Under the pieces are notes generated by a model, which was not told the origin of the DNA, made no database searches, and was given only the letters and a program-made list of their open reading frames with translations. A stretch of 64,000 bases of DNA from Lysinibacillus sphaericus OT4b.31 (GTDB taxonomy: Bacteria; Bacillota; Bacilli; Bacillales_A; Planococcaceae). The stretch spans positions 2,866,702-2,930,701 of the forward strand of contig NZ_KB933398.1 in NCBI RefSeq assembly GCF_000392615.1, given 5' to 3'. The translations under genes were made by a program, and so were the position numbers. Shown in pieces: positions 1-64,000 of this stretch (within the stretch, counting starts at the first letter, position 1; each line of letters starts with the position of its first letter).

Positions 1-604
1 ATCCTGCTTTAATGGCACTGGCAGGTGGTCCCCCCACCGCACGCCAAATTGGAAGGGAGCCATCTTTCGGTTGTGGCAAAATTTGAGCATTGTGAAGAGG
101 TGCACGGTATTGCCCTTCCCAAGTGATAAGCTCTTCGTCATTAATCTTTTTTAGTAGTTCCAACTTTTCCTCAAAAATTTCTTCATAATCCTGAAGTTCG
201 ACGCCAAGTAAGTGATAGGCACCGACGCGAGAACCTCGCCCAGCAACAATTTCCGCACGTCCATCTGAAATTAAATCAATCGTCGCAAAATCCTCATATA
301 CCCGTACAGGGTCAGATACACTCAGCACCGTTGCAGAGCTTGCTATTTTAATTTTTTTCGTTGCTTGTGCAATCGCTCCTAAAACGACCGTATGTGCCTG
401 TGTTGTAAAATACGATTGGTGACTTTCACCAACTCCAAATACATCAATGCCTGCCTGCTCTGCTAATTGACTTGCTTCGATTAGCTCTTGAAGACGTTGC
501 TGTGCAGAAATTCGTTCACCTGTTAATGGATTTGGAATATGGTCCCCTAACGAATAAAGTCCAAATTCAATCCCTTTTGATTGGTCTATACGATATTTTT
601 CCAT
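1..604 (-). CDS. LLM-class flavin-dependent oxidoreductase (partial, C-terminus outside window)
   Basis: About 201 N-terminal residues are visible, starting MEKYRIDQSKGIEFGLYSLG at the ATG ending at 604 and running off the left edge. The sequence has the luciferase-like monooxygenase pattern: an early substrate strand (GIEFGLYSLGDHIPNP), GVGESH near residue 59, and the segment SDPVRVYEDFATIDLISDGR followed by AEIVAGRGS, typical of flavin binding in bacterial-luciferase-like proteins. Such enzymes oxidise small organic substrates with FMNH2 and O2. The start is 14 bases downstream of the dioxygenase stop, so the two are probably co-transcribed, which suggests a shared role in handling aromatic or quinone-like compounds (inference). 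The substrate is unknown. Confidence 0.85.
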   Translation of the reverse strand, partial: MEKYRIDQSKGIEFGLYSLGDHIPNPLTGERISAQQRLQELIEASQLAEQAGIDVFGVGESHQSYFTTQAHTVVLGAIAQATKKIKIASSATVLSVSDPVRVYEDFATIDLISDGRAEIVAGRGSRVGAYHLLGVELQDYEEIFEEKLELLKKINDEELITWEGQYRAPLHNAQILPQPKDGSLPIWRAVGGPPASAIKAG

Positions 605-618
605 TATTGTTCTCTCCT

Positions 619-1560
619 TTAATCTAATGGTTCTAAAATTGCTTCAATTTCAGCTCGTTTTCCCTCTAAAAATGGAGGCAAATCAAGCTCTTTGCCAAGA
701 TCTTCTACAGGGGAATCCACGGTAAACCCTGGACCGTCTGTTGCCATTTCAAATAGAATGTTATTACGATCTCTAAAATAAAGACTTTGGAAATAATAGC
801 GGTCTACAACGCCTGTACTTTCTAAACCGCGCGCTTTAATTAAGGCATCCCATTCTTGAAGTTCTTCCACTGTTGCTACACGTAAAGCTAGGTGGTGAAT
901 ACTTCCTCGACCAGGTTTTTCACTTGGTCCCTCCAGTTCTTTAACGACAATCTCGCCAAGTGTTTCCCCTGCAATAGATTGAAGGCGAGCTTCTTTTTCA
1001 TTTTCAGTGACAACTGTATAATGAAATAGTTCTTGTAGTAAAGTCACTGTACGACTTAAATAACGTACTGTCATTTCTACTGTACCCATACCTAAAATGC
1101 GATGCTCCACAGGGATATCTGAACTTTCCCATGCTTGCCAATCGGTAGGTGTCTCTTGATTGTGGTGATTTAATAGCACCATTCGCAAGCCTTCATGATC
1201 CTCAAAAAACAAGGCATCTTTGCCCGCATATATCGTAATCTCACTATGTTGCACCTCTAGGAGCTCAAAACGATTTTTCCAAAAAACTAAACTTTCATAG
1301 TTTGGTACTAATAGGCCAATGCGTGTAATCGCATTTGTCCCACGTACTGTACGGCCAGCAACAGGCATTTCGAAAAAGGATAATTCAGTTCCAGCAGCGC
1401 CTGTTAAATCTCCATAAAATAAGTGGTACATAGACGGTGAATCCTGATTGACAGTTTTTTTCACACGACGTAAGCCAAGGACTTTTGTATAAAAACCGTT
1501 ATTTCGTTTTCCATTTTTTGTTAACATTGAAATATGATGATGTCCACTTAATTTTTGCAT
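619..1560 (-). CDS. VOC-family ring-cleaving dioxygenase (MhqO/MhqA-like)
   Basis: A 313-residue protein with two vicinal-oxygen-chelate halves. Metal-ligand candidates are the N-terminal histidines of SGHHHISM (residues 5-12), the HHLALR histidines in the second half, and the glutamate of LFEMATDGPG near residue 270. Length and layout match the Bacillus MhqA/MhqE/MhqO group, which degrades quinone or catechol-type electrophiles. The ATG start has an AAGGAGG site 8 bases upstream. It lies between a MarR-type regulator and an LLM oxidoreductase on the same strand. A palindrome (1580-1599) sits just before the gene, so repression by the neighbouring MarR protein is likely. The exact substrate cannot be read from sequence. 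Confidence 0.88.
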   Translation of the reverse strand: MQKLSGHHHISMLTKNGKRNNGFYTKVLGLRRVKKTVNQDSPSMYHLFYGDLTGAAGTELSFFEMPVAGRTVRGTNAITRIGLLVPNYESLVFWKNRFELLEVQHSEITIYAGKDALFFEDHEGLRMVLLNHHNQETPTDWQAWESSDIPVEHRILGMGTVEMTVRYLSRTVTLLQELFHYTVVTENEKEARLQSIAGETLGEIVVKELEGPSEKPGRGSIHHLALRVATVEELQEWDALIKARGLESTGVVDRYYFQSLYFRDRNNILFEMATDGPGFTVDSPVEDLGKELDLPPFLEGKRAEIEAILEPLD

Positions 1561-1579
1561 AAGTGCTTCCTCCTTATTT

Positions 1580-1599
1580 TCACTTGACTAAGCAAGTGA
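1580..1599. promoter_or_regulatory. Palindromic operator candidate upstream of the dioxygenase
   Basis: Perfect inverted repeat TCACTTG-N6-CAAGTGA, 20 bases before the dioxygenase start. A degenerate copy with the same 20-base length occurs before the marR gene (2090-2109), so both are probably bound by that MarR protein. Confidence 0.6.
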
Positions 1600-1613
1600 T
1601 GGTGTAAAAAAAA

Positions 1614-2057
1614 TCACACGAGTGGTAATTTTTTTTCTCGGCTATGCTTTTCTATCTTTGACATGAGTGTATATAATGATTTCTGCTCTTCTTCTGTTAA
1701 TACATCTTCAAAAAATGAGGATTGAAAGTGAAGCTGACTTGGTGTCGCTGCATCAATCATCTGCTCACCCTTTAACGTTAACGAAATTGTTTTTGTCTTC
1801 CAATTTTGCTTACGCTCAATCAGACCGTCCTTTTCAAGTCGAGCAAGCATCCGAGATATGCCACCTTGCGTAACCGTAACTTTCTCTGCTAACGCTGATT
1901 GCGTTAACGGTGCATATGTTTTGATTTGAATTAATACATCAAATTGTGCGGTTGTTAAATCAAAGCGCTTTAAAAAGTCATTGGATAGCTGATTACTTTG
2001 ATTTGTAAAGCGCATCATACGCAACCATGTAAGTGAGCCCAGTGTATGTTTTCGCAT
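1614..2057 (-). CDS. MarR-family transcriptional regulator
   Basis: About 147 residues from the ATG ending at 2057 ([17 protein letters not shown]); a GTG directly before it (2060) is also possible because the GGAGG site suits either. The winged-helix core is clear: [50 protein letters not shown], and a wing ending in a TLKGEQ motif. MarR proteins are dimeric repressors often released by phenolic compounds or quinones. The downstream dioxygenase and LLM oxidoreductase fit that role. Palindromes at 2090-2109 and 1580-1599 suggest autoregulation and control of the dioxygenase. It could be an MhqR counterpart, but that assignment is inference. Confidence 0.85.
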
Positions 2058-2089
2058 CACTTTTGTCCTCCCTGCTTTGTATTGTACTC

Positions 2090-2109
2090 TCACTTTACCA
2101 CGCAAGTGA
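2090..2109. promoter_or_regulatory. Operator candidate in the marR promoter region
   Basis: TCACTT-N8-AAGTGA, same overall length and outer bases as the palindrome at 1580-1599. It lies about 30 bases before the marR start, where a repressor would block transcription. Confidence 0.5.
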
Positions 2110-2123
2110 TAAACAAGCAAGGG

Positions 2124-2147
2124 AAATATCTCGAATTAGAGATATTT
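2124..2147. promoter_or_regulatory. Second palindrome, resembling the MhqR box
   Basis: Perfect inverted repeat AAATATCTC-N6-GAGATATTT between the end of cdaS and the marR start. It closely resembles the B. subtilis MhqR recognition sequence as I recall it (ATCTCGAATTCGAGAT-type). It has no T-run on the cdaS side, so an operator is more likely than a terminator. Confidence 0.45.
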
Positions 2148-2152
2148 TTAAT

Positions 2153-2782
2153 TTAAAGAATTCCATGCGTTGTAATTGGATGCAAATTTCCATTAAAAGC
2201 AAATGAAATTCTTCCTGTTTCCTCAGACACGACCATAATAAGTGCATCACTTCGTTCACTTAATCCGATTGCAGCTCGATGTCTTGTGCCTAGTTTCTTT
2301 TCGCCAGTATAAATATCTGAAAGTGGAAGAACATTTGCTGCTGACACAATTTTATTGTGGCTCACTAATACAGCTCCATCATGTAGTGGATTTCCTGGGA
2401 AAAAAATAGATTCCAATAATGAATGCGTTAAGTCTGCGCCGATATGGATACCAGGTTTTAAGAAAGATTCAAGTGCATCTTCTCTTTGAATCACAATGAG
2501 CCCACCATGTCTTCTCTTAGACATATTTTGTACGCAATTTGATAGCTCTGGGTATTTTTCAGTAAACGGAGACAAATAACAATTTAAATAGAATGTCGCA
2601 GCCTGCATTTCAATCGTAATAAATTTCTCTTTGATTTTTTCAAAATCTCCAAGCAGACATTTTGATTCTGTATCCATTAATTCTATACTGTGCTGTATGG
2701 ACATGATGACTTGACTAAGTTCTTCTTTTACCGTTTGTTTCATTGGTGAAAAATCACAATTTGATTGATTCACAAAAAACAC
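2153..2782 (-). CDS. cdaS: Sporulation-type diadenylate cyclase CdaS
   Basis: A 209-residue protein that makes cyclic di-AMP from two ATP. The DAC domain fills the C-terminal part and carries both signature motifs: DGA at residues 135-137 (LHDGAVLV) and GTRHRA at 165-170. The N-terminal 90 residues are helical and lack membrane segments, as in CdaS (regulatory N-terminal helices), unlike membrane CdaA or the larger DisA. B. subtilis CdaS is about the same length and is made in the forespore. The ORF opens with GTG at 2782, but a GTG at 2773 is better spaced from the AAAGAGG site. It appears monocistronic; the following gene is the marR regulator. Confidence 0.9.
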   Translation of the reverse strand: MFFVNQSNCDFSPMKQTVKEELSQVIMSIQHSIELMDTESKCLLGDFEKIKEKFITIEMQAATFYLNCYLSPFTEKYPELSNCVQNMSKRRHGGLIVIQREDALESFLKPGIHIGADLTHSLLESIFFPGNPLHDGAVLVSHNKIVSAANVLPLSDIYTGEKKLGTRHRAAIGLSERSDALIMVVSEETGRISFAFNGNLHPITTHGIL

Positions 2783-2900
2783 GCCTCTTTTCTAATATAA
2801 TGATGGATCACCTCTTGTTATATTTAGTCTCTCTATCTGGATTTTTTTTATTCGCTTTGGAGGCATTTCGCCAATCCCTTCCTTTATTTTCAAAATAATA

Positions 2901-2938
2901 AGGCGACTACCTGTTCATATGTGAACAAGTAGTCGCCT
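2901..2938. terminator. Long hairpin between the MFS gene and cdaS
   Basis: Ten-base stem AGGCGACTAC / GTAGTCGCCT closed by an inner inverted repeat TGTTCA-TATG-TGAACA. T-rich bases follow on both strands, so it can end transcription coming from the MFS gene. Confidence 0.7.
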
Positions 2939-3075
2939 ATTTTTGGGTCAATAAGATATAAATTGTGCACTAATTTCAGCTATTAAACCATAGCCTGGCG
3001 CAAAATAACTGCCAAAGGATTTTTCTACAACATTTTATTTGACACGATCCATTTCATAATTAAATGCTTGAACGA

Positions 3076-4455
3076 TTATTCTTGGACTATAAAGAATGAC
3101 AATACTAGCCCACAAATACTTAGTAAAGTGGCTGTAATAAAGGCAATCTGGATTCCTTGTAACATCGCTACCTCTAGTACATCCTGCTCTCTAAATGTTA
3201 TGACGGTACTCATTACAGTAACAAGCAAAGCCGTTACAATGGCTCCCCCTACCATCCTTAATGTGCTATTCATGGCAGTTCCATGAGCCATTAAATTAGT
3301 AGGTAGAGCATTCATACCAGCAGTAGTAAGTGGCATCATAATCATCGCAATGCCTAAAGAAATAAATGTAAATAGCAGTGCCAACAACCATAGGGCTGTA
3401 TTCATAGTTACTGTTACTAACATGCTTGTAGCAAGCACAATAAGAGAAAACCCGACAATCGCCAATTCCTTTCCACCAATTTTATCGAAAATTTTACCCG
3501 TCACAGGAGACATAAAGCCCATTACTAGAGCTCCCGTAAATAGAACTAGCCCCGTTTCAAGTGCAGAAAGACCGCGTACATTTTGAATGTAAAATGTTAA
3601 TAATATTTGCGTGCCAATCATTAACGCATATACTAAACTGGATAAAATTGTGCTAATTGTAAAGGTCTTCGATTGAAAAACACGAAACTCAAGCATAGGA
3701 TTTGCTAACGCAAGCTGTCTTTTAATAAATACATAAAGAGCTATACCTCCAACCCCTAATGGAACAAACACTTGTGCATCAGTAAAACCAACTGTCCCAG
3801 CTAAACTAAAGCCATATAGTAACCCTCCCCATCCTAGAGAAGATAACGCGATAGAAAGACTATCTAGCTGACCATTTTTTTGAGGTGTTACATTCCTCAT
3901 AAATAAAACAACAAGTAACAACACAGCTATTGACGCAGGAAATACCATATAAAATAAATGCCGCCACGTAAAATGCTCAATAACCCAGCCCGCTAAAGTT
4001 GGACCCACTGCTGGAGCAAATCCAGTAACGAGCCCCGCAAGCCCCATCACCGAACCTCGTTGCTCTTTTGGGTACATGAACAATAAAACTGTCTGCATTA
4101 AAGGCATAATAATCCCAGCCCCTGCAGCCTGTATCACTCGCGCTACAAGTAATACGGTAAAGGATGGTGCAAATGCGCCTAGTATCGTACCTATGCTAAA
4201 TAAGCTAAGTGCAGACATTAATAATAGACGGTTTGAGAAACGCCCGATTAAAAAAGCAGTAATTGGTATTAGGATCCCATTTGTCAATAAATAGACGGTT
4301 GTTAACCACTGCGCTAGATTCGCATCAATGTGAAAATCATGCATGATTGGTGGCATCGCAATTAATAATAAGGTCTGGTTTAAAATTGAAACAAACGCAG
4401 CCGCTAGTAAAATAGCGACGACTAAAATTTTCTTACTTGCCGTTATGTTTTTCAT
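3076..4455 (-). CDS. MFS drug exporter, DHA2 (EmrB/QacA-like) family
   Basis: A 459-residue integral membrane protein with about 14 hydrophobic segments. Family motifs are visible: NQTLLLIAMPPIMHDF in helix 1, QWLTTVYLLTNGILIP in helix 2, a basic loop after FLIGRFSN, and a motif-C-like GLAGLVTGFAPAVGPTLAGW in helix 5, typical of drug/proton antiporters. A GGGAGG site precedes the ATG. The TetR-family gene lies 53 bases upstream on the same strand, with operator-like palindromes before both genes, so the pair behaves as a TetR-controlled efflux operon. The substrate cannot be predicted. Confidence 0.88.
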   Translation of the reverse strand: MKNITASKKILVVAILLAAAFVSILNQTLLLIAMPPIMHDFHIDANLAQWLTTVYLLTNGILIPITAFLIGRFSNRLLLMSALSLFSIGTILGAFAPSFTVLLVARVIQAAGAGIIMPLMQTVLLFMYPKEQRGSVMGLAGLVTGFAPAVGPTLAGWVIEHFTWRHLFYMVFPASIAVLLLVVLFMRNVTPQKNGQLDSLSIALSSLGWGGLLYGFSLAGTVGFTDAQVFVPLGVGGIALYVFIKRQLALANPMLEFRVFQSKTFTISTILSSLVYALMIGTQILLTFYIQNVRGLSALETGLVLFTGALVMGFMSPVTGKIFDKIGGKELAIVGFSLIVLATSMLVTVTMNTALWLLALLFTFISLGIAMIMMPLTTAGMNALPTNLMAHGTAMNSTLRMVGGAIVTALLVTVMSTVITFREQDVLEVAMLQGIQIAFITATLLSICGLVLSFFIVQE

Positions 4456-4471
4456 CTTTTCCTCCCTTAGT

Positions 4472-4490
4472 TAGTTAGTAATAACTAACA
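4472..4490. promoter_or_regulatory. TetR operator candidate upstream of the MFS gene
   Basis: GTTAGT-N4-ACTAAC inverted repeat directly before the MFS ribosome binding site. It has the same half-site and spacing as the palindrome upstream of the tetR gene. Confidence 0.65.
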
Positions 4491-4508
4491 TTTTTAAAAA
4501 AAATAAAA

Positions 4509-5093
4509 CTATGCTTGCACTCCCTTCATAAAAACTTCTACTGTATCTTGAACAAAATTTTCTTGCTGATCTTTTAGAAAATGGTTCTCCCAAATCGCAT
4601 TCGACACGAAAAAGCCAAACAATCCCGTTAAAAAAACAATCGCTTGCCCTTTTGTATCGATTTCCTTCTTCATGTGCCCCAATTCGATTAATTTTTGAAA
4701 ATAGCTGGCCAGTAAATTTTGTAGTTGACGTGTATTATTATCAGAAATTATATCTATTAACTCTGGTAATATGCTTCGATCTTGAATGGCAATAAGAAAA
4801 ATAGGTTTATTTTTCTCCATAAACGTTAAATAGCTGTGAGCAATTTGCTGCAAATCATTTTTTAAATGACCAGTCAATTCATGTAAAAAGAAATGTTCGA
4901 AGTACGGAATGTAAGAATACGTTTGAATAAGTGAATGTAATATCCCCATCTTTGTATCAAAATGACGAAAAACAGTCATCTCACTGACACCTGCTGTTAA
5001 GGCAATTTCTTTCACAGAAACATTGTTGTAACCACGTTCGGTCATCAATGCAAGTGCTGACGCTAAAATTTTGTCTGCGGTATTTTTTCTCAA
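4509..5093 (-). CDS. TetR/AcrR-family transcriptional repressor
   Basis: A 194-residue protein. The N-terminal HTH is typical: ILASALALMTERGYNNVSVK, then EIALTAGVSEMTVFRHFDTK (about residues 27-46). The remainder is the helical ligand-binding and dimer domain. It starts at a TTG with AGGAGG 7 bases upstream. It is followed by the MFS exporter it probably represses. Perfect palindrome TGTTAGT-N4-ACTAACA lies in its own upstream region and a near copy lies before the exporter, suggesting it represses both. The inducer is unknown. Confidence 0.88.
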   Translation of the reverse strand: MRKNTADKILASALALMTERGYNNVSVKEIALTAGVSEMTVFRHFDTKMGILHSLIQTYSYIPYFEHFFLHELTGHLKNDLQQIAHSYLTFMEKNKPIFLIAIQDRSILPELIDIISDNNTRQLQNLLASYFQKLIELGHMKKEIDTKGQAIVFLTGLFGFFVSNAIWENHFLKDQQENFVQDTVEVFMKGVQA

Positions 5094-5109
5094 AGTATGA
5101 CCTCCTAAA

Positions 5110-5127
5110 TGTTAGTTATGACTAACA
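5110..5127. promoter_or_regulatory. TetR operator candidate (autoregulation)
   Basis: Perfect inverted repeat TGTTAGT-N4-ACTAACA, about 17 bases before the tetR start codon, matching the site at 4472-4490. Confidence 0.7.
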
Positions 5128-5183
5128 AAAATATAGATGACTTCTTTCATGCTGTCAATCATTCGTAATTAGGCTAATAAAAA

Positions 5184-5218
5184 AACACACGCCATTCGGA
5201 TCTACCATGACGTGTGTT
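5184..5218 (-). terminator. Terminator of the 76-residue membrane protein gene
   Basis: Stem AACACACG / CGTGTGTT followed on the minus strand by a run of seven T, immediately after the gene ending at 5234. Confidence 0.7.
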
Positions 5219-5233
5219 GAATACATTTGGATG

Positions 5234-5464
5234 TTACATATGGCCGGCACGAATTTTCTTGACAATACTATATGTAGTAAAAGCAGCTGCTGGTGCAAGG
5301 ACTACAATGAAGATTAGCCATACTTTCAAGCTTTCTGTTGACTTCAGTATTTCATAGTTTGTCGTAACATAAATAATAAGTCCGCCTAATAATAAATAGC
5401 TCAGCACGTTTGGAAAAATAACAAGTAAACGTAATACAGCTGGTGGCATTTTTTGTTGATCCAT
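5234..5464 (-). CDS. Small two-helix membrane protein, unknown function
   Basis: A 76-residue protein with two predicted transmembrane stretches (VLSYLLLGGLIIYVTT near residues 20-35 and VWLIFIVVLAPAAAFTTYSI near 48-67) and a short basic tail (VKKIRAGHM). An AGGGGTG-type site precedes the ATG and a good terminator follows, which supports a real single-gene unit. I do not recognise a characterised family. Confidence 0.65.
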   Translation of the reverse strand: MDQQKMPPAVLRLLVIFPNVLSYLLLGGLIIYVTTNYEILKSTESLKVWLIFIVVLAPAAAFTTYSIVKKIRAGHM

Positions 5465-5579
5465 ACAACCACACCCCTTTTACTTAATTATACGTAAATC
5501 ATCTATTAAACGCACTATATTTCTCATAGAGTGCCGACCAACTATCTCCTACTTCCACTTGTCTACATAAATATAGTAG

Positions 5580-5608
5580 TTGACACCTTTGTAACTTTTG
5601 TTTACAAT
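5580..5608 (+). promoter_or_regulatory. Sigma-A promoter of the DMT transporter gene
   Basis: TTGACA (5580-5585), 17-base spacer, TACAAT (5603-5608). Transcription should begin near 5615 and leave a leader of about 125 bases. Confidence 0.7.
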
Positions 5609-5627
5609 TTTCATAATTTGATACGCA

Positions 5628-5738
5628 AACTCACACTAACTTGTGAGTGGCGAAATTTTGTAGAGTTTTAACTCTGTTTCATTCGCCCGTCGTCTACTAA
5701 TAGACGGCGGGGTTTTTTATTTTTTTGGAGGGGTTTTT
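5628..5738 (+). promoter_or_regulatory. Structured leader with attenuator-like terminator before the DMT gene
   Basis: Three hairpins are visible: ACTCACA/TGTGAGT (about 5630-5650); GGCGAA/TTCGCC enclosing AGAGTT/AACTCT (about 5649-5687); and a strong terminator CCCGTCGTCTA / TAGACGGCGGG (5686-5712) followed by a T-run. The 3' side of the second stem overlaps the terminator's 5' side, so the two cannot fully form together. This is the design of a riboswitch or attenuator. I could not match it to a known aptamer class. Confidence 0.5.
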
Positions 5739-6653
5739 TTGAATAAATTAAAGTTTTCATTAATCGTTTTATTAGGTGCCTGTAGCTATGGGATTCTTTC
5801 TTCCATTCTTAAAATTGGTTTTTTAAATGGATTTTCTTTTCCTGCACTTTTAGGTGGACAATATGTATTTGGCTGGTTTGGATTATTATTACTCGTTATG
5901 TTCTTCTCTCGCTATAAAGTAACCCTAAAAAATGTATTCTCTTTATTGGCTGTTGGGATGACAATGAGTTTAACCAGTATTTTTTATGGGCTTTCTGTAA
6001 AAGAATTACCTGCATCTATTGCTATTGTTCTATTATTTCAATTCACTTGGATGGGCGTGCTTATTGAAGCAATTGCTAACAAAACTTTTCCAAGTCGAGA
6101 AAAGTTATTATCCATCCTCATCTTATTTATAGGAACGATATTTGCTGGAGGTATATTTGATGGAATAGGACAAGAATTATCTATAAAAGGAATCACCTTT
6201 GGGTTATTAGCAGCTATAACTTTTTCCTTATATATATTTGCAAGTGGACGTGTTTCTACTGATGTTCCAATCTACTCAAAAAGCTTTCTTATGACAACGA
6301 GTGCTACACTCTTCGTTTGCTTAATATTTCCACCGACATATTTGATTGATGGTACATTGCAGGCCGGATTATGGAAATATGCTTTAATCCTTGGCTTCTT
6401 TGGTGTAGTTGTACCAGTCATTTGTTTTTCCATCGGTGTACCAAAGGTAGGGACAGGTCTTGGAACAATTTTAGGAGCTGTCGAACTCCCAACAGCAGTT
6501 ATCGCTTCTATTACACTTGTTCATGAAGTGGTATCCCCTTTACAGTGGATTGGAATTGTTTGTATTTTATTCGGAATTTTCATACCTCAAATTCTAAAAG
6601 TACGAAAAGAGAAAAAACAAAGCCGTTTTCCTGAAGAAACAATTGAGTTTTAA
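5739..6653 (+). CDS. DMT-superfamily (EamA) transporter
   Basis: A 304-residue protein of about ten hydrophobic segments with the internal two-fold EamA repeat; the second half contains LGFFGVVVPVICFSIGVPKVG and GAVELPTAVIASITLVHEVVSPLQWIG, the usual end of EamA proteins. It starts at a TTG preceded by GGAGGGG. It is a single gene behind its own promoter and a leader that ends in a terminator just upstream of the ribosome binding site, so its expression is probably controlled by premature termination. The substrate is unknown; family members export amino acids or other metabolites. Confidence 0.82.
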   Translation: MNKLKFSLIVLLGACSYGILSSILKIGFLNGFSFPALLGGQYVFGWFGLLLLVMFFSRYKVTLKNVFSLLAVGMTMSLTSIFYGLSVKELPASIAIVLLFQFTWMGVLIEAIANKTFPSREKLLSILILFIGTIFAGGIFDGIGQELSIKGITFGLLAAITFSLYIFASGRVSTDVPIYSKSFLMTTSATLFVCLIFPPTYLIDGTLQAGLWKYALILGFFGVVVPVICFSIGVPKVGTGLGTILGAVELPTAVIASITLVHEVVSPLQWIGIVCILFGIFIPQILKVRKEKKQSRFPEETIEF

Positions 6654-6834
6654 GTAGAATTTTTGGTGAGCGCTAACCATAATAAAGCAACACGTCAAAA
6701 AAAATTTAAATGCAGAAATCGGATTTCAATTAAATCGCTTAAATGTTGAGTCTAACTCTTTAGCATACAACTATTGGTTGACTACAAATTATAAACTGAC
6801 AATCAACTGTAAGGTAAGTTCCATTCCAAATAAA

Positions 6835-6873
6835 ATAGGTATAGATACGGTAAAATCCCGAACCTATACCTAT
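6835..6873 (-). terminator. Terminator candidate of rnz
   Basis: Inverted repeat ATAGGTATAG / CTATACCTAT, followed on the minus strand by TTTTATTT, downstream of rnz. Confidence 0.5.
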
Positions 6874-6939
6874 AAAAAAGTGTTTTTCACTCACTCGACT
6901 TATAAAAGAGATACTACAATTTTAGCAAAATAAAATATA

Positions 6940-7881
6940 TTAAAGTAACTCATCATTACTCCAAGTGAACACCATCTGATCGGAAGTTAGGACAGTTTGC
7001 GGAAAAATTTCTTGGGCTTGTGCTAGGAAAATTGGTAAATCATGCGGCAAAAATCGTGCACTCAAATGGTTGAGTAGTAAAAATTTCACATTTGCTCGAC
7101 TAGCAACCATAGCTGCCTCCACATTTGTAGAATGTCCATAGTTTGCAGCCAATCCCACTGTATCTCCATCAAAGGTCGCTTCGTGAATCACAATATCTGC
7201 ATGCTCCGCCAACAATACCGCTTCTTCACAGTACTTTGTATCACCTAAAATAGTAAGTGTGAAGCCTTTTTTCGGAGGTGCTACAACATCAGTTGCTTTA
7301 ATCATTGTGCCATTTTCAAGCTCAATATCGTGCCCCCTCTTTAACTGTCCGAGCAGTGGACCCTTTGGAACGCCTAAAGCTTGGACTTTCTCCATAAGCA
7401 ATTCTCCCGGTAATTCCTTTTGTTCTATGCGGTAACCAAAACATGGAACTACATGACGTAATTCACCGGCTCGTACAGTAAAGTGTGCGTCCTCGTAAAT
7501 GACACCTTCCTGTACTTCTACAAATTGTAGTGGATACGTTAAATGTGTTTTTGACAATGCAAATGTCTGCTCCACCCATTGCTGTAACCCTGCTGGTCCG
7601 AAAATCGTTAATGGCTCATCTCCTCCTTGAAAGGAGCGAGAACTTAGAAATCCTGGTAGGCCAAAAATATGATCGCCATGTAAATGGGTGATGAAAATTT
7701 TCGTAACTTTACGTGGCTTTAAGGATGAATGCAATATTTGATGCTGTGTCGCTTCTCCACAATCAAAAAGCCACATCTCACCAATTTCATCTAGAAGCTT
7801 GACCATTAGAGCACTCGTATTGCGCTCTTTCGAAGGCATGCCTGCGCCTGTCCCTAAAAAATGTAGTTGCACATATGCCAC
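6940..7881 (-). CDS. rnz: Ribonuclease Z (tRNA 3' endonuclease)
   Basis: A 313-residue metallo-beta-lactamase-fold nuclease that trims the 3' trailer of tRNA precursors lacking an encoded CCA. The zinc motif THLHGDH is at residues 65-71, preceded by LGTGAGMPSKERNTSA, which is characteristic of RNase Z. Further ligands are HVVPCFGYR (near 140), the aspartate in TILGDTKYC (near 212) and LLLNHLSARF (near 270). Length is close to B. subtilis RNase Z. A GAGGTGG site precedes the ATG. It is a single gene with a terminator candidate downstream. Confidence 0.95.
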   Translation of the reverse strand: MAYVQLHFLGTGAGMPSKERNTSALMVKLLDEIGEMWLFDCGEATQHQILHSSLKPRKVTKIFITHLHGDHIFGLPGFLSSRSFQGGDEPLTIFGPAGLQQWVEQTFALSKTHLTYPLQFVEVQEGVIYEDAHFTVRAGELRHVVPCFGYRIEQKELPGELLMEKVQALGVPKGPLLGQLKRGHDIELENGTMIKATDVVAPPKKGFTLTILGDTKYCEEAVLLAEHADIVIHEATFDGDTVGLAANYGHSTNVEAAMVASRANVKFLLLNHLSARFLPHDLPIFLAQAQEIFPQTVLTSDQMVFTWSNDELL

Positions 7882-7943
7882 CTCAATTCTTTTTCTGTCG
7901 TTCTATTGTACCTTATTGCTGAAAATAAGAAAAACCTTTGGTG

Positions 7944-8272
7944 TGAAGTGACCCCTAAAAGTTAGACACGGTTATTTCATTAGGCAGATTGGGTAAAACG
8001 AGTCCGGTATTGCACCGGACTCGTTTTTAATTTTGCCTTAATCCGTTTCGTATTATAGTAATTGATATATTTCTCTAATTCTATTTTAAAATTCTCTATA
8101 CTTTCAAATTCCCTCATGTAAAGGAATTCAGATTTCATAATTCCAAAGAAATTCTCCATTTCCACTTAAGTAACGCTCAACAGCTTGTAATTTATTTTCG
8201 ACAGTATATTTGACCATAGAAAAACTGCACCTCCAATTGTTAGATTGTGTCTAACAATTGGGGCGCAGTTCA
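7944..8272 (-). mobile_element. Internally deleted IS3-family (IS150-like) element, 329 bp
   Basis: Both ends survive: terminal inverted repeats of about 26 bases at 7944-7969 and 8247-8272, both reading TGAA-N2-GN-N-CCCC toward GTTAGACAC. A GTG triplet flanks each end (7941-7943 and 8273-8275), consistent with the 3-bp target duplication of IS3 elements. Inside, the first 19 codons of orfA (MVKYTVENKLQAVERYLSG) are joined directly to the last 60 codons of orfB. A full element would be about 1.2-1.5 kb, so the deletion removed most of both frames. It cannot move by itself but could be mobilised in trans. Confidence 0.75.
7980..8217 (-). pseudogene. IS3-family transposase remnant (orfA start fused to orfB end)
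   Basis: The ATG at 8217 opens MVKYTVENKLQAVERY, the usual start of an IS150-type orfA. After SGN the frame changes, and the orfB C-terminus continues as NFFGIMKSEFLYMREF...YINYYNTKRIKAKL...SPVQYRTRF, which includes the last part of the DDE integrase domain with the conserved YINYYN and SPVQYR blocks. The catalytic DDE residues D and D are lost. Not functional. Confidence 0.8.
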
Positions 8273-8319
8273 GTGACAAGCTTCCCAAAGGTTTTTCCTT
8301 TATCGCGCATTAACAGTCA

Positions 8320-8453
8320 GTAAGACGCCCACCTCAAGTTGATAGATGAGAACGAGTCAACTAGGTGGGCGATCAACTAACCGTAAAAGCCCGATTGGTT
8401 CAACTAACAATCCGTGGGGGATGAAGATAACCCCCATGGATTGAAGTTTCACT
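8320..8453 (+). repeat. Structured repeat copy A (possible IS200/IS605 right end or TnpB-type RNA scaffold)
   Basis: Two strong hairpins: CGCCCACCT..AGTTGA / TCAACT..AGGTGGGCG (8326-8371) and CAATCCGTGGGGG / CCCCCATGGATTG (8408-8443), joined by a linker that starts ACCGTAAAAGCCCG. The linker (28 bases) recurs exactly on the opposite strand at 57366-57393, with similar flanking hairpins. The layout, ending GATTGAAGTTTCACT, resembles right ends of IS200/IS605-type elements and their TnpB guide-RNA scaffolds, but no tnpB is present. It abuts the stop codon of the methyltransferase gene. Confidence 0.45.
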
Positions 8454-9290
8454 TTATTTTGGCTCCCAAGATACAAGTGCAGCATGGAAGTCATGACGGT
8501 AGTAATAACGACCATCCTTTTCTTCTATAAACGGTGCGAGAGAATCCTCGATATGTGCTCTTTTAACATCAGTATTCAATATTTTTTTACTCTGTGTTGT
8601 AACAAGTTGCTCATACGTATCATATTCATATACGCGTTTCAGCGGTATTATTTTGCATTCTGCATAAATATCCATTTCATATAACAAATTCAAAAACTCA
8701 ATATAATCTCTTCGTGGGAACTTGATATCATAGCCATATTTGGTATGTAATAGTTCGTAATGCGGTTGAATCGGGCCTGTCGTCATCCCGATAATTGCAC
8801 GCTTTTTAGCAAGACGATTCATATGTTTTAATGCCGCTTTGATTTCATACATGCGGTAAAAACAATTCACACCGATTACAATATCATGTGTTTGAATGTC
8901 ATTTTCACCAAGCTCTTCCCATTTTGCATGGACATAAGAAACATGTTCCTCATGTTGTAAGCAACTTTGTAAGTACGTGAGAATACTTGCTGAACTGTCA
9001 ACACAGGTAAGCTCTCGAACATAATCAGCAAGTGGAAACGTATAATTACCCCAACCAGGTCCGATTTCAAGGACTGAGTGTTCTGGCTGAATACTTCCCT
9101 TAATTTCTGCAAAGATCTGTGCCGCATAGGGGTCTGTTTGTCCAGTGTTTTTGCGTGCTATCGATTGCGACCAAAACTGTTCTTCTAAATGATCATTCAC
9201 CATTCGCTCAGGCATTTGCCCTTGCCAATCCTTCATACCCTCTTGCCATAATGCCTCATAATTAATGGCTAACGGCCCTTTTCGTGTCAT
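8454..9290 (-). CDS. Class I SAM-dependent methyltransferase at the end of the cobalamin operon
   Basis: A 278-residue protein with a clear SAM-binding motif I, VLEIGPGWGN (residues 73-82), followed by an acidic ribose-binding position (LTCVDSS) and DIVIGVNCFYRMY (motif post II region). Its ATG overlaps the cbiP stop codon by 4 bases, so it is translationally coupled to cobyric acid synthase and transcribed with the cob operon. It is not one of the known corrin methyltransferases, which have a tetrapyrrole methylase fold; this one is Rossmann type. A role in cobalamin metabolism is only suggested by position. The substrate is unknown. Confidence 0.8.
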   Translation of the reverse strand: MTRKGPLAINYEALWQEGMKDWQGQMPERMVNDHLEEQFWSQSIARKNTGQTDPYAAQIFAEIKGSIQPEHSVLEIGPGWGNYTFPLADYVRELTCVDSSASILTYLQSCLQHEEHVSYVHAKWEELGENDIQTHDIVIGVNCFYRMYEIKAALKHMNRLAKKRAIIGMTTGPIQPHYELLHTKYGYDIKFPRRDYIEFLNLLYEMDIYAECKIIPLKRVYEYDTYEQLVTTQSKKILNTDVKRAHIEDSLAPFIEEKDGRYYYRHDFHAALVSWEPK

Positions 9291-10786
9291 ACGCTTACCT
9301 CTATATTCAACATGTCATATATTTTTTCCATATCTAAATTGGCCCGTACATGGGTAGCAAGCATGTTATAAGCATCTTCTCTACGCTCTGCATCGCTTTT
9401 CACATCACTAGGTAGCGCAGCAAGGCCTTTTTCCACACGTATGTCGTTGACTAGCTGTCGAGTAAAGGTACGATTATGGAACAAACCGTGGAAATATGTG
9501 CCGATAACTTGCTCATCCGCACTCACTGCTCCGTCCACACGACCATCTACTAACTGCAAAAATGGTGATACCTCATCACGCAAAATTTTTGTGCGCCCAA
9601 GGTGTATTTCATAGCCTGTGAATGTATCATTACCGCGTGTACCAGTCATTTGTACAGTCTTTTTATCCCCTACAAAAACGGTTTCCATAGGCAGTAGTCC
9701 TAAGCCTTGTGCGGGATCACCATTCCCTTCTACAGCGTCAGGGTCAAGTAGCGTTTCACCAAGCATTTGGAATCCACCGCAAATACCAATAATTTTGGTA
9801 CCACGTGCACGTAAGTTGGCAATAGCTCGATCAAAACCTTGTGCCTTTAACCATGCTAAATCATCCATCGTGCTTTTTGTACCTGGGAGTATTAGTAAAT
9901 CAGGAGTACCAAGCTCTGCAACATTGCCAATTAATCGCACACCCACTTCTGGTTCATCAAAAAAGGGATCTACATCTGTAAAATTCGAAATTCGCGGCAA
10001 ACGGATCATGGCAATATCCACCAAAAATTCTCCTGGCTTTGGCTTTTTGAAGCGTAATGACGATAATGCAAGTGAGTCCTCTGCCTCAATATTGACATCT
10101 ACATATGGCACGACACCTAACACAGGTATGCCTGTCTCACGTTCCACCCATTCAATACCATCATCGAGTAACTCACGCAACCCTCTGAATTTATTAATAA
10201 TTAGCCCTTTCACGCGCGCACGTTCGGCATCATCGAGCAATGCTAATGTCCCGATTATTGACGCAAACACACCACCACGATCAATATCTGCAACTAAAAC
10301 AACTGCAGCATCAGCTAAGTGAGCCATACGCATATTCGCGATATCGCGATCCTTTAAATTGATTTCTGCTGGGCTACCTGCACCTTCAAGCACAATCACA
10401 TCATATGTATTTTGTAATGTTCGTACAGATTTTTCAACGATGGGCATCGCCTCCTGCACAAATTTATTGCGGTAACTTTTCGCGTCCATGTTCAAAAAAT
10501 GCTTGCCATGTACAATGACCTCAGACACCATATCCTGCTTTGGTTTTAATAAAATAGGATTCATGTCAGTTGTAGCAATAACACGCGCAGCTTCTGCTTG
10601 TACACCTTGCGCACGGCCGATTTCACCACCATCCACCGTCACAAATGAATTAAGCGCCATATTTTGAGACTTAAAGGGTACTACCTTTAGCCCCGCATCA
10701 GAAAAAATACGGCATAAGGCTGTGCAAATCATGCTTTTTCCGACATCAGAAGCTGTTCCTTGAATCATAATTGATTTTGCTGGCAC
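9287..10786 (-). CDS. cbiP: Cobyric acid synthase
   Basis: About 499 residues; uses glutamine and ATP to amidate four side chains (b, d, e, g) of adenosylcobyrinic acid a,c-diamide. N-terminal dethiobiotin-synthetase-like domain: IMIQGTASDVGKSMI P-loop, then KSQNMALNS and VLEGAGSPAEINL. C-terminal type-1 glutamine amidotransferase: LLILPGTKSTMDDL, nucleophile Cys in GICGGFQMLG, His in GTYFHGLFHN. I place the start at the GTG (10786) seven bases after GGGAGG, because the upstream ATGs overlap that site. Follows btuR and is coupled to the methyltransferase gene. Cytoplasmic. Confidence 0.95.
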   Translation of the reverse strand: MPAKSIMIQGTASDVGKSMICTALCRIFSDAGLKVVPFKSQNMALNSFVTVDGGEIGRAQGVQAEAARVIATTDMNPILLKPKQDMVSEVIVHGKHFLNMDAKSYRNKFVQEAMPIVEKSVRTLQNTYDVIVLEGAGSPAEINLKDRDIANMRMAHLADAAVVLVADIDRGGVFASIIGTLALLDDAERARVKGLIINKFRGLRELLDDGIEWVERETGIPVLGVVPYVDVNIEAEDSLALSSLRFKKPKPGEFLVDIAMIRLPRISNFTDVDPFFDEPEVGVRLIGNVAELGTPDLLILPGTKSTMDDLAWLKAQGFDRAIANLRARGTKIIGICGGFQMLGETLLDPDAVEGNGDPAQGLGLLPMETVFVGDKKTVQMTGTRGNDTFTGYEIHLGRTKILRDEVSPFLQLVDGRVDGAVSADEQVIGTYFHGLFHNRTFTRQLVNDIRVEKGLAALPSDVKSDAERREDAYNMLATHVRANLDMEKIYDMLNIEVSV

Positions 10787-10916
10787 ACTCTTTCCTCCCA
10801 TCACTTTTACAGAAAGTTTATTTATTCAGGCAGTATCTCAACACCGTCTGAATAAAACATAAACCTCCTATTTCTCGTAACACCTCTAGATGTGACAAAC
10901 CGCTCTGGACATCTAA

Positions 10917-11453
10917 TTAGAATTCAAGTCCCTTAACTGCTGGGATACCCTCGTCATAATAATGCTTTGTCGCATCAATTGTTGATACTAAATCCGCCAT
11001 TGCAATAAGCGCTGGATTTGCACTACGCCCCGTTATTACAAGGTGCATCGTTGTAGGTCGCTGTTTAATCGCTTCGATGACTTCAGCTAATGGCAGCACA
11101 TCATCAATCGGAAACTTGGTAATAGCCAATGCATTGTTTAACTCATCTAGTACAAGTAAATCAATGCGGTCGTCTTGCAAAGCAGCCTTTGTTTTTTTCC
11201 AAGCTTTTGCAAGAGCTGCGCGATGCTCCTCTGGCGTTTTTGTCCAAGTAAAGCCTATGCCCATTTGTTCCATTTCCACGCCAAGCTTTCGAAGGGCGAT
11301 TTGCTCGCCATACGTGCGCTCTGGTGATTTAATGAATTGCATAAATCTCACGTTTAAACCACGACCAACTGCACGTAACGTCACACCAAGTGAAGCTGTC
11401 GTTTTGCCCTTGCCCTCACCTGTGTATACTAAAAACAAGCCTTTTCTAGCCAT
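10917..11453 (-). CDS. btuR: Corrinoid adenosyltransferase, BtuR/CobO type
   Basis: 178 residues; transfers the 5'-deoxyadenosyl group of ATP to cob(I)alamin or cob(I)yrinic acid a,c-diamide. The P-loop VYTGEGKGKTTASLG lies at about residues 9-23, followed by the family blocks RFMQFIKSPERTYGE, DLLVLDELNNAL and HLVITGRSANPALIA. Length fits the CobA/CobO/BtuR family (not the PduO or EutT families). An AAGGGGG site precedes the ATG. It lies between the nitroreductase-like gene and cbiP, as expected for the B. megaterium-type operon, where btuR follows cbiY. Confidence 0.95.
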   Translation of the reverse strand: MARKGLFLVYTGEGKGKTTASLGVTLRAVGRGLNVRFMQFIKSPERTYGEQIALRKLGVEMEQMGIGFTWTKTPEEHRAALAKAWKKTKAALQDDRIDLLVLDELNNALAITKFPIDDVLPLAEVIEAIKQRPTTMHLVITGRSANPALIAMADLVSTIDATKHYYDEGIPAVKGLEF

Positions 11454-11466
11454 GCTTCATGCCCCC

Positions 11467-12027
11467 TTAAAGCCACGTTGTTTTTTCTTCAAATGGCGTA
11501 CGCTTTTTGTCTTTTAGCTCCTGCTCTTCCGGATAGCCAATGAATATTGTCCCTACTACCTTTTGACTGTCACTCGCACCGATAAATGTATGCATACGTG
11601 CATCATGGACAAGTCCAACGCCTCGTGTACGCCATACAAATCCTAGTCCTTGTTCTTCAGCTGCTAACCACATGGACATAATGGCACTGCAAACTGCAAA
11701 GACATTGTCTTGTGTTGCATCTGCATCACCTTCTACAATATCTGCTGTCACAACAATTGCAACAGGCGTTGTTTGTACTACTTTTAATGAGCTTTCTACT
11801 AGGTTTGGCTTTGTTGGAAAACGTTCCTGTAAATAAGTATTAGCCATTTCTTCATAGCGCTTCATGGCTTCATCTTGTATCACAAAAAAATGCCAAGGCT
11901 CACGCATACGGTCATTAGGTGCAAAAGTAGCTGCTTGCAAAATTTGTTCGATTTTCTCTTGTTCAACAGGCTGTGGTGTATAATTTCGAATTGCTCGTCG
12001 ATTTCTTAACGCTTCGATGACTGTCAT
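11467..12027 (-). CDS. Nitroreductase-family flavoprotein in the position of cbiY
   Basis: 186 residues with the nitroreductase fold signature: RNRRAIRNYTPQPV near the N-terminus (FMN phosphate contact), AATFAPNDRMREPWHFFVI, and a C-terminal VVGTIFIGYPEEQE. Closest in look to YdjA-like nitroreductases. BluB, which makes the lower ligand DMB, is in the same superfamily, so a cobalamin role is conceivable, but BluB-specific residues cannot be confirmed here. Position between cobA and btuR matches cbiY of the B. megaterium operon. A long 5' region with an ACTT repeat separates it from cobA. Confidence 0.8.
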   Translation of the reverse strand: MTVIEALRNRRAIRNYTPQPVEQEKIEQILQAATFAPNDRMREPWHFFVIQDEAMKRYEEMANTYLQERFPTKPNLVESSLKVVQTTPVAIVVTADIVEGDADATQDNVFAVCSAIMSMWLAAEEQGLGFVWRTRGVGLVHDARMHTFIGASDSQKVVGTIFIGYPEEQELKDKKRTPFEEKTTWL

Positions 12028-12142
12028 GATTGTTCCCCCTTATTTCCGCTACACTCCGGCGCCTATCTCTGTCGCTTTGTTATCGCCATAAATCAATGAT
12101 TTTTGCCGGAGGGTTTTCTTTAAGTCACTGGATTAAACAACA

Positions 12143-12211
<69 letters not shown>

Positions 12212-12258
12212 ACTTCCGTTCATAGCACCCTATGTTGAGGTAGGTGACTTTGACTGAA

Positions 12259-13026
12259 TCATGTTAAAGTGAGACCTTGCTCTTCGAACCACTGAATGTT
12301 GTCGCGGACATTGACAACATCCCCTACAACAATCATGGAAGGATTATGATAGCCCTCACGTTCAATAATGTCAGCAATTTCATCTAGTTGCCCTGTGATT
12401 GTGCGCTGTTTGTCGGTCGTTCCCCACTCAATAACAGCTACTGGCGTAGTTGCTTTACGTCCATTGTCGATTAATTTTCTCGAGATGTAGGCAATATTAC
12501 CAACGCTCATATAAAATGCTACTGTATCTATTCCTGTTGCCAGTGCTGGCCAATTTAAAAAGTCTTGGCCTTTTTCTTCACGACCATGTCCTGTTACAAG
12601 CGCAAAGCTTGTGGCAAAATCTCGGTGCGTTACAGGTATTCCTGCATAAGCTGGTGCTGCAATTCCTGCCGTAATACCTGGCACTACTTCATAAGCAATG
12701 CCATGATTTTTTAATATTTCGGCTTCCTCTGCTCCGCGACCAAAGACGAATGGATCGCCACCTTTTAAGCGGGTTACGATTTTGCCTTCTTGTGCCCTTC
12801 GGACAAGGAGCTCATTGATTTCATCTTGAATAAGATGGTGCTTACCAGGCAATTTACCGCAGTATACTAGTTCAGCATCCGGCTTTGCAGATTCTAACAA
12901 TTTTGGGTTTACAAGACGATCATATGCAATGACATCAGCCTTTTGAATGCATTCAAGCCCATACACCGTGATGAGCTTTGGATCTCCAGGACCAGCTCCT
13001 ACTAAATACACTATTCCGTCCTTCAT
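12259..13026 (-). CDS. cobA: Uroporphyrinogen-III C-methyltransferase (SumT)
   Basis: 255 residues; methylates C2 and C7 of uroporphyrinogen III with SAM to give precorrin-2, the branch point for sirohaem and cobalamin. The tetrapyrrole methylase motifs are present: VYLVGAGPGDPKLITVYG at the N-terminus, ADVIAYDRLVNP, RLKGGDPFVFGRGAEEAE, and VVPGITAGIAAPAYAGIPVTHR. Single-domain form without the CysG N-terminal part, whose functions are encoded by the next gene upstream. Its ATG overlaps the sirC stop by 4 bases. Confidence 0.95.
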   Translation of the reverse strand: MKDGIVYLVGAGPGDPKLITVYGLECIQKADVIAYDRLVNPKLLESAKPDAELVYCGKLPGKHHLIQDEINELLVRRAQEGKIVTRLKGGDPFVFGRGAEEAEILKNHGIAYEVVPGITAGIAAPAYAGIPVTHRDFATSFALVTGHGREEKGQDFLNWPALATGIDTVAFYMSVGNIAYISRKLIDNGRKATTPVAVIEWGTTDKQRTITGQLDEIADIIEREGYHNPSMIVVGDVVNVRDNIQWFEEQGLTLT

Positions 13027-13661
13027 GGCGATTCTCCCGTCAATAATTGTTGTAAATAAGCTTCACGTCTATCAATCTCTCCACTACGAGTCCATTCTAG
13101 TAAGTTTGGCTCAAGTAATGCTTGCAGCGCTGCCCGTCGTTTATCGCCCTTTTCAAACTTAGCAACAACCATTAATCGTGCCTGCTGTAAAAAGCATACG
13201 TAGTCTTCATAGACTGCATCAAATTGCTCGGCTAAATCTTCCTTTATTTTACAAGCTAAAGAGGGACTTGCACCTGATGTTGAAACTGTTAATACAAGAG
13301 GGCCACGGCGTATAGTAGCTGGTGTAATAAAATTACTTTCGCCTTGTGCATCTGCTCGATTTAATAGTTGCCAATGTTGAGCCGCTTCCTGTACGGCTTC
13401 ATTCACGGTAGTATCATTTGTTGCCGCAATGATGAGCGATGCATCATCTAAATCACGCGGTTCAAATACCTTGTCACGCCATGTGATTTGACCAGATTCT
13501 GCTAGAGGCAGTAATGTTTCGTGCAATGTTGGGCTTACAACAACTACATTGGCTTTAGCCGGTAACAAAGACGCCACCTTCTGCGTTGCAACATGTCCTC
13601 CTCCAACAATTACTACCGTTTTATATTCGATATTTATATGAATTGGAAAGTAATTAGTCAA
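13023..13661 (-). CDS. Precorrin-2 dehydrogenase (CysG N-terminal/Met8-like)
   Basis: 212 residues; oxidises precorrin-2 to sirohydrochlorin with NAD+, and related proteins may also insert iron. The nucleotide-binding start YFPIHINIEYKTVVIVGGGHVATQK and the family block LIIAATNDTTVNEAV...NRADAQGESNFITPATIRRGPLVLTVSTSGASP are typical of SirC/YlnF/CysG-A. It corresponds to cysG(A) of the B. megaterium operon. It overlaps cbiA by 8 bases and cobA by 4, so all three are coupled. Whether it also chelates iron cannot be told from sequence. Confidence 0.92.
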   Translation of the reverse strand: MTNYFPIHINIEYKTVVIVGGGHVATQKVASLLPAKANVVVVSPTLHETLLPLAESGQITWRDKVFEPRDLDDASLIIAATNDTTVNEAVQEAAQHWQLLNRADAQGESNFITPATIRRGPLVLTVSTSGASPSLACKIKEDLAEQFDAVYEDYVCFLQQARLMVVAKFEKGDKRRAALQALLEPNLLEWTRSGEIDRREAYLQQLLTGESP

Positions 13662-15021
13662 AATTTTTCACCTTCTTACAAGCTGCCAACCAGTTCTCGA
13701 CAAGCTTTGGATTGGATACAAAATGAAAATGCGTATAGCCAGCGACTAAATTGCTTGCCTGATAACCCTCTTGTTTTGTGCCAAAGCGCCCTTTTGTTTC
13801 ATAGGCAGGCGTTTCATGTGTCCCGCTATATTGTGAATAATGGAATTCATGTCCCTTTGCTTCTTCCTCTTCACCGATTAAAAAGTTTGCTTTCTTGCCG
13901 GTAATTTCACGATAGCCAAGCGCCGCAAGCTTTGTTTGCATTGCTACTTCACCTGGAATAATACCAAGCATGTCATAACGTTCGCCATCACTATTCGTAA
14001 TGGCTTGTGTCAAATACATGAAACCCCCACATTCAGCTAAAGTTGGTAAACCCTTGTTAATGGCCTCACGAATTGACTGTTTTGCTATGGTATTGCCTGC
14101 AAGTGTATCGGCAAATTCCTCTGGAAAGCCCCCACCAATATATAGACCGTCAGCCTCAACTGGTACAGGCTCATTGGCTAAAGGTGAGAAAAATTGTAGC
14201 GTAGCCCCTTTTGCGCGCAGGAGGGCCAGATTTTCTTCGTAATAAAAGTTGAATGCAGCATCCTTTGCCACGGCAATATGAATATGTTGATCTTCGTGCT
14301 GTTCAAATAAATCACCTGTTTCTTCTAGAACAGGTGCCTTTGTTAATTCAAGCAATGTCTCTAAATCGATCGTTTCGGCCATTAAAGCGCCTAGCTTATC
14401 AAAAAACGAAGCAAGCTCACCACGCTCTATAGCAGGAATTAACCCTAAATGTCGACTTGGAATATCAATGCCTGCTTCGCGTTTTAAATACCCAATGACA
14501 GGAATACCACATTCCTGCTCAATCGCCGCTTTGGCAATTTCGTAGTGACCGACACTTCCGACTTGGTTCGCGATGACGCCCACAATATTCGGTTTATCAG
14601 ATAGCATTTGGAAGCCCTTTACAACTGCTGCCACACTTCGAGCCATACTTGCGCAATTGACGATTAAAATAACCGGACTTTCGGTAATGACACTTACATC
14701 TGCGGCTGATCCTGCATCAGATAATGGGCTTTTACCATCATAGAAACCCATAACACCCTCAATAATCGAAACATCTGCATCCATACTGGCACGTGCCACA
14801 ATATCACGCACGGCATCATGCGAAAACATCCAACTATCGATATTACGCGACACACGTCCAGTCACCGCTGTATGATAGCTAGGGTCTATATAATCGGGAC
14901 CACATTTAAAGCCCTGTACGATTTTCCCCTTTTCCTGTAATGCCTTCATTAGACCAATTGTAAACGTCGTTTTACCAACACCACTACCAGTTCCAGCAAG
15001 TACAAAGCGATTCGTTTGCAT
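13654..15021 (-). CDS. cbiA: Cobyrinic acid a,c-diamide synthase
   Basis: 455 residues; amidates the a and c acetate side chains of (cobalt-containing) cobyrinic acid using glutamine and ATP. The ATP domain begins VLAGTGSGVGKTTFTIGLM, then KCGPDYIDPSYH and IEGVMGFYDG. The C-terminal glutaminase-like domain shows YIGGGFPEEFA, nucleophile Cys in LAECGGFMYL, and His in GYTHFHF. An AAGGAGG site precedes the ATG. Located between cbiG and the precorrin-2 dehydrogenase gene. Confidence 0.96.
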   Translation of the reverse strand: MQTNRFVLAGTGSGVGKTTFTIGLMKALQEKGKIVQGFKCGPDYIDPSYHTAVTGRVSRNIDSWMFSHDAVRDIVARASMDADVSIIEGVMGFYDGKSPLSDAGSAADVSVITESPVILIVNCASMARSVAAVVKGFQMLSDKPNIVGVIANQVGSVGHYEIAKAAIEQECGIPVIGYLKREAGIDIPSRHLGLIPAIERGELASFFDKLGALMAETIDLETLLELTKAPVLEETGDLFEQHEDQHIHIAVAKDAAFNFYYEENLALLRAKGATLQFFSPLANEPVPVEADGLYIGGGFPEEFADTLAGNTIAKQSIREAINKGLPTLAECGGFMYLTQAITNSDGERYDMLGIIPGEVAMQTKLAALGYREITGKKANFLIGEEEEAKGHEFHYSQYSGTHETPAYETKGRFGTKQEGYQASNLVAGYTHFHFVSNPKLVENWLAACKKVKNFD

Positions 15022-15032
15022 AGGCTCCCTCC

Positions 15033-16154
15033 TTAAAATGTTAATCTCGCTACAGAAATTGTTGCGTTCCCTGATTTTTTCTTTGGTAGCACGAGCGATT
15101 CTACTTGTGCAAAGCGCATAGCAGCCGGCTCACTGACGCCGTATGCACCTGTATATTTAAATACCGTTTCAGACGGTGATGGGAAATTGATTTCGTTTAA
15201 TTGTGCTGGTGTATATGTGATGAACTCCCAGTCATATTTCTTTGTCACATCAATGAAGCATTGTTCGTCTTTTTTTAAATCAATCGTACAAAGAGCTTTG
15301 ACACTTTTTTTCGATAATTTTAATTCTGCGAGTGTTTCATCAATAACTTGTTCGATTTCTTCAAGTGACGTATCACGATTGCAGCCCATACCTAGCACAA
15401 TCGATTTTGGACGATAAATCACGCCATTCTCAAGGAGCACTTCTTCCTCCGGTTCAATGATACGATCAGTAATCCATAACGTTGCATGAGGTTTCGCCTC
15501 TATCGCGGTTTGCGTCGATGGATATATTTTGATTTGCTCTGGCATAGGGGTATCACGCATCCACCAATCACGTTCACCAGTTTCTTGTACGATTGCGACA
15601 TGCTTCTCGTTAACAACCGAGGCACTTACAGGCGTAAGCTTGTCTGCACTGTCCCACACCCAACCAAAGCGTGCGCCAAATAAATCAACAGGAATTGTTT
15701 TTTGGACATCCGAAGCCGTTGTAATAATTGGATTTGCACCAAGGGCCGCTGCAACTTCATGAGTAAGCTCATTGGCACCACCTAAATGACCTGATAGTAC
15801 ACTAATGACATTTTCCCCACGATCATCAATGACTACAACACCAGGGTCTGTCTTCTTATCCTGTAAAATTGGCGCAATCATGCGTACAACCGCACCAAGT
15901 GAAATGATTAAAATTAAGCCTTTATACTGCTTGAATAATGTAGGCAATAGCAATCGCACGGTACCAGAAAACAGCTGAATATGCTTCTCTGCTTCGTCGC
16001 CTTGCTCAAATTTACTCATATAATATAAATCACTCTGCGCAAAGGTTTGTTGTAGTCTACGTCCAATTTGTACACCGTGCTTGGTAATCGCCACAACCGC
16101 ATAAGGATTACGTTGAGCAACTTCTGGTAAAACGCCCTCTTGCAATTTAATCAC
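15033..16154 (-). CDS. cbiG: Cobalt-precorrin-5A hydrolase
   Basis: 373 residues; opens the ring-A lactone of cobalt-precorrin-5A and releases acetaldehyde, a step specific to the anaerobic pathway. Central domain: IISLGAVVRMIAPILQDKKTDPGVVVIDDRGENVISVLSGHLGGANELT, highly typical of CbiG. The C-terminal domain (VLGMGCNRDTSLEEIEQ, then YGVSEPAAM) is the CobE/GbiG-C type. Overlaps cbiF by 8 bases. Its presence supports a cobalt-early, oxygen-independent route. Confidence 0.95.
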   Translation of the reverse strand: MIKLQEGVLPEVAQRNPYAVVAITKHGVQIGRRLQQTFAQSDLYYMSKFEQGDEAEKHIQLFSGTVRLLLPTLFKQYKGLILIISLGAVVRMIAPILQDKKTDPGVVVIDDRGENVISVLSGHLGGANELTHEVAAALGANPIITTASDVQKTIPVDLFGARFGWVWDSADKLTPVSASVVNEKHVAIVQETGERDWWMRDTPMPEQIKIYPSTQTAIEAKPHATLWITDRIIEPEEEVLLENGVIYRPKSIVLGMGCNRDTSLEEIEQVIDETLAELKLSKKSVKALCTIDLKKDEQCFIDVTKKYDWEFITYTPAQLNEINFPSPSETVFKYTGAYGVSEPAAMRFAQVESLVLPKKKSGNATISVARLTF

Positions 16155-16932
16155 TTGTCTTCACACCTTTTCGGAAGCCGTGCGTAAAGGTCGCATCATA
16201 TAATTTCGAACGGTATTCATCTTTATCATGAATATTCGGGTCTAATGCCCAGCCCGCTAAAATCATTGCATGTTTACGAATGCCATTAACACGCATCGCT
16301 TCATCTAGTTCAACTAATGTCGTGCGCACAATTTTTTGATCTGGCCAAGAAGCACGTTGAATCACTGCCACGGGTGTATCGTCCGCCCATCCTGCATTTT
16401 GCAATTCTTTGATAATTTTCTTAGTTAAAGTTGCACTTAAGAATAACGCAATCGTACAATGATGGCTTGCTAAAGCACGTAACTTTTCAAACTCTGGTAC
16501 AGGTGTGCGCCCTTCAGCACGTGTTAAAATAAGCGTTTGCGTTAAATCTGGGATTGTAAGTTCCGCACCGATTGCCGCAGCAGCTGCAAATACTGAGCTA
16601 ACACCAGGAATGACTTCGTAACCTATGCCTTCTTTTTTTAAAAGTGCTACTTGTTCCATAATGGCACCATACATGGCAGGGTCACCTGTATGCATGCGTG
16701 CTACTACTTTGCCCGCATTGACACGCTCTACCATTACCGCAACCATTTCCTCTAAATGCATACCTGCTGTACGAATAACTTCTGCATCAGGTTTTGCTTT
16801 TGCAATTAGATCTTCATTTACTAGGGAATCTGTATACATGACAACGTCCGCTGTTTGTAACATCTGTAAACCCTTCACCGTAATTAAATCCGGATCACCA
16901 GGGCCAGCACCGACAATAAAAATTTTCTTCAT
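16147..16932 (-). CDS. cbiF: Cobalt-precorrin-4 C11-methyltransferase
   Basis: 261 residues of tetrapyrrole-methylase fold: KIFIVGAGPGDPDLITVKG at the start, ADVVMYTDSLVN, RMHTGDPAMYGAIMEQ, and YEVIPGVSSVFAAAAAIGAELTIP, which match CbiF/CobM rather than CobA or CbiL. It methylates C11 using SAM. Its ATG overlaps the cbiL stop by one base (TAATG) and its end overlaps cbiG by 8, showing tight coupling. Confidence 0.95.
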   Translation of the reverse strand: MKKIFIVGAGPGDPDLITVKGLQMLQTADVVMYTDSLVNEDLIAKAKPDAEVIRTAGMHLEEMVAVMVERVNAGKVVARMHTGDPAMYGAIMEQVALLKKEGIGYEVIPGVSSVFAAAAAIGAELTIPDLTQTLILTRAEGRTPVPEFEKLRALASHHCTIALFLSATLTKKIIKELQNAGWADDTPVAVIQRASWPDQKIVRTTLVELDEAMRVNGIRKHAMILAGWALDPNIHDKDEYRSKLYDATFTHGFRKGVKTSD

Positions 16933-17639
16933 TATTTACGCACCACCATTAATGTTAAATATTCTAAAGCGACGCCTTCTAAATCTTGAACATCCCAAAT
17001 GATTTCTTCGTCAGACGTTACTTTGGTCACAACCGATGCCTTATCAAGTAAATCTAAATCGCGCAGTACCTCCAGCATTAAATCCATAACCTTTGCAACT
17101 TTAATGAAAACAACCGCATCATGATTTTCAATTGCTTCACGCATAGCACCGTAATTGTCATGTGCTGGAATAATCGCCACACGATCATCACCATCTGCTA
17201 GGGCAATACCTAGTCGCGACGCTGAGCCATTAAATGAAGAAATACCAGGCACTGTACGAATTTCCACCTCTGGATGCCTATCTTGCATAAGCTTCATCAT
17301 ATGGATGAATGTACTATATAATAAGGGGTCCCCTTCTGTCACAAACGCGACGTCCTTGCCCTCTTGCAGCTTACCATAGACAAGTTCCACGGATTTTGTC
17401 CATTCTCGTTCTAACACAGCCTCATCTTTTGTCATTGGGAACACGAGACCAAGCATATCTTTCTCTTCTGGGTTAATGTACACATCTACAATACGATGCG
17501 CATAACTTTTACTGCCCTTCATTTTTTTCGGATAGGCAATAACCGGCGACTCCTGAATGACACGGAATGCCTTTACTGTAATTAACTCTGGATCGCCAGG
17601 GCCTACACCTAAGCCATATAAAATACCAAGATTACTCAT
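16932..17639 (-). CDS. cbiL: Cobalt-factor-II C20-methyltransferase
   Basis: 235 residues; methylates C20 of cobalt-factor II. Motifs: [39 protein letters not shown] (characteristic of CbiL/CobI), [16 protein letters not shown], and [23 protein letters not shown]. Overlaps cbiET by 8 bases upstream and cbiF by 1 downstream. Confidence 0.95.
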
Positions 17640-18852
17640 GATTTTCTTCCTTTCGATGTGCCGAAATAATATAAATCGGATTTAATGGGACAAAACGGGT
17701 CATATCTAAAATCGGCTTACTACGTGCCAATTGCGCCTGCAAAATATCGACAGCAAAGCCACAAGCTTTAAACGCTTCAACCGCCTTATATAAATTTTCT
17801 ATCGTTGCTGCATTTAAGACGATGCGACCATTAGGCTTCAAACGTGAACAGCACATCTGCAAAAGTTCCACCATTTCGCCACCTGTACCACCAATAAAAA
17901 TCGCATCTGGATCCGGGAAATTTTCTAGTCCATTCGGTGCTTTACTATGAATAGCCGTCATATCTACACGGAATTTCTGCTGGTTTTGCATGCAGTTCTC
18001 TAAATCGGGTGCATTTTTTTCCACCGCAAATATTTGCCCCTCTGGTGACAGTTTGCCAGCCTCAATAGCCATTGACCCTGTACAAGTGCCAACGTCCCAA
18101 ATGATGCTATCTTTTTGTAACTGCATAGCCTGTAGACTTAACACACGAATTTCCTTTTTCGTAATAAGCCCTTTATCTGGCTTACGTTGCGAAAATTCTT
18201 CATCATCAATACCTAGTGAATAGCGTTTGGGTGCTGATGTTTGCTGTAAAATGACAACATTCAACGTAGAAAATTCAGCTGTTTCTAATTCATCAAGAGA
18301 ATACCAGCCGTATTTTTCTTCATTACCTTGTAAATTTTCTGCAACAAACACTCGGTATTCCGTCATACCAAAATGCTTCAGATAACGTGCCAATGCATTT
18401 GGGTTATTTTCAGCGTCAGTAAGTAGCGCTACTTTCTTTTTGCCGTCAATGCGCTGTGCTAAGCCCTTCATTGGTCGGCCGTGAATACTTGCTACATAGG
18501 CATCCTGCCAACTCTCGCCCATTTTTGAAAACGCAAGTTGCACCGAGCTCATATATGGATAAACCTCGATTTCTAGTTTTTTCACTAAATAACCACCGAT
18601 GCCATAGAATAATGGATCGCCCGACGCTAAAATAACTGTTCTTCGTGTTTCTGCCGCTAACCTTTCAACAAGCGTTGAAAGACCACCCTTAATGACAACT
18701 TTTTCTCCTGTAAAGCTCGGGAAAAAATCAAGGACACGCTCACCTCCAACGAGTACTTCACAGTTTTCAATCCACTGCATGTACTGTGGCAATAAGCTTT
18801 CTTGTCCATTATCCCCGATCCCAATTAATTTCATCGATCGATGCAATGTCAT
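17632..18852 (-). CDS. cbiET: Fused precorrin-6Y C5,15-methyltransferase / C12 decarboxylase (CbiE-CbiT)
   Basis: 406 residues. The N-terminal half (about 1-200) is the CbiE methylase: [42 protein letters not shown]. The C-terminal half (about 215-400) is CbiT, a Rossmann methyltransferase: [37 protein letters not shown] and [11 protein letters not shown]. It methylates C5 and C15 and decarboxylates the C12 acetate. Overlaps the end of cbiD by 44 bases; an in-frame ATG at 18834 is an alternative start, but the AGGAAGG site fits the upstream one. Confidence 0.95.
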
Positions 18853-19942
18853 CAGCCCTTCCTAATAATTGTCCCTTCATCGAGTAAATCGATGTGGAGA
18901 GCGTCAAACCGCCCCTTGTATGGTGTATCGATGAATAGCAACATGCCTCACATAAATGATGAAAAAAGTCATCATAGCCTTTATCCGCCATAATTTCACC
19001 AACTTGTGAAGCGGTATTGGCTTCTCTTACTTCGGTAATTGTGTCCTCATCTGCACCAATATCTGCTGCCAATTGCGCTAAAAAATTAAAGTCAATAGCA
19101 GCACTTTTTGAATGCACCATCATGACACCCTGTGCAACCTTTGAAAACTTCCCCATCATCCCAACGAGTGATACTTGCCTGATGCCAAGCCGTTTACAAT
19201 GTTTTAACGTAAAGCCGACAAAATCACCCATTTCTATAAATGCTTCCTCTGGCAATTCAGGATACTGTGCCATTGCATACTTTTCACTGCGTCCACCTGT
19301 GGTCACCACTACATGTTCACACCCAGCAGCCTTTGCCACACTGATGGCTTGGACAATACTTGCCATATACGCTGAACTCGAAAAAGGCACGACGGTTCCC
19401 CTTGTGCCTAAAATGGAAATGCCTCCGATAATGCCGAGTCTTCCATTTAACGTTTTTTTTGCAATTTCCTCACCCTCTGGTACGGAAATAACGACATTCA
19501 CGCCACGTTCTATATGAAACTCATCAAGTACACTCTGTACAGTACTATGTATCATCTTGCGCGGTACAGGGTTAATAGCAGCTTCCCCGACAGCAACTGG
19601 TAAGCCGGGCTTTGTCACTCGCCCGACTCCAATTCCTCCATCTAAATGAATACCTGGTGTATCAGCCCAGCTTACTGTGCCAATAATGAGCGCCTTATGT
19701 GTAGCATCAGGATCATCACCGGCATCTTTTATCGTTTCACAGCTTACAGTGTTACTAGCAAATGTACATTTTTCGATTGTAAACGTTGCATCACGCCCTA
19801 TTGGTAAATGGATGGTGCTCGTTTCCTGTTCTTCATTTGTAATCAATGCTAGTAATGCAGCTTTTGAAACAGCAGTTGCACAGGCTCCCGTTGTATAACC
19901 GTGACGCATGTCCTTGGGATCCTTTTTTGGCTTCCGCTCCAT
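18809..19942 (-). CDS. cbiD: Cobalt-precorrin-5B C1-methyltransferase
   Basis: 377 residues; methylates C1 in the anaerobic pathway. Family hallmarks are [20 protein letters not shown] near the N-terminus, [31 protein letters not shown], and [30 protein letters not shown], all typical of CbiD. It shares one base with cbiC (TAATG) and overlaps cbiET by 44 bases. CbiD occurs mainly in anaerobic-type pathways, agreeing with CbiG and CbiX in this operon. Confidence 0.96.
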
Positions 19943-20601
19943 TACTTTTTCGCCTGTTCGTCCGCTAAAATTGAAATGGCATTCAATGCGGCTACCGTCA
20001 CTGTACTACCGCCTTTACGGCCAACATTTGTAATATACGGAATACCTTCTAGCTTTAATAGCTCCTCTTTGGACTCAGCCGCTGATACGAAGCCAACTGG
20101 CATACCGATAATTAAATCCGGTTTAGCTAAACCTTCTTTAATCAAGCGAATTAACTCAAGTAATGCTGTCGGTGCATTGCCAATGGCATAAATACCGCCT
20201 TCGTGTAATTTTGTAGCCTTTTGCATTGAAATAATAGCACGTGTTGTATTTTGTTTTTTCGCTTCGATTGAAACATCTTCATCTGCGATATAGCAATGTA
20301 AATCCCCGCCATGCTTTTGGAAACGTTTTTTCCCTGAACCACTTTCAATCATTTGTACGTCTGCAATCACGTGACGACCTGCAAGGATCGACTTTACCCC
20401 TGCTTCTAATGCTCCTGGCGTAATGATGACACTACGACCTAACTCAAAATCAGCAGATGCATGAATAATACGACGAACAACTTTCCACTCATCTTCTGTA
20501 AAGTTATGTTCACCCATTTCCTCTGCAATAATTGCGAAACTATAATCATAAATTTTATCTGGGTCTACTGTTAATGGTTTAAAATCTGTTTTAAAATCCA
20601 T
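19942..20601 (-). CDS. cbiC: Cobalt-precorrin-8 methylmutase
   Basis: 219 residues; moves the C11 methyl group to C12, forming cobyrinic acid. Typical CbiC/CobH blocks: VVRRIIHASADFELGRSVIITPGALEAGVKSI with the catalytic His in RIIHASAD, DVQMIESG, and AIGNAPTALLELIRLI...PVGFVSAAESKEEL. Coupled to cbiD by one base; an AGGAGG site about 10 bases upstream supports the ATG at 20601. Confidence 0.95.
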   Translation of the reverse strand: MDFKTDFKPLTVDPDKIYDYSFAIIAEEMGEHNFTEDEWKVVRRIIHASADFELGRSVIITPGALEAGVKSILAGRHVIADVQMIESGSGKKRFQKHGGDLHCYIADEDVSIEAKKQNTTRAIISMQKATKLHEGGIYAIGNAPTALLELIRLIKEGLAKPDLIIGMPVGFVSAAESKEELLKLEGIPYITNVGRKGGSTVTVAALNAISILADEQAKK

Positions 20602-20613
20602 TTGTATTGCCTC

Positions 20614-21375
20614 CTAGAGTATGTTTTGAACAGCTTGCAGTACATCCTCAAACTTGGAATACTGTTGGCCGTATTGTATATTTGGTCGAGCAATTAAAAT
20701 CGTTTCAATGCCACAAGCAAGTGCAGCCTCAAGCTTTTCATCAACTGAACCAACTTTCCCGCTTTCTTTTGTAATCATCAAAGTGACGTCATATTGACGG
20801 AAAAGTGCTTCGTTTAATTCTTTTGAAAATGGTCCTTGGATGGCAACAATATCTCTTTGAGCCACACCAAGTGCCTCACATTTTTCCATATTATCAAGGC
20901 GAGGAAGCATCCGCGCAATAACCCGCGTATTTTCTAGACCATGCAATACTTTGGTAAACGTCGCTAGCGTTTTACTGCCTGTAGTCAACATAATGACACC
21001 GCGTTTTTTTGCTGCTAGTTGCGCCGCTTGCTCATAATCTTTAACAACTGTGATGAGAGGATGTGCGTAGTGCTCATGGGCACGTTCATAGCGAATATAG
21101 AGTACACCTGCTTTTTCAGCTGCTGCCATCGCATTTTTAGAAGCCTCTTCGGCAAATGGGTGTGAGGCATCTACAACAAGTTGATAGCCCTTTTCTATTA
21201 AAATCGTCGCCATTTCGTCAGCCGTCAAACGGCCAACTAAATGTGGAAGACCAACTTCTGTAAGACTTGAAGCCGCTGAATCAGTGACCACGGTCGCAGT
21301 CACTTTATGTCCAGCAGACTGCAATTCCAGTGCTAGATTCCTTGCATCACTCGTCCCCGCTAACATGAAAATCAT
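20614..21375 (-). CDS. cbiJ: Cobalt-precorrin-6A reductase
   Basis: 253 residues; reduces the macrocycle of precorrin-6A with NAD(P)H. N-terminal block MIFMLAGTSDARNLALELQSAGHKVTATVVTD, middle block VVDASHPFAEEASKNAMAAAEKAGVLYIRYER and late block ITKESGKVGSVDEKLEAALACGIETILIARP are diagnostic for CbiJ/CobK. Its start overlaps the cbiX stop by 4 bases. Confidence 0.95.
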   Translation of the reverse strand: MIFMLAGTSDARNLALELQSAGHKVTATVVTDSAASSLTEVGLPHLVGRLTADEMATILIEKGYQLVVDASHPFAEEASKNAMAAAEKAGVLYIRYERAHEHYAHPLITVVKDYEQAAQLAAKKRGVIMLTTGSKTLATFTKVLHGLENTRVIARMLPRLDNMEKCEALGVAQRDIVAIQGPFSKELNEALFRQYDVTLMITKESGKVGSVDEKLEAALACGIETILIARPNIQYGQQYSKFEDVLQAVQNIL

Positions 21376-22280
21376 TTTACTGACTCCTCTTCATGGTGAT
21401 GGTGGTGGTCATGGTCATGGTCATGGTCGTGGTCATGTCCGTGATCATGATGGTGATGGTGATGTGCATGACCATGTACCGCAGCATAAGCACGGTAATT
21501 TTCTAAATCTTGCATGCCAGTAGATGTACCATTCACAGCTTGCTCTATGCGCTCTAATAGCACATTTTGTAGGCGCTCATGATAGCCAAAATAATTAGCA
21601 ATTTCAATATCACAGTCAGGATATTTTTCGTTAAATTGCTGGCACATGCCATGCATACGTTCCATTAGGATGCCTGTAAATAAAAAGTACGGCAACATAA
21701 TAATTTTTTTCGCCCCCAACTTCACACAACGCTCAATTCCTTCTTCAACACGTGGATCTGTTACGCCCATAAAGGCACTTTCCACGTAAGGTACAGGGAG
21801 CTTTTCCCAAAGTAAACGAGTAATTTTATAAAAATCACCGTTGGCATAAGGATCACTACCACCACGAGCAATTAAAAGAATCGCGGTATCTTTAGGTTCT
21901 TCTTGTTGTGCATTGAAGCCGATTTCTGCTAGACGATCTTCCAGAATGGCAAAAATTTCATCATGAATACCAATTGTTTGAGCATATGTGAACGTGATAT
22001 TTGGATAGTGTTCTCGCGCATGCTCAATTTCTGCCGGGATATGCATTTTGGAATGTCCAGCATGCAGTAAAATGATTGGAATTACATGTACTTCTGTAGC
22101 ACCCTTCTTCACGCAATTCGTAATGCCTTCTTCAATGTTTGGCGAAGCAAACTCAAGGAAGCAAGTTTCTACTAAAAAGCTGTCATCAATCCGAGGAGTC
22201 ATTTGCTCAATAAATGTGCGTACCTCATCATTTCCTGCTGCTAAACGGCTACCATGGCCAACAAATAAAATAGCTTTCAT
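21372..22280 (-). CDS. cbiX: Sirohydrochlorin cobaltochelatase, long form with His-rich tail
   Basis: About 302 residues; inserts cobalt into sirohydrochlorin, the committing step of the cobalt-early pathway. Two chelatase-like halves: KAILFVGHGSRLAAGN (catalytic His in GHGSR) with LLHAGHSKMHIPAEI, and LLIARGGSDPYANGDFYKI in the second half. The C-terminal 40 residues are almost entirely His, Asp and Glu and could hold cobalt. The start at 22280 has GAGGAG 8 bases before it; a longer frame to 22307 overlaps cbiH60 and lacks a site. The MXCXXC iron-sulfur motif reported for B. megaterium CbiX is not seen in the tail. Confidence 0.94.
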   Translation of the reverse strand: MKAILFVGHGSRLAAGNDEVRTFIEQMTPRIDDSFLVETCFLEFASPNIEEGITNCVKKGATEVHVIPIILLHAGHSKMHIPAEIEHAREHYPNITFTYAQTIGIHDEIFAILEDRLAEIGFNAQQEEPKDTAILLIARGGSDPYANGDFYKITRLLWEKLPVPYVESAFMGVTDPRVEEGIERCVKLGAKKIIMLPYFLFTGILMERMHGMCQQFNEKYPDCDIEIANYFGYHERLQNVLLERIEQAVNGTSTGMQDLENYRAYAAVHGHAHHHHHHDHGHDHDHDHDHDHHHHHEEESVK

Positions 22281-22294
22281 CTCTTTTCTCCTCA

Positions 22295-23965
22295 CTAATC
22301 GCCGCACGGAGCTGGCTCTACTTTTATTTTTGAAGACATATCTTGATACGTAAAATGCAATATTTTTTTCACACGTTTGAAATATTTAAACAAGCGCTCA
22401 TTTGGGTGCGCGTTAGCTTTGTACTCTTCAATAATGTCTGTAATAAGTGGCATAAGTTGTTCAGGTTCTAAGCCTTCTACAACAGGTTGTGCAGCATGCG
22501 CTGTACGCCCAACTGGTTTAGCGCCGATAAAGACATCAAATTTACTTTTACGATAGACGATACCAATATCATCAAACACTGCACGGTAGCATGCCATACC
22601 ACAGCCGTTAAAGCCGATGTTTAGCGTTTTGGGTAAAGACAAACCACCTAGCTTTTCTTGAATTTCCTCAGCATATGGAATAGAATCTGCTTTCTCTCCA
22701 TAACAAAAATCACATGCTTTTAATGACAGTACATCACCAATAGGGGCTAACAAAAAACCCACTTCACGTAATTTTGTTGTTATCTTATCGGGTTCTGCCG
22801 TTGGAATTTTCAAATGGATTTGATGATCAGGTGTATATTCCATCGTTCCTTCTTCTCCGACAACTTGTGCTAACGCCGTCATTTGCTGCGGCGTGAAAAA
22901 CTTATTGGCCACCCCTGGACTTACGGCTAATTCAAAAATGGTTTCAATTTTTTGTTGTACAAGCTTAGGTGTTGCATGCCCTGCACTTGTGCCCTTTACC
23001 ATTGCAAGAGCTGTTGCAGCCATTTCAAGTGATGATTTTTTTAGCGTTGCCATAGGCGTTATCGCTATACTGGGCTTGCTACGTCCTGCATTCGGGTCAG
23101 CCTCAAAATCAGCACGCGCTGTTCCTGTTTGTTGATTCATCGCCCATGGTTCATTTTCTTCTTTCAGACGCTGATGTGGACGTAGTGGCTGTTTTTCTTC
23201 TCCAAGTGTATATTTACGTTGGTAGCCACGTGGTGTAATCATTTTATTGTCATAGAAAAATGTAGATGAATTTCCGATAATGACCGTTGTGAGCATCCCA
23301 ATATCATGTTCAAGCATCTCAGCTAATGTTGTCATGGTAATTTCCTGGCGATCACGATAGGCACTTTTCACGAGTCCCACTGGGGTATCTGGAGATCGGT
23401 ATTCTAGTAAAATGCGTTGTGCTTCTACGATTTGACGTGTACGTCGACCACTTTTCGGGTTGTAAAGTGCAATCACAAAATCGGCCATCGCTGCAGCTTC
23501 CACACGTTTGGCAATTAGATTCCATGGCGTTAAATGGTCACTTAAACTAATTGTGCAGGAGTCATGCATAATCGGCGCACCTAGTAAACTCGCACATGAA
23601 TTAATAGCAGAAATACCAGGAACAATCTCTACTTCAACACCTGTTGCTTCTGTCCAACCAAGCTCAATCAATACCTCATAGACAAGCCCAGCCATCCCGT
23701 ACACACCTGAGTCACCACTGGAAATGACAGACACGATATTACCTGCCTCTGCCTGCCGCACAGCTTCCTGCGCTCTGGAAACTTCTTCGGTCATTCCTGT
23801 ACTAACAATCGACTTGGCCGTCACTAAATCTTGAATGAGCTCAACATACGTTTTATAGCCGATGATAAAATCACTCTGTTGTAATGCCTCCACAGCTCGC
23901 GTTGTAATATGTTTAAAATCACCGGGGCCAAAGCCCACAACAAAAATCTTACCTTTTTGCGCCAT
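22295..23965 (-). CDS. cbiH60: CbiH60: C17-methyltransferase fused to an iron-sulfur domain
   Basis: 556 residues. Residues 1-250 are the CbiH/CobJ methylase: IFVVGFGPGDFKHITTRAVEAL, VISSGDSGVYGMAGLVYE, IVPGISAINSCASLLGAPIMHDSCTISLSDHLTPW. After a linker the C-terminal part (about 320-540) is nitrite/sulfite-reductase-like with cysteines in KACDFCYGE and GFNGCGMACYRA, expected to hold a 4Fe-4S cluster. This fusion is known from B. megaterium, where CbiH60 converts cobalt-factor III to cobalt-precorrin-4. Lies directly after cbiW in the operon. Confidence 0.95.
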   Translation of the reverse strand: MAQKGKIFVVGFGPGDFKHITTRAVEALQQSDFIIGYKTYVELIQDLVTAKSIVSTGMTEEVSRAQEAVRQAEAGNIVSVISSGDSGVYGMAGLVYEVLIELGWTEATGVEVEIVPGISAINSCASLLGAPIMHDSCTISLSDHLTPWNLIAKRVEAAAMADFVIALYNPKSGRRTRQIVEAQRILLEYRSPDTPVGLVKSAYRDRQEITMTTLAEMLEHDIGMLTTVIIGNSSTFFYDNKMITPRGYQRKYTLGEEKQPLRPHQRLKEENEPWAMNQQTGTARADFEADPNAGRSKPSIAITPMATLKKSSLEMAATALAMVKGTSAGHATPKLVQQKIETIFELAVSPGVANKFFTPQQMTALAQVVGEEGTMEYTPDHQIHLKIPTAEPDKITTKLREVGFLLAPIGDVLSLKACDFCYGEKADSIPYAEEIQEKLGGLSLPKTLNIGFNGCGMACYRAVFDDIGIVYRKSKFDVFIGAKPVGRTAHAAQPVVEGLEPEQLMPLITDIIEEYKANAHPNERLFKYFKRVKKILHFTYQDMSSKIKVEPAPCGD

Positions 23966-23969
23966 TTCG

Positions 23970-24341
23970 TTACCCCTCTTTCACCTTTTCAATACCTTTT
24001 ATAGCTGTTGTTTGTGCTGTACGCTGTAACGTACCTTCACGAAGTGTGAACACATGTTCACTATGTAAAGTCTCGTGGTGTAAGTCTTGCACGAGCGCCC
24101 TCGCATGCTCTGTCGTTGGCACACGATACCAATTTCCTTGTGGATAAGCGATGACAACACAAGCATCCTTACACCTGCCGTTACAGCGTGTTCTTGTCGT
24201 ATGTATTTCCTTATCGAGTGCTTGTACCTGTATTTCATCACGTATTGCTTGGGTAATTTCCTCGCCATCTTTTTTCATACAGCTACTGCCATTGCAAATA
24301 AAAAGATGCGTTTTCATTCCTTCTAAGTTCCAAGTTGTCAT
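23970..24341 (-). CDS. cbiW: CbiW-like 2Fe-2S ferredoxin, first gene of the cob operon
   Basis: 123 residues of thioredoxin-like ferredoxin type. Cluster ligands are in HLFICNGSSCMKKDG (about residues 12-26) and RCNGRCKDACVV (about 53-63). It probably supplies electrons to a cob pathway enzyme such as the adjacent CbiH60 (inference from order). A GAGGGGAG site precedes the ATG. It is the first gene after the cobalamin riboswitch and terminator, as cbiW is in B. megaterium. Confidence 0.88.
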   Translation of the reverse strand: MTTWNLEGMKTHLFICNGSSCMKKDGEEITQAIRDEIQVQALDKEIHTTRTRCNGRCKDACVVIAYPQGNWYRVPTTEHARALVQDLHHETLHSEHVFTLREGTLQRTAQTTAIKGIEKVKEG

Positions 24342-24377
24342 TGTGTTGCTCCCCTCATTTGCTTTTAGGAAAAAGAA

Positions 24378-24411
24378 AAGACCTTCACTCTAAACGAAGA
24401 GTAAAGGTCTT
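24378..24411 (-). terminator. Terminator of the cob operon riboswitch
   Basis: Stem AAGACCTTTACTC / GAGTGAAGGTCTT (written for the minus strand) followed by TTTCTTTTT, between the riboswitch and cbiW. It is the likely off-state of the switch. Confidence 0.85.
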
Positions 24412-24483
24412 GTAGAAGCCAAATAAAAACGAATATATAGGTACTCGCTCTCGCTTCAACTTCTCCCTCCGAAAAGTTTGCAT

Positions 24484-24655
24484 GCCATCAACTAAGCAGG
24501 TTTCCTGACTTAAGCTTCTTCTTACTTTCGCACCTTCCCAGTTATACTAGTGGCTTTTACGATTTCATCAGCTATTACAGTAGCGGGGGCTGTATCGGAT
24601 TCACACCGATTTCCCTATTATCTCGAATACTATCGAGCACTTATAGATGTATTTA
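24484..24655 (-). promoter_or_regulatory. Cobalamin riboswitch controlling the cob operon
   Basis: On the minus strand the aptamer core reads GGGAA..CGGTGTGAATCCG..CAGCCCCCGCTACTGTAA, then GCCACTAG..CTGGGAAGG, and the B12 box AAGTCAGGAAACCTGC near the 3' end. These are the conserved elements of the AdoCbl class. It precedes cbiW, with a terminator between, so biosynthesis is reduced when cobalamin is abundant. Confidence 0.95.
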
Positions 24656-24920
24656 TATGAAATTTTAATTGTATAAAACGTAATAGAAAACTGTTTCTAT
24701 CATAGCTTATTATTTATAAATTTCAACAATTCTTTTTTAATTTGTGAAATTTTTAGTAAAATTTCAACAAATATTTCAGGCAAAAATGTGGTTTTGCCCT
24801 TTAATTTATCATAATTTTCTATATTGAAGCTCAATTAAAAAAATTTTAATAAAAAGAGATAGCTTATTTATGGAAAATTATGTTACACTTTGTCGTGAAA
24901 TCTCACAACTTCATCTTTTT

Positions 24921-25075
24921 CGGTGCGAAGTGTCTACATTTCGCTTAAAAGGGAAGCCGGTTCAAGTCCGGCGCGGTCCCGCCACTGTACTAGGGAGTTT
25001 TATAGATAAATGTCACTGTCCAAAGGATGGGAAGGCCTATAAAATGTCGAACTAAAGCCAGGAGACCTGCCGAAA
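24921..25075 (+). promoter_or_regulatory. Cobalamin riboswitch controlling cbiMNQO
   Basis: Conserved core GGGAAGCCGGTTCAAGTCCGG, CGCGGTCCCGCCACTGTA, GGGAAGGCC and the B12 box AAGCCAGGAGACCTGCC (about 25055-25071). Runs opposite to the cob operon switch, about 270 bases away. Followed by a terminator hairpin at 25152-25177. Confidence 0.96.
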
Positions 25076-25151
25076 AACACGTGATCGTTTCAACCTACGA
25101 GGATAGGTGTGCGGCTTGGCAGATTAACATTCTATTTGCTTTTTCAGCTAT

Positions 25152-25177
25152 GCACTTTTCCTATATCGGAGAAGTGC
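25152..25177 (+). terminator. Terminator of the cbiMNQO riboswitch
   Basis: Stem GCACTTTTCC / GGAGAAGTGC followed by eight T, about 50 bases before the cbiM start. Probable expression platform of the riboswitch. Confidence 0.85.
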
Positions 25178-25230
25178 TTTTTTTTATTGCGCACGCTACA
25201 TTCGACATTTTATTTTAAGGAGGAGCCATT

Positions 25231-25977
25231 TTGAAATTTTCTTGTTGGAAGCTTAGTTATTTCTTACTGGCATTTTTACTCGTGCCAAATCGAGCATTTG
25301 CCATGCACATCATGGAAGGATTTTTGCCAATTGAATGGGCGATTTTCTGGTGGGTCGTCTCGATCCCATTTATTATTTTAGGATTACGTTCAATCCGTAA
25401 AACAATCGATGAAAACCCTGAAACAAAAATGATTCTCGGTCTTTCAGGTGCTTTTGCATTCGTTTTATCAGCACTGAAAATTCCATCGGTTACAGGAAGT
25501 TGTTCGCACCCAACTGGTGTTGGCCTGGGAACTGTATTATTTGGTCCATTAGCGATGAGCGTCATTGGAACGATCGTCTTATTATTCCAATCTTTACTCT
25601 TAGCTCATGGCGGTATTACAACATTAGGCGCAAATGCTTTTTCGATGGCTGTAGCGGGGCCATTCATCGCCTACTTCGTTTTTAAAGGTGCTCAAAAAAT
25701 CGGTCTATCTTTTTCACTGGCGGTATTTTTTGCAGCAATGCTTGGTGATTTAGGTACATATGTTGTGACTTCTGTTCAACTTGCACTGGCCTTCCCATCA
25801 GAAGTAGGCGGATTTATGGCTTCATTTACTAAATTCGCAGGTATTTTCGCATTAACGCAAATTCCTCTCGCAATTAGTGAAGGTATTTTAACTGTCATCA
25901 TTATGAATTTCTTGAAAAAATATAATATCAGTGAATTAAAAGCTTTACGTGTTTTCTCAGCTAAGGAGGCACATTAA
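25231..25977 (+). CDS. cbiM: Cobalt ECF transporter substrate-binding membrane protein CbiM
   Basis: 248 residues. An N-terminal signal-like segment ends at PNRAFA, and the mature protein begins MHIMEGFLP, whose N-terminal Met-His is the metal-binding element of CbiM/NikM. Several membrane helices follow, with [20 protein letters not shown] and [14 protein letters not shown], both diagnostic. Start is TTG with AAGGAGG six bases upstream. First gene of cbiMNQO behind a cobalamin riboswitch, so cobalt import rises when B12 is low. Confidence 0.95.
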
Positions 25978-25978
25978 C

Positions 25979-26251
25979 ATGAAAAAAAACTTACTACTAT
26001 TAGCAATTGTTGTACTATTGGCAATCATTCCGCTATTTGTACAAAAAGGTGCAGAATTTGGTGGAGCAGACGGCGAAGCGGAAGCAGCAATTGGTGAAAT
26101 TAATGCCGAATACGAGCCGTGGTTCGAAAGTTTTTGGGAGCCACCAAGTGGTGAAATTGAGAGCTTGTTATTCGTTCTTCAAGCCGCACTTGGTGCTAGT
26201 TTTATAGGCTATTTCATCGGCTACATGCGTGGCAAACATAAAGAAGGTTAA
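25979..26251 (+). CDS. cbiN: Cobalt transporter small subunit CbiN
   Basis: 90 residues with two membrane helices (LLLLAIVVLLAIIPLFV near the start and LLFVLQAALGASFIGYFIGY near the end) and an extracytoplasmic loop containing EFGGADGEAEAAI and YEPWFESFWEPPSGEIESLLF, typical of CbiN. The ATG at 25979 follows AAGGAGG. CbiN pairs with CbiM during cobalt loading. Confidence 0.93.
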   Translation: MKKNLLLLAIVVLLAIIPLFVQKGAEFGGADGEAEAAIGEINAEYEPWFESFWEPPSGEIESLLFVLQAALGASFIGYFIGYMRGKHKEG

Positions 26252-26254
26252 GCG

Positions 26255-27031
26255 ATGCTACTCATTGATAAGTATGCTTATATGAATAAGCTAGCATCTG
26301 TTCATCCGCTAGAAAAAATGACGCTTTCCCTTGGTCTTCTACTACTGTCGCTTATCATGAGAAATGAACAAATTTCACTCATTACATTTATTGTGATGAG
26401 TGCTTTTATCATTGTCGGTGCAAAAATTCCCATTATGTATTTTGCCAAGTTATTACTACTACCAGGATTCTTTTTACTTACTAGTTTAGTATCCATTTTA
26501 TTTTCTATTGTGCCTTCACCTAGCACACTTCCTACACACTTTTGGTCATACTCACTCAAAGGTGGTTGGATAATTTTTATTGGCAGTGCGAGCATCGAAA
26601 CAGCGCAGCAGCTTTTTTTCATCGTCCTTGGCAGCATTAGCTGTCTGTATTTTTTAATTCTTACGACATCGGTACAATCTATTTGCTATGTTCTACGACA
26701 ATGGCGGCTTCCCGTTCTATTTGTTGAATTAGTAGAATTAACGTATCGTTTTATTTTTATTTTTTTAGACAGTATGCAAAAAATTCATCTTGCCCAGCAG
26801 GCTCGATTAGGTTACCGTTCCCCGATGCAATGGTTACGCTCAATTTCAATGCTAATTGCAGCGTTATTCGCAGAGATGTTCCAACGAAGTCGTGAGCTCA
26901 ACAATGCAATGCAGGCACGCGGTGGTGAAACAGTCTATTGGCAAGAGAATTTTACCCCTAGCATGAAAAACTGGCTAGGTATTGCTGTTATTTTTATATT
27001 CCTCATCATTTATGGAGGTTTTTTCACATGA
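26255..27031 (+). CDS. cbiQ: Cobalt ECF transporter permease CbiQ
   Basis: 258 residues, an EcfT-type protein with several hydrophobic helices. Helix-loop signature near the C-terminus includes QQARLGYRSPMQWLRS and ELNNAMQARGGE, the arginine-containing coupling motifs that contact the ATPase. Its stop overlaps the cbiO ATG by 4 bases. Confidence 0.93.
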   Translation: MLLIDKYAYMNKLASVHPLEKMTLSLGLLLLSLIMRNEQISLITFIVMSAFIIVGAKIPIMYFAKLLLLPGFFLLTSLVSILFSIVPSPSTLPTHFWSYSLKGGWIIFIGSASIETAQQLFFIVLGSISCLYFLILTTSVQSICYVLRQWRLPVLFVELVELTYRFIFIFLDSMQKIHLAQQARLGYRSPMQWLRSISMLIAALFAEMFQRSRELNNAMQARGGETVYWQENFTPSMKNWLGIAVIFIFLIIYGGFFT

Positions 27032-27867
27032 CGACAGATTTATATTTTGAACTAAAACAATTATCCTACGTTTACGCAGATGGAACCTATGCTTTAACCG
27101 ATATTACCCTTCAAATTCCAAAAGGCAAAAAGATTGCATTACTTGGACATAATGGTGCAGGAAAATCAACGTTATTTCAGCATCTAAATGGCATTTTGAA
27201 ACCAACCGCTGGTAGTATAGCATTTTGCGGCAAAGAAATTCACTATAGCAGAAAAGAATTAAAGGCATTACGGCAACAGGTTGGTATTGTGTTTCAGGAT
27301 GCCGATAATCAGCTTTTTTCTGGGACAGTGAAGCAGGATATTGCATTTGGGCCACTTAATCTTGGTTGGGCCGCTGAAAAAATTGAAGAAAAAATAGCAT
27401 GGGCCGTTGTACAAACTGAAATTGCAGCATTGCTTGATAAACCGATTCATTTTTTGAGTGTAGGGCAGAAAAAACGTGTGGCCATGGCAGGTGTTTTAGC
27501 AATGGAACCATCCGTATTATTATTAGATGAGCCAACTGCAGGGCTCGATAATTATTATGCTGCACAAGTTTTACAATACCTAGCCAAATTAGAAGATGGT
27601 GACAGAACCATTTTACTAGCAACCCATGACATTTCACTCGCTTATGAATGGGCAGATCAAATTATCGTTATGGTGGCCGGGAAGATTATTTATAACGGCG
27701 ATCCAGTAGCCCTGTTTTATCAAGAGGATTTACTTGAACAGGCCCACCTTGAACGGCCATGGGTCTTTGAAATGGCGTTGGCCTTACAACACAAAAAACT
27801 ATTTGAGAAAAATATTACGATACCGCGTTCGCAGGAAGATTTACAAAGACTTATTGAACAACTTTAA
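27028..27867 (+). CDS. cbiO: Cobalt ECF transporter ATPase CbiO
   Basis: 279 residues of ABC ATPase: Walker A LGHNGAGKST (about 38-47), Q-loop IVFQDADNQLF, signature LSVGQKKRVAMAG, Walker B VLLLDEPTAGLD, switch His in ATHDISLA. The NQLF element after the Q-loop is typical of ECF ATPases. Last gene of the cobalt importer operon; no clear terminator directly after it. Confidence 0.95.
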   Translation: MTTDLYFELKQLSYVYADGTYALTDITLQIPKGKKIALLGHNGAGKSTLFQHLNGILKPTAGSIAFCGKEIHYSRKELKALRQQVGIVFQDADNQLFSGTVKQDIAFGPLNLGWAAEKIEEKIAWAVVQTEIAALLDKPIHFLSVGQKKRVAMAGVLAMEPSVLLLDEPTAGLDNYYAAQVLQYLAKLEDGDRTILLATHDISLAYEWADQIIVMVAGKIIYNGDPVALFYQEDLLEQAHLERPWVFEMALALQHKKLFEKNITIPRSQEDLQRLIEQL

Positions 27868-27956
27868 GACAATGTTTTAGGAACATAGCATTTTTCGGAC
27901 TTTAATTGCGGGCCTTTCACCTGTACTTGAATCGACGTTCCTTGATTCCTATCTCA

Positions 27957-28030
27957 CAAATCTAGTAGAGGGTGACTCCACCACTGTACGTACGGTTCTC
28001 TCTTATTAAGAACCGTTACACCTGTGCATC
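27957..28030 (-). repeat. Probable group II intron 3'-end relic (domain V/VI-like)
   Basis: On the minus strand the stretch GAACCGTACGTACAGTGGTG followed by CACCCTCTACTAGA resembles the 3' end of the clearer intron relic at 37921-37990 (GAACCGTACGTACGGTGGTG, then CACTCCCTCCTACTCGA). No maturase or 5' part is adjacent. It lies between cbiO and the protease gene. Otherwise the 297-base gap 27868-28164 shows nothing I recognise. Confidence 0.4.
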
Positions 28031-28164
28031 AAAGATGTGAAGTCGGTCTCTATTAAATATAAATTCTTGGAAAAATATTTACTTATATCCTTATATTATG
28101 AAACTTTTTTATCGTTCGTTCGTAATAGTATAGTTGTGACTTACATTAAAAGGAGAGAAAACAA

Positions 28165-31100
28165 GTGAAGAACTGGATTAAGAAATCAATGGCTGTAGGT
28201 GCATCTGCTGCACTAATGGTTCCTGCTGCTTCTGCCTTTGCAGAAGCGCCACAAAACATAGCGAAGAACCCAGAGTCTGTGAAAAATACTGTCGCTAGCA
28301 ATCAGGAACAAATTCTAAAGCAATTCAACAATGAAAAAGAATGGATTAGTAAGGATACAATTATCGTCAAGCATTCAGGACTTGCTAAGAACGCTCATAA
28401 AAAAATTGGCTCTAAAGTAATCCGCTCTATCCCTTCATTAGGTTACGATGTTATCCAACTTAACAAAGGAGTAACGCTAGAAAAAGCAGTTTCATATTAT
28501 GCCAAGCAAGTAGGGGTTAAAAGTGTATCTCCAAGCTACGTGTATCATGCCTTTGACACAGGAGAAGATCCAAAGAAAAAGGATATGTATCATCTAAACC
28601 TGCTTCAAATTGATAAGGCCTTAGAATTAGCAGGTGATCATGAGGTAAAAGTAGCAGTTATCGATTCTGGTGTGGATTTTAAACATCCTGAGCTAAAATC
28701 TCAAGTGCTTCCACCATATAATGCAGCAGCACCTGCCAATTCCACTTATCCTGGTGACCATGGAACACATGTAGCAGGTATTATTGGAGCGGCAAAAGAT
28801 AATGCTGTAGGAGGACATGGGGTTAATCCAAAAGCCAAGATTCTTCCAATTGATGTATTCAACGGCAAAGATGGTGCCAATGATTTCGTCATTGCACAAG
28901 GAATCCTTCATGCCATTGAGCAAGGCGCTGATGTTATTAACATGAGCCTTGGCGGCTATGGAGAATCTCCATTAATGAAAGAAGCCGTTCAGAAAGCGAT
29001 TGATAATGGCATTACCGTCGTAGCAGCTGCGGGAAATGAATCGACAGATAATTACTCCTTCCCTGCTTCTTTCGAAGGCGTTATTAGCGTAGGTTCTACG
29101 AATGAAAGAAACAAACTATCAAGCTATTCAAACTACGGTCCATCGGTTGACGTGGTAGCTCCAGGTGAAGATGTCTACAGTACTGTTCATGATGAGAAAA
29201 AAGGATCTTCCTTTGTAAAATTTAGCGGAACATCTATGGCATCTCCTGTCGTTGCAGGTGTGGCATCCCTACTAAAATCAAAATATCCAAATCTAAAACC
29301 TCATGAAATTGAAGCTATTCTTGAAATGACCGCAAAGGATTTAGGCGAGAAAGGCTATGATCTTACGTATGGACATGGTCTTGTCGACCCTATAAAAGCC
29401 TTACAGTTTGATTTAAAAAATCTACCTAAACAGTATTCAGAAACAAAAGATGAGCGAATGAAAAACGCAAAAGACCTTAAAAAGAATGTTTTGAATACAG
29501 AAAAAGGTGAATTCAAGCAACCGGATGAAAAAAAATGGTACAAGGTTGATTTAGATTCAAATGAATATGCGCAACTAACATTAAAAGGTGCAAATAAATT
29601 CGATTATGCAGTTGATTTGTACTTCTACCCTAAAGGTCATAAAGGTGAAGTAGAACCTATCAATGTGAATGATGTCCGCGTAGGAAAACAAGAAGGATAC
29701 CTATTTAAAGCAGATCAAGAAGGAACCCTCCTTGTTGGTGTAAAAGATCATAATGGTAGCTATAGTTTAAAGGGCGAATCTAACTACATCTTAACAGCTC
29801 AAACAACTAAGGAATTACCAATTGATTCATTAGATAAGAACAATGTAGAGAAAATTAAACAATTCCCATTCAGTACAGCAGGGAAAAACTATACCCTACT
29901 ATCTAAAGATCAACAAAGTGACCAAGATTATTTTACATTTACAGTAAAAGAACCAACAACGCTGAAATTTGATGTATCGGGTATTCCAGGTGTTACAGCA
30001 TCGATGGAACTTTATTTAAAAGAAGACTTCGCTAATATACCGACAGAAGAACTTAATGAAGAAGAATCGGATGAGGCTTATCCAATTCAAACATCCTACG
30101 GCATGGATAAAGGAGACGGAGTAAGCCTTATTGTTGATGCTATTCCCGATGAAGAGTATGTACTTAGCGTATCTAATGACAGCGGTAGCGATTTTTCACT
30201 TGACATGTTCTTTAGCGGAGGCATTGAAGTTCAAGAGAGCATAAGTGAATCAATGATTCCTTACACATTAAAAGGAGAAGTCGTTACCCTTCCTGAAGAT
30301 GAAGACGGACTTCCATTAAATGACGAAATACTAGAAGACAACGTACAAAATGATGATGTTTTACCTGTAACTCCAAATAAAGCTAAAAAAAATAATCAAA
30401 TAAATGATTTAATGAGTATGTTCATGAGTCCAACTGGTATGGGAAGTCTGGAAGATGTGGATGTAATTATGGAGAAAGCGATTCGTTTTGATATTGGAAA
30501 AGATCAAAAAGCATACTTCCAAACAGAAAATGATGAAGATTACTTTTTATTTAAAGCAAAAGAAGATGCCGTTTATGGTTTCCATATTAATAAAGGCATG
30601 AACCAAGCACCAGCTGGAACGATTTTTGAATATGATGAGGAAACAAATGAATTATTACCAGTTTCTTCATTAACAAATGATTTGGGATTAATCAGTCTAC
30701 TTCTAGGCACAACAACTGATGAAAACGAGGCCAAGACAATTGCCTTGAAAAAAGATAAAACCTATGTTGTAAGTGTAGCCAATTATGGTGGCCGTTCTTC
30801 TGAACCATACACACTTAAAACAAGTAAAATGGCAGATATTCCAACAGATAATAATACAGAAAATAATACACCAATAAAAGCTCAAATGATTCAACCTGGT
30901 AGTACTTTTAAAGACCATCTCATTTATAAAGATGATACTGATTTCTACTACTATAAACAACAAGGCAAAGATGAGGTCATGAGTCTTCTTGTTTCTTCCG
31001 TACCATTTACGAATGAACAGCTAAATCAATTACCTAAAGAGCTTCAAAAAGAATTAAAATTTTCAGGCTCCATTATTGAAGATACAAATGGTAATATGGA

Positions 31101-31680
31101 AATCGATCCAAAAGAAATGGAAACAGAAATTCCATTTGGGCAAGGTGAAAACTTAATTGAAATACTACTCGGTATTTCTGGCACAACAGATGTAAATACT
31201 TCATTTAAAGCGAAAAAAGATCGCGGTTATTTTATTGTTGTGAATGGCGCGAATCTTGGACAAGTATCACTGCAACCATATACTTTAACGATGTTTGATC
31301 ATAATAGAGTAGATGAAGATGCAGATTCTGAGTTAGTTAATGGTGTACCAACAAAACCATCTCAGCTGACAAAAAAAGACGATAAATGGGTAGCAACTCA
31401 ATATCTTAATGCAGGTGTTCCATTTGGAGATAAGGACTATTTTGAATTTACCAATGACAGCAAACGCGATGTGTTCTTCTCTCTACAAACTGAAAAAGCA
31501 CTAGATGGCGTCATCCGTATTATTGATGCAAAAGGAAAAACAGTAGAAACCTTAGATCTTTACGGAGCTGAAGATGCTGAAGTAGGTACAGTCGAACTCG
31601 ACAAAGGAACATACTATATTGAAGTAAGTGAAGTAGACGGCAAAGCTAGCACACAGCCATATACACTTGAAATAAAATAA
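28165..31680 (+). CDS. Large secreted subtilisin-like serine protease (S8) with long C-terminal region
   Basis: 1171 residues. Signal peptide MKNWIKKSMAVGASAALMVP...AFAEA (cleavage near 27), an I9-like prodomain to about 135, and the S8 catalytic domain about 140-415 with Asp167 (VIDSG), His199 (HGTHVAG), oxyanion Asn291 (AAAGNES) and Ser357 (GTSMASP). The remaining 750 residues contain at least four repeats that look like bacterial pre-peptidase C-terminal (PPC) beta-sandwich domains, with recurring D-x-DYFxF and YxLxV patterns (QDYFTFTV, EDYFLFKA, KDYFEFTN). Strong AAAGGAGAG site before the GTG start. Probably digests external protein; substrate unknown. Confidence 0.92.
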   Translation: MKNWIKKSMAVGASAALMVPAASAFAEAPQNIAKNPESVKNTVASNQEQILKQFNNEKEWISKDTIIVKHSGLAKNAHKKIGSKVIRSIPSLGYDVIQLNKGVTLEKAVSYYAKQVGVKSVSPSYVYHAFDTGEDPKKKDMYHLNLLQIDKALELAGDHEVKVAVIDSGVDFKHPELKSQVLPPYNAAAPANSTYPGDHGTHVAGIIGAAKDNAVGGHGVNPKAKILPIDVFNGKDGANDFVIAQGILHAIEQGADVINMSLGGYGESPLMKEAVQKAIDNGITVVAAAGNESTDNYSFPASFEGVISVGSTNERNKLSSYSNYGPSVDVVAPGEDVYSTVHDEKKGSSFVKFSGTSMASPVVAGVASLLKSKYPNLKPHEIEAILEMTAKDLGEKGYDLTYGHGLVDPIKALQFDLKNLPKQYSETKDERMKNAKDLKKNVLNTEKGEFKQPDEKKWYKVDLDSNEYAQLTLKGANKFDYAVDLYFYPKGHKGEVEPINVNDVRVGKQEGYLFKADQEGTLLVGVKDHNGSYSLKGESNYILTAQTTKELPIDSLDKNNVEKIKQFPFSTAGKNYTLLSKDQQSDQDYFTFTVKEPTTLKFDVSGIPGVTASMELYLKEDFANIPTEELNEEESDEAYPIQTSYGMDKGDGVSLIVDAIPDEEYVLSVSNDSGSDFSLDMFFSGGIEVQESISESMIPYTLKGEVVTLPEDEDGLPLNDEILEDNVQNDDVLPVTPNKAKKNNQINDLMSMFMSPTGMGSLEDVDVIMEKAIRFDIGKDQKAYFQTENDEDYFLFKAKEDAVYGFHINKGMNQAPAGTIFEYDEETNELLPVSSLTNDLGLISLLLGTTTDENEAKTIALKKDKTYVVSVANYGGRSSEPYTLKTSKMADIPTDNNTENNTPIKAQMIQPGSTFKDHLIYKDDTDFYYYKQQGKDEVMSLLVSSVPFTNEQLNQLPKELQKELKFSGSIIEDTNGNMEIDPKEMETEIPFGQGENLIEILLGISGTTDVNTSFKAKKDRGYFIVVNGANLGQVSLQPYTLTMFDHNRVDEDADSELVNGVPTKPSQLTKKDDKWVATQYLNAGVPFGDKDYFEFTNDSKRDVFFSLQTEKALDGVIRIIDAKGKTVETLDLYGAEDAEVGTVELDKGTYYIEVSEVDGKASTQPYTLEIK

Positions 31681-31844
31681 CATCTAAATCCCTTGACTGA
31701 AAAATGGACTTAGTAGAAGGACAGAAATTTCGGTTGAAGGTAGTGTAGTAAAGCCACTTTTTTAGATTTATCTTTTCAAGAAAACAATTAATAAGTGAAG
31801 GAATGTCCCCTAGATGATAGAAAATCTAGGGGATTTTCTCAGAT

Positions 31845-31885
31845 TGTAGACAAACTCAATTTTTTGAGTTTGTCTACATTTTTTT
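31845..31885 (+). terminator. Terminator-like long hairpin, also the left edge of repeat copy 1
   Basis: Fifteen-base stem TGTAGACAAACTCAA / TTGAGTTTGTCTACA followed by a T-run. A near copy lies at 62546-62590 next to the same repeat, so it belongs to the repeat unit, but it could also end protease transcription. Confidence 0.7.
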
Positions 31886-32045
31886 CTTTTAAACATAGAA
31901 GTTTCTATAGGAACCTGTTGATTTCCGCTAGGGCGGACGCTTTTTACGGGCACGGCTTCTGTCTCCTCGTCGCTACGCTTCTGCGGGGCCTTTTCGCTCA
32001 TGCTATTCCCGCAGAAGTCGCCGCCTGCGCTCCTTTCAACTAATG
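31886..32045 (+). repeat. GC-rich fold-back dispersed repeat, copy 1
   Basis: About 150 bases containing CTCCTCGTCGCTACGCTTC, GGCGGACGC near the left and GTCGCCGCC near the right, so the ends can pair. Highly similar sequences lie at 37318-37445 and 62615-62715. It has no supported coding content; the short frames inside it are by-products of its GC-rich composition. Confidence 0.85.
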
Positions 32046-32340
32046 GTCGTCTATAAATGATTGAGGTGATGGATAGGAGGACGAACAATAGTAATAATGA
32101 ACGACATCCATTAGAAATGCTGACATCAGAAAATCATTGAACGTCCTTTTTGGGCGCATCATGTTGAAGAAGCCGATATTTACGTCATCAAAGAGACATA
32201 AAACTGATTGCAATGACTGCCACCAACGCTATTGAAAAAATTAAAATGGAAGTTTTTTTGAATTCTGCTTCATTTACTTGATAGGGCGGGTCTTTAGGAA
32301 CACGGACTTCATAGAGGGCACAGTATGCGTGGATGAAAGT
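32046..32340. other. Degenerate interval with a membrane-protein C-terminal fragment
   Basis: No intact gene. On the minus strand, 32188-32340 reads a frame ending EVRVPKDPPYQVNEAEFKKT followed by a hydrophobic segment (SILIFSIALVAVIAISF) and a stop, which looks like the end of a small membrane protein whose start is missing. The rest (32046-32187) shows nothing I recognise. Confidence 0.3.
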
Positions 32341-32491
32341 GCGCAACAATACAAAGTCCTTTCTACCGAAGCGATTTGCTGCCCTGCTTCCTTCTGATTA
32401 CACGTCATCACGAGTAACCTTGTACTTGGCTAACTTCTACACAATCTTCTCGGTTCGGGACTCCCCTATAGATTGCATCTATGCTCGGCAC
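32341..32491 (-). mobile_element. Group II intron 5'-end fragment (domain I), class C-like position
   Basis: From 32491 leftwards the minus strand reads GTGCCGAGC, then GGGGAGTCCCGAACCGAGAAG, GTTAGCCAAGTACAAGG and GCAAATCGCTTCGGTAG, the recurring blocks of bacterial group II intron domain I. It begins directly after the T-run of the GNAT gene terminator, the insertion preference of class C introns. Maturase and 3' domains are absent here. Confidence 0.6.
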
Positions 32492-32527
32492 AAAAAAAGC
32501 ATCTTCATCCGTGATGGACGAGATACT
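32492..32527 (-). terminator. Terminator of the GNAT gene
   Basis: Stem AGTATCT..TCC / GGA..AGATGCT followed on the minus strand by seven T. The intron fragment starts at the next base. Confidence 0.75.
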
Positions 32528-32532
32528 TTTTT

Positions 32533-32973
32533 CTAACTGAAGTATTTAACATAGTTACTATATTGATCCTGTACCATTTCAAGTTTTTCATATAGCTTAC
32601 GTGCATTTACATTATCTGTTGCGGTTTGCAGCGTCACATAGCGAGCATACTGCTGCTCACAATATTGAAATACCTTTTCCATCAATGCCTTGCCCACCCC
32701 TAGGCCCCTAGCATCTTCCGTTACATAGATATCATTTAAAATATACGCACGCTGTAAAGCAATAGAAGAAAATGTCGGATATAATTGTGCAAAGCCAATT
32801 GTTGTGCCATTTTCCACAGCTATAAAAATAACTGATTCTTTTAAAGCCAGTCGTAGTTGTAAAAAAGCCTTCGCACTGCTTACATCGGATTCAATCCCAT
32901 AGAACTGGCGATATTCATCAAAAAGCACTGTTAGCTCTTCGAGTTCATTCATTGTTGCTTGAAGTATTTCCAT
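32533..32973 (-). CDS. GNAT-family N-acetyltransferase
   Basis: 146 residues with the GNAT acetyl-CoA site: an N-terminal ATMNELEELTVLFDEYRQF, central strand IFIAVENGTTIGFAQLYP, and the pyrophosphate loop DARGLGVGKALMEKVFQYC (Q/RxxGxG/A type; here ARGLGVGKA) followed by VTLQTATDNVNARKLYEKLE. Transfers an acetyl group from acetyl-CoA to an amine; the acceptor is unknown. Appears monocistronic, with a terminator just after the stop codon. Confidence 0.88.
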   Translation of the reverse strand: MEILQATMNELEELTVLFDEYRQFYGIESDVSSAKAFLQLRLALKESVIFIAVENGTTIGFAQLYPTFSSIALQRAYILNDIYVTEDARGLGVGKALMEKVFQYCEQQYARYVTLQTATDNVNARKLYEKLEMVQDQYSNYVKYFS

Positions 32974-33090
32974 TCCATTCTCCCCTTGTGTCTACCCATG
33001 AATGTCTTAAATTATGAATCTAGTTTTCATTATAAAGGAAATAATGGTATAAAGAAAAGAATTTCCATCCATTTCAAGCAAATATCCACT

Positions 33091-34188
33091 TCAGCATGGC
33101 TTTTCATCTAAGTATTCGGCAACTTTTTGCACAATATGCTTCCAGTTTAATTCCGCTCTTGCAAATGCTTGGAGGTGCTCGCATGTAGCAGCCAGTAATG
33201 CTTCCTGCTTTGTTACTTGCTGCAATGTGCGCCCTACACTTTGCCAATCATGTGTCGGATGAATCGTCCCAAAACGTTGATGATGGGTAATATCAGCAGC
33301 ACCGTCAACATCGGTCGTAACGATATAACAGCCATTCTTAGCTGCTTCAGCAAATACGTGTGCATAACACTCTACTAACGAGGTAAGGCAAAAGATTTTG
33401 GCTTGCCTATACTCTACCTCTAATTGAAATTTATCGTAAATGGGTCCTACTAGCATTACTTGAGAGCCAAACGGATTTCCTTCAAGAATATCCTGTAACT
33501 CTTTCTTAAATTCGTCTGACATGGGGCCAACTAAACGGAATTCCCAATCTGAGAGCTCAGCGGCTAAAAACGCTTTTACAGCCAATATTATTTGTTTTTC
33601 AGGCGCATCTAAACGGCCTACTGTTAGTATTCTATTTGTTTTCTCGTTAAACGAAACAGGCTCTGTATGGAATAGTTCATAAAAGCCATTTGGTATATGT
33701 TTAATATCTAAATTCACAAATTGATGAAGAGACTTTTGAATGGCTTCACATTCAGAGGAAACAACATCGCAAAGTTGGAGCAACTCTACAAAATAAGGAT
33801 AGGTCTTTAATCGATTTAACCAAAATCGATTGACATCCAACTTCATATAGATTTTACCGTTCGGATTGAATTTCTTATACGTCTTCAGTATTGACAAATA
33901 AGATGGATATGGTCCAATTGCAAATGCGATATCAATATCTTGTGCTTGTTCGATTAAGTAAGAATTCATATTCGCTTCATAATCATCTTGAAAAGGAATA
34001 TGTTGAAAAGTAACTGAAGGAAATGTTTGTTTGAGTAGTTTTTCATTCATTTCAGTAGTTAAAATAGTTACATCATATCCTAAATATTCTCCTAATAAAA
34101 TAGGAACAAGGCAAAGGTCTTTGAACATATGTGCGTCAGAGAGCTTATACGATTCCACACTGCAAATAAAAGCTATTTTTTTTGACAT
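33091..34188 (-). CDS. Glycosyltransferase, GT4-like (GT-B fold)
   Basis: About 365 residues from the ATG at 34188, four bases after a run of G (GGGGGG). The C-terminal half has the GT4 pattern: RILTVGRLDAPEKQIILAVKAF, FRLVGPMSDEF, and the late donor-site block IFCLTSLVECYAHVFAEAAKNGCYIVTTD with a conserved glutamate. The N-terminal half would bind the acceptor. It lies divergently from a GT2/CapE/RmlD cluster and may act in the same surface glycan. Sugar and acceptor are unknown. Confidence 0.82.
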   Translation of the reverse strand: MSKKIAFICSVESYKLSDAHMFKDLCLVPILLGEYLGYDVTILTTEMNEKLLKQTFPSVTFQHIPFQDDYEANMNSYLIEQAQDIDIAFAIGPYPSYLSILKTYKKFNPNGKIYMKLDVNRFWLNRLKTYPYFVELLQLCDVVSSECEAIQKSLHQFVNLDIKHIPNGFYELFHTEPVSFNEKTNRILTVGRLDAPEKQIILAVKAFLAAELSDWEFRLVGPMSDEFKKELQDILEGNPFGSQVMLVGPIYDKFQLEVEYRQAKIFCLTSLVECYAHVFAEAAKNGCYIVTTDVDGAADITHHQRFGTIHPTHDWQSVGRTLQQVTKQEALLAATCEHLQAFARAELNWKHIVQKVAEYLDEKPC

Positions 34189-34529
34189 AGTACCCCCCTT
34201 ATAAAAAAACTCTAAATATAGCATATGTAGTCTCCGCAAATAAGGTGAAAAATTATCGTTTATTGGGGCAGAAACAACCTCCTTGTTGTCATTTTAATTT
34301 TCTTATTAGCTGTAGTTTTATAAGCTAAAAATGGCTTCGTTTACTATTTAAACTATCGTGTCAAAACTCTAATTCCAAAATGAACAATAGCCTACAGAAC
34401 AAATCAATATATGCATATGGTAAAAAAGAGAGTCTTTGTGTAGATCATTAACGTATCTCTTCGTTCCCTTTATCTTTAATAATAGATTCACATAAGACTA
34501 ATGAAATGAACAAAGAATTGAGGGTGCTC

Positions 34530-35129
34530 ATGAATATTAGTTTTTTAACACCTGCTTACAATAGTGAAGAATGGATTTTAACATTGCTCGATAGTATTCC
34601 TAAAGAATATGCCTATGAAATTATCGTTTGTGATGATGGATCAACCGACAAGACATTAGCTATTTTACAAGCCTATCAACAAACATGTCCTTCATTAAAA
34701 ATATTAGTCAACCAAATCAATATCGGTGCTAGTGAGTCCTATAATCGATGTATCGCAGAAGCAACGGGCGATTATGTAGCTATCATTGATAGTGATGATC
34801 ACTATTTGCCGGCCATTAAAGACGTTTTGGCACAAGTAGATGGTCAATTTGACATCTATTACTACAACATGTTAACGAAAGCTGGCTATACATTTATTAA
34901 AAACGAAGAAAATCGTTATTCATTGCCTGGACAATTTAAAATCATTCGCAGAAGTTTAATAGGTGATGCAAAGTTTACGAAAAGAAAAGATATTGCTGGG
35001 GATTGGGACTTTAATTGCGCATTAATGAATAAAAAACCTACATGTAAATATACAGAAATAGTGGCCTACTGGTACAACTTTCCAAGAGAAAATTCAGAAT
35101 ACGATTTACATTTAAGAGGATTGAAATAA
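34530..35129 (+). CDS. Family 2 glycosyltransferase
   Basis: About 199 residues from the ATG at 34530, which has GAGGG five bases upstream. GT-A fold motifs: ISFLTPAYNSEEWILTLLDSI, EIIVCDDGSTDKTLAIL (nucleotide-binding aspartates), and YVAIIDSDDHYLPAI, the metal-binding DxD-like motif. Shorter than many GT2 enzymes (usually 250-330), so the acceptor domain is reduced. First gene of a three-gene cluster with the dehydratase and reductase genes. Confidence 0.85.
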   Translation: MNISFLTPAYNSEEWILTLLDSIPKEYAYEIIVCDDGSTDKTLAILQAYQQTCPSLKILVNQINIGASESYNRCIAEATGDYVAIIDSDDHYLPAIKDVLAQVDGQFDIYYYNMLTKAGYTFIKNEENRYSLPGQFKIIRRSLIGDAKFTKRKDIAGDWDFNCALMNKKPTCKYTEIVAYWYNFPRENSEYDLHLRGLK

Positions 35130-35151
35130 GGAGGTGCAAACATACAATACG

Positions 35152-36180
35152 ATGTTTAAGGATAAAATATTGTTGATAACTGGCGGTACTGGTTCATTTG
35201 GTAATGCCGTATTACAAAGGTTTTTGCATACTGATATAAAGGAAATTCGAATTTTCTCAAGAGATGAGAAAAAGCAAGAGGATATGCGTATTTTATATCA
35301 AAATAATAAAATCAAATTTTATATCGGTGATGTTCGCGACATTCAAAGCATCCACAATGCAATGTATGATGTAGACTTTGTATTCCATGCTGCAGCTCTA
35401 AAACAAGTTCCCTCCTGTGAGTTTTTCCCACTTGAAGCTGTCAAAACGAATATTCTAGGCACAGATAATGTATTGACTGCAGCTATGCAGGCAGGCGTTA
35501 AAAAAATAATATGTCTTTCCACCGATAAAGCCGCCTACCCTGTTAATGCAATGGGCATTTCTAAAGCAATGATGGAGAAAACATTCATTGCCAAGTCAAG
35601 GATGGTTCATTCCGCTAAAACTTTAATTTGCGGAACGCGATATGGTAACGTTATGGCTTCACGCGGCTCCGTCATTCCCCTCTTCATCGAACAAATAAAG
35701 ACTGGTAAAGCACTAACTATTACTGATCCAAAAATGACGCGTTTTATGATGAGCTTAGATGAAGCAGTTGAATTAGTATTATACGCCTTCTTACATGCCG
35801 ATAACGGGGACATCATGGTGCAAAAATCACCGTCAGCGTACATTGAAGATTTAGCACAAGCACTTCTGGAAATTTTTCAAGCTCCCAATAAAATTCAAAT
35901 TATTGGCACACGTCATGGAGAAAAAAAATATGAGGTGCTCTTAACAAAGGAGGAAGCAGCTAAAGCGATTGACATGGGTAATTTTTATAGAATCCCAGCA
36001 GACAACCGGGATTTAAATTATGGCAAATACCTTGATGAGGGCTCTCCTAAAATTACTTTAACAGATGAATATAATTCGAATAATACGAAAATACTTTCCA
36101 TACAAGAAATCAAGGAAAAGTTATTAAAGCTCTCGCTCATTCAAGAAGAACTACATAATTGGACGGGAGGAAAACCTTGA
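35152..36180 (+). CDS. UDP-GlcNAc 4,6-dehydratase/5-epimerase, CapE-like
   Basis: About 342 residues of extended SDR type: ILLITGGTGSFGNAVLQRFL nucleotide motif, HAAALKQVPSCEFFPLEAVKTNI (typical of FlaA1/CapE/PseB), a modified catalytic region STDKAAYPVNAMGISKAMME (Met replaces the usual Tyr, as in this group), and a C-terminal DNRDLNYGKYLDEG block close to CapE. It makes a 4-keto-6-deoxy sugar nucleotide. The ATG at 35152 is 17 bases from AAGGAGG, an unusually long gap; an in-frame GTG lies inside the site and is unlikely. Confidence 0.87.
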   Translation: MFKDKILLITGGTGSFGNAVLQRFLHTDIKEIRIFSRDEKKQEDMRILYQNNKIKFYIGDVRDIQSIHNAMYDVDFVFHAAALKQVPSCEFFPLEAVKTNILGTDNVLTAAMQAGVKKIICLSTDKAAYPVNAMGISKAMMEKTFIAKSRMVHSAKTLICGTRYGNVMASRGSVIPLFIEQIKTGKALTITDPKMTRFMMSLDEAVELVLYAFLHADNGDIMVQKSPSAYIEDLAQALLEIFQAPNKIQIIGTRHGEKKYEVLLTKEEAAKAIDMGNFYRIPADNRDLNYGKYLDEGSPKITLTDEYNSNNTKILSIQEIKEKLLKLSLIQEELHNWTGGKP

Positions 36181-37028
36181 AATTTTTAGTTCTTGGCGCA
36201 ACGGGGATGGCTGGCCATACAATCTCCTTATTTTTAACTATGCAGGGGCATGATGTCACAACTTATTCAAGATCAGTCTTTCCCTATGGAAAAAACATAA
36301 CTGGTGATATTACGGATTATGCTTTTTTACAGCAGCTTTTGCTAGATGACTATGATGTGATCATCAATTGCCTAGGCGTTTTAAATGAAGCATGTAATGA
36401 CAACCGTACAAAAGCTGTTTTTCTAAATAGCTATTTACCACATGCCATTGTTGCTCTACTGAAGAATACCAATACAAAGCTATTTCATATGAGTACGGAT
36501 TGTGTGTTTTCAGGTAAAGCAGCACCTTATAATGAAAACAGTTTGCCTGACGGTGAAACCTTTTATGATCGCACAAAGGGATTAGGGGAAATTGACAGCG
36601 TTGAGCATTTAACGTTTCGAAACTCCATCATTGGTCCTGATATGAATGAAAATGGTATTGGACTCTTTAATTGGTTTATGAAACAAAAAGGCCCTATTAA
36701 CGGTTATACTGGTGCTATTTGGACGGGTGTCACCACCTTATCCTTAGCAAAGGCAATGGAACGAGCAGCAATGGAAGGAACAACCGGCCTCTACCATCTC
36801 GTGAATGCTGTAAGTATAACTAAGTTTGATTTACTACAATTATTCAATAAACACTTTAAAGGTAATCAAATGACGATTCACCCCTCTCCTTTAGTTAAGC
36901 TAGATAAAACTTTAATCAATACTCGAAATGATTTTTCATATAAGGTTCCTAGCTACGAAGAAATGATTATTGACATGAAGGACTGGATTTTGACGCATAA
37001 AGACTTATATCCTCACTATTTTAAATGA
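36177..37028 (+). CDS. RmlD-like sugar nucleotide reductase
   Basis: About 283 residues from a TTG at 36177 that overlaps the previous stop and follows GGGAGG. SDR features: FLVLGATGMAGHTISLFL, VIINCLGVLNEAC, LFHMSTDCVFSGKAAPYNEN and YDRTKGLGEI (active-site Tyr-x3-Lys). It probably reduces the 4-keto sugar made by the upstream CapE-like enzyme. CapF of S. aureus, which acts at that step for UDP-FucNAc, is longer and has a cupin domain that is missing here. No CapG-like epimerase is present in the window. Confidence 0.82.
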   Translation: MKFLVLGATGMAGHTISLFLTMQGHDVTTYSRSVFPYGKNITGDITDYAFLQQLLLDDYDVIINCLGVLNEACNDNRTKAVFLNSYLPHAIVALLKNTNTKLFHMSTDCVFSGKAAPYNENSLPDGETFYDRTKGLGEIDSVEHLTFRNSIIGPDMNENGIGLFNWFMKQKGPINGYTGAIWTGVTTLSLAKAMERAAMEGTTGLYHLVNAVSITKFDLLQLFNKHFKGNQMTIHPSPLVKLDKTLINTRNDFSYKVPSYEEMIIDMKDWILTHKDLYPHYFK

Positions 37029-37140
37029 GACACACATTTAGTGCTCAATACATCCAACAGCTCCTTGTACCACAAAGAATGTTGTCTTTTACCCTTCTAA
37101 CAGCTAGAGCATAAAAACCTCCAGTTTCCTTAACATCCAG

Positions 37141-37172
37141 AAAAGTCGAATCCTATTTTGGGTTCGACTTTT
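37141..37172 (+). terminator. Terminator of the glycan cluster
   Basis: Stem AAAAGTCGAA / TTCGACTTTT with TTTTTCC after it, about 110 bases downstream of the reductase gene. Confidence 0.75.
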
Positions 37173-37175
37173 TCC

Positions 37176-37317
37176 TAATGATTATCTGAAAAATCTTTAC
37201 TTTGCCGGCATACCACGTTTAATGACTCCTTGCCAAAGCGGTCTTCAATCTGAGCCAGTATTTCCTGGGCAATACTAGGGGCATGTCTTTCCTTACTTAA
37301 TGCTGTGATATCCATAT
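37176..37317 (-). pseudogene. C-terminal fragment of an unidentified protein
   Basis: The minus strand has a frame ending MDITALSKERHAPSIAQEIL..IEDRFGKESLNVVCRQSKDF.. stop near 37179. It starts inside or beside repeat copy 2, so the N-terminal part appears to be lost. I do not recognise the family. Confidence 0.35.
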
Positions 37318-37445
37318 ACCCCGTTGATTTCCGCTACGGCGGACGCTTTTTGCGGACATCGCTTCAGTCTCCTCGTCGCTACGCTTCTGCGGGGCCTTCA
37401 GCTCATGCTATTCTTTGCTAAAGTCGCCGCCTGCACTCCAATCCA
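37318..37445 (+). repeat. GC-rich fold-back dispersed repeat, copy 2
   Basis: Similar over about 125 bases to 31906-32045: GTTGATTTCCGCTACGGCGG at the left, CTCCTCGTCGCTACGCTTC in the middle, and GTCGCCGCCTGCACTCC at the right. Lies between the orphan fragment and an IS1182-type relic. Confidence 0.85.
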
Positions 37446-37454
37446 CTAGTGTAG

Positions 37455-37795
37455 GTCAAGTTGAGCGACCAAGTATTGATCCTATTGTTCTAGTTAAAAA
37501 TGACGTTTATTCATTATGTATTTGGTATTTGTTCTAAGCGTCAGACGATGAAAGAAATCCAATCTAACATGGCGTATCGTTGGTTTTAGGATTTGGCTTT
37601 CATACCGAAGTGCCAAATTTCTTAACCTTCAGTAAAAATTATGAGATTATTAAGCGCTGACCATGTCTTTATGGATTCGACACATGTGAAAGCGAGTGCG
37701 AACAAGAACAGGCGTAAATTTGACAAGAAAATCTTGCGTAAGGAAACACGTGCATATGAGGCAAAATGGCGAGAGTAACACGCTACGAACAATTA
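37455..37795 (+). pseudogene. IS1182-family transposase remnant (N-terminal part)
   Basis: Translating across frameshifts gives RPSIDPIVLVK, then SKRQTMKEIQSNMAYRWF, GFGFHTEVPNFLTFSKNYE, and DHVFMDSTHVKASANKNRR followed by ILRKETRAYEAKWRE. These are successive blocks of IS1182-type transposases. At least one in-frame stop, several frameshifts and an internal deletion make it non-functional. The C-terminal part is missing. Confidence 0.75.
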
Positions 37796-37920
37796 TTTTT
37801 GCCGTTTTTTTACTTTTCGATGTCGCTTTTTCAAATTCATGGCAACAAATACACGTTCAATTTTTCATTGTCCACTCGGTCTTGATTCAGCAATTCTTGG
37901 TACGAATATTCCTGATAAAA

Positions 37921-38271
37921 TCGAGTAGGAGGGAGTGATTAACTCCCGACCTCTCACACCACCGTACGTACGGTTCCGTATACGGCGGTTCAATTAAGAT
38001 GAATAACGCAAAGTTTCGTAACGAACTTGCAGACTTTTCAGCCCTTGGCCATTCCAATAGGAATTGCCGAGGGTTCTGTGTAATATGGGGCTTTTTGAGA
38101 TGCGCCAGTATCCTTTTCGGGTATTACCCCATTCGTACGCTTTTCCGTATGGAACTTTTAAACGAATGAGATTCCGCGTCGCCACGGACACCCTTGCTCT
38201 TGGCTAACCTCTACTTCTGTCTTCGGGGTTCGGGACTTGCACCCTATAGTTCATACGCATGCCGGGCGCAC
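37921..38271 (-). mobile_element. Group II intron remnant, class C-like, internally deleted
   Basis: The 5' end at 38271 reads GTGCGCCCGGCATG, followed by GGGTGCAAGTCCCGAACCC and GTTAGCCAAGAGCAAGG (domain I). The 3' part holds the maturase C-terminus, then a domain V-like hairpin CCGCCGTATACGG / CCGTACGTACGGTGG and domain VI ending CCTACTCGA. Only about 350 bases of a normal 1.8-2 kb element remain. It begins within ten bases of the prpB terminator, the typical target of class C introns. Confidence 0.75.
37994..38170 (-). pseudogene. Group II intron maturase, C-terminal fragment
   Basis: The frame reads KVPYGKAYEWGNTRKGYWRISKSPILHRTLGN...LKSLQVRYETLRYSS, the conserved end of bacterial group II intron reverse transcriptase-maturases (EWGNTRKGYWR is diagnostic). 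The reverse transcriptase domain is deleted. Confidence 0.8.
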
Positions 38272-38280
38272 ATTTAAAAA

Positions 38281-38310
38281 GGTATTCGGAATAATCACAT
38301 TCCGAATACC
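38281..38310 (-). terminator. Terminator of prpB, shared sequence with 63021-63050
   Basis: GGTATTCGGAA / TTCCGAATACC stem with an eight-base loop; the minus strand continues with TTTTT. It differs at one base from the hairpin at 63021-63050. Confidence 0.8.
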
Positions 38311-38345
38311 AAAGCAATTTGTAATACTTAGACTTACAATAGACA

Positions 38346-39254
38346 TTATTGATTCATTGTTAAAACTGTTTTAGCAATATTTTTATCTAAATCTTCAAAG
38401 TCATTATAGGAAATCGTTTCATATAATTCACTTCTGGATTGCATATCCTCAATAGCTTCTTTTTGGGTTCCCGTATTTTTTATTAATTCAAATACTCGTT
38501 CATATGCTTTTGCTGCTACTCTCATTGATGTAACGGGGTAAATAACCATGGAATAGCCCATTTTTTTAAACTCCTTGGCTGTATAATAAGGTGTTTGACC
38601 AAATTCGGTCATGTTTGCTAATAATGGAGCATCTACTTCTTGTCCAAATTGTTTAAATTCTTTTTCATTTTGTAGGGCTTCTGGGAAAATAGCATCAGCT
38701 CCAGCTTCTACATAGGCTTTTGCGCGGATGAGAGCCTGTTCTAAACCTTCTACAGATCTTGCATCGGTACGCGCAATAATTACCATGGTAGGCGCTATTT
38801 GTTTAATCATTTTTATTTTTTGTATCATGTCATCTTGAGAAACGAGTGTTTTTCCATTCAAATGCCCACATTTTTTGGGTAAATTTTGATCTTCTAACTG
38901 TACGGCTGCCACTCCTGCCTCTACCATTTCACGAGCAGTGCGAGCAACATTTAATACACCACCAAAACCAGTATCGATATCCACTAGCATTGGTAAATTC
39001 GTAGCTCGGATAATGTCTCTAGCACAATCTGCTACTTCATTCGAATAAATCATGCCTAAATCAGGTAAGCCACGACTCGCTGTATACGCAGCTCCAGATA
39101 GATACAATGCCTTAAAGCCTACTTTTTTAGCCATTAAGCCGGCCATTGCATCATGAGCTCCTGGTATTTGTAAAATATTTGAACGAGTAATTAAAGCTCG
39201 AAATTGTTCTGCCAATTGTTTTTGTGAAACAGATTCATTCACAATCCACGCCAT
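38346..39254 (-). CDS. prpB: 2-methylisocitrate lyase
   Basis: 302 residues; cleaves 2-methylisocitrate to pyruvate and succinate, the last step of the methylcitrate cycle. Isocitrate-lyase/PEP-mutase family marks: FKALYLSGAAYTASRGLPD, VDIDTGFGG (metal-binding aspartates) and the active-site loop KKCGHLNGK, with VIIARTDARSVEGL downstream. Length agrees with PrpB (about 295-305). It is the last gene of a prpC-prpD-prpB unit and is followed by a strong terminator. Confidence 0.95.
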   Translation of the reverse strand: MAWIVNESVSQKQLAEQFRALITRSNILQIPGAHDAMAGLMAKKVGFKALYLSGAAYTASRGLPDLGMIYSNEVADCARDIIRATNLPMLVDIDTGFGGVLNVARTAREMVEAGVAAVQLEDQNLPKKCGHLNGKTLVSQDDMIQKIKMIKQIAPTMVIIARTDARSVEGLEQALIRAKAYVEAGADAIFPEALQNEKEFKQFGQEVDAPLLANMTEFGQTPYYTAKEFKKMGYSMVIYPVTSMRVAAKAYERVFELIKNTGTQKEAIEDMQSRSELYETISYNDFEDLDKNIAKTVLTMNQ

Positions 39255-39272
39255 CTACAAAAAACCTCCCAT

Positions 39273-40712
39273 CTATTGTTGAACAAATAAATCAACAAAT
39301 TCATGTACATAACTATTTTCGACTAGTTCTTTATCGGCACATACCTTATTTATTTTATTAGATTGTTTTTGTGAATAGTGAGTACTTATATTTTGCCGGA
39401 ATTTATCGATGATTTGAGGGAATGCTTCCTCACGTCGGAAACGATGTCCTAAAGGATATTCACACTCTACTAATTCTGACGATGTACCATCTTTGTAGTA
39501 AACCTGAACAGCATTGGCAATAGAACGTTTCTCTGGGTCTAAATAGTCGACTGTATATTGTGAATTTTCAACAATAACCATTTTTTTTCTCAGTTCATCT
39601 ATGCGTGGATCAGCAGCCACGTTATCTTCATAATGGTCTGCCGTAATATCACCAAAGATTAGCCCAATTGCTGTAATGTATTGAATACAGTGATCACGAT
39701 CAGCTGGATTATTTAGCGGTCCCTCTTTATCGATGATACGAATGGCTGATTCATGTGTCGTAAGCTGAATTTTTTCAATATCATCTAAGCGATTTGTCAC
39801 TTCATGATGTAAATGTACGGCACATTCCGCAGCAGTTTGCGCATGAAATTCAGCTGGGAAAGAAACTTTAAAAAGAACATTTTCCATGACATAAGAGGCA
39901 AGCGGTCTTGCAAGCTTTAATTCTTGTTTGTTAAAGAGCACATCTTGGAATCCCCAGCCAGGTGCAGATAATGCAGTTGCATACCCCATTTCCCCCTTCA
40001 CGGCCATCATGGCTAATTGTACTGCCCTACTTGTTGCATCTCCAGCAGCCCAAGATTTTCTTGATCCTGTATTAGGTGTATGTCGATATGTTCTTAGGCT
40101 TGAATTATCAATCCAAGCATTTGACAATGCATTAATTATTTCTTGACGAGATCCCCCTAATACCTTTGTCACAACAGCTGTTGTAGCAATTTTGACATAT
40201 AATACGTGATCTAACCCAACACGATTCAGGCTATTTTCTAGAGCTAAAACGCCTTGTATTTCATGGGCTTGTATCATCATTTCTAAAACGTCTTTCATTT
40301 TAAAAGGCTCTTTACCTTCTGCAATACGTACGCGACTCAAATAATCTGCAACGGCCAAAATACCACCTAAATTATCAGAAGGATGTCCCCATTCAGCCGC
40401 CAGCCATGTATCATTGTAATCTAACCAACGAATCATGCATCCAATATTGAAAGCCCCTTTCACTGGATCAAGGACATAAGAAGTTCCTGGGACACGTGAA
40501 CCATTTGGAACTACTGTACCTTGAACAACAGGTCCAAGGAGTTTCGTACATTCTGGGTACTGTAAGGCCAAAATGCCGCAACCCAAAGTATCTAGTAAAA
40601 CATAGCGTGCAGTTTCATATGCTTCTTCACTTGTAATGTTAGTATTTAATACATAATCCGCGATATCTGTTAATAATTGATCTGTCGTAGATATTTCATT
40701 CGTTTTAATCAT
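39273..40712 (-). CDS. prpD: 2-methylcitrate dehydratase
   Basis: 479 residues of the MmgE/PrpD family; dehydrates 2-methylcitrate to 2-methylaconitate. Typical segments: [57 protein letters not shown], and [22 protein letters not shown]. No iron-sulfur motif, as expected. Sits between prpC and prpB on the same strand with short gaps (97 and 18 bases), so one transcript is likely. B. subtilis calls the counterpart MmgE. Confidence 0.95.
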
Positions 40713-40809
40713 CTTATCTTCCTTTCAACGCATGTATTTGATATACTAGTATGCCAATGGACATTGGTCAGAATGTCCATCAGCTTTAAGGCGAGTTGTT
40801 AAACGTTGA

Positions 40810-41931
40810 TTACACTGTTAGTTCTTCAAGGTTATGACGCTCGCCAATATAAGTGACACGAGGTCTAAACAACCTATTATTCTCATGCTGTTCAATCACA
40901 TGAGCACATAAGCCGACAGTACGTGAGCTAAAGAAAATTGGCGTATACATTTCAATAGGCAATCCAAGCATGTAATATACGGGAGCTGCGTAATAATCTA
41001 AATTTGGATACAATCCTTTTTCCTGCACCATCATTTTTTCACCGACTTCACACATGCGATATAATAGATCATCTCCTTGCTCTATACATAATTTGTGTAA
41101 AGCCTCTTTCATAATTTGCGCTCTTGGGTCCATTTTTTTCATATACACACGATGGCCAAAGCCCATAATCTTTTCTTTGTTCTGCAGTTTATTTTTCAGC
41201 AATGTTTCAAAGCCTTCCACTGTCTTGGCTTCAAGAAGCATATACATCACTGCCTCGTTCGCTCCGCCATGCAAATTTCCTTTCAATGATGCTACAGCTC
41301 CAGTTAAAGCACCGTACAAATCAGATTGTGTAGAGGCAATGACACGGGCCGTAAACGTTGAATTGGGCATCTCATGTTCACTATATAAAACGAGCGATTG
41401 ATCAAAGATTTCTTCTTCTAACGCAGTTGGTTTTCTTCCAGTAATCATGTAATAAAAATTGGCACTATAAGAAAGCTGACTATCTGTCTCTACGACCTCT
41501 TGACCATTCAACACACGATAGCTATTCGCTACGATATTTGGCATACCGCCTAAAAGCCTAAATGCTCGCTTCAAATTCATTTCAGTAGACCGATCATGGA
41601 TTTGCTGATCGTAGCCTGCTAATATAGAAATACCTGTTCTAAGCCCATCCATAGCATGTGTCCCATTAGGTAATAACTTGAAAATTTGAAAAATCTCTTG
41701 TGGAACTTGATAACTTGATTTCAAAATGTCCTGTAACTCACCCCGTTGCTCAGTAGTCGGTATTTCTCCATGCAACAATAAGTACACAATGTCTAAATAC
41801 GAATATCTCTGTGATAATTCAATCAAATCATAGCCCCTTATGACAATTTGACTTTGTACAGTATCTAAAAAAGATAATTTCGTCTCAGCGGCAATAATGC
41901 CATCGAGACCTGGTGAATAGTTTAACTCCAT
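40810..41931 (-). CDS. prpC: 2-methylcitrate synthase (citrate synthase family)
   Basis: About 373 residues from the ATG at 41931, with AAGGGG nine bases upstream; the longer frame lacks a site. Condenses propionyl-CoA with oxaloacetate. Citrate synthase features: ELNYSPGLDGIIAAETKLS, catalytic His in LKGNLHGGANEAVM, the His of GFGHRVYMKKMDPRA, and the Asp of NLDYYAAPVYYMLG. Short form typical of Gram-positive MmgD/PrpC. First gene of the operon, directly after a cobalamin riboswitch and terminator. Its specificity for propionyl-CoA is inferred from the prpD and prpB partners. Confidence 0.92.
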   Translation of the reverse strand: MELNYSPGLDGIIAAETKLSFLDTVQSQIVIRGYDLIELSQRYSYLDIVYLLLHGEIPTTEQRGELQDILKSSYQVPQEIFQIFKLLPNGTHAMDGLRTGISILAGYDQQIHDRSTEMNLKRAFRLLGGMPNIVANSYRVLNGQEVVETDSQLSYSANFYYMITGRKPTALEEEIFDQSLVLYSEHEMPNSTFTARVIASTQSDLYGALTGAVASLKGNLHGGANEAVMYMLLEAKTVEGFETLLKNKLQNKEKIMGFGHRVYMKKMDPRAQIMKEALHKLCIEQGDDLLYRMCEVGEKMMVQEKGLYPNLDYYAAPVYYMLGLPIEMYTPIFFSSRTVGLCAHVIEQHENNRLFRPRVTYIGERHNLEELTV

Positions 41932-42000
41932 ACATTCCAACCCCTTTGTTTTATCATTCTTGTAAGCGTTCACATTCATCGACAAAAGAACAACAAAAAA

Positions 42001-42027
42001 ACAACTTCTACCCCTTTTAGAAGTTGT
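42001..42027 (-). terminator. Terminator in the prpCDB leader
   Basis: Stem ACAACTTCTA / TAGAAGTTGT, followed on the minus strand by TTTTTTTTG. It lies between the riboswitch and prpC and is the probable expression platform. Confidence 0.85.
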
Positions 42028-42129
42028 TAATCTACAAAAACATGACAGAGCAAAAAACAGTGAATTTAAACGAATTCACAACCATCATACAGTAGCTAAC
42101 ACCCCCTATCCTCGTAGGTACATTGATGC

Positions 42130-42307
42130 TTTCTTTAGTGGCAGGTCTCCTGACTTATGATCAACGTTACAATAACACCTTCCCATTTTGACAATCAAAA
42201 CAGTGGTATTGTTATCTAACTCCCAAATACAGTTGCGGGACAGTGTTGGACTCTCACCAACTTCCCTTTTAATCAAATGAAATATATTCATTTGAACCAC
42301 CAAAATT
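42130..42307 (-). promoter_or_regulatory. Cobalamin riboswitch upstream of the methylcitrate operon
   Basis: Minus-strand core: GGGAAGTTGGTGAGAGTCC, ACACTGTCCCGCAACTGTA, GGGAAGGTG and B12 box AAGTCAGGAGACCTGCC (complement at 42140-42156). P1 arms TTGGTGG and CCACTAA close the aptamer. A terminator lies between it and prpC. Therefore prpC-prpD-prpB should be turned down by adenosylcobalamin. Confidence 0.95.
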
Positions 42308-42649
42308 TAGCATATTCAATTTGTCTTTCAACCTTAACATAGAGGCTCAAAAACAAGCAATATAGACAAAATTCAGAAAAAACAAATAACTAAAAACTAT
42401 TCTTCTTATTCAAAAGACTATTCTACATTTTTTAGCATTATTTCTCACAAAAAAGATTATTATTCCCTCGATTGAAAATGATTTAATTAACTTAATACTC
42501 AATGAATGTACGTACATACATTCGCTATAAATATATTAGTCGTTAACTAATCAACTTTTATATATGTTTTTTCTCTATCCTACGTCAAGGTATTTCTTGG
42601 AATATAACAGGACCTAATGTTAGTTAAATTACTTTGAAATCTTTTCATT
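42308..42649. other. AT-rich gap with one palindrome
   Basis: Contains the promoter region for the riboswitch-led prp transcript and, at 42504-42523, an inverted repeat GAATGTA-N6-TACATTC that could be a protein site. No coding content seen. Confidence 0.4.
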
Positions 42650-43642
42650 TTACTGTGAGTACAGCTTTTCGAAATACTTAGCAAGCGCATCCACTATATC
42701 ATCTTTCGAAAAGATCGCATTATTTATAGATTTGCTTCGAGTATACGTCTCCCAATCAGCTGTACGAATCATAACACTCACAGTGACACCGGCAAGTTTC
42801 TTTGCCTTTAATCTTTCTGCTACCTTTTCAGAAAGTGTTGAAATTATTTTATATAATTCATCTCTGTCTGTCGTATCATGAGACAACGTTGTTGAATTAC
42901 CTACACTTTTTGTATCGTATATTGCTTGTGGATCGACAGGTCTATCATCTTCGCCATTCGCTTTTTGCTTCATGCGCAGACCATTAATGCCAAAGTTTTG
43001 CTTTAATGTATATTCATCAGCAACAGCTAGTTCCTCTATTTTTTGAATACCTAACTTCTTTAATTTCTCTGCCGTACTTTTACCAATGCCATGCATTTCA
43101 ATTACATTCATCGGCCACAAAACTGTTGGCACGTCACGCTTACGCAGTATTGTAATACCCATCGGCTTTTTCATATCACTTGCCATTTTCGCCAAAAATT
43201 TATTCGGAGCAATGCCGATTGAACATGGCAGTTGAAGTTCGTTCCAGATTCTATCTTGCATTTTTTGTACGTGTTGCAATACATTTTGACCCTCGATTAC
43301 AGGGAGTTGCAAATATCCTTCATCGATTGAAACTGGTTGCAGGATTTCGCTATACTCTTTTAACAAATTAAAAAAAGACTTCGACGCAGCTCTATATCGT
43401 TCAAAATTAGGAGGCAGCACAATTAACTCTGGGCACTTTCGGCGCGCCTCTCCGACATTCATGGTTGTATAAACGCCTCTTGCTCTTGCTTCGTAGCTAC
43501 ATGTTATAATGATCCCTCTACGTTCCTTTGGATTCCCTGCGATTGCGACTGGTTTTCCCTTTAGTGTAGGATCGTAAATTTGTTCGACAGAAGCATAGAA
43601 GCAATTAAGGTCAATATGTAAAATGATTCTTCCTTTGTTCAT
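42650..43642 (-). CDS. dinB: Y-family DNA polymerase IV, C-terminally short
   Basis: 330 residues; bypasses DNA lesions. Palm residues are present: IILHIDLNCFYASVEQ (first metal Asp and steric-gate region) and LQPVSIDEGYLQL (second acidic pair; DEGY where SIDE is conserved). The helix-hairpin-helix MHGIGKSTAEKLKKLGI follows, then the start of the little-finger domain. Bacterial Pol IV is usually 350-415 residues and ends in a clamp-binding motif such as QLDLF; this one stops at ALAKYFEKLYSQ and lacks it. No frame continues the missing part. Confidence 0.88.
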   Translation of the reverse strand: MNKGRIILHIDLNCFYASVEQIYDPTLKGKPVAIAGNPKERRGIIITCSYEARARGVYTTMNVGEARRKCPELIVLPPNFERYRAASKSFFNLLKEYSEILQPVSIDEGYLQLPVIEGQNVLQHVQKMQDRIWNELQLPCSIGIAPNKFLAKMASDMKKPMGITILRKRDVPTVLWPMNVIEMHGIGKSTAEKLKKLGIQKIEELAVADEYTLKQNFGINGLRMKQKANGEDDRPVDPQAIYDTKSVGNSTTLSHDTTDRDELYKIISTLSEKVAERLKAKKLAGVTVSVMIRTADWETYTRSKSINNAIFSKDDIVDALAKYFEKLYSQ

Positions 43643-44054
43643 TTGTCATCACCCCATTAACTCAGCTACAGTTTTTTTTTTGAAGTTTGAATGGCGAAAT
43701 CACTCGTATTAATTATTTCGTATCATTCCCCACCACTTGCCATGTTGAAAATTTTGTTAGAAATGCTCACACAAATATTGCATAACAGTATTCGTGTCAG
43801 TAAATATACTTTTATTTAGTTTCATTATACTAATCTTGAGTAATTAGTGTGTATTTAATGATTGATGTCCAAATGAATTTCAAGATTTTCTATTAAAATG
43901 ACTACATCCATAAATACTCCTTGAGTAATTAAAAGAAGGATATTGGCTAGGAGTGCTAATCCCAATCAATATCCAAACTTCATTAAATTTATTATGACTA
44001 CATTTAGTGAGAATTTAAGTTCCCAAGACTGCAAAGCTACTATTTTTAGACAAT

Positions 44055-44096
44055 AAAAGTCTCGGATTTTTGAACACACAATAATCCGAGGCTTTT
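44055..44096. terminator. Bidirectional terminator-like hairpin
   Basis: AAAAGTCTCGGATT / AATCCGAGGCTTTT stem with a 14-base loop; A-run before and T-run after. No obvious gene ends next to it, so it may be a relic. Confidence 0.55.
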
Positions 44097-44311
44097 CAAA
44101 GTAAAGGTTAGTGTTTTTTCATCGAATAAAGGCAACTTTTATTTATAGAGAGACGCGCCAAAAGAATGCTGTTCAGCAAACCATACTTTGTATCCTTCAG
44201 TCCAATTTCATGCACAAATTATTTAAACTTGAATTATAACGGATTGTTAAAGATCTAACTCGTCTATTTATATAGTCCATTGCTGTGTTTATACGAACAG
44301 CAAACCTCAAC

Positions 44312-44362
44312 TGAAAAGCCCCCATTGATAGACACAATCTTTCAATTGGGGTTGTTGCTTTT
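44312..44362 (+). repeat. Decayed IS3-type terminal region
   Basis: Starts TGAAAAGCCCCCATTG, then TAGACACAATCT and CAATTGGGG-TTG, which aligns with the orfA-side end of the element at 7944-8272 (TGAACTGCGCCCCAATTG, TAGACACAATCT, CAATTGGAGGTG). No transposase follows. It still folds as a hairpin. Confidence 0.45.
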
Positions 44363-44529
44363 GAATTGAAGCAAACCTTACTTTATTGTTCTCCATCTTA
44401 TTATAAGCTTTCATACACATAGGAGTTTATTGTAAATCAAGATGCATTTTCATTATTCTGATTATTGATTAAATTCTGTGTTCAATATATAATTTACTAT
44501 GTTAGTAAAATATTACATAGAGGTGTAGG

Positions 44530-45465
44530 ATGAAAGCTTTAGAACGTTTTAGTGAGTTTGGTAGCAAAACATTTGCTATTTGGGTGCTTCTTTTTGCAGC
44601 ATTTGCCTTTTTTGTTCCAAGCGGTTTTTCTTGGATTGCAGCGTATATCACGATATTACTAGGTATTGTTATGTTTGGTATGGGATTAACAATAACGGTC
44701 GCAGACTTTAAAGAAGTATTAACCAGACCAAAAGATGTGGCGGTTGGTATAGTTGGTCAATTTCTGATTATGCCAAGTTTAGCCTTTTTATTGGTAAAAA
44801 TATTTAACCTTCCACCAGAAATTGCAATCGGTGTTATTTTGGTAGGTTGTTGCCCAGGGGGTACATCATCAAATGTTATGACATTCCTCTCCAAAGGTGA
44901 TGTAGCATTATCTGTGACAATTACATCCATCACAACTTTATTAGCCCCGATTGTGACACCTGGGCTTATTTATTTATTTGCAAGTGAGTACATTGATGTC
45001 GCACCTAGCGCACTCTTTATGTCGATTGTCAAAGTAATTATAATTCCGATTGCATTAGGCTTCATTGTACAGAAGCTCTTTAACAAGCAAGCCAAAGCAA
45101 GTGTGAAGGTGATGCCGCTTGTTTCTGTAGTAGCTATCGTTGCTATTGTGGCTGCTGTTGTTGCAGGCAATCAACAAAAGATTGCTGAAACTGGTTTGAC
45201 TATCTTCGCTGTTGTTGTTTTACACAATAGTTTAGGATACTTAATCGGGTATTTATTTGGAAAAATGTTCGGTATGAACTTAGCGAAAAAGAAAGCTATT
45301 GCCATTGAAGTAGGAATGCAAAATTCGGGCCTAGGTGCGTCTTTAGCCGTTGCACATTTCTCTCCATTAGCAGCAGTACCAAGCGCAATTTTCAGTGTAT
45401 GGCACAATATATCAGGTCCTATATTAGCAACCGTTTTTAGTCGTATGAAAGATAAGAATACGTGA
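44530..45465 (+). CDS. Bile acid:sodium symporter (BASS) family transporter
   Basis: 311 residues with about ten hydrophobic segments. Family motifs: ITILLGIVMFGMGLTITVADF, GVILVGCCPGGTSSNVMTFLSKGDVALSV and IEVGMQNSGLGASLAVAHF, where the broken helices bind sodium and substrate. Closest in appearance to Bacillus YocS and enterobacterial PanS, which carries pantothenate precursors; other members carry bile acids or keto acids. Single gene; an AGAGGTGTAGG site precedes the ATG and a terminator follows. Confidence 0.88.
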   Translation: MKALERFSEFGSKTFAIWVLLFAAFAFFVPSGFSWIAAYITILLGIVMFGMGLTITVADFKEVLTRPKDVAVGIVGQFLIMPSLAFLLVKIFNLPPEIAIGVILVGCCPGGTSSNVMTFLSKGDVALSVTITSITTLLAPIVTPGLIYLFASEYIDVAPSALFMSIVKVIIIPIALGFIVQKLFNKQAKASVKVMPLVSVVAIVAIVAAVVAGNQQKIAETGLTIFAVVVLHNSLGYLIGYLFGKMFGMNLAKKKAIAIEVGMQNSGLGASLAVAHFSPLAAVPSAIFSVWHNISGPILATVFSRMKDKNT

Positions 45466-45570
45466 ATTAATTAAGACTCCGCACGCAGCATGTAAATATT
45501 TAGAAACTCTAGAAACTTTGGCTTTACGGGGAAAGAGTATTACTCACCGAAAAACTAATAAACTATGTGT

Positions 45571-45638
45571 GCTCAGACGATTGTTTTAGCGAGTTGACGG
45601 GGAATCCTCTCATCTCGATTCGTCTGAGTGCTTTTTTT
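45571..45638 (+). terminator. Terminator of the BASS transporter gene
   Basis: Extended hairpin with outer stem CTCAGACGA / TCGTCTGAG and inner GCGAG / CTCG pairs, followed by seven T. The rest of the 320-base gap 45466-45785 shows nothing else I recognise. Confidence 0.7.
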
Positions 45639-45785
45639 GTAAAACGACAACAAATCTCACTACATGCTTGTCAATTATCAGCTTCACTCTTTCATTGACA
45701 AAAAGAAAAAGTATTTGCGTCCAACGTAATGTTAGCCACAAATACTTAGATGGAATTTTATAAAAAAACAAGCATATTAACAAAA

Positions 45786-47303
45786 TTATATTTGTTGTTC
45801 TCGTAATACGTGCTTTAATACTTTGCCAGATGGGTTTCGAGGTAAGTCTTTTACGAATTCTACCATATGAGGTATCTTATATTTAGCCAATTTAGTTTTC
45901 GCAAAATCGATAACATCTTGTTCTGTGATTGCCCCTTCATCTACAAGTGCAATAATCGCTTTCGGGACCTCCCCATATACTTCATGCGGTATACCAATAA
46001 CTGCTGCATCTAGCACTTGTGGTATTTGATACAGTACATTTTCCACCTCGATTGGATAAATGTTTTCACCACCACGAATAATCATATCTTTTTTTCGATC
46101 GACAATATACAAATACCCATCGTCATCTAAACGTCCTAAATCTCCCGTATATAGCCAGCCATCTATAATTACTTTTTTTGTTTCTTCTTCGTTCTTCAAA
46201 TAACCTTTCATAATTTGTGGCCCTTTAATACAAATTTCCCCTACCTGTTCTGAAGGTAATTCTTGTCCATCATTATCTACTATTTTTATCTGCGTCCTTG
46301 CCAATGCTCTACCAACAGATCCTACTCGTTCTAATGCTGCATCATCCGTTAATGAAGTGCCTCCCGGGGTACTTTCTGTCTGTCCATATAGGTTTTGAAT
46401 TTCAACGTTAGGAAATGATTCTTTTAATTGTTTAATAATTTCCTGTGGCATCGGTGCCGAGCCATACGCAAATTTTCTCACATGCTCAAACTGATAATTT
46501 GTCATATCCTTTTTTCCTAACAGGATGGCATACATTGTTGGTACACCTGTGAAGATTGTCACTCGTTCTTTAGTGATGCTCTGTAATGTTCGTTCTGGCG
46601 AGAAAGTTTCGTCAATAACAAGCGCTGCCCCACCACACATTGTCCCAACACCAATGACATGTAAACCCGCACAATGGAATAAAGGAATAGAGATATACAC
46701 GCGATCTGTAGGTCGATATTGAAGGGCATCATGCCAAATTTCTGCTGCGTTTACAATATTGGCATGTGATAACATTACTCCCTTAGGATTGCCTGTCGTT
46801 CCTGATGTATATAAGATGACAGCAGTATCTTGTGGATTAAGTTCTATAGGAGTAAATGTATTTGGTCCATCAATAATTTCTCGAAGTTGTTGACGATTCA
46901 ATTTCAATGCAAAATCATAATCGATTTGCTTACCTGTTTCATTTAATCTTTCATCATAGAACAAACCTTTAATTTCTGAATGATTAAAAATATACGCTAA
47001 CTCAGCAGGTGCTAGTTTTGTATTGATCGGTAGAACCGTAAAGCCAGCCAATTGCACGCCATAATATACTGTCATAAAAAGATCTGAATTTAATAACATT
47101 AAACCGATGACATCACCTTTTTCAAAACCTTTTTGCTGTAAGTACCCTGCGATTTTTTGGACATTTGTATACAATGTCTCATAGCTAGTTTCATGACCTT
47201 CAAAAACAAGTGCCGTTGCTTGCGGCGTCTGCACTCCATGACTTTTCAAAATATCCGTAACAAAATTTGAACGACTTGTTATAACCGTTTTATCTTTCAT
47301 CAC
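45786..47303 (-). CDS. Acyl-CoA synthetase (AMP-forming), fatty-acid CoA ligase type
   Basis: 505 residues; activates a carboxylic acid with ATP and CoA. Adenylate-forming motifs: VILYTSGTTGNPKGVMLSH (about 165-183), FHCAGLHVIGVG, IQNLYGQTESTPGG (A5), GWLYTGDLGRLDDDGYLYIVDRKKDMIIRGGENIYP (A7-A8), and the catalytic lysine in RNPSGKVLKHVL near the C-terminus. Chain-length preference cannot be read reliably. Single gene with CCTCC-complement site before the ATG. A palindrome GAACGTTC about 80 bases upstream could be a TetR-type site. Confidence 0.9.
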   Translation of the reverse strand: MMKDKTVITSRSNFVTDILKSHGVQTPQATALVFEGHETSYETLYTNVQKIAGYLQQKGFEKGDVIGLMLLNSDLFMTVYYGVQLAGFTVLPINTKLAPAELAYIFNHSEIKGLFYDERLNETGKQIDYDFALKLNRQQLREIIDGPNTFTPIELNPQDTAVILYTSGTTGNPKGVMLSHANIVNAAEIWHDALQYRPTDRVYISIPLFHCAGLHVIGVGTMCGGAALVIDETFSPERTLQSITKERVTIFTGVPTMYAILLGKKDMTNYQFEHVRKFAYGSAPMPQEIIKQLKESFPNVEIQNLYGQTESTPGGTSLTDDAALERVGSVGRALARTQIKIVDNDGQELPSEQVGEICIKGPQIMKGYLKNEEETKKVIIDGWLYTGDLGRLDDDGYLYIVDRKKDMIIRGGENIYPIEVENVLYQIPQVLDAAVIGIPHEVYGEVPKAIIALVDEGAITEQDVIDFAKTKLAKYKIPHMVEFVKDLPRNPSGKVLKHVLREQQI

Positions 47304-47497
47304 ATTTACCCCTCCTCACAAAAACTATTAATAAATTAAAATTAACACACAAAGCAGAAAACAATAAATATTAAGTAGAATTACCGAACGTTCACTGTGT
47401 TGACCAAAAGGTATAAGAGCGTATACCATACTTCGTTTTATAATGGTCATGTCCATTTTGGTGTAATACATATTTCACGAACTTAGCTAGGCGCGTT

Positions 47498-48901
47498 TCA
47501 ATCAACAAACGCATAGTCTCCATCACTGTCGAGTAAATCCTTTAATATTGTTAAGGCTTGTTCTAGCTGCGCGCTATTTTCTGGCGCTGTTATCGCTAAG
47601 CGAACTGCATTTACCGGTTTTGCATTTCCTACAGCAAAGCGTTCCGCCGCATAAACTTGTACCCCTGCCTTCGATGCGAGCAACTCAAACTGTACACCAG
47701 TAAATTTTTTGGGTAGCAAAAGCCATCTAAATATACATTCCCCATCCCCTAAAACTGTGTAACCATGTAAATACTGATTAACAAGCGCATTTTGTTGCTG
47801 TGCATACAAACGATGTTTCTCTAATATCGTTTGTGCAACGCCATCTTGAATCAGCCGTGCTGTAAGTTCCACCATAACAGGAGATACGGAAATATTGATA
47901 TTATAAAGCGTCTCCATAATTTTCTTCCTAAGGGCTGTAGGTGTGACAATAAAGGATAGCCTTAGCCCAGGAGAAATGGTCTTTGATATACTGGCAATAT
48001 AAATTATCTTATCAGGTGCATAAGTAGCAATCGGTGCAAGTGGTTGTTCTTTTAAAAAACTATAGATGGCATCCTCAATGACGATTAAACCTGTTTGCTT
48101 CGCTACTTCCGCGATCATTTTTCTTGTTGCCATAGTCATCGTATGAGTTGTTGGATTATGAAAATCTGGAATGACATAAAGACCCTTTATATGCTCATTT
48201 TTGCAAGCATACAATAGTCCTTCTCTGGTCATTTCTCCATTTCTTTGTTGAATCGCTACAAGTTGGATGCCGAGCATATTGGCCGCTGTTTTTATACCCG
48301 CATATGTAATTGGATCTGTGCCGATTCGGTCCCCTGGCTGAAATAATGCAGCTAATGTACCAACGATGGCATTTTGACCTCCCGCTGCAAGTAATACAGG
48401 TTGATCGATTTGATAGCCGACCTTTTCTAGTAGTTTCGTTGCTGCCTCGGTTTGCCAGGCATTACCCTCTGGTCGTCCGTATTGAAATAACTTGCTGAAA
48501 TTAGGATCATTCAGCATTTTTTTCATGTAACGCGTAATTTCCTCATTCGCATGATTTTCTGGCAACACGGAGCCCATCTCAATAATGTGCGATGAATTAC
48601 TTGTCGGTAATAAAATTTTATTCGTTGCTGCATCTGATGAAACGAACGTTCCACTCCCAATAGAAGCATATATAAGCCCCTTCTGCCCACAAAGTTTAAA
48701 CGCTCGAGTAATCGTGCTTAAGTTCACATCTAAAAAATCGGCTAACTCTCGTTGTGGCGGTAGTTTCGTCCCTGGTGATAATTGCCCATCTTTAATATCT
48801 TGTTCAAGCTGCTCGGCTATTGCTATATATAACGGCGCTGAAATATTGCTTATATCTGGCTTCCAGCTCATTGGATATTCCTCAAATGAATTAACTGGCA
48901 T
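47498..48901 (-). CDS. MocR-family regulator (GntR HTH fused to aminotransferase domain)
   Basis: About 467 residues from the ATG at 48901, which has AAGGAG seven bases upstream. N-terminal GntR winged helix: QLEQDIKDGQLSPGTKLPPQRELADFLDVNLSTITRAFKLC (about 25-65). The rest is a fold-type-I PLP domain with IYIASISKTISPGLRLSFIV, whose lysine would hold PLP. MocR proteins use PLP or an amino acid to sense metabolite levels. Divergent from an aminotransferase gene, with three matching half-sites between them, so it likely controls that gene and itself. Confidence 0.9.
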   Translation of the reverse strand: MPVNSFEEYPMSWKPDISNISAPLYIAIAEQLEQDIKDGQLSPGTKLPPQRELADFLDVNLSTITRAFKLCGQKGLIYASIGSGTFVSSDAATNKILLPTSNSSHIIEMGSVLPENHANEEITRYMKKMLNDPNFSKLFQYGRPEGNAWQTEAATKLLEKVGYQIDQPVLLAAGGQNAIVGTLAALFQPGDRIGTDPITYAGIKTAANMLGIQLVAIQQRNGEMTREGLLYACKNEHIKGLYVIPDFHNPTTHTMTMATRKMIAEVAKQTGLIVIEDAIYSFLKEQPLAPIATYAPDKIIYIASISKTISPGLRLSFIVTPTALRKKIMETLYNINISVSPVMVELTARLIQDGVAQTILEKHRLYAQQQNALVNQYLHGYTVLGDGECIFRWLLLPKKFTGVQFELLASKAGVQVYAAERFAVGNAKPVNAVRLAITAPENSAQLEQALTILKDLLDSDGDYAFVD

Positions 48902-48930
48902 ATTCAAGCTCCTTCTTTCTCTTCGTGCAT

Positions 48931-48981
48931 TTGCATACAATATTATAATTGTCTTGCATACAATCATAATATTGTATGCAA
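48931..48981. promoter_or_regulatory. MocR operator array between divergent genes
   Basis: Three 11-base copies of TTGCATACAAT: direct at 48931-48941 and 48954-48964 (23 bases apart), and inverted at 48971-48981. The last two form a perfect palindrome. Direct-plus-inverted layout is typical for MocR proteins. Confidence 0.8.
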
Positions 48982-49033
48982 ATGATTACAATGATATAAT
49001 TTTTAAAAAATCAGAAAAAAGGAACGATAAATT

Positions 49034-50197
49034 ATGCAATATTCAGAAAGAATTTTAAAAACACCATCATCATTCATCCGAAACATTTTGAAAGTAACCG
49101 ATGCAGTGGATGTCATTTCCTTTGCGGGCGGACTTCCAAACCCAATCTCATTCCCAATCGATGCTTTAAGGGCATCTGTTGACCATGCAATTAGCGAAAA
49201 TGGTAGTAAACTGTTCCAATATTCATCTACTCAAGGCTATGCACCACTTCGCGAATATATCGCTGCCAAATACCAACGTCTGCACGACTTAGATATCAAC
49301 GCAGATGATGTATTCATTACAACTGGTTCACAGCAAGCACTTGAACTCATTGGGAAAGTACTCATTAACAAAGGTGATGGCATTGTCATCGAGGAACCTG
49401 GCTACTTAGGCGCTATTCAAGCATTCACATTAAGTGAGCCAACTTTCTATGGTGTAACTCTTGAAAATGATGGTCTTAACTTAGAAGAATTAGAGACTGC
49501 CTTACAACAACCAAACGTAAAATTCGTCTATACTGTACCCAACTTCCAAAATCCAACGGGACTGACATATTCAAAAGAAAAACGTGAGCAAATTTGCGAG
49601 ATTGTATCAAAATATGACGTAGCTTTAATCGAGGATGATCCGTATGGAGAATTACGATTCCAAGGCGAACCACTTCCTTACATTGGTGCTGGTAAATTAG
49701 ATAATAGTATTTTATTAGGTTCTTTCTCTAAAACGGTCACACCGGGTATGCGCCTAGGCTTCATCATTACGAAGAATAAAGAGTTGATGCAACATATTGA
49801 AACAGCAAAGCAAGCAACTGACCTACACACAAATATTTTCTCACAATATGTCATTTATGATTATTTAGCAAATAATGACTATACTGAACACGTAAAAAAA
49901 ATTATTTCATTATATAAAAACCAATCAGATGCTATGCTAGAGGCCATTCAGGAGTTCTTCCCTGCACACGTTGATTACACACGACCAGATGGCGGGATGT
50001 TCATCTGGGCTACAATGAATAATGGTGCTTCATCTTTAGACGTATTCCAAAAAGCGATGGAACAAAAGGTTGCCTTCGTTCCTGGCGACCCATTCTACAC
50101 TTCTAAAACAAATGTTAATACAATGCGTCTTAATTATACGAATGCAACACCGGAAGTCATCCGCGAAGGTATTAAACGATTAGGTAGTATTTTATAA
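49034..50197 (+). CDS. PLP-dependent aminotransferase, 2-aminoadipate/LysN-like
   Basis: 387 residues of class I/II aminotransferase: AGGLPNPISFPIDALR, FQYSSTQGYAPLREYIA, TTGSQQALELIGKVL, VPNFQNPTGLTYS, IEDDPYGELRF and the PLP lysine in LLGSFSKTVTPGMRLGF. The GGLP..FP start and QYSSTQG block are typical of 2-aminoadipate or multi-substrate aminotransferases of the LysN/Kat type. The true substrate is probably linked to the divergent MocR regulator, whose sites lie just upstream. A strong terminator follows. Confidence 0.9.
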   Translation: MQYSERILKTPSSFIRNILKVTDAVDVISFAGGLPNPISFPIDALRASVDHAISENGSKLFQYSSTQGYAPLREYIAAKYQRLHDLDINADDVFITTGSQQALELIGKVLINKGDGIVIEEPGYLGAIQAFTLSEPTFYGVTLENDGLNLEELETALQQPNVKFVYTVPNFQNPTGLTYSKEKREQICEIVSKYDVALIEDDPYGELRFQGEPLPYIGAGKLDNSILLGSFSKTVTPGMRLGFIITKNKELMQHIETAKQATDLHTNIFSQYVIYDYLANNDYTEHVKKIISLYKNQSDAMLEAIQEFFPAHVDYTRPDGGMFIWATMNNGASSLDVFQKAMEQKVAFVPGDPFYTSKTNVNTMRLNYTNATPEVIREGIKRLGSIL

Positions 50198-50208
50198 ACA
50201 AGTAATCA

Positions 50209-50239
50209 ACCGTATGAGCGCTGACAACGCTTATACGGT
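50209..50239 (+). terminator. Terminator of the aminotransferase gene
   Basis: ACCGTATGAGCG / CGCTTATACGGT stem, then seven T, 12 bases after the stop codon. Confidence 0.9.
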
Positions 50240-50332
50240 TTTTTTCCATGATATTAATTTTTAATAGAAAAAAATGCTTGCTTAAATGAATTCTTTTCAT
50301 CCTAAATCACCGTTAATAACAGTACATGACAG

Positions 50333-50887
50333 TTAGCTTGGATAATAAATGGTCATGCTTAATCGGGTCAATGTTTCCCCAGGATTACAATATGTGTGGG
50401 GTCGATCGGCTTTAAATCTAATGGAGTCCCCACTTTTTAATTTATATGCGCTTTCATTGACACGAATAGTTACCTCACCATCAAAAACTGTGATGAATTC
50501 CTCAGTACCTTCTCTATGGGCATCTGCACTTAATTTTCCGTTCTTTTCAATTTCGATAGTGTAAATTTCAAAGCGACTATCTTCTTGGAAAGGAAAATAA
50601 GGATAAACTTTATATCTTCCATTGTCTTCAGATAATACTTGAACATCATCCCTTAGAATAACTTTCGTATCAGGCTGTGGATTATTTATTAGGGCCGTAA
50701 AAGAGATCTTTAGTCCATTCGCTATTTTCCATATCGTTGTAAGAGTTGGGCTTGACTCTCCTCGTTCAATTTGTCCTATCATCGTTTTACTTACTCCACT
50801 TAATTGAGAAACTTTTTCCAAACTTAATTTCTCTTGCTCTCTAATCGCTTTTAAATTTCTTGCAAGAATAAGATGAATTTCTTCCAT
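50333..50887 (-). CDS. XRE-family regulator with C-terminal cupin domain
   Basis: 184 residues. HTH: NLKAIREQEKLSLEKVSQLSGVSKTMIGQIERGESSPTLTTIWKIANGL (about 10-58). The C-terminal cupin (about 105-180) has HREGTEEFITVFDGEVTIRV and GDSIRFKADRPHTYCNPGE with conserved histidines. Such proteins sense a small molecule. It is divergent from a LysE-type exporter, with an inverted repeat in the shared promoter region, so it likely controls that exporter. An AGGAGTGAG-type site precedes the ATG. Confidence 0.88.
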   Translation of the reverse strand: MEEIHLILARNLKAIREQEKLSLEKVSQLSGVSKTMIGQIERGESSPTLTTIWKIANGLKISFTALINNPQPDTKVILRDDVQVLSEDNGRYKVYPYFPFQEDSRFEIYTIEIEKNGKLSADAHREGTEEFITVFDGEVTIRVNESAYKLKSGDSIRFKADRPHTYCNPGETLTRLSMTIYYPS

Positions 50888-50918
50888 AAACTCACTCCTA
50901 TAATTTGTACAATATAAC

Positions 50919-50943
50919 GGTCTTTATGTATAATAAAAAGACC
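50919..50943. promoter_or_regulatory. Operator candidate between the XRE-cupin regulator and the exporter
   Basis: Inverted repeat GGTCTTT-N11-AAAGACC that also encloses a TATAAT-like box (TATGTATAATA), placed 31 bases before the regulator and 57 before the exporter start. Confidence 0.5.
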
Positions 50944-51000
50944 GACGCTATACCGTTCTTTTCGGACATTATAGCATACGAAGTAAAAGGAGGGTCAAAT

Positions 51001-51585
51001 ATGCCTTTATTTTCATTTTTATTATTTGTTTTTATCACGAGTTTTACTCCAGGTCCCAACAATATCATGGCAATGGCGTATGCAAATAAACATGGATTAA
51101 AGAAAACCTTGCCATTTTGTCTAGGTGTAGGCATAGGATTTTTCGTCATTACACTACTATGTAGTCTTTTTAATATTGCCTTAACAAATGTTATGCCTAT
51201 TATTGAACATCCTTTAACAATTTTTGGGGTATGTTATATGCTATACCTAGCTTATAAAATCCTTGCTAGCAAAGACAGCGGCAACGAAAACACTGAAATT
51301 ACTAACAATTTACTGCTAATGGCTATGCTGCTACAGTTTGTTAATCCGAAGGGCATTTTATTTGGTATTACTGTAGTAGCAACCTTCATCCTTCCCTATT
51401 ATTCTTCTTACTTAAGCTATTTTCTTTTTTCATTATTTTTAGGAATGGTCGGTATGATGAGTACATATAGCTGGGGTCTATTTGGTTCCGCATTTCAAAA
51501 ACTGCTATTGCAATATAGACGACAATTTAATATCGTTATGGCCATCTTACTAGTGTACAGTGCCTTTTCGATACTGATGAACTAG
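51001..51585 (+). CDS. LysE/RhtB-family exporter
   Basis: About 194 residues from the ATG at 51001, which follows AGGAGGG. Family start: FLLFVFITSFTPGPNNIMAMAYANKHGLKKTLPFCLGVGIGFF, the TPGPN motif being diagnostic. Six hydrophobic segments fit the family (usual length 190-215). Similar to cysteine/O-acetylserine exporters, but substrate is not determinable. Divergent from the XRE-cupin regulator that probably controls it. Confidence 0.87.
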   Translation: MPLFSFLLFVFITSFTPGPNNIMAMAYANKHGLKKTLPFCLGVGIGFFVITLLCSLFNIALTNVMPIIEHPLTIFGVCYMLYLAYKILASKDSGNENTEITNNLLLMAMLLQFVNPKGILFGITVVATFILPYYSSYLSYFLFSLFLGMVGMMSTYSWGLFGSAFQKLLLQYRRQFNIVMAILLVYSAFSILMN

Positions 51586-51820
51586 AAGGAAGAAGAAAAA
51601 CAAGGGGATATTGTGGCAATACTATCGCAGCACGATAGTTTTCGATTAAAAAAAATCTGCCAGTTTTCCGACGGGGGCGTGAACAGGAAACTTCTACAGA
51701 TGCTCAAGCTCTGGAGGGGTTTGCTGCTTACCTCGGAAATCTAGCAGAATATAGTTGTTTAGCATATTCTGTTTACCTTATTGTCATAGGACATTCCCAA
51801 TCGAAACATCCAATGATGAG
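51586..51820. other. Non-coding interval after the exporter gene
   Basis: Contains a small hairpin ACTATCG / CGATAGT (about 51622-51640) that may end exporter transcription. No gene recognised. Confidence 0.4.
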
Positions 51821-51943
51821 TTATTTTGTATACGTTAAAACGGCGTTTTTCTTAAATTTAGCTAATGCTTTCGTTGCTTCAACTTTATCTGTATATTCAA
51901 AAATACGAACTTCCTTTTTCTCAAAGACTGTAATAACCCACAT
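51821..51943 (-). CDS. Small 40-residue protein
   Basis: MWVITVFEKKEVRIFEYTDK and 20 further residues ending LTYTK. GAAGGGAG lies nine bases before the ATG. The MWV-TVF start followed by an aromatic-acidic strand and a short helix resembles a small protein family seen in Bacillaceae (from memory), which supports it as real. Function unknown. A possible Fnr/Crp-type site lies 125 bases upstream. Confidence 0.6.
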   Translation of the reverse strand: MWVITVFEKKEVRIFEYTDKVEATKALAKFKKNAVLTYTK

Positions 51944-52067
51944 TGTAAAATCTCCCTTCAAAATTGTTTTTTTCATATAAATCATCTAAAAATATGATGC
52001 TTCAATCAAACTGTCTTATCTTGCTTAATTCCTATTCTACGCCGATTTCCTCAAAAAGAAATAGGTA

Positions 52068-52083
52068 TGTGAAGCCCTTCACA
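52068..52083. promoter_or_regulatory. Fnr/Crp-type palindrome
   Basis: TGTGA-N6-TCACA, a perfect 16-base palindrome matching the Fnr consensus of Bacillaceae. The only downstream gene on the minus strand is the 40-residue protein. Confidence 0.4.
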
Positions 52084-52184
52084 AACTGTTCAAATTCAAA
52101 ACGCTTTCATTGAACAAATTGTGAAAATCAGCTTTTTTTAGGCATAACGTGTTTATGTTTCATCGCCAGGACTATGCCTCTTTT

Positions 52185-52290
52185 CTATCCGTCACTTTGG
52201 AGATTCTATCCGTCATTTACTCGTTACTATCCGTCACTTTAAGCATTCTATCCGTCATTTACTCGTTTTTATCCGTCTGCCATCATAAAA
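52185..52290 (+). repeat. Five 21-bp-spaced repeats with CTATCCGTCA core
   Basis: The core TATCCGTCAYTT begins at 52185, 52206, 52227, 52248 and (variant TTATCCGTC) 52269, each exactly 21 bases apart, with variable bases between. Located just past the bioB stop. No cas genes and no conserved palindromic unit, so not CRISPR. Confidence 0.85.
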
Positions 52291-52396
52291 GACCATATGC
52301 ACCCCTTTTCCACGACGCACATACGGCCTTTCCATGTTGATGATAATTAAATTAGTTGTAGCAGTAATAATTTTTCATTAAGGTTGGTCATTTTGC

Positions 52397-53392
52397 TCAG
52401 CACAATACTTCTTCCTGCTTTTGTGTTAACTCAATTTCAAAACCTAAATCTTCGAGCATACGATAATCACGATTCGCTTCTTGTCCTTCAGTAGTTAGGT
52501 AATCTCCAACAAAAATGCTATTGGCAGCATACATACCTAGTGGCTGAAGTGACCCAAGATTAACCTCACGACCACCAGAAATGCGAATTTCCTTTGTTGG
52601 ATTTATATAGCGGAATAATGCTAATACTTTTAAACAATAACGAGGGTTCAATTCTTTTGTGCCCTCTAGCTTCGTGCCATCAATGGCATTTAAAAAATTG
52701 ACTGGTATCGAATCTGCATCTAATTGGTGCAGTGCACGTGCAATATCCACCACATCATCTTTCGTTTCTTTCATGCCAATAATGGCACCCGAGCATGGGG
52801 AAATCCCATGTTTCTTAGCAATTTCCACCGTATTCACACGATCCTCATACGTATGGGAGGTTGTGATGTATGAGTGGTGGCGCTCAGAAGTATTTAAGTT
52901 ATGATTGTACCGATCTACCCCCGCTTCTTTTAACTGTTGCGCCTGTTCTTCTTTCAATAAGCCAAGACAGGCACAAACTTTTAAGCCGTATTTTTCTTTA
53001 ATTTCTTCGACCGCTTCACTGACGACATTGACATCCTTACGCGTTGGACCTCGACCACTCGCGACGATGCAATATGTACCTATTTTATTTTCAAATGCTC
53101 GTTTCGCACCTGCTAAAATTTCATCTTTTGTAATGAACGGATATTTATCAATTGGCGCAGTTGATTTGGACGACTGCGAGCAATACCCACAATCCTCTGG
53201 GCAATACCCACTCTTGGCATTCATAATCATATTTAATTTCACTTTTTTACCATAAAAATGTTTACGAATAGCAAAGGCCCCATCCATTAGCTTTAATAGG
53301 TCATCATCGTCACTATTTAAAAGGGCCAATGCCTCTTCATTGCTAATAATTTTTCCCGCAATGACTTCATCTGCTAGTTGTAACCAATCCAC
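52397..53392 (-). CDS. bioB: Biotin synthase
   Basis: 331 residues from the GTG at 53392, eight bases after AAGGAG. Radical SAM enzyme that inserts sulfur into dethiobiotin. The CxxxCxxC cluster motif is in [13 protein letters not shown]; other blocks are [37 protein letters not shown]-like [15 protein letters not shown] and [15 protein letters not shown] with the arginine ligand of the 2Fe-2S cluster. Length matches other BioB. Last gene of bioD-bioA-bioY-bioB. Confidence 0.96.
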
Positions 53393-53569
53393 TATACATT
53401 CTCCTTTTCTACTTGTTCTATTGTGAGCTTTATTCGGCGAAAGTAGCCTTCTATTTCTTATTCGTAACAAGAGCGTTGCTAAATGCCTTCAATTCTGTTG
53501 CGTTTACACCTCGCCTGAATCGAGTCATTGCTAGATGCTTCTGTACTGATAACAAAGAAACAAAGACCA

Positions 53570-54145
53570 TTAAGCCGAGGCATAATTGATGGACCTTGCT
53601 GATTGAAATACTTTATAAAGCCGTTCCGCTAAAAGTGCCGACGCAATGGCTATGCACAAGTCTGCAACAATGCTATTCAGAAAACCAACTAGAAAAATAT
53701 GAGACCAGCTCGTTTTCATATGTAGCCAGAAGTTCAATGATACATATAAATACGGTACTGCCACCGCATAAATAACGATGAGCCCTACGATATTTGCGCC
53801 GATAAAATGCTTTGTCGTCGGACTCTCTATTCTGTCAATCATTAAACCAATGACAAGGGCAGCAAGTGCAAAACCAATTAGGTAACCAAAAGTTGGTTGC
53901 AACACATAGGTGATGCCTCCTCCTTGTGTAAAAACGGGTAAACCAACTAAACCAATTCCAATATAGACTATTTGACTTTGAAAGCCATTACGACTTCCCA
54001 GCAAACATCCAGCCAAAAAGACAAAGACAATTTGTAATGTAAACGGCACAACTGGTAGTGGTACTTTAATAAATGCACCAATGGCTGTTAAAGCAGCAAA
54101 CATCGCAATCATGACGAGTGACAGTGTTGAATGACGTTGTAGCAC
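53570..54145 (-). CDS. bioY: Biotin transporter substrate-binding subunit BioY
   Basis: 191 residues with six hydrophobic segments. Family motifs: AMFAALTAIGAFIKVPLPVVPFTLQ at the N-terminus, LAGCLLGSRNG, and FTQGGGITYVLQPTFGYLIGF, diagnostic of BioY. It binds biotin in the membrane and works alone or with an ECF module, which is not in the bio cluster. Two bases separate it from bioA, so both are co-transcribed. Confidence 0.95.
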   Translation of the reverse strand: MLQRHSTLSLVMIAMFAALTAIGAFIKVPLPVVPFTLQIVFVFLAGCLLGSRNGFQSQIVYIGIGLVGLPVFTQGGGITYVLQPTFGYLIGFALAALVIGLMIDRIESPTTKHFIGANIVGLIVIYAVAVPYLYVSLNFWLHMKTSWSHIFLVGFLNSIVADLCIAIASALLAERLYKVFQSARSINYASA

Positions 54146-54148
54146 ACC

Positions 54149-55516
54149 TCATCCCTCCCGTTCCGCAAAAAATTGCACGATTGTTTCTTTCGCTGTATCT
54201 ATCATGAAACGCATTTCGTCATCCGTTATGACATACGGTGGCATGAAGTACAATATATTTCCAAGTGGACGAATAAGTAACCCTTTTGCTAAAGCGCTTT
54301 TATATATTTGATAGCCGATGCGTTCTGCACTTGGCAACGGCTCCTTCGTCACAGGATTCGCGACAAGTTCGATTGCCCCGACGAGCCCTACCTGCCGATA
54401 TTCACCCACATATGGCAGCTGATTAAATGCCTCCATTGCAAGCTTATACATGCGTTTACCTTTTTGTTGCACAATGTCGATATAATGTTCCTCTTCAAAC
54501 ATTGTTAATACCTCTAATGCAACGCGACAAGCCAATGTATTGCCGGTATAACTGTGTGAATGTAAAAATGCTTTCATTGTCCCGTAATCATCGTAAAAAG
54601 CGTTGTATACCTCGTCCGACGTCAGAACAACAGAAAGTGGCAAATAACCACCAGTAAGTCCTTTCGATAAACACATAAAATCTGGGGTAATTGCCGCTTG
54701 TTCACAGGCGAACATCGTTCCAGTACGACCAAAACCAACAGCAATTTCATCGGCAATTAAATGAACATTATACTTTGTACACAACACGCGTAATTGCTTT
54801 AAATAAATAGGTGGATACATTTTCATGCCTGCCGCCGCTTGGATAAGTGGTTCAATAATAACAGCTGTAATTTCTGCATGGTGTATTACGAGTTGTTGTT
54901 CTACAAAGTCAATACACTGGGCTTGGCATGTATCCGGGTGAGTTTTAAAAGGACAACGATAGCAATCAGGCCCCTGCGCACGTACTGTATCCAGTAAAAG
55001 TGGCTGATACACCTCGTTATAAAGATCTACTCCACCTACCGATAAAGCACCTAGTGTTTCACCATGATACGCATCCGTTAATGCTAGAAAACGTTTTTTC
55101 GATGTTTTCCCCGTTTGCATATGATATTGAAAACTCATTTTTAATGCGATTTCTATTGCTGACGAACCGTTATCTGCAAAAAATACTTTATTTAAACCTT
55201 CTGGCGTTAAAGCTACTAACTTCTCCGCTAATTTAATAGCCGGCTCATGTGAAAAATTCGCAAAGATTGCATGCTCTAATGTAAACGCTTGCTCACTTAA
55301 AGCCTGACTAATACGGGGGTTGGCATGCCCAAATAAATTAACCCACCAAGAAGACACAGCATCCAAATAGCGATGATCATGTTCATCATAAAGCCAAACA
55401 CCCTGACCTTTTTTAATAACAATTGGCGGAAACTGCTCATAGTCTTTCATTTGCGAACATGGGTGCCATACATGTTGCATATCTCTTGCCTGTAATTCAG
55501 TTAATGCATATTTCAT
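54149..55516 (-). CDS. bioA: Adenosylmethionine-8-amino-7-oxononanoate aminotransferase
   Basis: About 455 residues from the ATG at 55516 ([26 protein letters not shown]), with a weak GAAAGG site; this start overlaps bioD by 20 bases. Converts 7-keto-8-aminopelargonate to 7,8-diaminopelargonate. Class III aminotransferase motifs: [66 protein letters not shown] and the PLP lysine in [14 protein letters not shown]. Confidence 0.96.
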
Positions 55517-56201
55517 GTCTGTACAGCCTTTCGAACAATGTTGTGTCTGTAATGGCATATTCAACAATCTCCGAAATATTTTGGAACTGCGGAATGGTCG
55601 CATATGGTAATGCATGATATTGTAATATCGTTTCTATATTGCTTTGCTCGATCGGGCTACCGGTGTCACCATTGAATACGATGCCAAGTACTTCTATATC
55701 TCGGGACTGTAATGACTCTAATGTCAAAAGCGTATGATTGATCGTTCCGAGTGTTGTACGTGTAACGACTACAACAGGTAGTTTGCTCTGAACAATGACA
55801 TCAAGGAGTGTCATTTCTCCAATAATGTCTAAAGGGACAAAAAGCCCTCCGGCACCTTCACAAATAACGACATCGTATGATTGCTGTAACATCTGCAATT
55901 GCTTTAATAAATGCTGGGTATTTATTTGCTGCCCCTCCAGTTGAGCCGCAAAATGAGGTGATGCCGCCTCTTTAAACGAATAACCATTCAAATTATCTAA
56001 ATCAAGCATTTGCAAAGAATACTTTTCATACATTTCTGTATCGTGGTAATAGGATTCGCCATCCCTGTACACTTCACCCGTTTGTACAGGTTTGTATGGT
56101 GTAACACGAAAACCCTGCTGCTGTAATTGGCGCATTAATAATGTGGTAACACACGTTTTACCAACTTCAGTATCTGTTCCAACAACCCAAAAATGTTGCA
56201 A
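55497..56201 (-). CDS. bioD: Dethiobiotin synthetase
   Basis: 234 residues; closes the ureido ring of dethiobiotin with CO2 and ATP. P-loop [17 protein letters not shown] near the N-terminus, [19 protein letters not shown], and [13 protein letters not shown] are all diagnostic. First gene of the operon; the BirA operator lies about 22 bases upstream of its start. The final part is somewhat extended and overlaps bioA. Confidence 0.95.
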
Positions 56202-56222
56202 CGTTAACCTCCCCCTCTTTTG

Positions 56223-56252
56223 AGTTAACTAACTACACAAATTAAGTTAACA
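56223..56252. promoter_or_regulatory. BirA operator of the biotin operon
   Basis: GTTAAC-N16-GTTAAC inverted repeat (half-sites at 56224-56229 and 56246-56251) matching the Bacillus BirA box. It precedes bioD, so biotinyl-AMP-bound BirA should repress the operon. Confidence 0.85.
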
Positions 56253-56419
56253 CATTTATTTTCACTTTGTAAATGCTCTTTCTTTTTTTCTACAAAAACA
56301 CTTCATTTCTTCGCGAAATATAGTGAATTTTTAGATAATTATTAACACTCCTTTATAATCAAGTTAAATAAATATTAGGAAATCCCCACTGTGGGTGAAG
56401 CCTGTTCGCGCATTTCTCG

Positions 56420-56480
56420 GTTTATCAGCGATTTCTGCCTTCCTATCAGCGATTCTTATATTTAAAGGCGATGTTGAATA
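56420..56480 (+). repeat. Two to three 21-bp-spaced repeats with TATCAGCGATT core
   Basis: TATCAGCGATTT and TATCAGCGATTC start 21 bases apart (about 56428 and 56449), with a partial third copy AAGGCGATG 21 bases on. Same period and a related core (TATC-x-G-x-ATT) as the array at 52185-52290. The rest of the 401-base gap upstream of bioD holds only the BirA site. Confidence 0.65.
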
Positions 56481-56602
56481 AAGTTTAAACTCGATACTAT
56501 GGACTTACCGATACTGATTTCGCTATTTAGAGAAGATTTTCATCTGCAATTGAAAGGATTTTGATGTTCTTCTGTAGTATTTAAATACATGGGGGTGGCT
56601 GT

Positions 56603-57067
56603 ATGTTTGGAATTTTTAAGGAATCTGAAAAGGTCATCGATATATATGAGCATGTTGGTTTTATTCTTAAATCATTGCTCACTTATGAACTCAAGGACTT
56701 ACCGATACGCTATGAATTTTGGTACCGTGTGGCCATTCGCCAGGAGGAATTTCGAGCATTGCAGGCGGAACATCGGATGAAAAGTTCCATGCATAGTGCG
56801 ATTGGACGCTTTCATCAAACACAGTATGAAGCGACAAAACAAAAGTGTACAAAGCTCGCGCGCCTTGCCGATATATATAAATATTTTTGTATCGAAGATG
56901 AGCGAGAATCCTTAAATCATCGACTTCATTTTTACAAAGAAACAGTCGCTGAGATATATGACCATGTACAAAATAAAGAACTCTATACTTATTGCGACTC
57001 CGTACAACAGCAATTTTGGGATGCAGTCAGTGAAGACATACTAAATGCCATAGCCCACCTAGACTAA
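56603..57067 (+). CDS. Hypothetical protein, 154 residues
   Basis: Soluble, helical and charged, with many Glu, Lys, His and Tyr residues and no membrane segment (starts MFGIFKESEKVIDIYEHVGF, ends SEDILNAIAHLD). GGGGGTGG precedes the ATG. Its stop codon lies within a strong terminator hairpin (57041-57091), so it is a single-gene unit. I do not recognise the family. Confidence 0.7.
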   Translation: MFGIFKESEKVIDIYEHVGFILKSLLTYELKDLPIRYEFWYRVAIRQEEFRALQAEHRMKSSMHSAIGRFHQTQYEATKQKCTKLARLADIYKYFCIEDERESLNHRLHFYKETVAEIYDHVQNKELYTYCDSVQQQFWDAVSEDILNAIAHLD

Positions 57068-57091
57068 CACTCGGTGGGCTATGGCATTTAG
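57041..57091. terminator. Strong hairpin overlapping the end of the preceding gene
   Basis: A 19-base stem beginning CTAAATGCCATAGCCC, with a 13-base loop that holds the stop codon region, then TTTTA. Works in both directions. Confidence 0.85.
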
Positions 57092-57309
57092 TTTTAAATA
57101 GAGTTTCATCTGCACAAAGCCCATTGATAAACGGGTGTAAGTGATCGATTTCATTTTGGACAACTTTCTTCACTTTCGTGTATATTTCCCTACAGTAAAT
57201 AAGCAAAAATCTTGTGCTTCCCTTGCAAAATAATCTTCTGTAGATTCCCCTATTTCGTAGCTTACAAGCTATATTATTATTTTAAGACCTATGGTATTTT
57301 TATTTTATA

Positions 57310-57425
57310 CAAGTGTACTAACTACAGTGATACTTCATTCAGTAGGGGCTGTTTCCACACTGATGGTTAGTTGAACCAATCGGGCTTTTACGGTCTAGTT
57401 GTTTGAACACCTCGAGTCGGCTTAC
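57310..57425 (-). repeat. Structured repeat copy B (see 8320-8453)
   Basis: On the minus strand: CAGTAAGCCGACTCGAGG, then the 28-base core beginning ACCGTAAAAGCCCG, then CATCAGTGTGG / CCCCTACTGA hairpin and AATGAAGTATCACT. The core is identical to copy A and the rest is similar in order and structure. Lies 34 bases before the 174-residue membrane protein gene. The rest of the gap (57092-57310) shows nothing recognised. Confidence 0.45.
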
Positions 57426-57458
57426 TGATCGTTATAACGGGATAAAAGGAGAGAATTT

Positions 57459-57983
57459 ATGATTGCTTGGATTATTACGGCAGAGATCGCTTTTTGGATT
57501 GTCATTATAGTAGGATTAATTTGTAGATATGTCTTTAAAAAACCTAAACTTAGTTTGTTCTTTTTTGCACTTACACCTGTTATTGATTTACTGCTTGTGC
57601 TTCTTACAGTAATGGATTTAAAGGCAGGTACACCCGCATCAACAGCACACGGTGTCGCTGCCATTTATATAGGTGTTTCCATTGCTTATGGCAAGACCAT
57701 GATTGCTTGGGCGGATATTAAATTCCAGCAGTGGTTTTTAAAGGTCCTCATTCAAAAAGAAAAATTAAGCGGAATGGCGAAAGCCAAACATGAAATGACC
57801 ATGCTTGGTCGCCATATTGTAGCCTACATTATTGGCGCTGGCTTATTGTATGCCATGACACTATTTATTGGTTCGAATACTGATACATCTTCCTTAGTTC
57901 AGGTAATGAAAGTATGGGGAATCATTTTAGCTATAGACGCTGTTATAAGTTTTTCTTATGTCATTTTCCCTAGTATAAAATAG
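57459..57983 (+). CDS. Hypothetical membrane protein, 174 residues
   Basis: Four to five hydrophobic segments (EIAFWIVIIVGLICRYVF, LFFFALTPVIDLLLVLLTVM, VAAIYIGVSIAYG, HIVAYIIGAGLLYAMTLFIG and a last one near the C-terminus) separated by a basic cytoplasmic loop (LIQKEKLSGMAKAKHEMT). AAGGAGAG precedes the ATG. It resembles uncharacterised Bacillus membrane proteins such as YmcC, but I am not certain. Followed by a strong hairpin terminator. Confidence 0.65.
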   Translation: MIAWIITAEIAFWIVIIVGLICRYVFKKPKLSLFFFALTPVIDLLLVLLTVMDLKAGTPASTAHGVAAIYIGVSIAYGKTMIAWADIKFQQWFLKVLIQKEKLSGMAKAKHEMTMLGRHIVAYIIGAGLLYAMTLFIGSNTDTSSLVQVMKVWGIILAIDAVISFSYVIFPSIK

Positions 57984-58010
57984 ACTTCCTATTTTTTATA
58001 GAATCAAAAA

Positions 58011-58048
58011 ACAACTAGGTGCCTGCTTAGTTTTCGGCACCTAGTTGT
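58011..58048. terminator. Bidirectional terminator between convergent genes
   Basis: ACAACTAGGTGCC / GGCACCTAGTTGT, 13-base stem, between two convergent genes. Confidence 0.85.
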
Positions 58049-58086
58049 ATCGCGTTTTATGACGATTTAACTACCGACTCAACCGA

Positions 58087-59133
58087 TTACATATTTATTT
58101 TATTACTTTCCATTCCTTGTACAAGCATTTCTCTAAATTCATGCACTTGATCGGCTTTAATAGCGACTTTTGTATACTTCTTTGTAATGCCTAGCATAAA
58201 TGTCACATCAATTGGTTCTTTCATCTTCAAAATAAATTGCGGATAGGCCTCACCAAAATCACGCGCAATAAAATCAATGGTATCTTTGCTCAATTTTCCT
58301 TGTAAAAGTTCTTTATCTTCAACAAGTTCTTCAATATTTTCAAAGTTAAATTCCGTACGTTTCATTAAACCTAAAGATAAATAAAGCTTATCATGAGTTG
58401 CATAGACAGGATTTAAACGAACCGCCTGCACATCCGCTATAAAATATACAACAGAATACACATTCACAAGAAGTAATAGTATGGAAAGTATCATAGATTT
58501 CTCATGAAGCCACCAATGAATTCCAATCGTTTCAATAACAATTGCATGGATAAGCATCATTTGAAAGGCGATATAGCTAGAGTTTTTATGCAAGGTTAAT
58601 CCCGTTCGTGCTGTCCTCTTCCAACTTGCGCAAGCGTAGTAAAGAACTAAAAAATCTGTACACAGCATTTGAATAATTGGTTGCTTTGACGTATGCCTTT
58701 CAACCGCTTTAGGGAAAGAAAACAAATCAGGTAATACACTTCCCCTTACATCTGTTAAAATTTTTGGCATATAACGTACGAGAGACGCAACTAATAGTAT
58801 TTCAAATAGAATGATTGTCCCTTCAATCGCAAATCCTACCCACGTTACCGCTACAAATGGCTGTAAATGCTCAAGTGGAATGATAAAGCGAGCAACAATG
58901 CAGCCAGTAGCTGCTAAAATAATCACTTGCTTTACAGAAAATTTACGTTTATAGAGCATAAATAACACGGGTATGACGATGAGAAAATCAATTAATGAGC
59001 CAATGACCACTCCATTTGATTCTGCCGGTAAAATCGACATTCCAAGGCCCGTATTATAAAGCGTGTAATTACTAGCTAATACTACTAATAAAAATGCTAA
59101 CCATATATTTTGCCTCTTTTTTAAAGCGCTCAT
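58087..59133 (-). CDS. Hypothetical multi-pass membrane protein, 348 residues
   Basis: About seven hydrophobic segments in residues 1-245, then a soluble C-terminal region of about 100 residues (from AVRLNPVYATHDKLYLSLG to the end) that begins with NFENIEELVEDKEL. No known catalytic motif seen. A GGAG-type site precedes the ATG. Related Bacillus proteins are often annotated only as hypothetical. It ends convergently with the 174-residue gene. Confidence 0.65.
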   Translation of the reverse strand: MSALKKRQNIWLAFLLVVLASNYTLYNTGLGMSILPAESNGVVIGSLIDFLIVIPVLFMLYKRKFSVKQVIILAATGCIVARFIIPLEHLQPFVAVTWVGFAIEGTIILFEILLVASLVRYMPKILTDVRGSVLPDLFSFPKAVERHTSKQPIIQMLCTDFLVLYYACASWKRTARTGLTLHKNSSYIAFQMMLIHAIVIETIGIHWWLHEKSMILSILLLLVNVYSVVYFIADVQAVRLNPVYATHDKLYLSLGLMKRTEFNFENIEELVEDKELLQGKLSKDTIDFIARDFGEAYPQFILKMKEPIDVTFMLGITKKYTKVAIKADQVHEFREMLVQGMESNKINM

Positions 59134-59362
59134 TACGCATTGCTCCTTTTCATCTCATTACTTTGGGTAACATAATACTTGCTTAAATGAACCTTTTATC
59201 CATGTTCTTTTCATGAATTCCTTCATCCAGTCAGAAGCTTAATAATAGCCTCATTATTTATAAAATTTTATTATAATTGGAATTATTTATCAATATCCAA
59301 CAAATGAAATTCCATTCTTTTAACTGTATTTGTCATTAATCTTTCACTATTCGTTTATACAG

Positions 59363-60259
59363 TTAAAAAGTTTCATCCTTTGTCAAAAATTTCTTGCGAT
59401 AAACATGAGGAGAGTAGCCAGTATAGTCCTTAAATCTTTCGATATAATAACTGACCGTGCTAAATCCTGTGCTGACTGCAATAGTGGTTACGGATTGCTC
59501 ACTATCGCGCAACAGTTCCATACTTTTACGAAGGCGGTAATGCAAAATGTATGTGAAAGGCGTCATGCCCACTATTTTCTTAAAAAAGCGACTACATTCA
59601 GCGCGACTTAAAAAAACGTGGGCGGCTAAATTTTCAAGGGTAATTTTCTCCTGATAATGGCTATGTAAATAATCCAGCATCTCCTTAGCACGTTCATGCT
59701 GCACAATTACCGATGGAGTCATTCGTTCTTCTGTTAGCAAAGATTGTGTCAAAATTGTTTCCCAAATGAGTAACAGTTCTCGCCATACTTTCATCTCAAA
59801 AAATAGTTCGCGCTCTTTCAATAAAACGGCGGCACTTTCAACCGCTTGTGCCAACTCCCCAGAAAACTTAACAAAGGGTAGCCTATTAGTCGTAACATAG
59901 GGGAGAACATATTTTGTCGCCATAATACTCCCCTCATGCCCCCCTAATAACTTAGGATCAACATTGACACAGTAAATCTTCGCTTGCTCTTTGTCAGAAG
60001 GTTTCGCTTCATGTAAGCAAGATGCATTGACAAAGACACCCTCCCCCTGTTTAAGCACAATTTCATCCGCCCCTACACGATACTGCACACTTCCTTCTTT
60101 GACATAGACAAATTGAATCTCCTTATGCCAATGTAACGGTAAAAAATCCATGCGATCTAGTCGCAGTATTGTTTCATACAATGCTACAGGAAACGCCTTC
60201 GTGCCATGCAGCGTTAATTCTTGTAAATCCTTTGCTACTTTAATATGTGATAACGCCAC
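59363..60259 (-). CDS. AraC-family transcriptional regulator
   Basis: 298 residues. N-terminal cupin-like sensor (LPLHWHKEIQFVYVKEGSVQYRVGADEIVLKQGEGVFVNASCLHE, about 38-82) and C-terminal double HTH: MLDYLHSHYQEKITLENLAAHVFLSRAECSRFFKKIVGMTPFTYILHYRL and SVTTIAVSTGFSTVSYYIERFKDYTGYSPHVYRK. Divergent from an EamA transporter gene, with about 106 bases between, so it probably activates that gene. Inducer unknown. Confidence 0.9.
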   Translation of the reverse strand: MALSHIKVAKDLQELTLHGTKAFPVALYETILRLDRMDFLPLHWHKEIQFVYVKEGSVQYRVGADEIVLKQGEGVFVNASCLHEAKPSDKEQAKIYCVNVDPKLLGGHEGSIMATKYVLPYVTTNRLPFVKFSGELAQAVESAAVLLKERELFFEMKVWRELLLIWETILTQSLLTEERMTPSVIVQHERAKEMLDYLHSHYQEKITLENLAAHVFLSRAECSRFFKKIVGMTPFTYILHYRLRKSMELLRDSEQSVTTIAVSTGFSTVSYYIERFKDYTGYSPHVYRKKFLTKDETF

Positions 60260-60365
60260 TATTTCACCTCAATATATTGATATTAATAACCATATAATTC
60301 GATATTTCTTCTGATAAGCACCCTTTATAATTGCTTTATATTGATAGTTTAGGAGATGTTGCAGT

Positions 60366-61280
60366 ATGAATCAACACGTAACGAAAAATCGTACAATGGG
60401 TTTTATCCTTGTTATTCTTGGCGCAAGTTTTTGGGGGATTGGGGGTACAGTCGCGCAAAAGCTCTTTCAGCAAGAAAATATTGAGGTTGGCTGGCTTGTA
60501 TCCAGTCGTCTTCTTTTAGCGGGCTTGTTACTACTTATCGTTTATAAAATTACACATCGTAAAGAATCTCTTTTTGTGATTTGGCGTACAAAGTATAATG
60601 CTTTTAGACAAATTTTATTTAGCTTACTCGGCATGCTTGCTGTGCAATATACTTATATGATGTCCATTGCTTTAGGGAATTCTGCAGTAGCAACATTGTT
60701 GCAATACTTAGCGCCTCTTTTTATCATGGCCTATTATTTGATCACGAAACACAGCCAATTGACAAAACAGGATGGTATAGCCGTGTCACTCACACTCATC
60801 GGAACATTTTTTTTGCTTACTAATGGTTCTCTCTCTACACTTTCAGTTCCAGCAATGGCAGTGTTTTGGGGTGTATTATCTGGTCTTTCGGTCGCCTTTT
60901 ATACATTATATGCTGTTCCGCTTTTACAACATTTTCATTCGTTACTTGTTGTAGGCTGGTCAATGCTTATTGGTGGTTCAGTTATGTCTTTATTTTATCA
61001 ACCATGGCACATCGATATTTCAAACTGGGCTTTTTCAACTACAGCTTATTTTTTCTTTATCGTTATTTTTGGGACAATGTTAGCATTTTGGTTTTATATT
61101 GAAAGTCTGCAATATTTATCGCCTAAGGAAACAAGTTTACTTGGTAGCCTCGAACCATTAACTGCTGTCATCACAAGCGTACTTTGGCTACAAATTTCCT
61201 TTGGAAGCTACCAAGTAATCGGGACTTTACTCATTCTATGTATGATTTTATATCTTACTGTTTTTCAAAAAAACGCATAA
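60366..61280 (+). CDS. EamA/DMT-family transporter
   Basis: 304 residues with about ten hydrophobic segments and two EamA repeats. N-terminal ILVILGASFWGIGGTVAQKLFQ and the mid-protein YTYMMSIALGNSAVATLLQYLAPLFIMAYYLI and late LSPKETSLLGSLEPLTAVITSVLWLQISFG blocks are typical. AGGAGATG site precedes the ATG. Divergent AraC regulator probably controls it. Likely exports an amino acid or similar metabolite (inference). Confidence 0.87.
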   Translation: MNQHVTKNRTMGFILVILGASFWGIGGTVAQKLFQQENIEVGWLVSSRLLLAGLLLLIVYKITHRKESLFVIWRTKYNAFRQILFSLLGMLAVQYTYMMSIALGNSAVATLLQYLAPLFIMAYYLITKHSQLTKQDGIAVSLTLIGTFFLLTNGSLSTLSVPAMAVFWGVLSGLSVAFYTLYAVPLLQHFHSLLVVGWSMLIGGSVMSLFYQPWHIDISNWAFSTTAYFFFIVIFGTMLAFWFYIESLQYLSPKETSLLGSLEPLTAVITSVLWLQISFGSYQVIGTLLILCMILYLTVFQKNA

Positions 61281-61471
61281 AATTGTAACAAAATATAAGT
61301 ATATAGTAATTTTGTAGTTAATTCAGATAATTCAAATAAATAATGGTTATAAATTCCTATATTAGAAATAATAAACCGAGAATTTATACATAAAATTTAC
61401 ATATTTCATATATCTTTTCTCCTTATTTGTCTATTATACTGAAATTATCATCATATTAAGGAGGTAATTAT

Positions 61472-62518
61472 ATGGATAGAAAAGTAATATTCTTCGAAGT
61501 ACAGGGCGGTAATGACAAAGGACCCGATGGCTATCGAAAAGACACCATGCCGATGGTTCATGCACTTAAACAACGAGGTCAAGATGCTGAAGTCATTTTC
61601 TTTGATGTAACAAAAAAAGATAATATTTTTAATTATGTAAAAGAGCAAGGCATCGCCTACGTATCACGCATCAATCCCGGCAACTTACAGCATGAAACAG
61701 AATATTTTGAGATGTTGCGTGAGTTGAGTGCAGTGGGCGTTATTGGTATGCCTCACCCTGATGCAATGATTGGCTACGGTTCTAAAGATGTGTTATCGAA
61801 GCTGACTGCCACTAACTTAGTGCCGGATGATACGTTTGCCTATTACACGATTGAAGCTTTTAAAACTCAGTTTCCCACTTCACTTGCCATAAATGAACGG
61901 GTATTAAAGCAAAATCGAGGTTCAACAGGTGAAGGCATTTGGCGTGTGAAATTAGTCAATCCACTTGCTAAAGGAGTTACAGAAGTGCCACTTGATGCAG
62001 AAATTAAATGTACAGAAGCCAAGGATAATCACGTAGAATATTGGAAGCTAGGTGAATTCATGACTTTTTGTGAACAGTACATTACTGGTACAAATGGTAT
62101 GTTAATCGATATGCGCTTCCTACCTCGTATTACCGAAGGCGAAATCCGCTTATTTATGTTGCGTGATAAACCAGTTCACGTCGTACATAAAAAACCAGCA
62201 GATTCCGAGGATGCCTTTAGTGCGACACTGTTCTCAGGCGCCCAATACCGCTATGATGCACCTGAAGAATGGGCTGAACTTGTACAAAACTTTTTAATCC
62301 AATTACCTCTTGTCACAAGCATATTGGGCAACTATGATTTGCCACTAATTTGGACAGCCGATTTCATGCTAGATACAAATGGCGCGGGAGAGGACTGCTA
62401 TATTTTAGGAGAAATGAACTGCTCATGTGTGGGCTTTACGTCTGAACTCACATTGGCTCACCAAGTGGCTGAAGAAATTTTAGCCTGCATTAAAGAGCAA
62501 ACAGAAATTTCAGCGTAA
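61472..62518 (+). CDS. Cj0069-family protein (ATP-grasp-like)
   Basis: 348 residues. Segments LKQNRGSTGEGIWRVKLV, GTNGMLIDMRFLPRITEGEIRLFMLRDKPVHVVHKKP and LPLIWTADFMLDTNGAGEDCYILGEMNCSCVGF follow the order of ATP-grasp enzymes (nucleotide lysine, catalytic acid pairs, EMNCSC where related ligases have E-x-N). This matches the Cj0069 family as I know it; its reaction is not established. Good AAGGAGG site 7 bases before the ATG. Single gene. Confidence 0.75.
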   Translation: MDRKVIFFEVQGGNDKGPDGYRKDTMPMVHALKQRGQDAEVIFFDVTKKDNIFNYVKEQGIAYVSRINPGNLQHETEYFEMLRELSAVGVIGMPHPDAMIGYGSKDVLSKLTATNLVPDDTFAYYTIEAFKTQFPTSLAINERVLKQNRGSTGEGIWRVKLVNPLAKGVTEVPLDAEIKCTEAKDNHVEYWKLGEFMTFCEQYITGTNGMLIDMRFLPRITEGEIRLFMLRDKPVHVVHKKPADSEDAFSATLFSGAQYRYDAPEEWAELVQNFLIQLPLVTSILGNYDLPLIWTADFMLDTNGAGEDCYILGEMNCSCVGFTSELTLAHQVAEEILACIKEQTEISA

Positions 62519-62545
62519 AAATAAAACATTCCGTCGCACTTTCAG

Positions 62546-62590
62546 GCCGTAAACAAACTCAAAAAATTGAGTTTGTTTACGGCCTCTTTT
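62546..62590. terminator. Long hairpin after the Cj0069-like gene, left edge of repeat copy 3
   Basis: GGCCGTAAACAAACTCAA / TTGAGTTTGTTTACGGCC with a four-base loop, followed by CTTTTCTTTT. Near copy of the hairpin at 31845-31885; both precede the same repeat. Confidence 0.75.
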
Positions 62591-62715
62591 CTTTTAAATA
62601 TAGAAGTATCTATATGAACCCGTTGCTTTGCGCTACGGCGGACGCTTTTCGCGGGCACGGCTTCAATCTCCTCGTCGCTACGCTCCTGCGGGGCCTTCAG
62701 CTCATGCTATTCTTT
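62591..62715 (+). repeat. GC-rich fold-back dispersed repeat, copy 3 (truncated)
   Basis: CTACGGCGGACGCTTTTCGC, CTCCTCGTCGCTACGCTCC and GGGGCCTTCAGCTCATGC match copies 1 and 2; the right arm with GTCGCCGCC is missing. Shares its left flank (TTTTAAATATAGAAG) with copy 1. Confidence 0.8.
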
Positions 62716-62819
62716 TATTCAACGACAATGAAAGAAGGCAGAAGACAATATAAATTCAATCCACTTCTATGCGCAAGTTTGTCCGTTATTGACTCAATGT
62801 ACGACGAGTAAGGATCATC

Positions 62820-62980
62820 GGAAAATTATTCATATTTGAGCGTAAATGTGGAAGAATTCGATCATTTAGTGACATGAAACAAATCTATGCACTTCGAAAA
62901 GAAATGATTAAACGTGTAATTGCGGATGCGAAAGAAAAGCATGGTATGCGTTGGACAACCTTGTGCTATTCTCGTTAATA
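62820..62980 (+). pseudogene. IS1182-family transposase remnant (C-terminal part)
   Basis: Frame MKQIYALRKEMIKRVIADAK, then EKHGMRWTTL and an early stop. This corresponds to the conserved YxLRKxxIERVxADAKEKHGMRWTT block of IS1182 transposases, near their C-terminus. No transposase sequence upstream survives. Complements the N-terminal relic at 37455-37795 but lies 25 kb away. Confidence 0.7.
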
Positions 62981-63020
62981 GGGGCTATTTATAACTACTA
63001 TATCTGATAAAATGACAAAA

Positions 63021-63050
63021 GGTATTCGGAATGATCACATTCCGAATACC
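63021..63050. terminator. Terminator hairpin, copy of 38281-38310
   Basis: GGTATTCGGAA / TTCCGAATACC with eight-base loop; AAAA before and TTTT after, so it works on both strands and can end the LysE-family gene. Confidence 0.8.
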
Positions 63051-63095
63051 TTTTGTCGTTAATCTGAAAGTTCGACGTTTCCGTCGCACTTTTTT

Positions 63096-63764
63096 TTACA
63101 GATAAACCTTTATGCCCTGAATAAATTCATAAATAAAATAACCTGCAAATCCAATCAATAAGATGCCTGATAACATTGTAAGTGTTTTTATCATCTTACG
63201 ACTCATCGCCCTACGCGTCACAGAAACAATGGTCATCAGACCCATATCATGCAGTAAAATACCGCTAAGTACTCCTGCAGCGATTACTAAAAAGCTTGTC
63301 GACTCAGCCTGATCATAAGACTTTGCTAGCACGACCCCAAAAACATTAACCCAAAAAACTAGATTTCCTGGTGATATCGCTACGAGCAAACCATTTCGAT
63401 ATGATTTAAAAAAAGACTTCGTCACCTTTTCACCAGCCAATGTAATATCATGGTCGGCATTTTTAATAGAATCAATTCCTAATAACAATAAGAACCCTGC
63501 CCCAATAATCCACATTGGCAGTTGAATCATCGGCATTGCTAATATTGAAGCAAGCCCCATATACAAAGCGAAAATCAATGCAATGTCGATAGTCATGCCA
63601 CCAAGCCCTACAGCCCAGCCATGCATAAAACCGTTTTTTAATCCTTGCTTCGTCATTTCCACCGTAATGGCACCTACTGGCATAGCAATTGCCAGCCCTA
63701 CCATGACATACGCTACATACAAACTCAAAGAAACACTTCTTTCATGCAATAAAATAAGTTTCAT
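63096..63764 (-). CDS. LysE-family transporter
   Basis: 222 residues with six hydrophobic segments: AYVMVGLAIAMPVGAITVEMTKQGLKNGFMHGWAVGLGGMTIDIALIFAL carries the family N-terminal motif, and LLVAISPGNLVFWVNVFG the second. Likely exports an amino acid or related solute. The start is uncertain: the ATG at 63764 lacks a clear site, and a start a few codons later is possible. A terminator copy lies downstream. Confidence 0.82.
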   Translation of the reverse strand: MKLILLHERSVSLSLYVAYVMVGLAIAMPVGAITVEMTKQGLKNGFMHGWAVGLGGMTIDIALIFALYMGLASILAMPMIQLPMWIIGAGFLLLLGIDSIKNADHDITLAGEKVTKSFFKSYRNGLLVAISPGNLVFWVNVFGVVLAKSYDQAESTSFLVIAAGVLSGILLHDMGLMTIVSVTRRAMSRKMIKTLTMLSGILLIGFAGYFIYEFIQGIKVYL

Positions 63765-64000
63765 ACGTCCGTTTATACGATAATTCTAGCATAAAAATAC
63801 GGTAATATCTTGTATTTTTTATAAATATTCATTTTATTGAGCTCAATTGACAATTAACTATTGCCAAAATGACTGCTCTTTTTGATATGTAGAAATATGG
63901 AAAACAAGAAAAAGTTTAAATCCCTGATAGAACAATGACTTATGTTAATGAAAGGAAATGAGCCAGCTACTCTTGCATGAAGCGTGCTAAAGAAGGAGGC
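63765..64000. other. Upstream region ending in a ribosome binding site
   Basis: No gene seen. AAGAAGGAGG occupies the last bases of the window (about 63990-63999), so a plus-strand gene probably begins just past the edge. Confidence 0.4.

Follow-up and report, generated by a model that had tools for sequence, protein, structure and literature searches.

Very probably, the methylcitrate cycle operon prpC-prpD-prpB (prpCDB) of Lysinibacillus sphaericus OT4b.31 is shut off by a cobalamin riboswitch acting through transcription termination, and propionyl-CoA would then be left to the B12-dependent methylmalonyl-CoA mutase route. The aptamer and the termination platform ahead of prpCDB are, on the sequence evidence, real and well supported, and the comparative case for a route-choosing purpose appears good; the ligand, the direction of the response and the physiological purpose of the switch are what we infer. 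A first-pass annotation of this DNA had already read the leader as B12 control of the methylcitrate cycle genes, an interpretation that is supported in being consistent with the sequence evidence. If true, the control exerted by B12 riboswitches would reach from single isozymes (metE, nrd) to an entire alternative catabolic pathway, and there would be a simple genetic rule for the use of the methylcitrate cycle versus the mutase route in these bacteria.

The prpC leader and the operon behind it

Within the window (the whole stretch of DNA that was analysed, 64 kb) the following features were recognized, all on the minus strand:

42123..42316 (-): cobalamin riboswitch aptamer, full-length RF00174 architecture (cmscan)
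42099..42129 (-): P13-type hairpin (pairing over 27 leaders)
42096..42106 (-): antiterminator 5' segment, overlapping the P13 3' strands and able to pair with 42030-42020
42020..42030 (-): antiterminator 3' segment, including the terminator 5' arm 42028-42020
42000..42028 (-): Rho-independent terminator hairpin, with a T run (41999-41995) downstream
40810..41931 (-): prpC, (methyl)citrate synthase (NCBIfam NF009004)
39273..40712 (-): prpD, 2-methylcitrate dehydratase (TIGR02330, 881.8 bits, cut-off 458)
38346..39254 (-): prpB, methylisocitrate lyase (TIGR02317, 420.9 bits, cut-off 354.4)
38281..38310 (-): terminator-like hairpin after prpB (13 pairs and a T run)

The aptamer (42316-42123; C1:2908824-2909017 in genome coordinates) matched the covariance model RF00174 from end to end (model positions 1-189 of 189) with a score of 115.9 bits and an E-value of 2.4e-28, the gathering score being 31.5 bits. 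It lies in the 5' leader of prpC and on the same strand, its 3' end (42123) preceding the ATG at 41931 by 192 bases. Given this score and the recurrence of the arrangement ahead of prpC in further genera, a chance origin can be excluded. Considering its full-length architecture, we take the aptamer to be probably of the adenosylcobalamin-binding class. Both elements that the first-pass annotation had placed at 42001-42307, a cobalamin aptamer and a separate terminator ahead of prpC, were thus recovered, and that interval covers the terminator and almost the entire aptamer.

The listed reading frame of prpC opens at a TTG (41985); the ATG at 41931 was chosen as the start since matches to orthologues begin there. 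PrpC scored 686.4 bits against NF009004, a model named citrate synthase (cut-off 508), and 408.3 bits against TIGR01800, the 2-methylcitrate synthase subfamily, which is 13 under the cut-off of 421.3. We take the protein to be a homologue of Bacillus subtilis MmgD, and its predicted role as a methylcitrate synthase rests on this homology and on the operon context. PrpD and PrpB both scored above the NCBIfam equivalog cut-offs. The hairpin at 38310-38281 is the probable end of the operon. A DNA polymerase IV gene is located upstream of the prpC locus, and no regulator was found among the neighbouring ORFs of at least 100 amino acids on either side of prpC-prpD-prpB in the window. Downstream of prpB no ORF of at least 100 amino acids occurs for 1.3 kb (37029-38345); this ORF-poor gap contains a match to a group II intron (37920-37990 (-), 47.8 bits).

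Expression platform

Alignment of the leader, B12 box through T run, with those of 26 named loci that carry a strong aptamer (27 leaders in total) defined two folds that are mutually exclusive because they have a strand in common. The first consists of P13, with an outer stem (42129-42125 with 42103-42099), an inner stem (42118-42115 with 42108-42105) and a loop (42114-42109), and the terminator hairpin 42028-42000, with 11 pairs, a loop of 7 bases and the T run. Over the 27 leaders, 99.8% of the 486 cells of P13 and terminator pair. Both bases have changed in three of the pairs, which 1 of 500 shuffles matched, while additional pair types were no more numerous than in shuffles (128/500). The terminator stem is preserved throughout, with two of its pairs altered on both sides, and the loop at P13 is conserved across the aligned leaders. 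The fold of 41990-42060 was equalled or bettered by only 5 of 200 shuffles. From the terminator end to the prpC start codon there are about 70 bases in the window leader and about 65 in Lysinibacillus leaders.

The second fold is the antiterminator helix, in which 91.2% of 296 cells pair, with one position mismatched in 25 of the 27 leaders. Sliding the helix by 1-3 columns lowers the pairing to 41-70%. A single pair has both of its bases altered, in two sequences, and as 75 of 500 shuffles reach this, the covariation is weak and the proposed helix is argued for by its conservation. With the aptamer left out, the antiterminator fold had the lower energy in the window leader and in L078, and the P13-plus-terminator (OFF) fold in the other 25 of the 27 leaders. 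An antiterminator formed by the aptamer's own GGGAAG/P5 strand was also considered; it ranked with the best duplexes in the majority of 15 leaders examined and outside the three best in L068, L120, L126 and L127, and it was set aside given that the rival helix with the P13 3' strand persists across the alignment.

On this basis the switch would operate as follows. Without B12, 42106-42096 would pair with 42030-42020, blocking the terminator, and the methylcitrate cycle would be made. With B12 bound, the aptamer would close and stabilise P13, which would capture strand 42106-42096; the terminator would then form, prpCDB would be off, and propionyl-CoA would pass through the B12-dependent carboxylase/epimerase/mutase route.

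A promoter scan gave sites no more numerous than in shuffles, and no promoter was assigned. Near matches to the CcpA cre consensus were seen between terminator and prpC; in long leaders the candidates fall within conserved codons of a small ORF, and a cre site is not claimed. This small ORF, of about 70-90 amino acids, is conserved in loci with a long leader (L063, L068, L071-L074, L076-L079, L096, L105, L120, L126 and L127, at about 4680-5045), placed after the riboswitch terminator and ahead of prpC; one of these loci (L105) has no aptamer. Its consensus starts with MFGTVxYF, continues with FKxxIMNN and ends with LEKAYxxVxxExFG, and no Pfam match above cut-off was obtained in the six members scanned. 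The Lysinibacillus leaders have no room for it, as the gap between terminator and start is too short.

The B12-dependent route and the distribution of the aptamer

The genome of OT4b.31 (4.86 Mb) holds, around 15-18 kb past the window end, two adjacent methylmalonyl-CoA mutase genes, followed on the same strand by genes for MeaB and a bacilliredoxin, an ORF that matched no NCBIfam model, and genes for methylmalonyl-CoA epimerase and a carboxyltransferase. The large mutase subunit (NF006944, 1282.5 bits, cut-off 876), MeaB and the epimerase scored above their cut-offs; the small subunit (245 bits) and the carboxyltransferase (TIGR01117, 830 bits) remained under those of their best specific models (617 and 999, respectively). 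Judged by these matches, the genes expected for the B12-dependent propionate route are present, the biotin subunit of the carboxylase, which was not sought, aside. A mutase gene cluster for the alternative route that the first-pass annotation had called for is thus present. No cobalamin aptamer occurs in the 15 kb stretch with this cluster.

The nearest PrpC, with 93% identity, is that of L. xylanilyticus. Nine of 41 close genomes encode a PrpC of at least 88% identity and all nine carry the aptamer upstream; it was not found, among these 41, at a broken prpC copy (L037) or at three homologues of 54-59%. The arrangement is therefore conserved in related Lysinibacillus, as had been proposed for checking, and also in other genera. 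In a draw of 200 genomes of the family, which overlaps the 41, a PrpC of at least 63% identity was present in 15, with an upstream nhmmer match in 13 (not L133 and L135). L133 (G081) is, by its coordinates, apparently the same locus as L059; its one stop is at the C-terminal end and it was not counted as broken.

A pattern scan of named genomes provided the best 80 of 124 relatives, in 79 of which prpC is followed by prpD and prpB (the exception being L068). Of these 80 loci, 26 have a strong aptamer (106.8-120 bits), three a marginal one (L057, 32.9; L058, 35.6; L109, 32.1 bits; gathering score 31.5) and 51 none by nhmmer; ten of the latter were re-examined with Rfam, the other 41 were classified by nhmmer alone, and one (L067) has only 701 bases upstream. 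The strong aptamers include those of Lysinibacillus, Kurthia, Rummeliibacillus, Peribacillus, Psychrobacillus, Cytobacillus, Siminovitchia, Sutcliffiella, Gottfriedia, Halobacillus, Anoxybacillus, Bacillus and Brevibacillus (metagenome assembly). The three marginal leaders gave no match to the B12-box pattern and have altered core letters; to go by their letters, these are decayed aptamers.

A search for mutase in 77 of the 80 genomes (L113, L115 and L118 left out; full-scoring matches being over 765 bits) recovered it in 26 of the 26 with a strong aptamer and in 9 of the 51 searched that lack a strong one, namely in 9/48 with no aptamer (L059, L061, L066, L082, L085, L088, L104, L110 and L114) and in 0/3 with a decayed one. 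Each decayed-aptamer genome has one mutase-family match (417-424 bits), whose open frame spans 1081-1092 amino acids and which by length and score we judged to be of the long IcmF-like kind, so these organisms are probably still B12 users. In a class-wide draw of 398 genomes, which partly overlaps the named set, 40 had PrpC (E-value no higher than 1e-110); with an E-value limit of 1e-200, mutase was found in all 11 with an aptamer versus 2 of 29 without (G038 and G562), two of these 29 (L172 and L173) being cut-off leaders at a contig edge. When pooled, leaving out duplicates (L152, L159 and L161), the two contig-edge loci and three loci without mutase data, mutase occurs in 35/35 rows with a strong aptamer and in 11/76 without, counts that are inflated by kinship. 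As mutase is present in these 11 aptamer-less rows, the switch is not obligatory. Phylogenetically independent pairs that contrast an aptamer-bearing with an aptamer-less locus number 5 on starred branches and 8 on all; of those on starred branches about 4 agree with the link to mutase and none opposes it (sign test p 0.125), a unanimous but small set that is not significant alone. That the element exists in intact, decayed and absent versions, paired with genomes that have or lack mutase, amounts to a natural experiment.

One might argue that the mechanism is as described and that its purpose is general corrinoid economy, the link with mutase merely reflecting B12-rich genomes that keep both. 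The abundance of B12 riboswitches in the genus (15 in OT4b.31 and 6-16 in 25 same-genus genomes, OT4b.31 included) and the small number of independent contrasts fit this explanation, which shares its mechanism with the preferred one, so that their odds overlap. Nevertheless, we consider it unlikely, given the presence of mutase in every strong-aptamer row and the decay of the prpC aptamer in three probable B12 users with only an IcmF-like match.

Protein regulators do occupy the equivalent spot elsewhere. The upstream ORFs scanned at ten aptamer-less loci included four of LysR type, divergent from prpC (L075, L082, L086 and L104), two of XylR_N/V4R/PucR type (L061 and L066, both mutase-bearing) and four non-regulators (L059, L065, L118 and L121). 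This would suit an aptamer that is a relic, in an operon controlled by a propionate-sensing protein with B12 hardly relevant. Such a reading is highly improbable considering that several genera keep the aptamer together with P13, the terminator and the competing strand, that the three decayed aptamers seen are all in genomes lacking mutase, and that the window ORFs of at least 100 amino acids adjoining the operon include no regulator. Least probable of all is that B12 turns prpCDB on or that the switch acts on translation, as the antiterminator fold of the aptamer-free window leader might suggest, since some 70 bases separate the end of the terminator hairpin from the start codon and the accessible part of PMC9600662 ties P13, rather than an antiterminator, to the bound aptamer via an L5-L13 kissing loop.

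Returning to the riboswitch as a selector between the two propionate routes, we lean slightly towards extending it to many Bacilli: the element would be a dedicated pathway selector, ancestral or spread, that is kept only together with mutase and decays upon its loss, control being exerted elsewhere by LysR- or XylR_N/PucR-type proteins, with B12 and not propionate as the main signal.

Known systems and other cobalamin riboswitches of the genome

The Bacillus subtilis group and Oceanobacillus/Virgibacillus relatives with a LysR-linked prpCDB possess homologous prpC, prpD and prpB genes in the same order (mmgD-mmgE-yqiQ in the former), but no aptamer was found upstream of their prpC; the B. subtilis group genomes of the named set gave no mutase match. 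A parallel in logic is the metE/metH pair: a metE cobalamin riboswitch was tested experimentally for Priestia megaterium (PMC9600662, in the part accessible, which makes no mention of prp, propion or citrate). When metH is lost under the control of a metE switch, B12 is reported to impair growth (PMC12713380). The aptamer family is the same and both switches would silence a B12-free enzyme when a B12-dependent one can work, but prpCDB is a three-gene pathway rather than a one-to-one isozyme, and the alternative route makes different products. For Bacillus methanolicus, switches are predicted on cobalamin genes, metE and nrdAB (PMC4342826, accessible portion); the last likewise places a B12-free enzyme under a cobalamin riboswitch, but in another pathway. 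In Mycobacterium tuberculosis B12 lowers prpDC and metE expression (PMC10924821), a likeness as far as the methylcitrate cycle is concerned, but there PrpR is described as regulating prpDC, and in the texts consulted riboswitches are placed before metE, PPE2 and rpfB, not prpC.

Among the targets of cobalamin riboswitches, isozymes of B12-dependent enzymes are named as a category only (Sun et al. 2013, PMC3766115), and the main text of that paper, as distinct from its supplementary target lists, has no occurrence of methylcitrate, propionate or prp. PMC2211319 discusses metE and a desaturase, and PMC11774034 scores the methylcitrate pathway as a cobamide-independent form (both according to excerpts). 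No paper stating that a cobalamin riboswitch precedes prpC was found in the accessible texts of the open-access literature, the scope of the search (subscription papers, supplements, RegPrecise and RiboD being outside it). As far as searched, prpCDB is an addition to the targets known for this class of regulator.

Elsewhere in the OT4b.31 genome cobalamin aptamers lie ahead of a metE-like ORF and of an ORF for the alpha subunit of a class I ribonucleotide reductase, which counts in favour of the preferred reading; each ORF is partial, being cut by the locus end. Three cobalamin riboswitches were detected by cmscan in the window, the prpC leader element among them; two lie back to back (24479-24657 (-) and 24904-25088 (+)), one preceding a cobalamin synthesis operon and the other cbiM. 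The L002 aptamer (C12, 33554-33743), near a contig end and with 125.5 bits equal in score to that of L001, is found about 125 bases ahead of an ORF similar to tyrosine recombinases of the XerC/XerD type, possibly reflecting a mobile element inserted behind the riboswitch. The L005 aptamer precedes a 268-amino-acid ORF without NCBIfam match, and the second ORF downstream of the L013 aptamer resembles the binding protein of a nickel/opine-type metal transporter.
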